Shown in pieces: positions 1-64,000 of a DNA stretch of 64,000 bases. The stretch comes from Antedon mediterranea. Its lineage: Eukaryota; Echinodermata; Crinoidea; Comatulida; Antedonidae. The stretch is from positions 25,356,070 through 25,420,069 of the forward strand of contig NC_092671.1 in assembly GCF_964355755.1 (NCBI RefSeq). The letters are read 5' to 3'. The notes below the pieces were generated by a model. That model did not search any database. It was given only the letters and a program-made list of their open reading frames with translations, and was not told the DNA's origin. Position 1 is the first letter of the stretch. Every line of letters starts with the position of its first letter. The position numbers and the translations under genes were made by a program.

Positions 1-170
1 CCAACATCTTATTATAGCTAAGTTATTACATTTCCAATGTCCTGTATGTCATGAACTGCTCGTACATCGAAATTCCAGATTCACATCTGGGAAATAAACT
101 GGTTTCCCCGACGGAAAATGGTCTACGCTTGTGGACGCATTCCCCTCCAAATAAAAGGTAAAAAGGGTAA
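1..170. other. Window-edge segment, possible ORF remnant
   Basis: On the plus strand one frame reads a short cysteine-containing stretch (HFQCPVCHELLVHRNS), then a stop, then GFPDGKWSTLVDAFPSK. It may be a fragment of a decayed transposon protein or of a gene lying left of the window. I do not recognise the family. A CxxC pair is visible but no full zinc knuckle. Confidence 0.2.
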
Positions 171-177
171 CTTGTTT

Positions 178-930
178 AGGCCTGTCTGAATTTTTTTAAA
201 GTATAGGTGTAATTTTTGAAGACCTGCATCTCTAGTTTTCAAAATTGTTTTAGCTCAACCGTCCCCAATTATAGAGCTGGTCATGTATACTTACCGTACA
301 TTTTGTTTCATATTTCGATGTACAATATACAGTCAGTGCATTGAACCTTGAGCTCTATTTTTTCAATTTTTTTTTTATATCCAAGGTAGGGCTGGTTCTG
401 GAGACTTACCGGTATCTTGTTTTATGCTTCGAAGTATAATAAATTAAATTTTCAGAATGTTCTTAGCTCCACCCCAACCATGGTGGGCTGGACCTATAAT
501 TTCGTTTCATATTTCAATGTTTTGCAGGGACCTAGCAGCTCTATTTTTGACAATTTTCTTAGCTCTGGTTCTGTAGACTTATAATTTCGTTTCATTTATC
601 AATATGGGCCTATATATAAGTGCAATTTCCAGGTACCTAGCAGGTCTATTTTTCACAATTTTCTTAGCAGCTCAACCCTAATTGTAGGGCTGGTCCTGGA
701 GCCTTATATATTTTGTTTCTTTTTTTCGAAATACTATAATCCAATATCCGGGGACCTAACAACTCTAGTTGTTTAAATGTCCTTAGCTCCATCTCTCAAC
801 CTCGGTGGGCTTGTTCTCTGATAGACTTGTAATTTCGTTTGATATATCAATGTATAATTTCAATTTCCGGGGACCTAGCAGCTCTATTTTACAACATTTT
901 CTTACAGATCAGGCCATGGATATCTCGCGC
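178..930. repeat. Degenerate tandem repeat, about 115-125 bp unit
   Basis: About six diverged units follow one another. Each contains a version of 'ggacctagcagctctattttt', then 'acaattttcttagctc', then 'gggctggtcctggagacttat' and 'atttcgtttcatatttc'. Units are clearest near 480-910. The array is old, with several indels per unit, and no coding potential is seen in it. Confidence 0.6.
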
Positions 931-1227
931 ATTTACAATTTTCGCACCCCCAGACAGCAACCTGCCTACGTCTCTGCGATTATAACGATATACCTCTTGG
1001 CCCGTGGGTAGGTTTTACGTTCGCGTATATTTTCTATGATAGGCATAGGCCTATTGAACTTTAAAAACTTCATTTTTAAATTTGAAAGAATGGATTTACA
1101 CAGTCATCGTACCGGACCTCTTGCAATGTGTTTTTCACACAGTATTTTATTTATGCACCATACAAAATTGAAAAAATTGGCTACCCTAAATCTGATTAAA
1201 ACGGCCTCAAATTACGCTATAACGTGT

Positions 1228-1375
1228 TGCTTCCGGGGGCTCCCCCCCCCTTGGACCCCCAGGCGGCCCCCCTGTCCCCCAGCCAAGTGATGCTCGCTTC
1301 ACTCGCATAGCCCCCCCCCCCCCCCCGTCGGGGAATTTAGCCCCCGCGTCGGAAAGATCCTGGCGCCACCCCTGC
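1228..1375. repeat. C-rich repeat fragment with a 16-C homopolymer
   Basis: In an AT-rich setting this stretch carries C-runs at 1242-1250, 1256-1260, 1267-1272, 1276-1280 and 1311-1326. The last is 16 C in a row. The text around it (gcttccgggggctccccc) looks like part of a dispersed repeat. The minus strand could form G-quadruplexes. Confidence 0.55.
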
Positions 1376-1633
1376 TATATTATAGATATAGCCTAGCCTT
1401 CAAAATGGAGATGCGCGAGAAGTCGTCCTCGCGTGGGGTGGGGTGGGCTTTCTATACACCCTCCTCGCGTGTCGTCGTAGATGTGTGTACACTGTATACT
1501 AATTACTATAAATTATTCAATTTAAGCATACATCGGAGTTATACAGTAGAATCATAGTTCAAAAATATTTTTGTCGAAATTTGACAATTTACGATACAGT
1601 ACTTGAAATAATAATCAAGATTTAACAAAACTG

Positions 1634-2967
1634 CAGTTAAAATCTATTAGTAAGAGTAGCTTGCGTATTATTTCACGTACTGTACTAGACTTTCCCCAAG
1701 CCTGTATTCATTGTTTTTTAAAAAATGTAGGCCTATTTGTTTTTATTTCGATGTTTGTCTGAAAATACAAACTCAAGTAATACACGTATAAAAAGCTACG
1801 GAAGCCCGTTCGGGCCACAAGTTAACTATATTTAAAAAGCTGTATTATCTGGCGGCCGCCACTTAATTATCTGGCTGCCGTCACTTAATTATCATCTGGC
1901 GGCCGCCACTTAATAATTAGTACATGTCCCGTCACGTGACATGTACGTGCATTGGATCAGAGGCGATGTTGCATATGGAACGCAATCGCTGCCTCCGGCA
2001 GCAAACTTTAATTCTATTCGGCTCTTTTACAACCATTACGTTCGGCTCTTTTAGCATTCGGCGCATTTCTATTCGGCCCATTTACCATATTTACGATTAA
2101 AGATGTGTTGAATACCCTAAATTAATTCATCTTTTTACAAATTTTGAGAGAGAAAGGGTAAATTATTATTGCTAAAAGTTAGGCTGACACTAGACTAGGT
2201 CTAGCTAGCCTAGGCCATAAATCAAACCTTTTCTCTTTCAAAATAGCCAATAAGGTGGGACAAGTTCTCTATAACACATTAATCATGTCAATAAAATGAT
2301 TAGTCATATTGAAATAGCCTTCAAATTTATTTAATTCAACCAACCAAACACTCTACATGCTGCATCTATATGTTTTGTAAACTTTTCATAGACTCATTTC
2401 CAGCCGTTGATTTTCTTCCATTTGACCCCATGTAAAAAAGGTTAGAATCTAATTGCGCCGTATAAAAAAAAAGAAGCGAACGTAATGGTAAATGGGCCGA
2501 ATAAAAAAGAGCCGAATGCTGAAAGAGCCGAACGTAATGGTAAATGGGCCGAATAGAAATGCGCCGAATGGTAAAAGAGCCGAATAGAATTAAAGTTTGC
2601 TGCCGGAGGCAGCGATGGCGTTCCATATGCAACATCGCCTCTGATCCAATGCACGTACATGTCACGTGACGGGACATGTACTAATTATTAAGTGGCGGCC
2701 GCCACTTAATTATCTGGCCGCCACCAGATAATTAAGTGGCGGCCGCCAGATAATTAAGTGGCGGCCGCCAGATAATTAAGTGGCGGCCGCCAGATAACAG
2801 CTTTTAAAATATAGTTATCTTGTGGCCCGAACGGGCTTCCGTAAAAAGCCATATGTGCAAAAATATTTATATTTTTATTAATATTAAGACAAAACTCCGT
2901 CTGGAACCCAGACTAGTACTGTACGTGAAATAATACGCAAGCTACTCTTACTAATAGATTTTAACTG
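1634..2967. mobile_element. NotI-rich foldback element (long inverted repeat)
   Basis: The outer ends cagttaaaatctattag (1634-1650) and ctaatagattttaactg (2951-2967) are exact reverse complements. Inner arms are also mirrored: the segment beginning near 1794 (acggaagcccgttcgggcc) reappears inverted at about 2823-2845. Inside each arm a roughly 22 bp motif containing GCGGCCGC (NotI) alternates with ttaattatctgg. I count six intact NotI sites, two on the left and four on the right. No transposase ORF is seen; ORFs here lie inside the repeats. Best read as a non-autonomous foldback or MITE-like DNA transposon. TTAA sits at both ends, which could hint at TTAA target preference, but it also belongs to the inverted repeat. 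Confidence 0.8.
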
Positions 2968-3178
2968 ATAGATGGCGCTATTGAATATTTATCATCAATC
3001 ACAATCACAATTTATTGCATTGGCATTGCATTTTTAAAAATCGGAATAAAATCAAAGCTAAGTTCAAGAACGTTAAAAAGAAACGAAAACATAGAACATT
3101 AAAGGAAATAACTAATAATAAACTCAATAGGAATATTTTCGATTTGAGCATAATAGAAGTAGGCCTAACTTTAACTAT

Positions 3179-3196
3179 GGGTTAGGGTTAGGGTTA
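3179..3196 (+). repeat. Short telomere-like repeat (GGGTTA)x3
   Basis: Three perfect GGGTTA units sit just outside the end of the MITE at 3185-3862. Three units are too few to indicate a former telomere; chance or target-site preference is possible. Confidence 0.5.
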
Positions 3197-3862
3197 AAGA
3201 TGTATTGTCCCTTTGTCAAATTCCAAAAAAAAAAAAAGATTTAAAAAAAAAATGGGTCATTTTAAAGTATCATAATAGTTATTAATTTTCACCAAAAATG
3301 ATTCGAAAAAAAATCATTTAACTGAAATACAGACGTTTTTTGTCAAATTCCAAAAAAAAAAAGGGGTCATTTTAAAGTATCATAATAGTTATTAATTTTC
3401 ACCAAAAATGAGTCGAAAAAAAATCATTTCACTGAAATACAGACGTTTTTTGGTTCAAAAAATAACTTTGACTTCCAGTCAAAGTTTTCTATCAAAACAT
3501 ATCTCATAATGCAACACTATTTGGCTACTCTCTGTATGCATAATCATAAAACTTCCTCGCGATCTCTGTGTGAAAACACCTTCTCATTTGTGACGAATTG
3601 TAAACAATCCTAATTAGCATCATGCATACTGTATACTCATGGTTTAAAATCGTTGTTTACTTTCGCTCGGGACGATTATCCAGACGAAATGTAATCAAAT
3701 TAATTTAGCTGTTAAAAACGTAAAATTGTTGTTTTTGGCTTGAATTTTCGACTTAAGGTGAATAACTTTAATATTACTTTGATATGGTCAATTTAAATTT
3801 AGAATATTTTGACCTTCATTTTTTTTGTGTTTCAAGGGACAATACATCTTTAAGGTTAATAA
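3185..3862. mobile_element. MITE with terminal motif TTAAAGATGTATTGTCCC
   Basis: The left end gttaaagatgtattgtccct and the right end agggacaatacatctttaa (near 3836-3855) are inverted copies. Inside, a segment of about 130 bp is tandemly duplicated: 3215-3335 and 3343-3455 share 'ggtcattttaaagtatcata' and the following bases through 'acagacgttttttg'. No ORF. The same end motif recurs near 11414. Confidence 0.65.
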
Positions 3863-4697
3863 TAATTTTATTCGTTTAATATTTATAAATATATTTAGAA
3901 TAAGTTGAGACTTGAGATAAAAATTGGGCTAAATGCAAACGCATACCTGGCCACGGATTGTCAGTGGGGCATAGGTTGGCTGATGTTAAGTGTGGTGTCG
4001 AGGTTCGCGAGAAATGTGTTGGTTTTATTATGATAATGAGTATAAGAAAGAAGATGAGCAACGTAAAATGTAGTATTTAAAGACAATTATATACATGGTA
4101 AAACAGGATATAGTGCATCATTGAATGAATGGGTGGAACCACTGCAAGTTATTCCACATCATTTTATAGGCTTCGGGTTGTAAAGGCCGAGTACGTAGTT
4201 TGTTTGTTTTCATTAGATTTCTTCTGGGTGATGCTGCAGCAGGGGCTCGGAGTCGAGTAGCTGCTGGGATAGTTTTACCTGATGTGTAGACTAGAAACTA
4301 TCCTGACCGTCCAAACGACAGTATTAATGTGTCCTGTTTACTAGGCCCAGGCTTATACATTATTAATATTAAGATATTTAACTAATGACTTACTTATTGT
4401 CAAAAAAAGAAGAAAAATATTATTATTATCATGCAAGTTTGTTGCCATCATAACTACATTCCCCTCACTAATACTAATAGTATAATAGTAATATTTTACA
4501 TTTAATTAAATAAATTAAATTAGGCCTAGGCCTAGGCATAAATTACTCTTTTAGTAAATACTGTAACTGTAAATACAAAAAATACTGAATTAAAACTAAA
4601 GTGCATTATTCATTTGTAATGAAATACAATGTTTTTTGCTTTAAATTTCAAGGCATTGGTTAAAAGTTGTTGACTCAATGTAGATCTTCATGTCATA
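3863..4697. other. AT-rich upstream region of the zinc-finger gene
   Basis: No supported coding exon. The region presumably contains the promoter and 5' untranslated part of the zinc-finger gene. It has a CTAGGCCTAGGCCTAGG-like word cluster near 4523-4540. No TATA box or CpG-rich promoter could be picked out with confidence. Confidence 0.4.
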
Positions 4698-7600
4698 ATG
4701 GAGGATGCCAAAGCAGCTAACTATGGTACCTCTACCGAAACCAATAACTTAGCAGGTCATGGCAGTCTTGCACAAACAGATGATATGTCCAACCACCTAT
4801 TTGATTCTGAACCTGGTTTAGGTACTAATGTTAATGAATCTGAATTTGCTTTGATTACACCAGTAGTCAAAAAGGAGGCAGGATTGAGACACGGACATAA
4901 TGCTGGATATAACAATAAAATAAACACTTCCAGAAACCTACATAGAAGGACAAGCCATGAATGCTTAGGATCCTCGGATGAAGAAGAAACATCAGAGTCT
5001 GAGTATAGTGATGAAGAGGAGGATGAAATTAAAAATAGCTACAATGAGGAAGCATGTCAGCCGATGTCAAAAATGATATCAGACAAGAATACAGCCATAC
5101 AACAAAATGAAGACAATGGTTCAGAATCAGATGGTAGCAGTAGTGATAAAGAATCAAGTGAGGAGGAAGAGGATGATGAAGAACAGGAAGAGGAGATTGT
5201 AAATAAGAAGTATCCGTCATCCACAAACCTGGTCACTGAAGCTGATAGTTACTCGGAGACCAATTCTAATTACATACATAAAGACAACACATTGAATTCT
5301 TTGACTGATACTGGGAAAACAGCCTCTAGTGTAATTTTGCCCAAGGTTGAACCAGCTAATGTCAATGTTAGGTTGGATATACTTGGCCAACAAAGGGAAA
5401 CATCTGGATTATCTTCGGCTGGTAGTAGAACATCACAACACCCTCTAAAGAAAAGATTTTATGATGCTGTGATGCACGATTCTGGTCCGGTTGTTGACCA
5501 TGATGTGTAAGATATTAATTTGTTGTTTATCGGTCAATTCAACCAATAATGGTTTTAGTATACTAAAAGCTGTCACTTGAACACACACAATATTATTACA
5601 TTAATGGTTTTTAACAGGTTTATTATACAGTACTTGTTTGTTGTTGTTTTTTTCATACTTTAGTGAAAATAAGCAATTACAAAAGAACATAAAAGAGGAG
5701 GATGACACTGACAATCTTAACGAGGAAAAGGAGGTGATGGAAGACACGGAGGATGAAGACAATGATGATGGAGAATCAGAAGATGAAGAAAGTGAGGTGA
5801 ATCATGCAATGTTTGCTGCAGAGAAACTTGTTCTTGGAAAGGCCTGGCAGCGATGGCATAACCTTGCCTCAGCTTTACGCATGAGTAATCTTGAAGAGCT
5901 TGCTGTTTTTCTTATTGATTAGTGAGTATTGTCTATTTTGTGCCTAGCTTACTCTGGGTCGACCGACAAGCTTTTTCCCTCCGAGTAGAGTACATCTCGA
6001 AAAGTAACAAAAACTTTGAACCTCCCTCAAAGATAGTTTTAGCGACTCCTGCCTATTTATACCTAACCAGTTATGCGCTCCCCTTTGAGAAGAAGAGGGC
6101 TATCCTAGAGTACATGTCAGTTTATCCAGCAAGTTTCGTACATAGTCTTTTCACACAGAATTTCCAACAATCATAGTGAATAAACTATATTGTTTTTAAT
6201 TAAATTCTAATTAATTAATTTCTATTTTAAAATGTTCACTTTAAAGTTATGAAAGTCCACACCAAACTAGACCGCCCTCAACAAGTAGAATGCGCCTAAG
6301 AAGGAATGGAACTGGGTATGTATTTAATTCTGTTGTAGCAGTATTACTATCATATTGTTTTCAGTATTTTTATTTTGCAAAGTCATAAAATACTCATTTA
6401 TTAGAATTTATGGTAAGTAGGATTATGTTTGGAGGCTGAAATGAAACAGAAAACAGGATTAACCCACATTAACTCATAACATTGGCATAGGTTAGAGGCT
6501 CACTTGCTCTATGGGTCTGGTGGTAATCTTCTCAGATATGGGCTATAAACCCTAGGTCCAGTGTACACATCTATTTTGAAGGAACCTAGTACATCTTTCG
6601 AGCTGAGTAGGGGGTTACCCTGGTATACTAGTACAACACAGCCACTGCCACACACAGCCAATCATTATAACTGGGCCTTTGAAGAGTTCAGTATTAAGAA
6701 ATAATAAATTAATAAAAGTTATAGTAGTAGTAACTGTAGTTATTATAATGTAAATCATTTAAATGTTGCCTTTTCAGAATTAACAGACTAGGTATCGAGA
6801 ACCAAGATAACAAGATGTATGGCAGAAACTTGGATGGAAAATGCATGCTTGACAAAGTGATAGGCTTTAATTCTGAAAGAACATCTGATGATAATGCAAC
6901 AGAAACAAGTGGAAAGGCTATTTCAGACACCATAAACAGTAGCATCCCTGTAGGAAAGAAAAAGTTGAATCGCAGAAAGTCTTTACCAACACGGAGAGTT
7001 GCTTCAGTTGTTGTAGAGAACTATGATTATCAAGAGGAAACCGAAGATTACACTGTGGATGAGTGCATTGACGACGACGATGATGATTTCAACTTGGTGT
7101 GTGGAGAATGTGGAAAGGTATTTGGTGATCCAGATTTATTAGAAACTCATGAAAAAAAATGTGACAGCTTTAAAAAAAGAAAACGTAAACAACCGTTACG
7201 AAATTCGTCTGGTGGTCCAGTGAGTAAACTACGAAAAAAAAACACAACGCGAAAGAGAATGACTTCTAGGTGTGGTAGGCCACCTGCTAAATTTGGCTGT
7301 GATGTGTGTCCAAGAAGATGCAGATCAGAAGATTCATTAGAAAAGCATAAACTTACACACCAAAAACAGAACTTTTGTGACAAATGTCAGGAACAATTCA
7401 TAAAAAAGAAAGAGTTCAAAGATCACATGGCATTGCACGATAATGGTCTTTTCAGAAAGTCATATAAATGCGAACATTGTGAGAAAGAGTTTCAAACACA
7501 TCCTGTGTTTGAGAAACATTTAAAAACAGTTCATGGCGTACCATTTGTACGATGTGTTTGTGAGTTTTGTGGGAAAGGCTTCTCTCATCTGCACCAACTG

Positions 7601-9226
7601 CAACGTCATCGTGTACGACATCTTCCAGATAAACCATTTAAGTGTGAAAAATGTTCAAAAACATTTACTTTTCATTCTGGATTTAATCAGCATAAAAAGT
7701 GGCATGAGAATTCGGAAAGTGGAAAAACGTTTGCTTGCACAGTTTGTCAACGTGAATTTTGGACTGAGCAAAACCTTCGAAATCATACACGGAAAAGCCA
7801 CGGAGAACGTAGCTTTATCTGTGAAGAGTGTGGGAAAACGTTTACCGTTAGCCATCGTCTAGAACGCCACAAATTAATACACTTGAATGATAAACCTTAC
7901 CATTGCACAGTTTGTAACAAAGGATTTGTTCAGAAGCATAGTATGGTTGCTCACATGCGGGTCCACACTGGTGAGAAACCTTTCCAATGCTCAGATTGTC
8001 CTGCTAGTTTCGCACATAATGTCAGCCTGAAAACACACAAGAAATCTGTTCACGGTTATGATTGGTGGGCTGATAATGGTGTCGAGCGAAAACCTTCTGC
8101 CAAATCAAAATCTCCTCGCCCTAGACAGCGTAACAGGATGAGTAGCAGCAGTGAACCAAGCACACGATACTCTGAGCCAGACACTGCCAACCGAGCAAAC
8201 CTTCCTCCTCAGGTGATGTCTTTGGCTGTGGACCAGATGCTTCAGCCTCCATTGAATGTTATGGAAAGTAGATCTGAAGAAAATAAAAGCCAGATGGTGG
8301 AGTACTCACTGCAAAATAGGGGTTCAGAATCTGTAATTACTCACTCTTCAGGTTCTAGTGGAGACAACCTGATATGTCAGGAACCAGGGACGGAACAAAT
8401 GACTGATCAACATCGCATGGCAGGTGACAGACGATTACCTCAAAGAATAGAGTCACTTAATCTTGATCCTAGATCAGAGCAAAGAATGGACTATCGCATG
8501 ATGCAACCTCAGAATCTACGCCTCAACTCAAGATCAGATCTTCGGATGGATCCAAGAATTGACCCACGCATAGATCCCAGGACACTCGATGATAGGGCAC
8601 TGTCTGTTGTGCGTGGGAACCCTGACATGCAGCAGGAAATCTGGAGATCTTCAAGTTTTATTGAGAATATGTAAGTTAATAATTTTAGTTACATAAATTT
8701 CGAGTATAGTAACTAACTAGCGAGTTGCTATAGAAACATGATGTCATGCAGTAGCCAATAATAAAATAATGTCTGTGAATGTTAATATTTAATTAGTACT
8801 GTACTTTTTGTTTTTACAACAAAATATGTTGGCCGATCAACATTTTGTTTGCAGGATTTTAAATTTGGTGATCTTTCATCACCAGTTACGCAAACACTCA
8901 CAGTGTTGCATAACCTGTGTCACAGATCATAAGTGTGTGGCAACCTAGTAAGGTCTACATGCAGTTAGTCCTAAACTTTTAGATTCTTGAAACTAACCTT
9001 AGATTTCAGTTTTCTTTAAACATTTAAAAAAAGACGAAAAGTGTTTTGATGCAAGGCCAAATTTCAGAATTCTTTTTTTTTTTTAAAGTTAATATTCATT
9101 TCAATAAGTAATTGTGATAAAGACTTGAACTATTCCCTTTTAATACCATAATTTTTATTATTTTATTTATATTGCAACAGGCCCTTCCATCAGTCATGGG
9201 CAGCACCTGGCAATTATAGCTGGTGA
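4698..9226 (+). CDS. C2H2 zinc-finger protein, five exons, 1024 aa
   Basis: Exons join in one frame: 4698-5506, 5664-5921, 6247-6315, 6778-8670 and 9181-9226 (stop TGA 9224-9226). All introns are GT-AG. Residues 1-360 are acidic and low-complexity with long Glu/Asp runs. A helical-looking block follows (LGKAWQRWHNLASALRMSNL to FLIDYYE, about residues 335-357), reminiscent of a helical block in some other metazoan zinc-finger proteins but not assigned. Ten C2H2-type fingers lie at about residues 487-804 (DNA 7100-8053). The first is C2HC-like (CGECGKVF...HEKKC). Several carry TGEKP-like linkers, for example HTGEKPFQCSDC. The tail is Arg/Asp/Pro-rich with repeated DPRID units. It is a probable nuclear DNA-binding regulator; target and orthologue are unknown. 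The start ATG was chosen as the first in the open frame; a 5' UTR exon upstream is possible. The small exon 6247-6315 was placed because it alone keeps frame between exons 2 and 4. Confidence 0.85.
5947..6177 (+). other. Open frame inside zinc-finger gene intron 2
   Basis: A stretch of about 76 codons opens after a cctag acceptor-like site and ends with TAG at 6174-6176. It is in phase with exon 2 (5664-5921), but the gap between them is only about 25 bases, too short for a normal intron. It could be a cryptic alternative last exon or chance. No family recognised. Confidence 0.2.
6485..6665 (+). mobile_element. SINE fragment in zinc-finger gene intron 3
   Basis: It shares an ordered series of words with the SINE at 15757-15975: 'ctatraaccctaggtc', 'acctagtacatctttc', 'gagtagggggtta'. 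The tRNA-like head is poorly preserved, so this is a 5'-decayed copy. Confidence 0.55.
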
Positions 9227-12112
9227 AGAGCCTTCTCCAATCAATATAGAAACATCAACGATTGATTGCTAACTTTGTTGGTCATCCTACAACCACTTTA
9301 TCACTGGCCACAATCTGCAACTGATGTATACACGCTCTTTGAAGTGGTAATGTGGAAACATGTCCACAGGTAATAACAAAGGCAACACACAGTAAAGGTC
9401 AATCAAGTGCTAATGACCTAATGTGTGTCACATGATCCATAGAACCATGAAGACCATGACTTGTGGTTCTAAAGTCTTCTTTAGTATTAAAAACTGACAG
9501 TAATATTGCTTTTATACAATAAGTACATTTATTGTGAGTAACCTGTTTATACGATAATTACATTAGTAGCAATATGTTTAGTTTAGTTTAAAACAACAAT
9601 ACTACTATCATATTAAGGAGGTGCTTATTTTTATACCTCCTTGTTTTGAAGTTGTAATAATTTTCATCCAATAGCGGTGCTGTTATTTATTTCCGATACA
9701 GTAGCCTGCTATACTTTATTCTGGACTTGCCAAGCATATTTTTTTTATAGTAAATTATTTTAGTGCTGCATCAACAATTAACGTAATCTATTTATCTATT
9801 ATAATATCTCAAAGCTGAAGTTTGTTACTCTATCTTCTCTCCTGCTGTTTGAGCTAGGCCACCTTTTAATTCCCATTTAGCCTTTCTGCTATGTTGAAAC
9901 AGTTTATGTTTAGACCAATTTTGGATGCAGCGTTTAGTAATTCCTTGCTATTTTCTCAACATGAATTCTCCAATTATTGTACATTAGAGGGTGAAAAGAT
10001 GACTTGAAAAAATAAGTATAAATGTATTGGTTTCTTTTAAAAATGTTGCACTAAATTTCAAATGTATTAATTTTTGTTTAATCTGAAATGGTTATGATTT
10101 TTACATCAACCCACCAATATTTTACCTTATAGAAAAATAGCTGTTAATGTACAAATTTAAATGTAAGTTGAACTCCTTTTGAAATGGGATTAACTTGAAG
10201 AAAATAGCCAAAGAGAAGAAACGCTACCAAAAAGTAATTTTCTTTTAAGCATTTAAAAATAATTTAATTAGCATTTTGAAAGTTTTAAACAAGGTAAAAA
10301 CCATGAGTGAAGTGATACTAGAAATACAATAGAGCCCTTCAATCCTTTTAAGGTGAACATTTTGTCATGGAACGAACGAGTGGTATTAAATGAATCATTT
10401 TAATGTAATGACAAATGGAAACTTCATTACACAAGGTATACAGTATATAAAGCAAAATACAGTGTATACAAGGCAGTCAAAACTGAAATGTGTACACTAT
10501 GTTGGATCCTGACACTGTCCCCTTTATAGAGGTTCTACTATAGACACAGGCTGAACCATTTTGTACAATGTACTATTATTCAATATCTAGCTTTAGTGAT
10601 ATTCTGTAACTAAATACATTTGTATTCTTGCATTCAATTACTGTAGCATATACAGGTAGATGTTTGATTTCTTAACAATTTGTTTTAGGAATTCTTATTT
10701 GAAATAATTTCATGTGAATTCTAATAATAATAGGAGTAAATTTTCTTTTTGTTGAAAAAGCACACTGAATGTTTGTGAAATGTACAGTAGTAAGTACCAT
10801 ATGATTGACTCCCCTTTTTTTCTGTGCGCAATTTCATATACAGTATACCAGACTATATTGCTATTCTATCATCAAATTTGTAGTTGATAGTAAATATATA
10901 TATATAGATTTCATTATTTAATTTTGCATTGAAAGGTGCTGAAAGTTAGTGTTATTTTATCCTATGAATCGTGCAATTTGTATCTTGACAGTAGCTTAAG
11001 ATTTTTAATATTTAGTATTATATATATATATATTTTTAGTCAAGTACAAGCTAGTAAAACGTTTAAATTAAAAACAGTTAACCTAGTTTTGATTAAACTC
11101 TATGATTTAAACCTTTTGAAGAGTGAAAGGAAATTAAAAATTTTAAACTTATTTCAAACTTTATTGTTCATCTTCAGCACTAAATAATACTGTTACAAAG
11201 TATATCTAGGTGCCAATACAGTTGTATAGTTCCATGGATGAACGTTTGAACTTAATGAGTGCATAATATATTGGTAATCAAAATAGTATACAAATAATTA
11301 ATGTTTATGCATGATGGTGGTAAAACAACTGACAAATAAACAACTATACTAAACAGAGACAATTCTTTTGAGGGTGTAAGTCTATTAGGCCTATTACTAT
11401 AGCAAACGCAGCTTTAAAGATGTATTGTCCCACTGAACAAAACGATTTATTGTTGTTGAATAGGCTTTAATGTATAATTATTCACTTTTACAAAATCCTG
11501 GATAGAAACAAATTTAGTTACCTGATGAACTAAAATATAAAGAAAAAAAATCAATTGACTCGGAATGAATGGATTTTTAGTTATTTTAAACATTTATTTC
11601 TTTTATACGCAAAACATTTTATATAACATTTGTTTAGTTTAATTTTATACATGCATGTAAATTGGCTTACTTAGTGTTTGATCTTTGTATTTCCTGAAAA
11701 TGTAATACCATAAATTATTTGAACAGTTTTTATGAATGTAATATTATGTAATCATGTTTTGTAATTTTACCAATGCTTACACTTTACATGAACATTTCGT
11801 CTTCATGGCATTTAAGTGATACGGTTTTTAATAAGAAATTGTATCCATTTTTTGCGACGTTTTTCCTACAGTAGTATTTATAGCAACAAGTATTTATCCT
11901 GCAAAATTGAAGTTATTTGAAGCTTTGAACCTATCATACTATATAAGATAGAACATGCTTTAATTATTAAATCATACATTTTATTGTAATGTTTGTATTC
12001 TCTGTCTATCTCTGCCAAATGTCCATCGCCTAATTACGTTCTTAACAAGTTGTTCATGTGCGATTGTTTTACTTTCCATAGAAATTAACAAATTCATCAC
12101 TCATATGTGAAT
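9227..12112. other. Zinc-finger gene 3' flank and intergenic region, no gene seen
   Basis: AT-rich sequence with no convincing exon. The start presumably is the 3' UTR of the zinc-finger gene; polyadenylation hexamers such as aataaa near 11335 are present but unproven. Short (TA)n tracts lie near 10893-10905 and 11021-11032. A single copy of the MITE end motif ttaaagatgtattgtccc is at about 11414-11432. Confidence 0.4.
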
Positions 12113-13075
12113 TTATACGGCATGCATGTTATTTGACATTCCGTATTTCGAAGCAACTTCAAATGTGTTTTTGTTGACCCTCATTCTGCCCTTTAATATA
12201 ATATAACCGAGTAAGAAAGCTATTGTGAGTAGTAGTACAAGAACAGTATCCTTGTAGTTTTTGTGCGAAATCTTGTGAATTGCAGTTGTTAACAAACGAG
12301 GTGATTTCTTTTTAGCGAAGTCACAAAATGAGTACAGTACAATAAAATGTTCATTTACAACGTAAAGTAGTTCGCTTTCAGCATATCTTGAAGCAACTTC
12401 ATCTTGTACTGTTAAAGTTTACACACATTTGTAATGGAGATGCTCTTTCCGATACCAGAATCTAAATATGTGTAGTATTTGATTTAGTTGTCATGCAATT
12501 CTAATATTTCGTCCCACACTAGTTCAGGTTCAGGGTTTGTCTTTTCACTTAAACATATCACAACGGCATCTTCTCCCATCTTGTAAGATGACGTTGTAAA
12601 CTGATGATTGACATTCATGAGAAAGGAAACTGTAGTAGGCCTATGTTGCATTTTTTATGAGAGTTGCAACCAGCATAGCAAAGTTAAACGTTCTATGTAC
12701 TGTTAAAACATTCAAATTTACACATTTATGAGAAAATATGTAGAGGTGACTGCATTTGAACATATATTACAAGTAAACGCGAAAAACGAGTTATACAGTA
12801 TTATACATTTTGTTAAGCCTGTGGACAATTGATACACCCGTGTCTGCAGGCCTACCAATAATGATATTGTGTCAATCATTAATCATTTGAGTGAACTCGC
12901 TTATGTGTGATGTTTTTTTTGGTTTTCATCTTTCAAACCACTGGATACCAACCGGTTCTAATTCAGTTCTCCTGTCCCACTTTAATTCAGGTTCAAGATA
13001 TGTCGTTTCACTCAAACATATCGCAACAGCTTCTTCTCCTATCTGATATGACTTTAAACTGTACAATTGGATAGT
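12113..13075 (-). pseudogene. Immunoglobulin-domain membrane protein remnants
   Basis: Three coding-like blocks lie on the minus strand. Block 1 (12926-13075) reads SYQIGEEAVAICLSE...LEPELKW. Block 2 (12484-12623) reads SYKMGEDAVVICLSE...PEPELVW and then TAA. Both have the Ig B-strand Cys, Pro and C-strand Trp pattern and are clearly duplicates. Past the TAA (12484-12486) the same frame continues as Ig-like sequence (DSGIGKSISITNV) and then shifts frame. Block 3 (12113-12407) resumes with TVQDEVASRY, a second Cys (YSFCDF), then a hydrophobic segment TVLVLLLTIAFLLGYIIL followed by basic KGRMR, as in a single-pass membrane anchor, ending at TAA. In-frame stop plus frameshift indicate a pseudogene. 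A functional gene with unusual splicing is less likely. No Met start or signal peptide was found. Confidence 0.45.
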
Positions 13076-13215
13076 CGACGCTTGAACTGTCAACGATCAA
13101 CGACGATCGTTTGAAAAACGAAATGATGACAATAGCAAGTACTTTTTCCTGTTAAAATCGATAACATTTCAATGTTTACGTAATGATCACCGATTATTGT
13201 TAACGATAGCGTCGA
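13074..13215. mobile_element. Short inverted-repeat element bounded by GTCGACGCT
   Basis: The ends gtcgacgct (near 13074) and agcgtcgac (near 13206) are reverse complements, and AACGAT-type words recur in both halves. About 140 bp, no ORF. Probably a small MITE, but it could be a chance palindrome. Confidence 0.3.
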
Positions 13216-14338
13216 CAGGAAAACAGGCTTAAGTTCTACAGGATCGTAATTATAACCCAAGGTATAGGTGTCATGTTATAGGTGTGGTTGTTCAGAGGGT
13301 GTTGTTGTCCTAGGGGCATAGCAGTTATCCTATAGGGTAGTTTTCCGGGTGGGATTTGTCCTACTGTAGGGGGTTATTGTCCGGGTGGTAATTGTCCGGA
13401 TACGCATTAACCCATTAAAGTTTTCTTACATTTTTAAAAATCTATGTTTCAGACTTGAATCACACTCATTTTCATTGTTAATCAGCAAACTGGCCTAGAA
13501 CAAAATAAACACAATGACACACCTTGTTTACGTTTATTAACGTTTAATTAAAATCAACAGGGTTCTTATGACAAACTATCTGCATACTAATGCAAACAAA
13601 TTCTCACAATTGATGTCTTTTTGCCAGTGAAGTTGACAACTTTACAATTATAAAAGGTTGAGACTTCTTTACCCTTTGTTAACCATAGCAGACATTTATG
13701 TACGGGTATAGAACAAATTTCACTCGGAAACCTTGAATGATCGTATTCAAAATACCATAGTCTGACTAGCAGAAAATCTCGGTCTTAAATTTGCCAGGGA
13801 TTATCCAAGACTGTTCATTTTTTTTTGGTTATCTTAGGATATTTTATAGATCATTTTTTGTGTAAAGCACTTCCTGTGACTCGGTTTGAATGCCACAGGG
13901 GATTGCACAGTATTAGTAACATATTACCATCCAGAACCAACCAATTTGTTACTGTTTGATTATTATTACATTATCATTTTGTGTATATTCCATGTAAGTT
14001 TGGTGTTTCCAACTGTCACATGTTGGTCACAAGTTGTAACTTCTTGCAACTATTGTGTTGTTCTTTTTAATGAAATAAAGTGAATAATAGTTATTCAGAG
14101 TCTAGGAAATGACCAAAGTATTACTTATTTCATCACATGATTGACAAGATATCATAGCATCACCTTACTAACACCACTACCAGGGTTTTAACCATTAGGG
14201 GTACATTTTGTAGCCAGATGAAAAACTATATATTGAAATTAAAAAATAAAGTGAATACAATCTTGTAATTTCAATAATTGAAATTATAATCAAAATAATG
14301 CAATGTCATTCAGGTTGCCATGATATATATTCTGATAT
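13216..14338. other. NOP58 3' flank, no gene seen
   Basis: No supported exon. On the minus strand this should hold the NOP58 3' UTR. A minus-strand AATAAA (tttatt at about 13533-13538) is one possible polyadenylation signal, roughly 800 bases past the stop. Short open frames here lack codon or homology support. Confidence 0.4.
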
Positions 14339-17300
14339 TTAATCTTCCTCTTCTAATGTCTTCTTTTTCTTTTTCTTCTTTTTCTTTTCAGTGCTGACCT
14401 GAAGTATAAAAATGATGAAACATGGTCAACACAAAATCAAGTTTTTTTGTAATATTACAAATCAGTTTTACTATAACTACAAATTTCATTATAATTTATT
14501 AGTATAATACACTCAATCAAGCTAAAAATAATCCATGTCATATCCAGATATATTTTCTTTTTACAACTTTATTTAATACAATACACTATGTGAAAATAAC
14601 TTTTGCTATTCAAAGTTTGACTCCTGTAATTGTAAAAGTTACCTATCATATCCTGTTTAATAAACAAACAAGATCAACATTTTCAAATTGTTTGTTTTGT
14701 ATGTAAATGTTAGTAAGCAAATAGCTGTAACCAACCTGTTTTCGTGGTAAGGTAAAGTAATTCCAAAATAATTAATAAATGAATTAAAAGTACGCTTATT
14801 AAAATTGATAAGAAAAATAATGCTAAAAAAAGGAGGAATGGCATTTGGACTCCATCATTCTCAAGTTTACTTGAAGATTCAAGCAATTCAATGAGACAAA
14901 CACAAATTAAAGGTCAAAGTTTAAAATGACAATAGGTCAATTATCACCTGCAATGCTAAACAAAGAGCTTAGATTTTGCAGGTTGTAGATAAGGCATTTC
15001 CTGAGTTACGCTAAAATAAGAATAAAACCTATTCTGATTAACATTATGGTCTTAAATGTTGCCCTAACAACATTATTGAATGTCCGAAAGTATTCTTAAT
15101 AATGACTGCTGCTGCCAAAAAAGAATGTAACTTACTGGGGCTGGTTCTTCTTCCTCTTCCTCCTCCTCCTCCTCTTTTGCAGCTTTCTTTTTCTTTTTCT
15201 TCTTTGGCGTCTCTTCTGAAAACACATGTTAATGCAATCGGATTAAAACACCGAAATAAATACAGGATCCACAAATTAATTCCCAATAAATTAAGAAAAG
15301 AGTAACTTGAAATTAAGACACGGAATACACTGAGATTATGCCAAATTGATTTTGGTGACAATTATTGGGACAATAATTGTATTGCCCTGGCAAACCAGAG
15401 AGGTGAAGCGGTAACTACTTTTAAATTATTTTAAGTTACCTTCAACTTCTTCCTTCACTTTCTTTTTTTTCTTTGTGCTTCCTTCTTCACTGGAACCATT
15501 TTCAAGTTTCACTTTCACACGTTTCGTACCACCATCTTCTTCATCATCAACCTCTTCAATTTTACGTTTCTTGGTCGCACTGGATGGCAAGGTTGAGTCA
15601 AGAGCGGGGTTGTACGTCTTCACTTCGCTTCTGTTTTCGTATTTGTCAAACTTTGCTTTAGCTTTTCCGGTTCCACTTATTCTCCTCATCTGAAATTATA
15701 AATAGAGACTGGTATTAAAAAATTCATCAAATATATTTAATTTTACTACCATTTAATGAGTGGCCGAGTGGTTAAGACAGTGGAACCGTAATCTATTGTC
15801 TTATGGAAAGGGTTCAAGACTCACTAGCTCCAAAGTTCTAGTAGTAATGAGTATTCTCGGTAAGGACTATGAACCGTAGGTCAAGTGTTCTAAAAAATGC
15901 TTGGGTACACTTTAACGAACACCTAGTACATCTTTCAAGACGAGTAGGGGGTTAGTACTAGGTCACACAAAAATTTATTGAGAGGGTCAACATACGTTGC
16001 CATCCTCTAACTCCCGCATTCTGCTTTCCAACTTGGCTCGACAATTAATACCGATCTCTGTGGACGTTTCATCTGAAAGGGCATCAACACGAATTGCCAA
16101 GGATGCCTTCGCTGCCAACATTCTGGACATCTGTAAAAAAAAAAATTTGTTGTATTTTACCATTATCAATTTTGTGCTCAACACTGTCCATACAAAAACA
16201 AAACTGACTGATGTAAACCTTGTGTGCTCACATTTATCCATACATGTTCTGTTTAAACATCAGTTTGTTTCTAACCTGGGTATGTGCCAGCATGTCATGA
16301 AATAAGACAGCCGACGACCGTAAGGTTAGAAATAGTTTAATATAGCCTGTATAAACCACCTCAAGATACGGATATTCTTCAGGGGTGGGTGTTGTCAGGC
16401 ATAAAAAGTTAAAAACTTCTTTACAATTCTTATTATTGGTTCTTATATAGTGCTTAATGCTAAGCACTGCCACATTATTACCTTAGTCATTTTTTATATG
16501 TGCAGAAACATACTACACATGTATATTGTGCAGCTAGTAATCAGCGCTGTTTGTGGTTTGATCTTACCAAGTACCCATTTGTACAACTTGGTGGCTGGAG
16601 AGAGGCAAACACGAAAGGACACAAGCAATGCAACAAGCATTGGATTTTAACCGATCAATCCAAATGCACCTCATGCTCTTAAGACCAATTTACAGACAAG
16701 TGGCAACGGTAGGCGGAAAATCTGTATAAAATCCTCAGCAGAAACCACCTGTCCGCTCCAAGCTGTGTGTAAATGGTCAAAAGGAATAACAGATTCTATA
16801 TTTTAATTACTGTTACCTCTCGTCTGTTTACATTGGCTGTTATGCTATGTTTGTTGATCTATTCTATTATCTAAAGATTGTATTTCGTGAATAGATTTTT
16901 GGAGTTTGGATCATATTATAGTAGCTTTTTCTCGATACACATACCTTTCCTTTGTTTCTTTGATTTGATTGTCCTACCAACGATGCATGATAGATGAGAC
17001 CATATTTAGGCGTGTCTTTCTTTGTTTTGAGAGCTCTAAACAATGCCTTCTCAGCTCCAAGAATTTGTACCGTTGATGCTGGATGTTTAGCAAGATTCAT
17101 CAAGGAACCTAATTGACAAATAAATAATCTGATAATTTACATATGTAACAAATCTAGTAAAATGTGGATACGTTTCCGAAATTGACATTTTGTATCGTTG
17201 CACAAGTAGAGGGCCTCAACTTTTTTAGGCATTGTAAATTATTTAAACCTTATTTTTATGTATTTAGTTATGGAAGATCATCTGTTAGATCAGTAATGAT

Positions 17301-20300
17301 GTTCAGTATTTTCTATAGAATTTTATTTGATGATAAATGTTCTAACATTTAACAACAAATAAAAAAAACCTTTAAAAAGGTTTTTTTTTAGTTTATGGGA
17401 GATATCAAGTTTTAAATAAATTTAGTATTACATGCTTAAAAAGTGGCCACATCCAACTACTGGTGGTATGAGAGGTACCAAATGCATTATTAGAAAAATA
17501 ATTTGCTTACGAGAGGCACTCCGACAAGGTGGTTTAACCGTGGTCAGTTGACCTTGAGGTCAATAATAAAGTTTGACTTGACCAACTTACCTGCATGTGA
17601 AATAAGCCTTGCACCAACCAATTCACCAACCAGTGTAGTCAGATTTGGTGCGATGGCTGTCATACGATTCTTCAGGTAGTCATAAAGTTGTGCTCGATAT
17701 TCAGAGATTTCAATAATCTATAAAAAGAATAAAATAAATATTATTGATGTGGCATGTGGCATGCAAAATTGTTATATTTTCCGAAATATATAAAACATAA
17801 GTTAATGTGATTCTTTTGCAATTATTTTAGGCTCGGATCAAGCATGACTATAAAAACAAAGCATTTTATACATGCATGTTATTCATACAAGGCCAGCACA
17901 ACCGGTGTTTATGAGATTGAAAACAAGTTTGGTATGGTACCACTAAGATTATTTTCAACATACAAAAAGCAGTTGCTGATAACAATTCAAACAATATAAC
18001 TTACATTAGTATCGAGAGAAATATGTGGTTTAATAATAATACTGGTACAAAAACAAATTAGAACAACTAACCTGATCACATAGGTAAAGGATGTTTATAA
18101 TGTCATGCTCAGAGATCTCTGTACCCATTGATATCTCTGCTGCAGATTTAACCTGCTCTTCAACCTCTTCTGGTAAGATCTTTGAAAGGTCTGTGGTTGC
18201 AGTATTTGTACGATCACCTGGGAATGAAATAAATATATTTGTTTATTTGTAACCATTCATTGCCTTCCTTATTTAAAGTAAAATATGTATTAGTTCACTG
18301 CTTGGCAACAAAGGTTGATGGGAAGTAAACTGAGGAATTTTAAAAAGGGATTTTTTTGCATGATTTAAAATGAATCTATCTCAGTGGTAGTGACGAATCT
18401 CTTTTTCTAACATCACATTTAAGTCAGTCGACAGAATATACATCATTGATAGATCATTATCAATCAACAAAAGCAATGTATTTATATATACATCATTGAT
18501 AGATCATTATCAATCAACAAAAGCAATGTATTTATTAAGCAAAAGCAGCATTTTACTTATTTACTATTCCATAAGGATAATTTTTATTTTACATCCTTCT
18601 AAAAAATATACATTGGAAAAGAGAATACTACTTTCACTTTTGTATGATCAACTACTAACGCATAGCATGTTGTAGATAACCCTGTTTTTCCACAATATAG
18701 AAAAGAATTGGTAAATGCACTTATATTTCATTTGTTTAAAAAGGTAAAGGTAATCATTGTCATAACCCAACAGAGTGTATTATTTTATTAAATATGCTAA
18801 GCCTTAGGCCTTATTATCCTGGCCTAGAATTTTGTTGTTTTAGCCTAGAAAACATTGATTGAAATGGTTGTCGTGGTAGACAAAAGACATGCCGGCATTG
18901 TTTGAATGCCTACGCTAACTTTGAGAGCTGCACTGCAACTCACATACATTGACGTACCTATTGTTTTGACAGTCTTTGAGTAAGCCAAGTTATCAGTGAC
19001 AATTTTTCCAAGTTCAGGAAAATGCCATCCATACCATTCTCGACAACGCATAATATAGTTGTTTAACTCTTTGTCTAGATCATCAAGTAACGCTAAAAGA
19101 TGAATATCAAATTAAGTCAAAACAAATGATAAATGGCATGTTATTTTATTTAATACATTAAAATTTGTACTGTACTAACAAGGAAGTCTTTTTTTCAACA
19201 TAAAAATGGTAATGAATAAAAACCTTACTCCATTTAATACTACTTTAATACCAAGACAAATTTTGTCCCAAGTTAGAGTAACTTTTAAATAGATAAAGAT
19301 TTGATACATTAATTCGAGGCAGCTTTAAGCTACAGTCATCCTGGATACAGAATGGTGGTGAAAAATACAGCTAGTTTTAATACTACTTAATCGTAAAGTC
19401 GCGTGGTACAGTGGCGAGTTTGACAGAACTCTGCTCAGGCTGCAAGATTATTGGAATATGTTTCATAAAAAATGAATGGGGTAATAATGTGAAACACTTA
19501 AAAAGCTTTGTATTTAAAAGCCCTATATAAAAACAACATATTGTTTACCCTAACTCATTCCAGATTCTATACAAAACACGGTGTGAATGGTAGAAACCAC
19601 CAGACCAAATCTAGGCTAATATGAACATAGCTTTACATTCTCATAACACCTTGTCGTTTCTGATTAATGTCATTCAAGAGATTTTTTATCCCAATGAAAT
19701 ATGATAATAATAATGATAGCTATCATTTAGGTTTATACACTTACAAATGGCTTGAACAATCATGGTATCTACTTTGTCAGGAGAGAACTTCAACTTGTAT
19801 CTGGATAGACTATTTGAAGAGAAAGAGGACATCATGAGAATGGCAGTGATGGATGAATAGGTCTTAATGAAGAAAGATCATTATTTAACCTTCAATCCAG
19901 TATTCTCATTTAAATCATCTGTCCCTAGTAGTTCCTTCAAACTTTGGACATTGGTTCCCACAAGAGGAGCTTTCGAATTAGCGATACAAGGAGGCAGAAG
20001 TCCAAGTATGTCAACTATACATGCAGTTGGATGTCTTCTGCATATTGAATATTACCCGTTTCAATATTACAGGACACGATTGTCTTTGCAACACGGTCAA
20101 AAGTGCCTACATAAACTGCCTCCAGGCAATGCCAAATCCTGGAAGTTTAGTTTTATTCGTATGCATGCTGTAAATTGGATGCAAAGTTTTAAAAGATCGC
20201 TAAGTGTAGTACGCGATCAAAAGCTTTATTTTTAATGCCTGTCACAAAAGCAATAAAATGTGGTGGGTATTCAGAAATTACTGTTGGTTTTAATATTTAG

Positions 20301-23300
20301 TGTACTGTAGTTCATTATTGATATATAGTTCTTTGAACAGAAGAAGGCCGAACTATGCAACTAAGAGGCCTTAGCCTAGCCATTGTTTAGATATAAATGG
20401 CTATATGTTTACTTACCTATGTGCTAACCCCAACGTCATAGCTGTTAATTCTTTCTCTGGTAGGCCCGTTACAAGGCCTTCAAATTGTGAGCGAATACCT
20501 CGCATTAGTTCCTGTATACTGTTATTGTAAACACAATTCAAATCAAATTTTTCCTGGTCATTGAAAGAAAAAATTACAAGTCATAGATAAACTAATGATA
20601 CATTTGTAGAGGAAATATAATAGCCTAAAATATGGGCCAAACAAATTGTTGCCAAAGCAGTGTCAACATAAATTGCTGAAAAACTACTACTAGGGTAAAA
20701 ATAGAGGGTACTATAGGAATTTCACTCGTGCATGCAATTTATATTGAAAGCCCTACAAACCCTTGCAGGGACCAAGTAATTGTGAGAAAATGTGGATTTA
20801 TCTCAGTGGTAGTGACGAATCTCTTTGTCTAACATCATAGCTAAAATCAGTCAACAGAATATACATCACTGATAAACCCTTACTAGAACTTGTATTCAAT
20901 CACATCACACAATAGAACAGTGTCTACATTCTATCTTAACTGCAATGGTAAATAATGGCTTATAAAAGGACACTAAAGTATCTTGGATATACACTGCAAA
21001 AAGCATGCACGTTCTGGCTAGATCTGGATGAAAATTGAAACTTATAATGGAAGTTTTTACACAACATTTACCTTTATTATATTGCCTAGTTTGGCATCAG
21101 CTACAGCCAGCTTATCAATGGCCTCTTTTGCTGCCATCTTTTTTAACATTTTCTTCAATCCTTTACCAAGTTTACCCTCAACAGCAGCCGTGGCAGCTAA
21201 AAATAGAAAAATAAAACCTGCATTCCACACATTTTCTCTTTCAATCTCATTATTTATCACTGTTCTTAGCATCCACCACTCGGAATTTCCGATCACCACT
21301 TTTATGATGCTGACCACCAACAATTTTTTTTCTCTAAAAAACCTATTTATGTTTTAGTTATGCACACAGTATAATTAAGACACTATGGGGTTGAATTACA
21401 ATTACAATAAGCATGCTAGCCACAAAATGATCAGACAAAGGTTTTAATTTGTATCTCCATTGTTAAGTTGGCCAGCCCTAGCTTAGCATTGTTTTCAAAA
21501 CTGTGAAGGCCAGGTACTACTCATGACATGCTGGTGAGAACCCAGATTAATTTATAGATTTGACAATTTTAGCATTTGAATTGAAAAAATTTGTGATCTA
21601 ATAATTTAGCTTCATGCATGTTTATTTCTGTAGACTGTTGGATTTGGGCTATTCCAAAAGACATTCATGGGGGCCCAGCTGAATATTTGTTTACTGTACC
21701 TGCCAATGCCTCTCGAGTGTCATCAAATTTCTGGAAATGTTTGAGTTTTACTCTAAAAAATTAGAAAAATACATTTATAATTATATACTGTAAAACTAAA
21801 TATTGAAAATATGAATTCAAACTGACAAAATGTGACAAGTAACAATTTATTACAAATATATTCCACATAGAGTAGAACCCGTTCTTCATGACCCCTCAAT
21901 TCAGGGATCCTTGGTAAAAGGGAAATTTTCAAGTAAAACGAACATGGAGAAAAACCTAACCCGTATTCATAGGATGAAGGGCACAATTAATTCGTTCTTA
22001 AATATAGGTTCTACTGTACATATTGATAGAAATCACGTTTATTAGTTTTCTTTTAACTCAAAGTAGATATTCAGAGTGGATAGTTTATAATCAATTGCGC
22101 ATCAGACGGCTTTTCCTATCAAGAAAATTGACTCATCATTTCAATCTACAACCAGAGTTACTTTAAAAAAAAATGCTTCACAGAAATGCATGATGGTAAA
22201 TCACTTACACTTGGTTTGCATCGTCAATTGTTTGAAAACTTTTGTACAGGTTATCTACTTCTTTTAACTTTTTTTCATCTAGAAGCTGAAAATAAAAATA
22301 ATATACTGTTGTATAAATTGAACACAAAATAACATAGCATAAAAGAGGAAGCATTGTCTTAGTCGCACAACCTTGGCAACAGTAGCTCATCATTAAAAAT
22401 ATTTCCACGGCAAGAGGATCGCGGTTATTCACTTAAAGAGTTGTTAGGTAACTTAAGCTCGGCATACAGTATTTGCCATCTAATTTTTCGACTGTGATTA
22501 CAACATCGTTTTATAATTTTTTATACTGTAGACACTAGATCTGCAATTGTTGACGTTTTGCAAAAATAATGCATATATATTTAAAATTTAAAAACATTAA
22601 CCCAGGTTATTTCTTGTCTTAAATGTGTGTTCTAAGGTTAATTATGATAAAAAGAAAACAATGCACTAAGTAGCTTACATCGAAAGTTCTATCGTAGACG
22701 TTTGTAGGCCTAGCTTAGTTGTGTGGCAGTAACATACAAACATCGTATGTATTTATTTTTACATAAAATATAATCCGTGACCTTAAATTAGGAAAAAAAA
22801 CTATAGGTCTAGTGTCTTTAACATTATTCTGTCAAGTTATTAATGTTACTTGTATTATATCAAGGTTTGGTTTATCAAATACAACAAAAATATCAAAACA
22901 TTGAATTGTGGAGTATCTCTATTAAAATTTCGCAAGAAAATGCTTGTGCAATTTCAAATTTCGTAAATCATACAGATGTCACTAGACCTCGACAAGGCAT
23001 TTTTAGAAAAATTTCTCAAGCCACCGTGGAGCCCTTTAAAAATGTTTTGTGGCCCAAATTTGGGCAATTGGCAAGTAAAGTCTGCCTATTCCATTGTACT
23101 CAATAAAGGAAATATGGCAAGTAAATGATTAATTTATGAATGAGTTTATTTAAATGATATCTGGGACATCACAAATTGATCAAATATCATGGTTTTGCTG
23201 CTTCTGTGGAAAATAAATAAAGTGTTAGCCCTACTCTAGAAATCATGACACCATCATACAAAAATATCAGCAAAAAATGAGTGATCAGAAATCAACTTGA

Positions 23301-23672
23301 ACAATCAATTACGCATCAGACGGCTTTTCCTATCAAGAAAATAAATTTCATCATTTCACTCAATAAAATCTTTCTAAATTTAGCCTTTTACTTGATGGCA
23401 TCCTATGATCATGGAGGTATAAAATAAATTTTATACCTCCATGCTATGATGGCCATCCTGCCCAACCACGTGCCTCATCCCAAACGGCAGCATGCCTCAT
23501 GCCTGGCATTGCCATTATGTTATTGTATGTTTTAGGCTAGCTAGGCCTGGCCCTTTTTAGTCTAATAATTATATTCAATCAAGCTGTTTAAACATAAAGT
23601 TATAATGTTTATATTTATTATATTTACCTTAAATACAGCGTATCCTGCCGGCGATTCGAATAACACCAACAT
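14339..23672 (-). CDS. NOP58: NOP58, core box C/D snoRNP protein, 14 exons, 532 aa
   Basis: Coding exons in order of translation: 23672-23628, 22285-22209, 21752-21700, 21196-21072, 20553-20417, 19809-19745, 19092-18958, 18217-18072, 17717-17591, 17108-16945, 16130-15996, 15689-15440, 15215-15136 and 14398-14339. They sum to 1599 nt in one frame, and every intron is GT-AG. The protein starts [15 protein letters not shown], typical of NOP58. It then has the coiled-coil region, and the conserved Nop domain ([60 protein letters not shown]). The tail is Lys/Glu-rich ([16 protein letters not shown]) and ends TLEEED. Human NOP58 is about 529 aa, so length is as expected. It binds box C/D snoRNAs with NOP56, fibrillarin and 15.5K in the nucleolus for rRNA 2'-O-methylation and processing. 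Introns 1, 2, 4 and 7 contain C/D snoRNA-like sequences. Confidence 0.97.
15757..15975 (+). mobile_element. tRNA-derived SINE in NOP58 intron 11
   Basis: The head resembles a Leu/Ser tRNA. There is an A-box-like tggccgagtggttaagac at about 15762-15779 and a B-box-like gggttcaagactc at 15810-15822. The body (ctcggtaaggactatgaacc, acctagtacatctttc, gagtagggggtta) matches the copy at 6485-6665. The element lies antisense to NOP58 and ends about 20 bases from exon 11. Confidence 0.7.
16430..16680 (+). mobile_element. SINE-like repeat (family B) in NOP58 intron 10
   Basis: It shares an ordered set of words with 49592-49905 and 34826-35075: 'ttatatagtgc', 'gaaacatact', 'gcagctagtaatcagcgc', 'ttgatcttaccaagtaccca', 'gagagaggcaaac', 'caagcaatgc'. 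The end ttggattttaacc resembles a degenerate B box read on one strand. Decayed. Confidence 0.6.
18372..18456 (-). ncRNA. Box C/D snoRNA candidate, SNORD70-like, NOP58 intron 7
   Basis: Read on the NOP58 sense strand it has a perfect terminal stem (atctatc with gatagat). Next come C box ATGATGT (18440-18446), D' box CTGA (18424-18427), C' box GTGATGT (18410-18416) and D box CTGA (18381-18384). About 85 nt. The sequence just before the D box, TTCGTCACTACC, is a 12-base complement of the conserved 18S rRNA stretch GGUAGUGACGAA (recalled from memory). By the D+5 rule the paired base is the A of GGUA, which I equate with human 18S Am512, the SNORD70 target. Human SNORD70 also lies in a NOP58 intron. 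The 3' end is about 155 nt upstream of the intron acceptor. Confidence 0.85.
18434..18534. repeat. 52-bp tandem duplication overlapping the snoRNA 5' end
   Basis: The sequence starting tatacatcattgatagatca is present twice in a row, near 18438 and 18486, each running through caacaaaagcaatgtattta. The duplicated unit includes the C box and 5' stem of the snoRNA in intron 7 but not its D box, so only one complete snoRNA results. Confidence 0.75.
19396..19535 (+). mobile_element. Decayed SINE in NOP58 intron 6
   Basis: A tRNA-like head (cgtggtacagtggcgagttt, with a weak B-box-like ggctgcaagatt) is followed by a tail, acacttaaaaagctttg to gccctatataaa. That tail resembles CR1-type retrotransposon 3' ends, as at 25235-25280. 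Boundaries are approximate. Confidence 0.4.
20793..20878 (-). ncRNA. Box C/D snoRNA candidate, second SNORD70-like copy, NOP58 intron 4
   Basis: This is a paralogue of the candidate at 18372-18456. On the minus strand it shows stem ggtttatc with gataaatcc, C box GTGATGT, D' CTGA, C' box ATGATGT and D box CTGA (20803-20806). The same 12-base 18S guide TTCGTCACTACC stands before the D box. The D' guide region differs from the first copy by few bases. Both copies keep boxes and guide while their linkers diverge, which argues for selection. Confidence 0.82.
21866..22020. mobile_element. pogo-like MITE in NOP58 intron 2
   Basis: The left end tagagtagaacccgttc and right end ataggttctactgta are imperfect inverted repeats around about 150 bp without an ORF. 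The GTAGAACC terminus resembles pogo/Tigger-type elements. Assignment rests on the ends only. Confidence 0.45.
22093..22146 (-). ncRNA. Box C/D-like snoRNA candidate, NOP58 intron 2
   Basis: On the minus strand there is a C box ATGATGA (22133-22139) and D box CTGA (22102-22105), with TTGATAGGAAAAGCCG in front of the D box. That guide complements the 28S rRNA stretch CGGCUCUUCCUAUCA (from memory) at 14 of 15 positions, with one internal A-C mismatch. A near-identical copy lies in intron 1. The terminal stem is weak and no clear C'/D' pair is seen. It is short, about 54 nt. Confidence 0.6.
22540..22823. mobile_element. Internally deleted MITE (family M1) in NOP58 intron 1
   Basis: It matches the elements at 30319-30873 and 48094-48726 in order: 'gacgttttgcaaaaataat', 'aaaaacattaa', 'tcttgtcttaaatgt', 'ggcctagctta', 'aacatcgta', 'ttaaattag'. 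The central third is missing. The right end gtgtctttaa fits the family terminus. Confidence 0.65.
23302..23360 (-). ncRNA. Box C/D-like snoRNA candidate, NOP58 intron 1
   Basis: Second copy of the intron 2 candidate. C box ATGATGA lies at 23348-23354 and D box CTGA at 23316-23319, with the same guide TTGATAGGAAAAGCCG. The linker between the C box and guide differs from the intron 2 copy, while boxes and guide are identical. The terminal stem is poor, so this could be a pseudogene copy. Confidence 0.55.
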
Positions 23673-24900
23673 CTTATATATTATATTTATTTTACCGTAT
23701 TTTAATAACAGTTGTTAGCCGCAACTCACTTCGACAACATCCAAGCGATGAAAGGGAATTGCGATTTGTGAACACGCGGTTTGTCGAAAAAACGCGACTC
23801 CACATGTTTATTCTATTCACAGAGAAGAGCGCATGTGCAAAACGACTTGTGGTTACTAAGCGTCTGTAGAAAAAGTCTATCATCAAATTACTTACTCCTC
23901 TCTCTCAAGAGGGCTAGGCCTAGTTGTAAACTTTTCAATCTTTTCCAGAGGGAGAGAGAGGAGAGAGAGGCAAGTTGAAACTTCAATTTGAATATATCAT
24001 CCACTTTATCGTAATTTAAAAAATAAGGCAGGCCTAGGCTAAAGCTGTTCGGAGATACCGCCTATCTAACCTATCTAGCCTACGCTGTCTAGCTAGGTAG
24101 TAGTAGCCTAGCCTACTGGGCCTAGGCCTATAGATATAGGCCTACGAATTACGATCATCTCGGTGGCGTTTCATTTCGGTCGCGTGTCAATTTTCAACAA
24201 TATCGATCGTGGTGTATGGCGCGTCAATTATGCATAAAGCATACGAAAATGGATGCTATTGTAGGATTGAGACTTAACTGTCCGATTTAACTCTCTTTCA
24301 GCACTAAACTTATTATGCTAATAATAAATAAAAGATTAAATAAATAGATAAATTAAATAACGTCTGTAGATGTAAATAGAGGTAAACATTGTTAATAAAT
24401 AAAATATTAAATACATAGGCCTAGATAAATTAAATAACGTTTGTAGATTTAAATAAAAAGGTTTTAATTTGAATGATGAATGTAAACATTTGTATATGCG
24501 TTTTTGTTTTAAAAATGAAAGGATTGAATTGAAAAACAGTGTGAAACGAGTTTGTTTTAAATTACATTAACGTATCTATGTTTTGTTTTTAAATATATGT
24601 AAATATTTGTGTATATGTTTTTGTTTTAAAAATAAAAAGATTGAATGATCATTGACAAAAGTGTAAAGTGAGTTTGTATGTTATTTTTCCCGTCAGAAAC
24701 AAATAGAATATTTACAAAATATATCAAAATATAATGCTTATAAAAACATTTAAAAAAAAGTTAAACTAATATTAATAACATACTGTTTTTAAAATATTTA
24801 TTTAAATATAATGATTATTATATAAAATCATTTTTAAATAAACACCCTAAAAATAATAGAGACTACACTTCGATCTTTAATTAGAGCTTACAGTGTACAG
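23673..24900. promoter_or_regulatory. NOP58 upstream region
   Basis: This should contain the NOP58 transcription start. No TATA box is evident. A purine-rich ggagagagaggagagagagg tract lies near 23949-23970, and a dense cluster of TAGGCCTA/CTAGC words at about 24029-24148. The rest (24240-24880) is AT-rich with nothing recognised. Promoter status is inferred from position only. Confidence 0.35.
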
Positions 24901-25090
24901 TACAGTCAACTCTCCCAATACCGGACACCTTTGGGCCAGCCAAATAAGTCTGGTTTTCCGGAAAGTCTGGTATTCGGAATGTGTTTTTAATGGTAAATAT
25001 AAATTTGGGACCTTTTGGTCCTCAAAAAAAGTCTGGTATTGGGAGAGTTTCTGGTTTTCAGAGAGTCCGGTATTGGGAGAGTTGACTGTA
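24901..25090. mobile_element. pogo/mariner-like MITE flanked by TA
   Basis: The ends are TA-CAGTCAACTCTCCCAATA (24901 onward) and its mirror tattgggagagttgactg-TA (to 25090). That gives about 26 bp terminal inverted repeats with the TA target duplication expected for Tc1/mariner/pogo elements. Subterminal 'gtctggtattgggagagttt' is repeated inside. No ORF of its own. Confidence 0.8.
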
Positions 25091-25234
25091 CTGCATTGAG
25101 CGGCGTTCCATAGAAATCGCCGGAAGTTCGATTTACCGGAAGGGCGACCGAAATGAAACGCGACCGAGATGATCCGATACCAGGCCTACTAGCCTAGCTA
25201 GTAGTAGTAGTAGAGAGGCCTATTAAGTATTATA

Positions 25235-25745
25235 GGCCTACCAATCAATCAATCGTTCGATTTATATAGCGCCATTCCAACATTATTGCTCATGGCTCTG
25301 TAAAAAATCAGAAAAGGTGAGTTTTGAGTAGTGACTTTAATAAAGTGACTCAATAATGATGTGTGTTTAATGTTCAAGGGTAGGTGGTTCCAGAGCCTAG
25401 CCTAGCCTAGGTCCAGCAACACTGAAAGTCCGATCTCCCCAACTATGTTTGCTCCTTGGAATGTCCAGTAGCACCTGATGACTAGATCTTAGTTCTCGCT
25501 TTCCCTTCTTGACTGCCAACAATTCTGAGAGATATTTTGGAGTGCAACTATTTAGGCATCGGAACACCAGCAGCAGGATCTTAAATTTAACACGTGACTC
25601 CATGGGTAGCCAATTTAACTCTTTGAACAATGGTGTGACGTGATCATACTTCTTGGCACACATCACCAAGCGAGCTGCCCAATTTTGCACCTTCTGGAGA
25701 GTCCGCAACTGCTTCTTTGGCAGACCATACAGCAGGGAATACCCT
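25235..25745 (-). mobile_element. CR1-like non-LTR retrotransposon, 3' fragment
   Basis: Minus-strand translation gives the C-terminal end of a CR1-type reverse transcriptase ORF: SLLYGLPKKQLRTLQKVQNW, AARLV, HVTPLFKELNWLPMESRVKF, RSKHSWGDRTFSVAGPRL. After GPRL the frame is broken by ten extra bases (ctaggctagg), then continues as WNHLPLNIK. The 3' end ggcgctatataaat followed by gattgattgattgg (25235-25275) is a typical CR1 tail. The 5' part is absent: a dead, 5'-truncated copy. Confidence 0.85.
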
Positions 25746-25940
25746 ACTACCCTACTACTACTAGTACTAGGCTAGCTAGTTAGGCCTAGCTAGCTAGGCT
25801 ACTCTACTACTCTAGTTAGTTAGCCTAGGCCAAACCTAAAATACTAGGTAGCTAGGCCCTAACTTCTAACTAGGCCTAGATAGTAGGCCTATAACTACTA
25901 CTAGCTAACTAGGCTAGCTAGGTAGTAGTAAGTAGACTTC
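25746..25940. repeat. CTAG/TAGGCC-rich low-complexity tract
   Basis: Nearly all of this 195 bp stretch is built from the words CTAG, CTACTA, TAGTTAG and AGGCCTAG. Because CTAG and AGGCCT are self-complementary, many small hairpins are possible. No ORF. Confidence 0.65.
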
Positions 25941-26087
25941 CATGCACAGCCACATGTTAAGGAATATGAATCTCTTTATGATTTTAATATGGTTCGAAAT
26001 GATATTACACAACAACGATTAGACAGCAACTGTGCAAGAGTCCAACTAATAAAATCGGAATGATCAATTAATTGAACATTTACAGCA

Positions 26088-26451
26088 TAAGGCCCATACA
26101 CTAGGACGATAACGATCGACGATAAATAGACAAATGTGCATTTTTAATACATAAACCAAAAGAAATATAAACAATTCCTTTGATGAAAATTATATTTTCA
26201 CACGTCCAATCAAATGACGTCAAGATTAGTAAGACCAATAATATCGTGACAATACAGCGATTTTATTGTTTTTATTTATCATGACGTCATTTGATTGGAA
26301 TTTGAAAAACATTATTTTTATCAAAGACAGCATAAATGATTATCCTATAGGTCTATAACGAAAACCTTTCTAATTTCTTTTGGTTTATGTAAAAAAAATG
26401 CATGCTATATATTTATCGTCCGTCGTTATCGTCATAGTGTAATTAAGCCTT
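26088..26451. mobile_element. MITE with about 75-bp terminal inverted repeats
   Basis: The left arm (taaggcccatacactagg, acgataacgatcgacgataa, acataaaccaaaagaaat) and right arm (atttcttttggtttatgt, ttatcgtccgtcgttatcgt, catagtgtaattaagcctt) are inverted copies. TGACGTCA-related palindromes lie in the centre. No transposase. Confidence 0.75.
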
Positions 26452-28253
26452 TATACAAAAAAAAAATAAATTGATTACGAAGTTACATGTCATTTTCACC
26501 TATCACCAAAAAACTAACCTTTTCAACACTAATTGTTACGAAGCCAATTTATGTTATATATTTCATTAAAACTGAACTTTACGGTAAATGAAGAGTAAGT
26601 ATCAGTTATCTAGTTATATTATTCATATTAACAGTTAATATGAATAATATAACTAGTAGGTCTATGAACTTGCGTCCAGACACAGAACTGTGACATTAGT
26701 ATCATAAATGTTGAAACCACTTATAAAACCTTTTTTTAAAGAAAATATAATTGTGTTAGGAGAAGGCTAATAAACAAATAGATAATGTGCAAACCTTTTT
26801 CTGGATTAATTAATGGAGCAGGCGTTCCTAATAATCTGCTGCTGCTACCTAGACTGATTGTTCACCTTCTGACGATAATTGATTGGACCCCCCCCACGGC
26901 ATCTGATAACCAAAAAAAAATTTACCAGGACTGTTTCAATGATTTAATATCTGACGGCGTATTATTATAACATTGGCCTAGATTGACAGTCAAAAGAAAG
27001 TCAATGTAAATACCTCCCTTTATGTTGACAGAGCCAAAATAAAGTTTTGACCATTATCGAATGATTATTTGACAGTGACCTATTATAATACCGGCCTGGT
27101 TGACAGCAAAAACGAAGTTATTATTTATTGAACAAGATTTTACAGATTTCCGTCTACATCTCAATAATACTGTATTATCAGCAAAGGCTTTCATATAGAC
27201 TCTCTTCTCCCAGACGTTTTTTAGGTCCAGCAGCTACCTATAAATTATAGTCGAGTTTCCAAATTCACAAGCGCGAAAATCTGTATCTGAATGGACCATG
27301 GATGGTAGAGATGTGGATTGTGGTGTGTTTTATTGAGTAGATTATTTAAGTAAGGTTTTTTTAAACATCGTATCGATATCAGCAGAAGCAGGTTCACTTA
27401 TGGTACAGTTATGTGTGCTTTTCTCCTTTGCCTCGTACGGTGTGCACCAACACCTCCCCCCACCCCCATATTTTGTGCCACTGTCTCTTTTCATGGTGCC
27501 TAATCTTTCAGTTACTTGGTGCAGCACATTCTCCTCTACTGCACTGCTGCTACTTAAGTTCTACTTTTACTCATTATCCGTTACATGATCACATTATCAG
27601 GTACAAAAGATAAGACAGCACTTTACACATATTTCAAAATTGTTAGGCCTATTTCAAAATCATACTATAATTACTAAGAAGCATGCAGTATTTGCACAAT
27701 CTGTTCTGTCATGCAAATCCTCCAGTGCATGTTAAGTTAGAACTCTCCTCTGATAATTCGATAAACCACTATTAAAGCTTAGGTACAGGCATGAATTTTA
27801 AATACAATATCTTGTTAATTGCACACAAATCAAATATTTGTTACAGAAATCAAGACGAAAAAACATGAATTTCCCTTTAAATGGTCAACTACAAAATTCG
27901 GCAAAATTCTGCTATAAAAACCAGGAGACTTTTTTTCAGGTTGTTACAACTCCCTGGTTTAACCTAATGTAATAACATGTCTGGTGACTCCCTAGAAGGT
28001 GACAAAAGATGGTAGATATACGGTGGATAATTTTTGATAGCATGAAAATAAAACTGAAGTTAAATAAAAATACCAGAAGTTATTTACGGTAATTTATTAT
28101 AACTTAACTGTTTATTTTTCATAGTTTTTTAAAAATGCCTCTCTATTTACAACATTTGTGTACAAAAGAATAGAGATTTTACTGTGTATTTTGAACTGGT
28201 TCACACAATAACCCCTGTATCAGGGGGATTACCACCTATCTGATAGGACACAT
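26452..28253. other. Intergenic stretch, no gene seen
   Basis: AT-rich. A perfect short hairpin (attaacagttaatatgaataatat) sits near 26620-26655. Open frames around 27342-27613 occur on both strands of the same C-rich patch, and neither has homology or splice support. Nothing else recognised. Confidence 0.35.
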
Positions 28254-29582
28254 AGCCTGGGTGCAGAACAATTATTATACACATTTGCGGGAAAAAAGTA
28301 TAGGAAAATTTTTTTTTGGTTTTTCTAATAGAGTATATCATATAGAATGTCAGAAAAAAAATCCCCATCCCAGGGTCTTGGGGAAAATTTTTTATGGCAC
28401 TTTTAAATTTTGGCCTATATAACACACACAAATTCCTATTAACATACACAAATACCTATATATAGGGGATAGGGAAAATCAATTAACAGTTTTTGTTACT
28501 TGCAGTTGTGTTTTAATGATTAAAATTAGTAGAGGCTTACTTTAATAACTACTTCTCATAGTAGTTGATGAATCAAGTCGATACGATGACATCATCATGC
28601 CAGAATCCAATATGGCGTCCGATTTGGCGGGAAAAACAGGGTATTGCTAAACCCCCGCAAACCCCTGGAAACCTAAAAAAAAAAACATAGAAAACCCCAC
28701 CGAACCGACATAAAAGTGATTGAATCATGGAGTGTACACCCCACTGGGTATGTCCATGTAAAAAAAATTAAAATTTCTACTGTTAACTACTTATTTTTGG
28801 GATAAAACGTCATTTTTTGGTTAAAAATTAGCAATCATTTTTTACCAAAAAATGATGTTTTACCCCAAAAATAAGTAGTTAACAGTAGAAATTTTATTTT
28901 TTTAAAACATGGATATACCCAGTGGGTCGTACACTACATGATTCAATCACTTTTATTATGTTGGTTCGGTGGGGTTTGCTATGTTTTTTTGGAGGTTTGC
29001 AGGGTTTAGCAATCATTTTTGACCAAAAAATGATGTTTTGCCCCAAAAATAAGTAGTTAACAGTAGAAATTTAATTTTTTTTTTTTCATGGATATACCCA
29101 GTGGGTCGTACACTACATGATTCAATCACTTTTATGTTGGTTCGGTGGGGGTTTGCTATGTTATTTTGGAGGTTTCCAGGGGTTTGCGGGGGTTTAGCAA
29201 TACCCTGTTTTTTCCGCCAAATTGGACGCCATATTGGATTCTGGCATGATGATGTCATTGTTATCGACTCGATTTATCAACTACTATGAGAAGTAGTTAT
29301 TAAAGTAAGCCTCAGCTAATTTTAATAATCATAACACAACTCCAAGTTAAAAAAACCGTGAATTGGTTTTCCCTATCCCCTATATATAGGTATTTGTGTG
29401 TGTTAATAGGCATTTGTGTGTGTTATATAGGCCAAAATTTAAAAGTGCCGTAAAAAATTTTCCCCAAGACCCTGGGATGGGGATTTTTTTTCTGACATTC
29501 TATATGGTATACTCTATCAGAAAAAAAAGAAAAAAATTTTCCTATACTTTTTTCCCGCAAAATTTGTACTGCACCCAGGCTA
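28254..29582. mobile_element. 1.3-kb foldback element
   Basis: The left arm starts agcctgggtgcag (28254) and the right arm ends ctgcacccaggct (to 29582). Mirrored landmarks run inward: aaaatccccatcccagggtc / gaccctgggatggggatttt; tatatataggggatagggaa / ttccctatcccctatatata; catcatgccagaatccaata / tattggattctggcatgatg; ggtatatcc near the centre. The middle has an extra partial copy of the arm end (28800-29050), giving nested hairpins. Arms are about 550 bp. No transposase ORF. Confidence 0.85.
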
Positions 29583-29998
29583 ACATTGCCTAAAGACATA
29601 AAATAAAATAAAATAAATAAATAAAATAAACTATCCTCCCACTGATAAGGAAGTGCTTATTTTCAACAAGCTTGTGTAACACAAATAAAATCACAAAATT
29701 ATGAAACATAGGTGAAACTATAGATCGATGATTATTGGAATGTATAACTATAATCAATAGAAATATTTTGCCTGCACCTGGCCTTTAAATACAATAATGT
29801 CCTTTGTAGTACAGTATATCCCATCATACTGTTACTGCTACTTACATATTGATACAGTACTTCTTGTGTTTTTCTAGGAAACGGGGAATATCAGGAAATA
29901 TGAGCAAGAGAAGTGAACACTAATAAACCTAAATTTAGGCTTATACCATGTACTACAGTACTGTCTGAATCAAGAGTACTCTACATGTGGCCAAAATA

Positions 29999-32900
29999 AT
30001 GACCAATCAGGATGGTGAACACGGAGCGTGCTCACAAAGATCTGACAATCTCCCCGTTCTTGATGACAGCATCTCATATGATGAGTTCTTTGAGAAGTTT
30101 ATGATTGCCAATCAACCTTGCTTGTTCAAAGGTACTATTAACCAATGGCGAAGCATAAAGGAATGGGTGGACAGTAATGGCAGGCCAAATTTTCAATACT
30201 TATCCCAACATTTTGGTATGTACATACCTATCTTTATACTGTACTACAATTTTAGAATGCTTGTTACAGAGTGCCATGGTTTCTTTCAATTTATTTAATT
30301 CCTAATTAATTTAATTATTAAAAGAAACCTTCCCTACAATTTGTGACGTTTTGTAAAAATAATACATTACTTTAAAAACATTAAACCAGGTCATTCCTTG
30401 TCTTAAATGTACGTTTTATGGTAAATTATGATAAAAAGTGAGAAACAATGCTCTACCTAAGTAGCTCGTGGCGAATGACCTCTCGTGGATGGTCTTTAGG
30501 CCTAGCCTAGCTAGGCTTAGTTTGTAGGCCTAGCTGGTAAACATCAGTAACGTACGAACATCGTACGCTAGTTATATACCTAGCCCGACGTTGTATAGTT
30601 GACAAGTTAGGAGAGTCTTCCATTTGTTTTGGCCTCACGATCGATCGAAAATTGTGTGAATTACAGAAGAAAAAAAAATATCAATGCGCACGCAATGCAT
30701 TTTGGGATTTATAACGGGCCGCTACAATTATTAGAATCAACTTATTTTTCACATTTTTAATCGTTTAAAGACGAAAAAAATTATCGCAATAGGACCATAT
30801 AGTATTATTTTTACATTAAATATAGTTTGTGATCTTAAATTAGATCTAAAAAACGTAAGGAAGGGGTCTTTAAGCAAGAGACTAAATCTTTGGTGATACA
30901 AAGCGGTAAGCAGTATCTGATCTACTATGAAAATAACTTTAAAATGTCTTAGTTTACTTTATAAATCCAGAGAGTCTCTGATAGATTATTTTTAATGGTG
31001 AGCCTACTACTGGAAGTACTTGACATTGCTAATATGTTTTTAGTTCCAGTTTGGCTGGAGCCTTTTTAATTCTGTTAAATCATTGTTAGCAAAGTCACTT
31101 CTAGGGTAATAACAGTCAACCAATATCAGACTCTCTGAAAACCATAAACTTTTCCAAAAAATGATCCTTCTTGATGTCCAATTATTTTTCACCAATAAAA
31201 ATGCATATCACATTTCTTGAAAACCATCCATGTTTTTGGTATTGGGAAATTTCTTGATACCTTACAACTAGTGACTACTTTTTTCATAAAGCACTGTAAT
31301 ATGATATTTTGTTACTAATGAATCTTTCCAATTAAAAAAATTGATACAGTATGCATCATGTTTACACAAATGATATGTAACTACTGTACAATCAATGCAA
31401 ACAGTGTAGAATCTCTGCTATGACTGACATACCTTTTTATCTTTACAATCTCAAACCACTATTAATGACACATAATGCATATTTTCACTGGAATGTAGTC
31501 AATCTTTCAACTTGACATGGTAGGCTAAGCATAGTATAATGTTACCTCCATTGTAATTAATAAGCATTTATTATTTGTATGCACATAATATTATTATTAA
31601 AACTAGTAACAGTACAAATTATGTTAATTGAAAATAGACAATTTCTAGCATTCTCTAATTAGAACGCTTCAACCCAATTCACTTTTGAATTTTGTTTGAT
31701 CTTCCGATTTATTACACGTGTTGATACATGCATAGCAAATCGTTAGAAATCTCGGGAGAAAAGTATATTTGATTACTATGATTGGTCAGTTTAATACCAG
31801 GGCAATACATGCACGGGCAATTCTCGGGAAATCTCAGAAAAAAATCAAGCCTCTCGTGGGTGTGTTTTTTCCTAGAAAATTGTTTTCCTGGTTACAAGTT
31901 GTTACTTTTGTTAGGTGTGAAAAGGGTATTAAGTCATACAGTAATACTCTTTTCAATAACACACTTTTGCAAATTGTCATTTTTTCTAGGTGATACCACA
32001 GTTCCAGTTTCCAACTGTGGGAAAGAACAGTATGGTTCTCAACCAAAAGCAGACATGCTAATGAGGGACTTTATCAAATACTGGCAGGAATATATTGAAG
32101 AAGATTACAATGAGAACAAAAGATGTCTCTATCTTAAAGATTGGCATTTCACCAAGTAGGTTTCTGAGAGGGTACACTAGCTTCAATGCTTTAAATTCGC
32201 ATTGTTTATTATGAAATTATACAAATCAAAACAACATTGATATAAAAAAAACAAGTGTTAATTTTTATGGACCGCATTTCTGCTAAGTTTGCCCTTCCTA
32301 AAAATGTTTCAAAATCAGTGGGGTCGTTGAAAACTGATAACATTACCCGACAACATTTAAGATTCTACAGTTTTACTTGATCCAAGGTCAAAGGTGATCA
32401 ATAATAATAACCATCATTTTGCTTTATAAAGCTAAAAGTTGTAATTTATTGATAATTGCTAGTATAAAATAATCTTAAACAGGCCCGGCAGTAGTTATTT
32501 ACACAATTGATTGTTTTTCAAATACACAAACAATTTGGGTAAAGTACATAAGTACTCGGGGTACCCGAGTCTAGGACTTACTCATTTTCTCCTCCTCTTC
32601 TTCCCCCATCTGGACACTATTGAGTAAAAAGTGCGATTTTTAAAGTACTACTCCTCCCTTATTCGTTGTAGTATTGAGCTGGGATTTGGCATGAATATGC
32701 TACAGGGACATGTCCTCAAAGCTATAGAGCCGGATTTTTAATTTTCAAACCGAATGCAGCCATATGACGTCTCGAAGATGGTACCATATAGCCGTATTTG
32801 GTAGGTCATTGATGTGTATGTGACGTCACATCCCGTCTTATGACGTCATTACAGCTTCATTTGCTGTACCCCGAGTATCGCACATTCATTAATTAATTTG

Positions 32901-35900
32901 TTTAATTAAGAAGCCACAATGTGTGACACACACCACAGCGTTATGTAGTTATATGCGGCTTCTTGGCGTAGTGGTTATCACGTCTACTTAACACGTAGAA
33001 GGTCCCTGGTTCAAGCCTGGGCAAAACTTTTTTTTTTTAACTTTATGGTGAAAAGTACTGTATACGCAATATGATATAAAATATCTTATTTTTGTTATTT
33101 CTTGAAATACTTATTTTATGTAATCGGTAATTATCACTTTTACACATGTTTATTTTGCTTTGTGCTTATTACCATATTTATTTGTAATTTAAATGGATTA
33201 AAAAACTTTGTGTAACCCACATTTTTGGTGTAAGAGGTTTTGTAGTGTAGTGGTTGTCAAGTCTGCATAACACGCAGAAGGCCGGTCCCCGGTTCGAGTC
33301 CACCTGGCGAAACCTATTTTTCTTAAACTTAATGGTGAAATATACTGTACACGTAATAATAGAGTATATCTCGTTTTATTACTCTGGGTACCTGAGTCTA
33401 GGACTCTCTCAACTTTTCCTCTTCTTCTTCCATCCGGACACTGTTGAGCAAAAAGTGCGATTTATAAAGTACTACTCCTCCCTTATTCGTTGTAGTATTG
33501 AGGTTGGATTTGGCATGAATATACCACAGGGACATGTCCTCAAAGCTAGAGCCGGATGCAGCCATGTGCACGTCTCGAAGATGGTACCGTATAGCCGTAT
33601 TTGGTAGCGAAGTTATTGATGTGTATGTGACGTTACATCCGATCTTATGACGTCATTACAGCTTCTTTTGCTGTACCCCGAGTATCGCACATTCGTGCTT
33701 GTTTTTAACTATTTTACTATTAGTATTATTTTAGTAATTATTTAAAAAAATAAAAGAAATTTATATGAACAGTGACAGCGCCCTCTTGTATTAAAGTCTC
33801 AATACACACAGCAATTATAGTAGAAAACCTTTTATGTGCTTTTAGGTTAAAGATAACAACTTTAGAGCGTAAGGGCCCCCATGTGTTGTGGTATTAAGGA
33901 AAGCCCTTATACAAGCTTTTTATTGAATTCCAGTTTCATTATGTTGAATTTAAAATATTTTAAGTGACCACTCATTTAAGAGAATGGAATTGAAATGAAA
34001 GCCTATTTCTCTTTGTGATGGGATAAATGATATTGCATATAATCGTGTAATAGTATATAAATCATATAGGAGGGGGTGGGGGTAAATGTACCTCCCTTAA
34101 CCACACCCACCCTCCTCCTTCCCCGGCAAAATAAAAAAAAATTATAAAAGTTATTAAATTATAAGGGCCAACAATTTTGAATAAGGGCAACCATCCTTTA
34201 AGTTCAACTGGCCCTTCCAGCCCTGGTTATACAGTAATTGTTTATTTTTCACATTTTTTGTTTGTTTTATTTATTATTCATTCACATCCTGTTGAAAAAT
34301 AATGGTCTTTTCTCACTTAATTTAACCTTTATTTACCTATAATAGACCAACATGTATAATCATACAATTAAAGGTCAAAACTTCTATAATAAATGTATCG
34401 TCACTTGCATGATAAGTGATTATTTCTGAGAGCATTCAATCAGACGTCGGTAAATGAGATGATGATGTGGTATCCAAGATTGATTGTGGTAGTAAACTTG
34501 AATACAAGACAACTGTTTATCCCTTCATTAGTAGGTGAATTAAGAGTGCTGGACTTGTAGTCGGCATTTGTCTTTTGTTAATGAGACTGCATCATTAATC
34601 TTACAAGGGCCATATAAACTTAGAATGTCTTATTTTATAGAATTCTTGTGACCTTTCCCAATTCTGCTTTATGATAATGACAGATAGATTAATTCATTAC
34701 TTTCATTCATTAATGATGCTTTCAAAATTTTCTTCTTGATTTTATTATTGAAGTTTTGCATTAGTAATATACTGTAATTGTCCAGTCAGTCTAGAGATAT
34801 TTAGAGGAAACCCACCACCAATTGCAATAATAATAATAATATGTCGATCTTATAATAATGCAACTAAAGCACTTCACATTATTACCCCAGTAATGTTTTG
34901 GATTAAACACGTCTGGAAACATACTCACATGATGTTACAGTCAGTAATCAACGCAGTTGTGTTTTGACCAGATACTAATTTGTACACCTACAGTAGGAGG
35001 AGAGACTAGGTGGCATAGCATTACAAGAAAAGAGACTTATGTACGTTATCCTCTTGTAAAGCATATTCCACTGCCAAACAGTAACATCGTGCAGCTCACT
35101 AATTATCTGTTTTTTCTGTAACATTTCAATTTGCCTTCAACTTTATATTTTCCTTTATAGGATATTTCCTGACTATAATGCTTATGAAACACCTGTGTAT
35201 TTTACGTCTGACTGGTTGAATGAATTCTGGGATTGTACAAGGCAAGACAGCAAATCATGTGACGATTATCGCTTTGTTTATATGGGCCCAAAAAATTCAT
35301 GGTAAGTTTCTATAGTATTGTTCAAATATGAAATTGTATTGAATTACAAAGTATTGATCTTGTTGAGTGCATTGCTTGCCCATCAAAAATAAATGTCATA
35401 CTAAAAAGCACCCATGTTCATGAAAATAATGCCATGGCTATGAATGTATAAGAATGGTGCTGAATTTGAGAAACTGGATGGTACCATCTAGTTCGTGCCC
35501 ACAGATGGTTCTCGAATACATAGTAATTTCAGCATAAAAAAACTGGCGATTTCAAATGTACGTACGGCAGAACTTAAAAAAATATTTGTTTACAGAAACA
35601 AATAAATAGACACAATGATTTATGTAGTCAACCAAAATTAGCACCTAGAAACTTGTCACAAAATGAGTCCAAATTTTTTATTTGGACTCATTTAAACAAA
35701 CCCAATTTGTGTTTTGTATCTAACATTAGGGTTGGGGATGAGGATAGGTACAAAGAGGAACAATTTTTAAATATATTTTTTATATTAAATTATTCTTTGT
35801 ATTTCTTTATTATCCACTCAGTAACGAAATATTTTTTTTTTATAGGCCTATAAATAATATACCACTAAATAGAGTAAAACATTTCCGATTTAATACTTTG

Positions 35901-38900
35901 TTAAAACTGTCCGACTGTCTCATAGTCGATTGAAATAGTAAAGTACATTTAAAGACCACTACTACGTTTATATTTTTGTAATTATTAATTAATACAAACG
36001 TTGAGAAGCAACTGTCAGTAATAAAATATTATATTGTTATGTGTTTATAATCTAAAAGTATGCGCTACCCACACTCACAGTAATAAAGTTTATTAGTATA
36101 TTTGTTTATATTACTAACAGTACCAACACACTTTTGATTCAAATGGCGATCAAAAGTGGTTAATACAGTACCTATTTGCAGTATTGTATAGCATTACAAT
36201 ACTATTTATGTTTATTCTCCAAGGGTCCATACATTTACCTACTTGTGTTAAACCATGGAGGTATGTAAGTATGGTTAAACCAAATAATTTGGAATGTTCC
36301 ATTCATTGCAAATCAATACATTTGTATAAACGTATATTAAATCTATCAAAATAGTATTTTTTAAAGAAAATCGATCTGTCTTCAACATTATGATGCTGTA
36401 CTCGAGCTGTTCAACCGGTTTTCAGCCATTAAAAACATTATCGTAGGAGGAGATAGGAAAATGCGAAGCATCCTCGTATTATTGTATGCAGGTATTTTTC
36501 ACGATGGACATGCAGTAGACAGTGTATACCACGTTCGGGAAAACACCCCTATTTGGGGCAAATCGTTGAACCTAAATTCGATTTAATTGTCAATAACTAA
36601 TTATCTAACTTAATTTAATTAGTAAACAGGGTTACATCAGGTGGTTAAAATCAGTATCGAAAGTACGAACCAACTTTATATACCATCGAGTAAACATTCT
36701 AGAAGTAATGCGCGATTTACCGAATTTTGCCCTTACGTAAATTTATATATAGATGAAGCTTTGGGTTTCTTTTTCTGCCATTAATGAGCCATTCTATCTT
36801 TGCAACAGGATTGTCGTTAGCTGTCATAAACACCATAAAACATAATATAAAATAAGATGATAAAGATGGGCATTGCTTGTAGGAGACAAGCATTTCTAAT
36901 TTGTGTAATTAGTTATAAAAATAATAAATTTATTTTTATTTTTTAAATTTTTCTGATATTAAAAATGTACATTGTGATATAACAATTAAAATGATTATTT
37001 TAGACTGATTAAAATAATATTGCAATTTCTTTATGGCAGTGAATAACAAAGTGATATTGTTTGTCAACATGTCGCTGATATCAGTAATGACCGGGAGGCG
37101 GTCCGGATCATGGGATGACACTAAGTGTCAATTCCATGAAGATGTTTCAAATCAAGAGAAAGTACCCATGTTCATGAAAATGATGCCTTTGCTATGATTG
37201 TCTGATTTGGGAAATTAAACTCTGGTGACTATTCTCTGTGAGATGATATGGCACTTCCTTTCTTTGCAGCAGGAGTGTTGTTCAGCTTAAAGATGTCAAA
37301 TAGTGTATTTACTTACAGACTGAACCAAGGTCTTTCTTTCACCATTATAATGTACAAGAACATTTCTTATAGCGATATCATATGTGAACGATCCTACAGT
37401 ATGTGCTTGCATTATTTGGACTGCCCCTGCTATTTCTAGTGCTATGTGGAGACCACCTGAAAGAATAAGTTGTGAGTTTTCAGATTAGATGGCTTTAAAT
37501 AGAGTCACAAACTCAACGCGCTCTGGATGTCCAACATACTAAATATTCTTTTCTTTGAATAAAGCTTTCTTGCAAATTGTTTACATGAAAGATCATCTGC
37601 TTTCTCTCCAAGTATAACTAAATACTTGTACATCAATTGCTTAAAGGGCTATCTGAAGAATTTAGTCGATTTAACGATACTTCTCCGTTGCTGGAAACTT
37701 TATCAGAGTCATCTGAGAAATATAAACAATGAGATTTCTTTTATAAATAATATCATTGCTGGAAAAATTTAAAAGTTTACTTGTAATGGGTATAAATATT
37801 CCACTGCTTTCATTGGAAGATTTGTTGGTAAGAATCAAGAGATGATCAGGCAGGATTAAGTTGTTAAGCTGAAACTAAGAGAAAGTCGGCCAATGTCATA
37901 GTACAAGGCCATTCTTCAAGTATAGCCCAATGTTTCGCTATGCTGGCCAGTGCTCTGGTACGAGGTACACAAGATTTCTTTCCAATCTCTGGTGAATGAA
38001 TCTTCCGAAGTCATGATGTCGCCATCATAAACATTCATATCAATAAGGGCCAATTCTGCTTTTTCATTTTCTGGTAAGGTGATAATGATTACTTAAGAAA
38101 TTGTGATTCAATTGGTGCATAGAGCATTTTGAAGGCAAGTGATGTTATGATAATGTCGGACCGATATTGTGCTGGCAATGGTTGGCACAAAGATCATAAT
38201 TTCAAAATTGGTCTGTTATGGTTGACAATTATGTAAATTACAACACACCAGTTTTTATGAACTGCTCCCATATACCATCATGATCATAGTGGGAGATGGC
38301 AGAGAGATTAAATCTCCATTCTGTTGTATTTTGTGATAGCCATTCTTTAAATGGGGTCTTGTATGTCATTTAAGCACGAGTAAAGTGTTGGCAGTATGTA
38401 CAATTTCAATCTGGATGGCTCTTGGGGCTAAACATGTAAACAATAAACCATATCTCTCAACCAGACTCCTTCCTCGCAAATCCTTAAAAGGCTTGAACAT
38501 CCATCTTTTGGCAGAGAGGCCAACTTTTGTAGCTGCTTAGATAGATCTGACTGCAATTGTGATCAATCATGGAACATTTTCATTCGAGACCACCTTTAGT
38601 GGGCTGTATGGTAGGCAACTACATTCCAAAGCAACAATCCAATGTCTTAATCCTAACTGCAACCTGGTCCCTTATTACTGTAGGTGATTCCATCTGTCAA
38701 TGTCACTTTGAAAGCACCCATGTCCACGAAAATGATGCCAAAGATATGATTGTCTGATTTGGGAAATTAAACTCTGGTGACTGTTCTCTGTGAGAGAATA
38801 TGGCACATCCTTTTTTTGCAGCAGGAGTGTTGTTCAGCTTAAACATGTCAAATGTCCTGTGTGCTTGCATTATTTGAACTGCCCCTGCTATTTCTAGTGC

Positions 38901-41900
38901 TATGTGGAGACCACCTGAAAGAATAAGTTGTGAGTTTTCAGATTAGATGGCTTTAAATAGAGTCACAAACTCAACATGCTTTGGATGTCCAACATACTGG
39001 ATGACGATTCTTTTTAAATTTAAAATTTAATAAAGCTTTCTTGCAAATTCTAAAAGGACATTCTGCTTTCTCTTCAAGTGTAACTAAATACTTGTTCATC
39101 AATTGCTTAGATTTGCCTCAACAGGAGGGCTATTTTGAAGAATCTAGTCGATTAAACGATACTTCGCCGAAGCTGGAACCTTTTTCAGTGTCATCTTCTG
39201 GTTTATTTTCAAGATTTATAAATAATATCATTGATGGAAAAGTTAAAAATTTACCTGTAATGGGTATAAATCTTCCGCTGCTTTCATTGGAAGATTTGTT
39301 GGTAAAATGGAATCCAACATCAAGAGATGATCAGGCAGGATTAAGTTGTCCAGTAGATGTTAACATTCCTTACAAGTTGTACACGTTTAATACTAGGCCG
39401 CCTATTAATTAATTAATGAAACACTGAAACTAAGATTAAAAAAGTCGGCCAGTGTCATAGTACAAGGCACACATGATGTCTTGCACTTGTCAGCACTCTT
39501 TAAAACCAACCTTCACAATGATCAATTCCAACCTTGGAATAGGTAACTTTGGATCAAATGTGTACCAAAGATCTCTTGGACTCCTCATCTAACCTCAACG
39601 AACACATGTACTTCAGCAACTTCAGTAAGTCCCTAACAACCTAGTTACAGCTCATTCTATCACTTTGTGGATTAACTCTGTAAATTCTTTTTACGAATAA
39701 GATATCTTTTTATGCTATCTTTGAAAAATGTCTTTTTGCTGTTAGTACTGGATCTGGTGACATAACCCCATTGGGTCATTACCGAACTCATTACGGACAA
39801 GTGTCTTCTGGTCCATAGATATTGTTGTCAAGATAGCTTAACTCACTTCATTCTCTTAGTCACACTTTATACATAGCGTATGTTCACTGGGTATAATTCT
39901 CCGAGCCGAGCAATATTATTATTTGTTGGACGTGTTGAAGTATAAAGTTGAGTGTTCAGGTTTTACTTAGTTGAGTGTTCAGGTTTTACTTAGTTGAGTG
40001 TTCCGATTTTACTTAGTTGAGTGTTCGAGTTTTACTTATGTTGAGTGTTCCGATTTTACTTAGTTGAGTGTTCAGGTTTTACTTATGTTGAGTGTTCGGG
40101 TTTTACTTAGTTGAGTGTTCAGGTTTTACTTAGTTGAGTGTTCAGGTTTTACTTAGTTGAGTGTTCAGGTTTTACTTAGTTGAGTGTTCAGGTTTTACTT
40201 AGTTGAGTGTTCAGGTTTTTAACTTAGTTGATTGTTGAGGTTTTACTTAGTTGAGGGTTCTGCATCCTCTGGAAACATTCTTCATATAGCGTTGTAATTT
40301 ATGCTAAGCCTATATAAATACTTTCCTTAGGCTATCCTGAAGGAAGATAATTATGCCAAGACGTAGGTGTCCCCGAGAGCAGTATTCAGGGGTAGTCTAG
40401 TTGTCCAACCCTACAAGAATAAGGTCACAGCATGCAATGAAGTATCGTTTACCTCAAAATGGACCTGGGTAAGCCTAATTTTAAGAAGTCATTATATTTA
40501 AACGTTTGGTTTGCACAAATAACCGGCAAAAAATATGTTAAATTATAAAGAATTTTGTTAGCGATGCTTACCTTTTGAATTTCATGAAGTGAATGAGTTG
40601 ATGACCATGACTGTCGCCACAACAATGTGTTGCTAAGCGTAGATAGAACACGCACTTGCCGCGCGCATTATGGGACTATATCACCTTCTTTGAACGCCGT
40701 CGTAAAATGGGAATAGTTTTCTTTTAATTCATTTTGTGAATACGGTATGTATAACCACTGTATTCCAACGGCTCAGCTGTCTATTTTTTGCTTTTTCTTA
40801 AAATGTATTATTTTTTAAAGAAATAATGACTTCTTCCTCTTTCCTTTGGTGAAAATGAGCGTGAATATCTTTAAAATGTTCGAAATGAAATCGCACAATG
40901 AAACGCACACGTATTGCAATCCCATAATTCTTTTTGAAATGTATTACGCGCTGGCAAAATCCCGCGGATTGACAAGCCATATATCTTTATTAGAGTTCAG
41001 GCGACATTATAGTTCGTAAATTTTTATTTGATTTGACTTTGATTTAGCTATCAGAATTGAACAATACATAATGCAAACAACGATTTAAAATGTAGCACAA
41101 TAAAAAAAACTTTGATTGGAATTGTTCATTCATTTCTTTTTTTTTCGTAGTGTAAGGCATGCAAAACATACAAAAGAAAACAAATTCACCGTACCACATC
41201 TTTTACAAAAACAACCTAAACAATCATAGAATTTGCACGTATTTTCATTAAAATCTTGCAATCAGTCATTAAAATTTGACAAAAAATATTATCTATGGCC
41301 GTGTTTTTCTCCGCAGGCGAAAATTAACCGATAAAGTTCCTGTGGAAACTGGGTTTAACCGATTTCGCTGTAGAAAAATTAACCGATAATTATCGCATTC
41401 AAATCAGATAATTATTGGATACAATTGACAATTTTGAACATTTGACCTGAAAAAAATTGTGATAATAATTGATAATGCGCACTTTATTTGATTGGTTAAA
41501 TAATTAATCAAAAATTTGTGTTATACTGCTGCGGCAACACGGCATTAATTATTAAAAACATTAACATTCTGAGAATTGTAATAAACAACTTCGCAAGGAT
41601 TGGGTGCATTGGACCCTACATCTGGTAATAGTAAATAAATAGTAATACACTAACAATTTCAGTACCTGTACGATTTTGGTTGTAGTCTTTTGGTGATTTT
41701 AGTACAGGTTAAGTGCAGCCATTTATTTCAGACTAAACATAGTCCTCTTTTAAGATTACTATTAATAGTCCCCTGAACAAGATCCAAGGTTTAGTCCAGA
41801 ATAAAGATAGTTCTCCTTTAAAAGAATACCGCTTTAAGATAGCCCTGGACAAAATCCCAGGTTTAGTCCAGTACTAAAGTAACTCATCAAAGAATAATTA

Positions 41901-44900
41901 GGGCCTAGAAGTTTTGAAATGGCGCAGAGGACCGAACAATGTAAACAAAGGTGTTGTTTACTATCGAGGCTAATTGAATGTTTGGGATCACATTGTGAAT
42001 ATTCATCCATCTCAGGGTTATCATGTTTGGGAGTCAGTGATGTGCGGAAATGTTGGGAATATGGACTGCTGTAGACATATATGTGGGCCAAAATGCTCTG
42101 GTACAGAGAATTTGTTCAGAGTGTTCAAATAGCCCTGTAAGATTGAGATGTGACAAAATAAAGTTTCTCCAAAATTGGAAATTGGGTACTTTTTATTGAC
42201 TTTAAATTTCTGTTTTGAATTCAGGACTCCGTTGCATGCGGATGTGTTCCGATCTTTCAGTTGGTCGGCTAATATTTGTGGCAGTAAACGTTGGCTCATT
42301 TATCCTCCTGGCGAAGAGGAATTTCTCAGGGATAAGTATGGCAACCTACCATTTGATGTCACTTCATCTGAAATGAATGACAAGACAAAGTTTCCAAAAT
42401 TGTCTCAACTTAAGCAGTGCATTGAAGTGATTCAGAGAGCCGGGGAAGTAATATTCATTCCAAGTGGTTGGCATCACCAAGTGTTCAATTTAGTAAGTAA
42501 TTGTTCAAGCTCGTAGAAATTGTTATTATGGATGACATGAGTGATGTTCTACCTACCAGTGCCAATGTCTCCTTGACAAGATGGTCCTGCATATATTTTG
42601 CCCTTAGAGCTAGTTAAAACATCCCTCCTACTGTAATAGGTCACAAAACGAAGAAACTATCACAAAGTTCCTGATATAGAACTGTTCGGCCATTACTCAC
42701 TTTTAGGCACGTAATTCAAACAAACCTATTAACGTCAGACAAATCTATTTTGTTTCTTCTTGAATTAATCAACAGAATACTTGTTACTAGAATACTGAAA
42801 AATCTTACTAGAATACTGAAAAATCTTACTAGAATACTAGAAAATGTTACTTGAATACTGAAAAATCTTACTAGAATACTAGAAAATGTTACTTGAATAC
42901 TGGAAAATGTTACTAGAATACTAGAAAATGTTACTTGAATACTGAAAAATCTTACTAGAATACTGGAAAATGTTACTTGAATACTAGAAAATGTTACTTG
43001 AATACTAGAAAATGTTACTTGAATACTAGAAAATGTTACTTGAATACTGAAAAATCTTACTAGAATACTAGAAAATGTTACTTGAATACTAGAAAATGTT
43101 ACTTGAATACTGAAAAATCTTACTAGAATACTGGAAAATGTTACTTGAATACTAGAAAATGTTACTTGAATACTGAAAAATCTTACTAGAATACTAGAAA
43201 ATGTTACTTGAATACTAGAAAATGTTACTTGAATACTAGAAAATGTTTTTTAAATACTAGAAAATGCTAGTAAAACAGGAAATTTTTTCTAGGATCGAGT
43301 ATTTAACTTCCTATTTTAGTCGGTAAGTTGAGCACTGGTTTACAAATCAAACACATGTTGCGTGTTGTATTGAAATGTTTTCAAATTCTAACGCTCGTAT
43401 TCTGAAAGTGACCTTTAGTCCTAGTTCGAAATACTAACTTATGTTTGATTTAAGAATACGTGCGTCGGAAGTCTAAAGCCTCGATCGCACTGGTATAGAC
43501 TTAGCCAAGTCGTCGGCTAAATTGACTAAACCTAGCTAGCGTATAAAGTTTAAAAATACATTGTGCTTACTAATTTCCATCTAGTAGAATTTGAATACTA
43601 AAAAAAATTACAAGAGAAGAAATGTTTAATTGATTACATGATTGAGCAATGATTACATTTACTATACGATGACTGAGCTGTAGTAATTAGCACACGATGA
43701 ACTTTGATGATAACTTTATGAACAAATCATTCATTGATTAACCAATGGATAGGAGAAGAGACAGATACATAACGTCTTGTGAAGTAGTATTCGCTTATTG
43801 CTATAGACAAGTTAATTTGCATGTTTGCACTTACTGACAGTAGATGAGGATACCCATGATAGATAATTAAAGGTTTAAAATCAATAAATTCAGGATTGAT
43901 GTTGCATCCATCAATATTAACACCTCGCGTAGTTTACGTGTTAAAGAAAATTACCTTTTCTTTACAGCCTTTTCAGACAATAAATATAAATCAAGAAGGA
44001 TTGTGTTACTAAGTTTAATTAACATTACCAGTCCTTGTTGACAAATAGCTCGTAACAACATTGGAGTTTTAATATAAGATATAATTAGAACACACTGCCT
44101 TACATTTTTTACTTAGTTGTCCCTTTTCGCAGAGATTAATTATAACACATACCAGTATAGTTTGTAGGCCTTTGAGTAAATTGAAATTGTACATAGAAGC
44201 CACACATTTTAATTTATTAGTTAATTAATAAATGATAATGTTTTACCGCTGTTAAATACTTTTATTAGACTTTTAGAATGATTTGTCTTCGAGGAGAGTG
44301 CTTAAGGTCCACTCTTACAAAATGTCACTGGTTAACTATGTTACTCTTTTCTTAAATCTGTTGAAGCCTTGCACTACAGTATGTGACATTTAAAAAAAAT
44401 AAATCTTTTATTGAAAGTGTTCTCACTATTATATTAGTATTGTTTTGTTGTTTATCGGGACCACATGTAAGGATAAGTTAAAATGCCAACGTATTGTGCT
44501 TCACATATTATTGGAGCAGAGCTCAATTGAATCCATTTTTGATAAGAGAAACACTTTCAATTATACAGGAATCAACTCATCCAATTCACTATGTTTTTGA
44601 AGTTCTTAGCAGCGACAGAAGCTTCCGGTCAATAACCTCTCATATAAATAAGTTTCGTATTAGTTTTTATCTGTGTCATTTGATCACTGAATGTTAGTAG
44701 GCCTACTTCAAGCGTTTACATCAGTTCTGACCATTTTAACTACTGTCACAAATTGCTCTATTATGGAGTTTCACTCTAAGCAACGTGTGGAATTATAACT
44801 CGTTTACAATAAGACGATTTTGCTAATAGCTCGGCAATAAATAATAAGACAATTTTACTGCGGTACCCGGCAGATCCAATTTCACATTATGTTAGTTTCT

Positions 44901-47900
44901 TTTTCTTTTTTAAAAAAGAAAACCCGTATTCTAAACCTATTTTCTTCTATTTCTTTATTATTTACTTCTGTATTAAATGTTACATTGTTTTATTTGAGGT
45001 ATTACGTACCGTACGATATTATCAAACTATTGTACTTTTTTCTCTCTTGTGGGTATCGCTGAAGCGTATATACGGAGAATGAGCAATCTACGATTTTCCT
45101 GCATGCAACATTTATTAATGTTTTCTATGCCATAACTTACGGGTATCTTTTGTGTTCGTCATAATTATCTAAGTCCGGACAACCGGAAAGGTTTATTTAA
45201 CTACATGCTAACATGTTTATTGCTATTTGGATATTTAAATATTAATTATTACTTTTTACACAATTTATTTACTAACAAACTGTTCGCGTCAACTACCGGG
45301 GGCGTTGTTGACACGTTTTCACGAAGGATAGTTGAATAATATACAAATAATGAATGTTTATTTGTGTACAAATAATGGCATGAGGTGAATGTGTTGAAAT
45401 ATAACCTTTCATCATTCAACAAATGCCATTTATTTGTACCATTAAACTCTTAAACATTGATTGAAAAAGTAAAATTTATAATATTAAATATTATATTGAT
45501 TTGAATTTTATAAACACACCTACTGTAGTTTTAATTATGTAAATAGACGACCAAACAATCCTAGGCCTAGCCTAATACTAACAGGCCTAGCTAGGCTAGA
45601 AATCCAGTGATACCATTACGAAACTTCGACAGGCAATTTGAACTCATCTGCTAGGCTAATTCTGTTTTTTCCCCAACAATTCCACATCTTGTAGGGATGT
45701 CCCCGTTAATTAATCAAAATCATACAAACGATCTAAATCTAATTTAAATGCCTTTTTGGTCTAAAATTAGTACATATCTCTCTAAAAATGTACTTCTTCC
45801 ATCGCGAAACCAGTAATAACATTCAATCTTCGTGGCGGAAGTAAAAAAGGCCATATACATGGCTGCAGTCGCGTGCTCAAGTTAGTGTTTACTGACCAAC
45901 CGACCAACCGACCGACATAGTGAGCTATAGAATCGCGTTGCACGCGACTAAAAATAGGTCACGCAACTAAAAATAGGTGACGAGAAAAGATTTTTTTTTC
46001 CTACACGAAAAAAAGTACTATTGAACGACAGTTCAATAGTACGTACTATTGCACGCCATGTGAACCACAATCATTCAATCAAATAATAGGAATTATATTA
46101 GGTGTAATATAATATTTCAATATTTAAACTTGTTTCTGGTAGAAAAAAAAATTAAATTTAACATTGTAGCCTATTAATAACATGTATTTATATTTATTTA
46201 TATCATAAAAAACATTACTTTATTTACTAGGCATAGAATAGTATGCGGCAATGACAAGGAATAGACCATGCTGGTAATGCATTGTTGATTTTTGTTGTTG
46301 CTGTTCAGCCTTTATTTGTGAACTAATTTAGCATGGTAGTGGTAAAATAAATGAATAGAATTCACGTATACTAACTTATATAATATTATATGACAGATAC
46401 TCTACGCAACAACCATAATGATACAATATGATGTGTCAAAATGTTCCTTTTTAGCACATTATAAAGTTACAATTTTCTTAATTTTAATAATGTAATGTAT
46501 TTATTATGTATAACCCTGACAGTAATGCGATAAATTTCATAATTTTACTTCTGGCAATCCAACCAATTGGAAATGTCTGCATACAGGATGTTTAAAAAAA
46601 AAGAAATATTTTTAGTCTGTCATACTTATTAGGATGTATCTATATATAAATTATGGTTAATTCTGACATAGGCGAGCACAATGGAAAATAGTGGCTATAT
46701 CCATTTTAGTTTTTTGTTTATTTTCGGACCGCGCGTGTGAAGGTACAGTAGTTAAAAAATAAAAATTATACTGCAATTTAATATTAAGGTCAAATTAAAT
46801 ATACGCCACAAAGCATCGGAGTACTGTATATTGTGGGGAATATTATAAAATTACATAGGGAGATCTAATGATTAGACCTTTTGTTTAAAATCGAGTGAAA
46901 TCCCGATAGCCGAGTTTATTGAGTAAGCTGACAGGAATAACTGTGGGCTATCTGTGTCCCGTTAAGACCGGGATGCGATATTTCATGTGAAAGATAGCCG
47001 AACTACCTTCTAAAACGATTACAGTTCCTCTCTCTCTCGTCGTTCTACTCATATCTGAGTACTTGTGACCATTCTGATGAGGTGTCTCCATTCTTACAGT
47101 TCCTAGAAGGGAACAAATACTTATTGTACTTGACCAATCACAAGCGATGAATTATTCGAACTGTCGTTTTTCATTGGAAAAATCCCTTGCATTGCGTCGC
47201 TATTGGACCAAGCTTTACAGGTGAAGTATAGGCATACCGTCACCCACTAGAACGTAACGCAAGGACGTAAACGCAACGCAAGCGTTTTAACCAATGACAA
47301 GTGAAGTTATAGACAGTTAGCAATCACAAGCGAATAAGCCATCGCTTGTGATTGGTCAATTTACTTGCGTTGCGCTACGTCCTTGTGTAGCGTCGCTAGT
47401 GGGAACCACACTTAAGAACGCCGACATATTTTTCAAGATTTTACGGTGTGGGGAAGCATTGAACCACTTACGTACATTCATACAGTATGAAGTTTGCTTC
47501 ATAAAAGCTAAAAATAATGTGTAATTACTACGCATGACATGCTGTATACCGTCAGATGAGTACTATATTCCCCTAGTAGTAGTAAACATTTACTATGATA
47601 GCATTAACGTTTTATTACGTTAATCTACCACAAGATAAACAAAATAATGTATTGTATGGATGTCTATTAATGTACATGCTAGGCGAATGTTACTTATGTC
47701 AATACTTGCTAATGGCCAAAGTAAACATGAATACATATATAAAAAAAACGTATTTCTATTTTTTCCCCAAACCATGCCATACTTGGAACAACAATAATGT
47801 ATGCTCCATGGTAACAATACATTTATTTATTTTAACGATTTATTGTCTCCCAAAAACATGATAATGAAGAATAATGAAATTAGACTTTGAATATTTCCAG

Positions 47901-50900
47901 TTTCAGTATAAAATTTCACTTCCATATAAAAAAAAAATAATGATTTCACTTATAATAAGACAAACCTGCACAAAAACAACATTTAAGTTATCTGACAGAT
48001 AATTTGACTATTTGCTTGAAATAACACCTTTTTCAGGTAATTTTTGTCTCTATGCAATTTTTTGTCGAAGTGAATAACCATTGTGTGAAAAATTTAAAGA
48101 CCCCTTCCCTGCAATTTTGGACGTTTTTTAGAAAATAATACATATATATCACTTTAAAAACATTAAACCATGTCATTCCTTGTCTTAAATGTACGTTTTA
48201 TGGTAAATTATGATAAAAAGTGAAAAACAATGCACTACCTAAGTAGCTCGCGGCGATCGACCTCGTGGACGGTCTTAGGCCTAGCCCAGCTAGGCTTAGT
48301 TTTGTAGGCCTAGCTGGTAAACATCAGTAACGTACGAACATCGTACGCTAGCTATATACCTAGCCTGACGTTGTATAGTTGCTGCATTAATTGTCTTTCT
48401 ATTTTTGCCAGACTCCGTTGATACAAATTGGGGAAAACCCGGTATTTTCGCTGAAAAGTTAGGAGTCTTCCATTTGTTTTGGCCTCACGATCGATCGAAA
48501 AGTGGGCGAATTACAGTTGAAAAACAAAAATATCAATCCGCGCGCAATGCATTTTGGGATTTATGGCGGGCCGCTATAATTATTAGAATCGACTTATTTT
48601 TCACATTTTTAACCGTTTAAAGACGAAAAAAGTTATCGCAATAGGACCATATAGTATTATTTTTACATTAAATATAGTTTTTGATCTTAAATTAGAACTA
48701 AAAAACGTAGGGAATGGGGCTTTAAATGTTTTTTTATGTGGACAATATCTAATATATTATATAAGAATTAATAGTATAAAAGAAGGTTCTACTATTCTAA
48801 ATAACAAAACATTTATAATAAATTGCTGTCTATTTAATATTTTAGGACGATACAATATCGATCAATCACAACTGGTTTAACGGCTGCAATGTCAATATAG
48901 TCTGGGAATTTTTGAAAAGCGAACTATTAGCGGTACAACGATCCATTTACGACTGCAAAGACATGGATGAATGGGACGAACAGTGCCAGGTATAGATTCG
49001 CAATTTATTTTATTTTCACCCTTTTTTGATAATGATTATGCTGCATTTGTATTTTTACCTCATTTTTATTGTAATGTACTGTCAGTATTTTATCCAATTT
49101 ATGATATTGATAATTTTGGAGTTTTTTACAATGTTGTATCTGCTGTGTCAAGCAAGGAGAATTTCAAGCCATGTTATGTGATAGGCCACGATAAAGCTAA
49201 TCTATTATATAACATGTGAGAATTAATAAATGTAGGTCGTAAATATTAAGTAACTTAAATAGAGAATCCATTAGGTTCATTGTGGGATTACAAAGTGTTG
49301 TCTAACGACTTGCATACTCCCATTCCTAGTGTACATTATTTGCTAGTGTGTTTATCTAAAATGTGCTGAAAATAAAGTTAACCCGAATATAGATGTCCTA
49401 AACACACTAAAATACTATTTCTTGCCGAATCATGCTGTAAGTATTTTAGTAATAATTATTTTGAAAGCATCGTCACAATGGATTTAAGTATATACTAACA
49501 TCGTACATGATACTGCATGGGAATTCCCCGAAAATCCCTCGTTCAAAGTATACAGGATTCTGGATTGCAGTATTTTGTTTCGATTGCTCTATAATAATAA
49601 TAATAATAATAGTTCATTCTTATATAGCGCATATTATAAGCAAGCTCTCAATGCGCTGAACATTAGTCATTTTTTGGGATCAAACACGTATGGAAACATA
49701 CTCCCATAATGCAGCTAGTAATCAGCGCATTGTGTCTTGATCTAACCGGGTACCCAATTATACACCTGGGTGAAGAGAGAGGCAAACGTAAGTAAAGTAT
49801 CTTGCCTAAGGATTCAAGCAATGCGGCGAGAGTTGGATTCAAACCTCGATCTCACGATCAGTAGTCGAACGTCCAACACACTGCGCCACACGCCCTCACT
49901 TAAAATGCATGGCACCATCTGAAAACAATTACTATCTTTGTAATAATCCCATGTTGCACTATATTACACGTGTGCGTGTGGCCCTATTCACCATTTACAC
50001 TGACTAAGGGAAACATTTACCCTTAAAATCTCCTATCTAAGTGAATACAATTTAAGGGAAATACTTAAATATTTATTGAGTTAAGAGAAACACTTAATAT
50101 TTAAGGGAAATATCACACTTAATGTGATTGGTGCACACATGAAATAGGCCGTTGCAATGACATGACATATGCCTAATGCTTTATTAAATCGTCATAAATT
50201 GTAATGACAACTGTATTTATTTATTGTTTTTAGCTTATAATGAAAGCCAATACTGGAATTGATTATGCAGAATTCGTTAACTTTCTCACAACTATCGCGA
50301 GACCAAGAATGCGATTAATTTTAGAAATCGTGATGCAACATGAATCGAGTTGGCCTAAGTTAGCTGTCAACCCTGAAATAGATCAACACGAAAACTGTAT
50401 TGATGAAGATGACATACAAACTAAGCATTATTTACAAGTGAACCGCCCCATAGAGAACCATTCTGAGCACGTTTCTCCTGAGAACAATTTAGATTTGAAA
50501 GTTTTTGATAACATTATTCAAGCCAACGACAGCGGTTCTTACTCGGAAAATCAATCACAAAAATCGATCATTTTTAAAAGTAATTCTGCTGATAGATTAC
50601 TGAAAGCGGAAGAAGAGAACATTTTGAAGTTAGAAATGAATAAAGGTCACGGTTGTAGAATTACATATAAACGTTCTAATGATGAAGTTGATTGCGAGAT
50701 GACTTCTAAGATTGATCCGAGACGATGTTTACTGTCAAACGATCGGCGTCACCTTCTGTTTGATCTACTAAGATTGAAAGATGTTATGGATAAGCTTTTA
50801 ATGGAACCAGAGTTTAAGTTTGTCAAACTTGAGAGATTGATTGTAAATCCAGTCGAGATTTTAGATAAAGTAAAAAGTATACTCGCAAAGGTAGAAAATT

Positions 50901-50923
50901 CGGGATTAAGCGTACGTTTATAA
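29999..50923 (+). CDS. JMJD4: JMJD4, Fe(II)/2-oxoglutarate lysyl hydroxylase, six exons, 541 aa
   Basis: Exons 29999-30215, 31990-32155, 35161-35301, 42225-42492, 48846-48989 and 50234-50923 sum to 1626 nt in one frame, all GT-AG. Matches to JMJD4 include SYDEFFEKFMIANQPCLFKG, VPVSNCGKEQYGSQPKADM, YWQEYI, RCLYLKDWH, TSDWLNEFWD, DDYRFVYMGPKNSWTPLHAD, FRSFSWSANICGSKRWLIYP, DKYGNLPFDVTS, VIFIPSGWHHQVFNL and DDTISINHNWFNGCN. The iron ligands would be His and Asp of LHAD in exon 4 and His of SINHNW in exon 5. In mammals JMJD4 hydroxylates a lysine of eRF1 and tunes translation termination. The C-terminal half of exon 6 (about residues 350-500) is longer than in human JMJD4 and is unrecognised. An out-of-frame ATG with a four-codon reading frame (29985-29999) overlaps the start. 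The gene spans 21 kb because of repeat-filled introns. Confidence 0.93.
30319..30873. mobile_element. MITE family M1 copy in JMJD4 intron 1
   Basis: Collinear with 48094-48726 over about 550 bp. Shared landmarks include catcagtaacgtacgaacat, gcctcacgatcgatcgaaaa, gcaatgcattttgggattta and caataggaccatatagtat. Short terminal inverted repeats read ttaaaga(a)ccttccc and ggaaggggtctttaa. This copy lacks about 60 bp present in the other. Confidence 0.8.
32551..32887. mobile_element. MITE family M2, copy 1, JMJD4 intron 2
   Basis: Bounded by inverted TACTCGGGGTAC (32552 onward) and gtaccccgagta (near the right end). It shares ctaggact...ctactcctcccttattcg, gacatgtcctcaaagct, cgtctcgaagatggtacc and tgacgtcattacagcttc with copy 2 at 33380-33694. 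No ORF. Confidence 0.75.
32957..33028 (+). tRNA. tRNA-Val(AAC)-like sequence, decayed
   Basis: It contains gcgtagtggttatcacgt (A box), an anticodon arm tctac-ttaacac-gtaga with anticodon AAC, and ggttcaagcc (B box). The acceptor stem pairs badly (ggcttct against caaaact), so a functional tRNA is unlikely. Read as a tRNA pseudogene or SINE head. It lies between two M2 MITEs. Confidence 0.55.
33237..33313 (+). tRNA. tRNA-Val(AAC)-like sequence, second copy
   Basis: The 7-bp acceptor stem gttttgt / gcgaaac pairs, with two G-T pairs. A box is tgtagtgtagtggttgtc, anticodon arm tctgc-ataacac-gcaga (AAC), B box ggttcgagtcc. The T-arm region carries extra bases (ggccggtcccc) and does not fold canonically, so this is better preserved than the first copy but probably still not functional. 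Confidence 0.55.
33380..33694. mobile_element. MITE family M2, copy 2, JMJD4 intron 2
   Basis: Direct-orientation copy of 32551-32887, about 315 bp, with gtaccccgagta at its right end. Between the two copies lie two tRNA-Val-like units, each followed by a similar aaacttaatggtgaaa segment. The arrangement suggests a segmental duplication or a composite SINE. Confidence 0.75.
34826..35075 (+). mobile_element. SINE-like repeat (family B), JMJD4 intron 2
   Basis: It opens with (taa)n, then resembles 49592-49905: 'gattaaacacgtctggaaac', 'atactcacatgatg', 'cagtaatcaacgc', 'ttttgaccagatactaattt', 'gtacacct'. Heavily diverged, ending just before exon 3. Confidence 0.55.
35478..36751 (+). mobile_element. 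Dispersed repeat X, 1.27 kb, copy 1 (JMJD4 intron 3)
   Basis: Collinear with the reverse complement of 61790-63044. Landmarks: acagatggttctcgaataca, tttggactcatttaaacaaa, acccaatttgtgttttgtat, caaacgttgagaagcaactg, aggtggttaaaatcagtatc and ttttgcccttacg. No intact ORF and no clear terminal repeats, so its class (solo LTR, Helitron-like or other) is undetermined. A fragment of the 37153 repeat just left of it suggests X inserted into an older repeat. Confidence 0.75.
37153..37905. repeat. Direct repeat Y, copy 1 (JMJD4 intron 3)
   Basis: Matches 38711-39467 in the same order: catgttcatgaaaatgatgcc, gcagcaggagtgttgttcag, ctgctatttctagtgctatg, atggctttaaatagagtcac, tttcattggaagatttgttg, gatcaggcaggattaag, gtcggccaatgtcatagtac. 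The minus strand carries coding-like text (ILSGGLHIALEIAGAVQIMQ, YDIAIRNVLVHYNGERK) broken by stops. A decayed element or gene fragment of unknown family. Confidence 0.65.
38711..39467. repeat. Direct repeat Y, copy 2 (JMJD4 intron 3)
   Basis: Second copy of Y. It shares the same in-frame TAA after FKAI on the minus strand as copy 1, so that stop predates the duplication. A plus-strand open frame at 39041-39412 (INNIIDGKVKNLPVMGINLP) is open only in this copy and is disrupted in copy 1. No known family. The 0.8 kb between the copies (37906-38710) is AT-rich without an exon. Confidence 0.6.
39948..40260 (+). repeat. Minisatellite, 23-bp unit, about 14 copies (JMJD4 intron 3)
   Basis: The unit ttgagtgttcaggttttacttag repeats about 14 times with small variants (ccgatttt, cgggtttt, tatg for tag). 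Little divergence suggests recent expansion. Confidence 0.9.
40261..42224. other. JMJD4 intron 3, remainder before exon 4
   Basis: AT-rich sequence with no exon or clear element. Near 41330-41400 the words aaattaaccgataa recur, and 41700-41890 has repeated ggtttagtccag phrases, perhaps a small diverged repeat. Confidence 0.3.
42782..43270 (+). repeat. Minisatellite, 21-bp unit, about 23 copies (JMJD4 intron 4)
   Basis: The unit gaatactagaaaatgttactt alternates with the variant gaatactgaaaaatcttacta over about 490 bp, in a higher-order mixture. It starts about 290 bp after exon 4. Confidence 0.9.
43271..47235. other. JMJD4 intron 4, no further gene seen
   Basis: No supported exon. Includes tandem accgaccaaccgaccg near 45897-45915, a repeated aactaaaaataggt near 45949-45978, a short hairpin tactattgaac / gttcaatagta near 46018-46040, and CTAGGCCTAG words near 45562-45597. 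Confidence 0.3.
47236..47402. mobile_element. MITE with GCAACGCAAG inverted ends
   Basis: The left arm cactagaacgtaacgcaagg acgtaaacgcaacgcaag and right arm cttgcgttgcgctacgtcct tgtgtagcgtcgctagtg are imperfect inverted repeats. Inside, caatcacaagcgaat / atcgcttgtgattgg forms a further mirror and resembles a flanking piece at 47130. No ORF. Confidence 0.65.
48094..48726. mobile_element. MITE family M1, longest copy (JMJD4 intron 4)
   Basis: Short inverted ends tttaaagaccccttccc and gggaatggggctttaaa. Collinear with 30319-30873 plus about 60 bp (ttgctgcattaattgtcttt and following). The open frame at 48405-48620 lies wholly inside the element and has no homology. It ends 119 bp before JMJD4 exon 5. 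Confidence 0.8.
49592..49905 (-). mobile_element. SINE-like repeat (family B), JMJD4 intron 5
   Basis: Best-preserved copy of the family. (taa)n leads into cttatatagcgc, then ggaaacatactcc, gcagctagtaatcagcgc, ttgatctaaccgggtaccca, gagagaggcaaacg. The end, ggattcaaacctcgatctca, is followed by gtagtcgaacgtccaacaca and ctgcgccac. Read on the minus strand that end resembles a tRNA head (B box gaggtttgaatcc), so the SINE probably runs on the minus strand. Confidence 0.65.
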
Positions 50924-51265
50924 ATCAAAGTGGTGTAATTTCTTAAGTTTTTTCAATGACTGCTTTTAGGATTGTACTATTCTAAAACTTCCTTTAAACG
51001 ACCATTTTAGTTATTATTGTTTGTTTAATTGCTGTCTAAAAGGATAGCTGTAAGTACCTTCTTTAACAAATCGTTGTGACATTCGTTTCCTATTTGAAAC
51101 TTAGTAATCAAATTTACATTGTTCAACGAATTATTATTACAGAATATAACATTTTCCAATTTAAAATCATGTAACTTTTCTAGTAAAAAATCATAATTAC
51201 TTTTCTTCAAATATAAACTTATTATTCATATTGTCAACGTTTTAAAATCACGCAAGGAAATTGGG

Positions 51266-51570
51266 CAAATATATTTGTGACTCCATTTCGTACTGTTACC
51301 AAGGCCAAGATAAATACTTTCAATTTCGGTTTTCGCACCGTCAGTTGGGTACTAATAGACTTCTTTTTTAATGGGTATAGCAGATATCAACTTGGTGCTT
51401 TTTGCCACACAGAAATAGAGACAATAGAACACTTATTTTGGTCATACAATGTAACCTCAAGTTTTATTTTAGATTGCGAACAACTATTCTTTGGGAGACA
51501 GTTTGTCCTCTCAAAGGAAGAGTTGTTTTTTGGTAAAGCACAAGATACCATAACCCAGTAAACATGAGTT
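51266..51570 (+). mobile_element. Decayed non-LTR retrotransposon, zf-RVT-like end
   Basis: Across frames one reads FQFRFSHRQLGTNRLLF, then CHTEIETIEHLFW and QFVLSKEELFFGK. This is the usual end of L1/CR1-type reverse transcriptase ORFs (HRxLGTNxLL ... ETIEHLFW). A stop and frame changes make it dead. It lies 340 bp past JMJD4, on the same strand. Confidence 0.65.
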
Positions 51571-52087
51571 CTATTCTACATTGTAAACAATACATTTTTA
51601 ACTGTAAGGTGAATATTAAGAGACCAGACTCTAATGTATTTTTTTTCACAAATTGTTGACAAAAGGCCTAGATTAGGCCATAAAAAGTACAATATTAATT
51701 AACATACACTTAGAGTAGTTAAATATATAAGCATATAAATCAATTCATGAAATGAATTAATAACTTGCTTAACATAGAGATATTATTGTTCACTGTAAAA
51801 TCTCAATGAATTAACTAAGTTAATGATTAAATATTGATTTTTAATTTGTTATAGATCAATTATGTCCATGAATATTTTAATTTTAATGAATATTTACATA
51901 GCATATATTATGTAACGCTGTTGCATTGTTTGAAATGCATCTCTTTATTGTGAAAAATACAAAAATTATTGAAAAAGTATTACATTTTTAAATTGTGTTT
52001 AACAAAATCCCAAATAATAAGAAGAAAGATTAAGATGTATGTCTCATAGGAACAGTGGAAATATAAGGTAAAGTTCATGGGTTTTTT

Positions 52088-52480
52088 TGGGCAGCCATTT
52101 TGATTTTTAAAATGTCGACCATTGGATGAGCTTAAATTAATTCTGTATTTATATTCCTTGACCCTCGAAACCTACATTTTGCCACCAAAATCATGTCTAT
52201 ACATGCTGTAGAAGCTGAGATATGGGCACACATCTGTATTTTAAGGCGGCTATTGGATTAACTTCAAAATGCTGTATTTGAATTCCTTGACCCTTAAAAA
52301 CATAAACTTTGCCACCAAAATCACTTACATACATAAAGAGAAGAGATATAAGCAAAACCTGTATTTTATGTCGGCCATTTTGAAAATCTAAAATGGCGGC
52401 TTTTCCCAGGCCAGATGAGCTGGAACTTTGGTAGATATATAGACATCATATAATACAAAACACTTGTTTCTAATTTTTTT
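52088..52480. repeat. Tandem repeat, about 128-bp unit
   Basis: Two full units and a partial third share 'gccattttga', 'ggatkarcttmaaat', 'ctgtattt', 'attccttgaccct' and 'ttgccaccaaaatca'. The array sits directly downstream of the receptor gene's stop codon on the minus strand. Confidence 0.6.
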
Positions 52481-53302
52481 CCAGATTGGCCCGTTTTAGA
52501 TACTATTTTTTGGCAACAGTACTAAATAGTAATATAAAAATGATTACAAATACCAGAACCAACATTCCTATGTCAAAAATTAAGGATTTATTTGTTGAAC
52601 ACCAAACTGGTGGCTGTTTTGGTTCTGATATAGGTTGTTGGAGTACTTGTTCCTGTTGCATTCCTTGTTCTTGTTGCTGTTCTTGTAATTCTGCTTGTTG
52701 CTGTTCTGGTTCATTTAGTGGTAGTTGTTGATTTAGTTGTCTATGGAGGTTTAGTTGCTGCTGTGTTTCCAATTGATCTAGTTGTTTCCGTAGTAGTCTG
52801 TCATCCTTCTCATTCTTCATCATCGTCTCTGAAACACGCTCTTTTATTACATCAATTAGGAGACATAACACGCTAATCGCGATGACTGCTAAAAAAAATT
52901 GTCCTACCGAACAAGAAAAATACTTCAGATAAATAAAACGAAAAGATTTTGTGTTTAGGGAGACAATAAAATGACGTCATTTTAACTTATTTCAATTCAG
53001 TATATTAACATGTAAGCACATTTTCAGATGACGTGGCCAGTCTATGAAAACATAATAAGCCATGACAGAAATCTGAGTAGCGTGAAATTTTAGCAGTGTC
53101 CCGATTACGCTGCATTTCAAAATGAAGATGAAATCTTAGAAAGAGAAAGCTACGTTTCGTAAAAAAAATGAAAGGCTTAGTAAAACAGTATTGCGCAAAG
53201 TAAAGTACATTAAATTTTTATTATAATATGAATTAATTTTAAAATAACATATACTTTTTAGTTAAAAGTCAGTTGGGCCTTTCTAATTAAATCCTCCCTT
53301 TA

Positions 53303-54510
53303 TAGTTGGGGAGCCAGAAAGGGTTTACGTGCACCCTCTAGCAAACTATGTTAACAATGTGTTTTGCTTCCTTATATCAATACAAATAAATTTGTTGCTG
53401 TTGGCCGAAAACAAATTGGGATGCTTGGTCAGTACAGCGGCCAAAAGGTCAATATGGTCAAAGTTAGAACTGTGCGTAACTTGGTAACTACTGGGTGTAT
53501 TGGAATATTTTTTTGTGCCAAACTACTCTGAAGACCCATATTTCTATTCACTCTAATGGGAAACTTTTGCCAAAAGTGGACAGAAACCCCTTTTCTGACC
53601 ACTGATCAAGAAATTGGCCATATTAATATCTCATCAATCAGTGGTCAGAAAGTGATAATTGTGGTCTCAAATTCATTCCTAGTATTTTGAGAAGAAAACT
53701 ATCACTTTGTGACCTGGTTGCTAAATATTTCTATGGTCATTTTCTTGATCAGTGGTCATGATATGTCTTTTGGCACTTGTTCATTAGAGTGATATCAATT
53801 TGAGTGTATTTTGATATTAAGCAAAGACAACATTCGCTAGTTATTAAAAATGTGTGCTCCACGCAAAACTGATTGTACCAGCTATAGGTTAAATGTCAAA
53901 ATAAGGTGTTTTTTGGCAAAAGTTGTCCATTAAATTGAATAGAAATATGTATCTTCTGAGTATTTTGACACCAACTATGACCATATTATCCGCCCAACAA
54001 TTTCTGAGGTATGAAAAGTGTGCTCCAAGCCAACAATATTTGTGCAGGCTATATGTCAAAGGTCAAAATTAGGAATTTATTAACAGTTTTATAATTTGTA
54101 TTACATTAGAGAACAAATATAAAAATATACTTTGCGAGTAATTTGAGACCACAATTATCACTTTCTGACCAGTGATTGATGAGATATTCATATGGCCAAT
54201 TTCTTGACCAGTGGTCAGAAAAGGATTTCTGTCCACTTTGGCAAAAGTTTCCGATTAGAGTGAATAGAAATATGGGTCTTCTGAGTAGTTTGGCACAAAA
54301 AATATTTCAATACACCCACCCAGTAGTTACCAAGTTACGCACAGTTCTAACTTTGACCATATTGACCTTTTGGCCCCTGTACTGACCAAGCATCCCAATT
54401 TTTTTTCGGCCAAAAGCAAAAAAATTGACTTGTATTGATATAAGGAAGCAAAAAAACATTAACATAGTTTGCTAGAGGGTGCACGTAAACCCTTTCTGGC
54501 TCCCTAACTA
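53303..54510. mobile_element. Foldback element with 370-bp arms (receptor intron)
   Basis: Arms 53303-53672 and 54141-54510 are inverted copies. Ends are tagttggggagccagaaagg / cctttctggctccctaacta. Internal landmarks ggtcaatatggtcaaagtta, cccatatttctattcactct and gaccactgatcaagaaattg are mirrored. TA at both ends could be a target duplication. The 470 bp spacer has related short repeats but no transposase ORF. It sits in the intron between the TM2 and TM3 exons. Confidence 0.85.
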
Positions 54511-55499
54511 TTATTTATATTGTTTCGTTTCGTACTGTTGTGCTTTTGTTCTCTATTTGATTTATGTATTTTTTAGAATTTGTATTATATGAAAATAAGT
54601 GCATGATTGAATATAGTCGGACATTTGGGTCTACAAATAATAAGTCTACGTTACGTATTAAAGCCGAGCAGCAATTTGCCGACGCCAACACGCTCTGTAA
54701 ATTTGTAGGAGTCTGACCGCGTCGTCGAAACGAAATGCGCTCTTATACATACCGGCATATTAATAGCAAGACAAAACTTATCTTATCGAAGTTAATAAAA
54801 ATTACCAATTTTTGGACTTTTATCTGCTACTGGAGGCAGAGACAAGACGATTAGCTGTTGAAAGACAATCTGCGCAAGTAGTACAGTTGTTTCATAATTA
54901 ATTTAATCTTCCTGCAGAATCGTACGGTATAAGAAACATAAAGGGCATCAGGAATGAACAAAGATAGTATGGAAAAATATAAAAGGTTTTTTGAAATTAG
55001 TCTCGTCGGTGTATGTGATCGAAAAGTTTGACGATGCATATAAAGTAGATAAATAATTATAGTCGATCGATTTCCTGTAAAGCTGACCAATTCCCAAATT
55101 CCATCGCCAACAAATTTACACTTAGCTTCAATCGGCTCAAAGTCTACTTGGCTTTCATCAAGTGTCGAGGACATAAATTCCAATAAACATGTTTGACTAT
55201 CTTTAGGATAATTTTCGATGTCAATATGACAATTATTATGTTCTAAATAAAGTTATGCTTGAAAGGCTAACGCTGCCGTTGTAGCATACTTTAACAGGAA
55301 CACTTTCCATGAAATATCTGTGATCTTTGTCTATACTAATTTATAATTTAAAAAAGTATAAAAGAACATTATTTTAGCATATAACAAAACGATATTGTTT
55401 GTATGGCGAAAAAAAAACATTAAAATATAATTTACATCATGTGATTTCTACAAAGAAATATAATAAAGTTGAGACATTGTTTTTTTAGTGTTCAATGAT

Positions 55500-55968
55500 G
55501 AAACACCCATCAGAAATATTACTAACCTGACACGAGAAGAATAAAAATTATGTAAAGAATTTGCACAGCGATGCGTCCGTTCTGATACAATTAAAGAATC
55601 AATTCTCGCACCACGGTATGGTTCTTAGAAAATCCAACGAATTCCTTATTCCAACACCCCACCCCACCAGCTCAAACAGAACGATATGGCAACAGTGCTA
55701 TACCCTTCCTTGCCAAACTTCTTAATGATTCTCGTTTTCGACGGTCATCTTGTGCAATTTATCTTCGCGAGTTGTTTATGCCTCTTGCATTCAGCATATA
55801 GTTGTTTGGTAATTTTCCATTTTTTTTATTGTATTTTATATTAATTGTTTAATATTTGAATGTTTTTTATATTTCTTATCTGTTTTTTATATTATTGTTA
55901 GGCTTATATTGTTGTAATTTAGCCTTGTGCTGTGATCACGATATTTTTTAAATAAATAAATAACAGTC
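55500..55968 (+). mobile_element. Non-LTR retrotransposon 3' end
   Basis: The plus strand reads PAQTERYGNSAIPFLAKLLN, the usual last motif of many CR1/RTE-type reverse transcriptase ORFs. An AT-rich 3' tail follows, ending ttttttaaataaataaataa. A 5'-truncated dead copy inserted in the receptor region. Confidence 0.6.
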
Positions 55969-57133
55969 TTTTCACGTTTCTTGTTGATGTCGTTTTAGTG
56001 TCACAAAATAGTTAGTGAAATCATTTTTATGATCAATAGACATTTTTTGCCCGCACCTGGCCTTTAAGACGATTTCTGAAATAAAAGCGTGATTAGATAA
56101 TATGTTATATAATTAGTAGCCTATGTAAATTGAGTACCTCCATTAAATATACTTTTGGTTTTATTTTATGATGGCACTAGGCTACACTGAAAAACAATAA
56201 TAAAGCCGTTTATATATTAATATGTTTATAAGATCTCTGGCCTATATACTACTATGACTAGAATCTGCATAACTTCTTATCTTTTTATTATTTACTTTCT
56301 CTTTCTTTTTCTTAGTTTCAATAATGGCAAAATAACAATAATATACATAATAATATAATTAAGGCATTATTGAGGATCCTGTAAAAGAAGAAGTTTCTTG
56401 TCTCATGCAGGATCCCAAAGAAAATAAACATGAACAATTGTGACAGCCAGTTTTTCTATATCTGCATCATTGCCGTATTATAACTATGCCTAGTAACTGT
56501 ACATACTTTTTTAGAAGTACAATATCAGGTGTCCAGATTGTACTCTGTGGCAGTCGTAGGCATTCCCGTTTCGGTTAGGTTCCAGGCAATGAATTTTAAA
56601 AGGGGCCGCGTTTTGCCTTTAATGGGAAAATTGCAAAATCAGCACTGGTCATGTTTACAAAATAACAAATAGTTGTAAAAAAAATATAGACTACCGTATG
56701 ATGACACGAAATTATCCAACCGAATTGGATATATTCAGGAGTGCTATATCTTATCTACCAGTTCAATAATATGAGTTAACACAAAAGTAAATCCAATCTC
56801 GGTGACATTATCAGTGTTAAGTACTGGGCGGGTTGCTGGGGGTTGAGGATATCTTTCAGCAAGCTCTTTTGTAAGCTGTGCCGTTTTACTCGAATTATTC
56901 ACGACGTCCACGCTCGTCCCGCCATTTACTAAAGATAACATTGTTTACAAACATGCATGGAGGACATAAAACTTTTAGTGAAAGTTATGCAATAATTAAA
57001 AAAATTCAAAACATAGATAAATCTAATTGTTGTAAGATATTTAACATAATGCTAGTCTAATAACGCTTTTTAATACAAAAGTTACAGACCAATACTAATA
57101 TAATATACGGTACAGATACCATTATTTAAATAT

Positions 57134-57230
57134 TATATGTATTTATTTATTTTTGTCAACAATATTTACAAAGGGTGTCCCTTCTAGGTCTTTTAAAGAG
57201 GATCTGATAACCATGGGCCCTTTTTATCAA
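57134..57230 (-). mobile_element. Retrotransposon 3' tail, minus strand
   Basis: On the minus strand gggcccatggttatcagatc, ctctttaaaagacctagaag and ggacaccctttgtaaatatt lead into an AATAAATAAATA tail. This resembles non-LTR retrotransposon 3' ends. No coding part is left. Confidence 0.45.
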
Positions 57231-57818
57231 ATTTAAATTACAATATTTAAAATATAAAATTTGAACAAAAGATATACAAAACAAAACAAAATCAAATACA
57301 AATATTAAATTGCTTATCATTATCAAAATTGTCATTTTAGTGCTATGGTGAATACAATAACATAATATATATTTCTTTACATCGACCTATACGGTTAAAA
57401 ATTATTTGTTGTTTTCCCTAACCCAGAGAAATATATTTTTAATATAATGGCTCTGCCCTAACCTTGTAAAATGTATAATTTCAATTCGCGTTCTGTCTCC
57501 CAACTAAATGGTTGGAAATATCGCTACTACAGTGAGTGTATTACCGATGATGAAAACCTAAAAACGTACCGGTATTTTGTAGAAGTGCCGATACAAGTAG
57601 AAACGTTATAAGTATTTGCAAAGACACCACATTCAAGCAATTGGGCATAGTTGAGTAGTTTATATACTTCTTCTAAATGACTAAAAGAACAAAAACAATT
57701 ATTTTAATACCATTAAAGAGGCGTACGATGATGCTTTTTTAAAATGAATCTAGAAGTGAATTCACAGTCTACACTTTTTTCATTACACATACTATGGTAT
57801 ATATAGTATAGTATAGTA
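57231..57818. other. AT-rich stretch, no gene seen
   Basis: Nothing recognisable beyond short A/T runs and a tagtatagtatagtaac microsatellite near 57801-57820. Confidence 0.3.
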
Positions 57819-57968
57819 ACACAAATAAAAATAAATTGGTTACTTCATGGTACTTAATATTGACTGCAAATTTGTTTCGTAAGCTAGCAAAGTTACAAAG
57901 CTAGCTTACGAAACAAATTTGTAGTCAATTGTACCATAAAGTAACCAAGTTTATTTTTATTTGTGATA
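57819..57968. mobile_element. Short hairpin element, 2 x 68 bp
   Basis: The left arm (acacaaataaaaataaattg gttacttcatggtac, gcaaatttgtttcgtaagctagc) and right arm (gctagcttacgaaacaaattt, tgtaccataaagtaaccaag, tttatttttatttgtgat) are near-perfect inverted copies around a short loop. Likely a minimal MITE. Confidence 0.75.
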
Positions 57969-60135
57969 CATATCTAGCTCTACTAATGTTATCGAGCACT
58001 GTAACCAGAAGATCTAGTTATCTCTTACTCGTAAGTATAGTATTATATAGTATATAAAAATAAAGGAGGCACATGCTATATTGTATTACAATATACATAC
58101 ATCCTCTTTTATTTGTATTTCTTTTATTCCAGTCCACTCGCGCAGCGTTTTCATTCATTACAAAATTAATTTTCAATTCAAAATCAACATATCGGGGAGA
58201 ATTAGGCGACTGAAATTAAACAATTCACGTTTTAAATTATCTTTTGTTCAAAACACAATACGCACATTTTTTCGAGCACTTTTTAATTCAGTGTGTTAAA
58301 TGTTGCAATATTTGTATGTTTTATAGTATTTTTAAATGTATTTTAGAAGTATTTTAAACGTCATATAAAATTATTTACAATATATTTTAATATCCTATCT
58401 TTCCATGGAAGACGATTTTCAAAAAATTATGTTACATTTTTCACGAATAAAGTTGATCTATGTCAATATGTCTAAATCATAATAAAAATGTCACAGATAG
58501 ACCTACCTATGAAAACCTGAACAAACACAAAGTAAATCAGGATATTATAATGACTTAAATAGAAAATGCTGGGCTACTATAAGGCAACTATTTTTCCGAC
58601 CATGTGATCTCATGACTCCAATCTGAACTTAATTGCTATGAATGCATATGCCTTTTTCACGAAAAGGAAGACATCTTCGATCGATGACAAACAATGCTGC
58701 TGTGTAGGGAAGCGTAGAAGTTTCGTAAAAAAGGCGTATTGTTTAGCGACCGTTAAACGCTTTCTGAACACAAGCTATATAAAACATAATTGTAGGACTA
58801 GTTTTGAAAATTCACAGAGTTCGTACTACTACTACTACAATTGGTGCTATGATAAGTAAATATCAATAACGAAACTCAGTGTAAACGGAACTTGATGATG
58901 TTGGGGTGCGATATATATAATTATATAGGCATAATAATTGTGAATAATGTACGGGTATGTTGGAAGTTATGCTATGAGGTTAATGTGACATGTTGTGTTC
59001 TTGGATAGTAGGGTGTCTGATTAGATGGGGATTTGTTAGACGACCACGTCACGATTATGCCTGGCAGGGTTTATTAATGAGTGTCTGCAAACGAGATCTG
59101 GACGACGGATATAAGGAATGAGAGGCAGAAGAAATGCGGAAATAATGCCAGACAATGCTGCCTCATGTTTATGTTTCTGTTAAATAAAAACGGACAAAAT
59201 TAGGTAGACGTTTCAGAGGTAACTAATGGTGAAATATACAATACATGATAATGTGTATGAGTTCGACATATATTATCTTTCGGTAAATGTGTGCGAGTAT
59301 TTCTGTACCGTATATTTGAGGCCTATAGCCTAGAAAGATACAAAATAACCACATACTAAATCAAACTTAACAACAAGGTAGAGCTTGGCCACAAAATACT
59401 GGCCTATAACATGCGTTATATGGTGAAATAAATAATACATCCGAATTAGCATGTTTATTTACTTGGCTTGTAGGCCTTAATTGAAAGTTAGTACGGTATT
59501 CGTTCCAGTTGTTTCTCCCTTGTCTTAACCGGAAAACTATGACGTGATTTGATAGCGTATCCTTGAATGTCATTGTTGTAAGTGACGTCACACCCAAAAA
59601 AATGACATTTTTAAATGGGGCCAAAACAAATAAAGAAACACAATTTCGACGTAAAGTTGATATGGAAATGACCAGTGATAGGACATCTCCCTTTACTGCA
59701 ATGTATACCTCCGTGTGACGTGTCAGACAATATAAGAAATTGTCATGAATTCCGAGATTTTTCTTTAGGACATAACACAATTTAATTTAGTGTTCCATCC
59801 ATCCTTGCATTTGTTTGTTGCGCATGCGTCGCCATAAATAAATCGTATGCGCAGCCAGAGTGCTCTAGTAACGTGTGTGCTTCAAGAATTTGTCATTAAT
59901 TTTATCTACGGAAAGTACATCATTTTCTTACGAATTTAGTTTTAAGTATTTTAAAATATAATCAAAATATGCTATTTTTATATTTGAAATTAATTTTAAC
60001 ATGTGCAATGGCGGGCAATCCATGAATTGTGGTTTTATATCATATTATGGCTAGGATGCGATTTTGTATACGAGAATTCATTTGTAGTGCCTGGTAGTAG
60101 GCCTAGTAGTAGTGCTACGAGGTCATCTACGTCAC
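57969..60135. other. Non-coding stretch
   Basis: Open frames at 58638-58859 (+) and 59367-59780 (-) have no recognisable domain, codon pattern or splice context. Nothing else supported. Confidence 0.3.
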
Positions 60136-60412
60136 CAGCTAAAAAACTTTCCAGCCTCTGTCGGTTTGGTTGTGATTTCTTCTCTGTTGTCTGAAGGGTA
60201 AGGTTGAGTAAGCTTACGTTTATGTTCGAAAAGTTCCCATCTCAAATCCAATTCCAGTGTATACTGCTCTTTGCTATACTCCGAGAGTGTGTCACCAAAA
60301 CCAAGTACAAAGTAAGTGAACAGACACTCGGTATTATGGCGGAAATATAAAGTTTTTAGGCCGCTATTAAGTAGGATATTTCTACATTCTTTACGTCTGT
60401 CTGTTTTTATTG
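60136..60412 (-). other. Unassigned open frame, possible exon
   Basis: The minus strand is open for about 90 codons without an ATG at its start. It includes LFTYFVLGFGDTLSEYSKEQ and YTLELDLRWELFEHKR. A GT donor-like site (cgtaagct) follows EHK. It reads like protein but matches no family I know. It could be an exon of a gene on the minus strand, or chance. Confidence 0.25.
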
Positions 60413-61789
60413 ATCATGTATGTACATGTAGGAGCATTAGAAATAACCGTATCTCCCATTATCCATTGACCACAACAGGACTTGAGGGATTCGACTAGTG
60501 TTCAATATCCGGAAAATTCGTCCTAGTTAATTAGCGAGTTTCATTAGTAAATTTGTTGTTGCGTCGTTATGTTACATTTGCAACCACAAACATTCATACC
60601 TCTTAACTCTTGAGATTATCAATCGCTAGTGTGGGCATTTTTAAATTGTAAGGTATGCAGTAGGACATTCTACATGGTGTGTTAATTGTGCAAGAGTATG
60701 TCAAAGCCAAATTGCACATGTATGATAAAGAATTTAAGTTTTAAACCAACAGTTCCTGTATCACGTAGTTTTATGCGTCATAATATCAAATAACACATAT
60801 AACAGTCTTTAAATAATTTTTTCAATATGAGTAGGCCTATTAAGTATGTCTAGCATCATTAAAGGTAATCAAACAAAGGACGCTGAGCCCGCTTGCCAAC
60901 ATAGGCATTAATTGGGAAGGGTTTTCAATTAGATAAAGGTTATAACGTACGGATTATGGATGATAACGTTTTGGTACTACCATTCACGTAGATCCTAATG
61001 ACATTTTGTGTAATTTTCCGTTGATCTAGGAAAGCCTATCCTGTGTTGTTTGATTGCCTTGCATCAATAAAGCAAATGCTGCATTGTGATGTCGGTCAAT
61101 AATTATTTTAAAACAACGACAATCAGCTAAATTAAATAATAATTAAACATATGCTTTGTTACACTAGCATAACGTACACTTTCCTCCCGTAACCGTAATG
61201 TACACACCGAGTACCGATCTTTCTCCGTATTTATGCCGTTTATTCATTACGTCATTCTATTAATTAATCACTAATAGGATGCCACCATAGTTTGCCTTTA
61301 TCCTGTCTTATCTAATATATAATCGATCGCGTGTGTTTGTTTGTTCGTTTGTTTAGCAGGATTACTCAAAAAAGTAATTACAAGATATTTACCAAAATGA
61401 AAATACAGATAGATATGTGGTCAACTTTTGAAGGCAATCCGAACCACGGTCCCAATTTTGGACCACTGTTTAGTATCATTTTCAGACCTGTTAGTGTTAA
61501 AATATAGGACAGAATTTTCAAAAGCCGGCGAGCACTCTTAAAGTAGCAAGTAAACAGAAATTGCATTTAAGAACTACTTGTCCAAGAAACTTCATTTTTG
61601 TACACGATGAAAGAGTTATAATTTGGGCTTTGGAAATTTAAATCATAATTTGATTTAATTTACTGGATTTTAAAAAAACCTATTTATTTTCAAATTCACC
61701 TGTTTGTGTTTGGCGTTGGCTATTCTATTAATACTCAACTGAAACTATTGTTAGTTGAAAGTCATTACACCAAATTCGCATACACATGC
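60413..61789. other. Non-coding stretch
   Basis: AT-rich, no exon, RNA gene or clear repeat recognised. Confidence 0.3.
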
Positions 61790-63044
61790 TTCTATATATA
61801 AATTTGCGTAAGGGCAAAATTCGGTAAATCACGCGTTATTTCTAGAATGTTTACTCGATGGTATATAAAGTTAGTTAGAATCTCGGTACTGATTTTAACC
61901 ACCTGATGTAACCCTGTTTACGCACGCGTTATTTCTAGAATGTTTAGTCGATGGTATATAAAGTTAGTTAGAATCTCGGTACGGTACTGATTTTAACCAC
62001 CTGATGTAACCCTGTTTACCCTGAAAATGTGTGTAGTTGGTCGCTTTCTTGTAGATGCTTTTATTGTAGGACGTAATTTATTTATTTTTCTCTGTTCTGG
62101 GTTTACCAACTAGCATAGGTGTTTAGCACCTGTTTGGTCTTTCCGTGCCTCCTTTTATAATTGTTTTGTCTTCTTTGTTATGTATATGGCAGAAATTAAA
62201 TAAATAAAACAAAAATAAATAAAAAATAATTAAATTGAGTTAGATAATTAGTTATTGGCAATTAAAACGAATTTAGGTTCTACGATTTGCCCCCAAATAG
62301 GGATGTTTTCCGATCGTGGTATACACTGTCTAATGGATGTCCTCTTGAAAAATACCTGCACACAATAATACGAGGATTGGAGAATAAAAATTATATATAG
62401 TATTGCAATACTTTGAAAATATTGTAAATACTGTACCTATTAACCATTTTTGGTCGTCATTTGAATCGAAACTGTCTTACTGTTAATGTGGTTACTATAT
62501 ACAAAACAAAATATACAAAGAACATTTATTACTGTGACTGTGGGTAGATTACTGACAGTTGCTTCTCAACGTTTGTATTAATTAATACTTATAAAACTAT
62601 AAACGTCGTAGTGGTGTATCGTTACATGTACTATACTATTTCAATCGACTATAACAGGGACAGTTTAAAAAAGTATTATAAATCGTAAATGTTTTACTGT
62701 GTTTAGCGGTTATTGATAGACCTATAAAACATTTAAAACAATATTTCGTTACTGAGTGGATAGAGAATATATTTAAAAATTGTTCTTCCCATCCTCTTCC
62801 CCATCCCTCAACTTTAATGTTATATACAAAACACAAATTGGGTTTGTTTAAATGAGTTCAAATAAAAAAATTGGACTCATTTTTAAGACAAGGCCTAATT
62901 CCCAGGGTGCTAATTTTACATGAATCATCGTGTCTATTTATTCGTTTCTGTAAACGACAATGTACTAATAGTCCTGTGGTACGTACATTTTTTACGCTGA
63001 AATTACTGTGTATTCGAGAACCATCTGTAGATGGTACGCGAACG
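61790..63044 (-). mobile_element. Dispersed repeat X, copy 2, inverted
   Basis: Reverse-complement copy of 35478-36751. It contains a local tandem duplication of about 95 bp (acgcgttatttctagaatgt to ctgatgtaaccctgtttac, 61832-61921 and 61924-62020). A roughly 200 bp insertion (about 62021-62220) ends atggcagaaattaaataaat, a retrotransposon-like 3' tail. Confidence 0.75.
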
Positions 63045-64000
63045 TACCATAAATCACACAGCATATATGACACAACAATTAAAAATTCTGGTTTTTTTTC
63101 TGTTAAATCTTGTGTAGGAGAATGTTACAGTAGGCGGATATATGCACTCTCGGAGTGTCGTTATTAGGCCTACTATTTCTTTGTAAAGTAAGAAATACAT
63201 TTAAAAAAATAAAAATTGTACATTACAAAGAATGAAGGGAATTAACTTTATTTTTATTTGATTCAATTGTTAACCTGTTAATCATGATTATGATAATATT
63301 GTTAATACTATGAAGTAGATGTCGTATATTTGGATATTGTATTTGTATACATTTACATACATATATATGTTTGATCATGAACCTACAATTAGTTATTGGT
63401 CCATTGTTTGAGAAACTGGGGAAATTGTGTACAGCGCGCGTAGTAGCCTATATTCATCAACAAACAACAGCATGCACATTTACGTTTGATACTATTTTAC
63501 GAATGTTATTTTTCTCTTTGAATTATTCATTTTTGCGTATTATATACGCCTATGCAAGAGTATAATTAGTTTTTGCGTCAGAGAATTAATAGTCAGATAT
63601 CTGCTCAACTATGACGTAATAGAGGGAAATGCCGGGCAAACAGACGTCTATTAGAGTTGGGTATAAAATCATAATAAACCGCTTGGAGGCGCTGATTTTC
63701 CTATGCTTATGATACACCTTCTCAATGTTCTACAGCTAAATGATGTCGGATTTATTATTATTTCAAGCACTGGTTAAATTTTCAAAAAGTGTTTCAGTCA
63801 AATTCGATTTTTAATACAGAAAAAAACCAGAAAGTATGTGTAGGCCTAGACGAAATGTGCGCGATTTTTGCCCACATTTGATGATAAAAGATACACATTT
63901 ATCTTAAATGTGTTCAGATATTCATCTACTGACATTAATTGTAAGAGGCTTTGAAAATATTTTCTCTGATATTATAATATATAAATATATATATTTTAAT
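63045..64000. other. Right edge, no gene seen
   Basis: AT-rich. The open frame at 63371-63565 has no support. Nothing else recognised. Confidence 0.3.

Follow-up and report, generated by a model that had tools for sequence, protein, structure and literature searches.

Whether two short elements in introns of a NOP58 gene of Antedon mediterranea are members of the SNORD70 family, and what they would guide, is the question raised by the 64-kb stretch of DNA analyzed here (the window). An earlier note on this DNA had placed two SNORD70-like C/D snoRNAs in NOP58 introns, each with a full set of boxes, a terminal stem and a 12-base guide to 18S rRNA, and gave the same host and target for vertebrate SNORD70. 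Our data point, with a probability that we put at roughly 93%, to two intron-encoded SNORD70-family C/D box snoRNAs that are paralogous through duplication within NOP58 and would guide 2'-O-methylation of A472 in 18S rRNA. The interpretation offered by the note is as a whole partly supported: the SNORD70 identity, the 18S target and the NOP58 host stand. Its inventory was right for the two SNORD70 copies, left their strand (minus) unstated and missed two further C/D RNAs in introns 1 and 2. The sequence itself shows the family match, the boxes, the guides and stems, the host gene and where in its introns the RNAs lie.

The NOP58 host gene

Exon-by-exon assembly on the minus strand gave a model of 490 residues in 12 exons, running from 23672 to 15426, in which all 11 introns have GT-AG borders.

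15426..23672, minus strand: NOP58 host gene, coding part, with exon choice guided by reading frame and homology, and GT-AG borders

The best PDB match of this protein in a phmmer search is 'Nucleolar protein 58' 7mq8_SB (E 4.8e-210, residues 1-481 against 1-484), in line with the host named before. We take 7mq8_SB to be human NOP58 because its Ser167 and Leu172 fit a paper on human variants (PMC12800697). Nop-domain matches in the genome number 12 and fall at three places, namely NOP58 on C2 and one locus each on C4 and C1. The C4 and C1 loci are presumably NOP56 and PRPF31, as read from the translated stretches, and for this reason NOP58 looks single-copy. In 9-kb pieces around these two loci, which possibly do not span the whole genes, no snoRNA family matched at E 0.1; the 9 Rfam matches in the pieces around the Nop-domain genes are each to a microRNA model below its cut-off. 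A scan for C/D RNAs found two weak candidates (9.7 and 8.0) in the piece near the C1 gene and none in that near the C4 gene, which again may not hold the whole gene. The gene does hold a client RNA of its own, as remarked earlier, but this is nothing special, as NOP58 binds C/D snoRNAs in general.

Two SNORD70 copies and their 18S guide

The whole window was scanned with 4227 Rfam families at the gathering threshold. Only two matches resulted, both to SNORD70 (RF00575) and both full-length (model positions 1-89 of 89), with E-values of 5.7e-6 (18458-18369) and 3.6e-5 (20882-20791). The covariance-model check that had been proposed thus came out positive for both copies, at the places given before and with the boundaries listed here.

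20791..20882, minus strand: SNORD70 copy a, in intron 4 (518 nt); RF00575 51.4 bits, cut-off 50
20863..20869, minus strand: box C of copy a, GTGATGT
20808..20819, minus strand: guide of copy a, 12/12 Watson-Crick pairs to the genome's own 18S 469-480
20803..20806, minus strand: box D of copy a, CTGA
18369..18458, minus strand: SNORD70 copy b, in intron 7 (740 nt); RF00575 55.0 bits, cut-off 50
18440..18446, minus strand: box C of copy b, ATGATGT
18386..18397, minus strand: guide of copy b, identical to that of copy a, with the same 18S pairing
18381..18384, minus strand: box D of copy b, CTGA
18436..18535, no strand assigned: exact 50-nt tandem duplication repeating the 5' stem strand and box C of copy b, with the second box C at 18496

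All of the boxes that had been claimed can be read in both copies: C (RUGAUGU), D' (CUGA), a C'-like UGAUGUU and D (CUGA). In both, box C ends in U rather than A, as it does in the Rfam consensus. Terminal stems of 9 and 8 pairs close the C/D boxes, and when the letters of the stem strands were shuffled an equally stable stem arose in 2/1000 cases for copy a and 0/1000 for copy b. Copy a lies 237 nt and copy b 151 nt ahead of the 3' splice site. These distances count against the snoRNA reading in that they are longer than the optimum of 40-50 nt, which is quoted from the branchpoint in PMC10234308, where most expressed snoRNAs are also said to lie further away.

The guide, UUCGUCACUACC, adjoins box D and is intact in both copies. 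It forms 12 of 12 pairs, with zero G-U, with positions 469-480 of 18S (numbered from the first base of the Rfam match), whose sequence is GGUAGUGACGAA; the 18S used is the genome's own, from an rDNA unit (L008) in which it scores 1681 bits. The fifth base upstream of box D (D+5) faces A472 in both copies. Searching the genome for guide plus box D (17 bases, at most one mismatch) returned only the two SNORD70 places, and the reversed control pattern returned one match. For the D' guides of the two copies, no ungapped match of at least 11 pairs, up to two G-U being allowed, turned up in the L008 unit, where the 28S is incomplete. That 28S breaks off at model position 2348 (L008 5226-9678; G000 C2, ~15.715-15.720 Mb), and the stretch after the break holds several open frames of at least 150 codons. 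The break point is presumably the usual R2 retrotransposon site.

An independent C/D scan, made without Rfam, combined box C, box D, terminal stem and rRNA guide at a guide score of at least 12. Along the sense strand of NOP58 this score was reached at four places only, the two SNORD70 copies and the two SNORD49-like RNAs described below; the same scan gave zero candidates on the antisense strand. Dinucleotide shuffles of the gene reached it even once in 3 of 300 cases. The rest of the window gave one candidate above 12, at 11311 on the plus strand. Its 15-pair guide to 28S includes three G-U, it has no family match at the gathering threshold, and it is probably a chance occurrence. Because this candidate outside the gene scores 12.9, the guide score alone is no proof of a snoRNA.

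The two copies are identical at 76 of 90 aligned positions, with guide and box D unchanged and the terminal stems paired in each despite their sequence differences. The 100-nt flanks have 44 (5') and 26 (3') identities, against 21-50 in 28 random 100-nt pairs from the same gene; the 5' value is close to the upper end, and in copy b the tandem repeat falls within the 5' flank. No third copy appeared in a search of the assembly (354 Mb, 18 contigs) among the 60 of 222,684 first-look candidates that were scored.

The tandem repeat, which could be recent or polymorphic, bears on whether both copies are functional. One of them, more likely that at 18369-18458, might be a fading pseudogene while the other alone makes the snoRNA, given that an exact copy of box C and of the 5' stem strand lies 50 nt upstream and may compete for box D. 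The upstream box C could then join box D of copy b in a longer unit of 116 nt, and this stretch folds no better than its shuffles (z -0.41; 56 of 200 as good), an ordinary fold. Against this, the unit at 18446-18381 keeps its boxes, guide and stem, copy b has the higher Rfam score of the two, and the differences between the copies spare guide and box D. We consider the loss of one copy unlikely.

For two functional snoRNAs, expression, processing, snoRNP assembly and methylation are what we infer from established C/D snoRNA biology. The NOP58 pre-mRNA would be spliced and the lariats of introns 4 and 7 debranched; the introns would then be trimmed back to the snoRNA terminal stems, the C/D and C'/D' motifs would be bound by SNU13, NOP56, NOP58 and fibrillarin, and the 12-base guide adjoining box D would direct 2'-O-methylation of A472 in 18S.

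SNORD49-like RNAs in introns 1 and 2

When positions 12000-27000 were scanned against Rfam at a permissive threshold, two more C/D RNAs appeared, both matching RF00277 below its gathering score of 37, which is why we call them SNORD49-like.

22069..22143, minus strand: SNORD49-like C/D RNA in intron 2 (456 nt), D' guide 22106-22121; RF00277 32.5 bits, E 2.9e-4
23283..23358, minus strand: SNORD49-like C/D RNA in intron 1 (1342 nt), D' guide 23320-23335; RF00277 31.8 bits, E 4.6e-4

In a genome-wide search with RF00277 the intron 2 and intron 1 RNAs score 19.9 and 20.9 bits (E 0.15 and 0.08, respectively), and of 51,717 candidates the 60 that were scored gave no other SNORD49-like place. RF00277 matches at this permissive threshold also arise in 8 of 14 prokaryote controls, none over the cut-off. 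In the neighborhood of NOP58 we also observed a long inverted repeat at 26178-26326 (69-nt arms, 80% complementary, 11 nt apart), which resembles a microRNA precursor model far below the cut-off and is probably a small transposon-like repeat.

The D' guides of both RNAs pair with 28S UCGGCUCUUCCUAUCA through 9 pairs, one A.C mismatch and 5 pairs, and their +5 position is the bracketed C of 28S UCGG[C]UCUU. The two RNAs would probably guide 2'-O-methylation of this conserved cytidine through the D' guide. The target is present at C2:12.112 Mb, in a locus fetched by an independent 28S pattern (L009; L013 is the same place), and absent from L010, the other of the two loci which that pattern found. 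It is also present at C2:26.642 Mb (L014), a place found by a pattern that itself contains the target. The target-containing pattern occurs at two places in the genome, one of them L009, and either may be the main 28S gene of this animal; in L008, the unit that carries the 18S, the 28S stops short of the target point.

The two RNAs are identical at 62 of 81 positions, and their flanks have 27 (5', 100 against 60 nt) and 33 (3') identities. Their terminal stems differ in sequence yet pair in each, as UGAGUGA/UCACUCA in one and GUAGAU/AUCUAC in the other. Shuffles gave equally stable stems in 13/1000 cases for the intron 1 RNA and in 65/1000 for the intron 2 RNA, the latter a weak result.

These elements could be unrelated C/D RNAs that share the SNORD49 target by convergence, as their scores below the cut-off, both in the permissive scan and genome-wide, and the A.C mismatch to 28S would allow. 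We regard this as doubtful, since both align to RF00277 over its full length with the same architecture, in which the guide sits at D' and +5 faces a 28S cytidine. In the chicken table of PMC2653536, U49 too has a 5' (D') guide, and its target is a 28S C. The presence of four C/D RNAs in one gene raises a further possibility, namely that the NOP58 snoRNAs act in cis as sensors of the level of NOP58, such that snoRNP assembly on the unspliced intron would alter NOP58 splicing. NOP58 itself binds C/D RNAs. A precedent is described for SNORD86 in NOP56 (PMC11028025, PMC10324135). Ordinary GT-AG borders of the NOP58 introns speak against such sensing, as do the unremarkable fold of the intron 7 snoRNA with its duplication and the perfect rRNA guide kept in both SNORD70 copies; SNORD86 is described as an orphan (PMC11028025). 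We rate cis sensing as very improbable. The broader proposal is to be given just as little weight: NOP58, in this lineage a host of four C/D RNAs, with one duplicated pair for an 18S site and another for a 28S site, would tie the supply of guides, and perhaps NOP58 splicing, to the level of the NOP58 protein through a SNORD86-like feedback.

NOP58 and its snoRNAs compared with known systems

We take the chicken snoRNA HBII-234 to be SNORD70, and chicken HBII-95 to be SNORD11. In the permissive Rfam scan of 12000-27000 no family named SNORD11 matched at E at most 1, and a genome search gave no match to SNORA11. The chicken table lists HBII-234 in two isoforms, with 18S-A-473 as target and introns 3 and 6 of NOP5/58 as host, and HBII-95 also in two, in introns 8 and 9 of the same gene (PMC2653536). 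Sequence model, guide, 18S target adenosine, host and copy number are the same in chicken as here, which backs the vertebrate host and target given in the note. The introns differ, 3 and 6 in chicken against 4 and 7 here; it is our conjecture that they correspond, if the chicken numbering omits the first exon. In human NOP58, exon 7 is r.500_634, or 135 nt (PMC12800697). Exon 7 is also 135 nt here and lies at the same place after one residue of alignment offset, and therefore intron 7 here corresponds to human NOP58 intron 7. The literature searched gave no position for human SNORD70, and among the open-licence papers listed in our searches we found no NOP58 snoRNA of an invertebrate.

The ancient host-guide pairing that had been suggested fits the two data points, chicken and the gene described here, though SNORD70 may instead have duplicated independently. 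It is usual for human C/D families to have copies in the same host (PMC8178906). SnoRNA genes may occupy different introns of a host, or different hosts altogether (PMC3349704), and snoRNAs have been argued to be mobile under constraint (PMC3511168). In this setting the arrangement is ordinary, a known host with further members of an established family, arisen by a known kind of duplication, and it changes no mechanism; it provides another duplicated SNORD70 inside NOP58 beside the chicken record.

SNORD86 in NOP56 is likewise a C/D RNA hosted by a gene for a C/D core protein, but it is described as an orphan acting in cis (PMC11028025), whereas SNORD70 here has a perfect rRNA guide. What is added beyond the known systems is the tandem repeat at copy b and the SNORD49-like pair in NOP58. 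This pair resembles SNORD49A/B in its putative D' guide to a 28S stretch and in the presence of two copies, and differs in scoring below the Rfam cut-off and in host: human SNORD49A/B lie in intron 2 of SNHG29 (PMC9622897) and chicken U49 in intron 2 of mRNA CR391615 (PMC2653536). New here, if a modest point, is this placement of SNORD49-like RNAs in NOP58, unlike the human and chicken hosts, and it is relevant to how stably snoRNAs remain in a given host.
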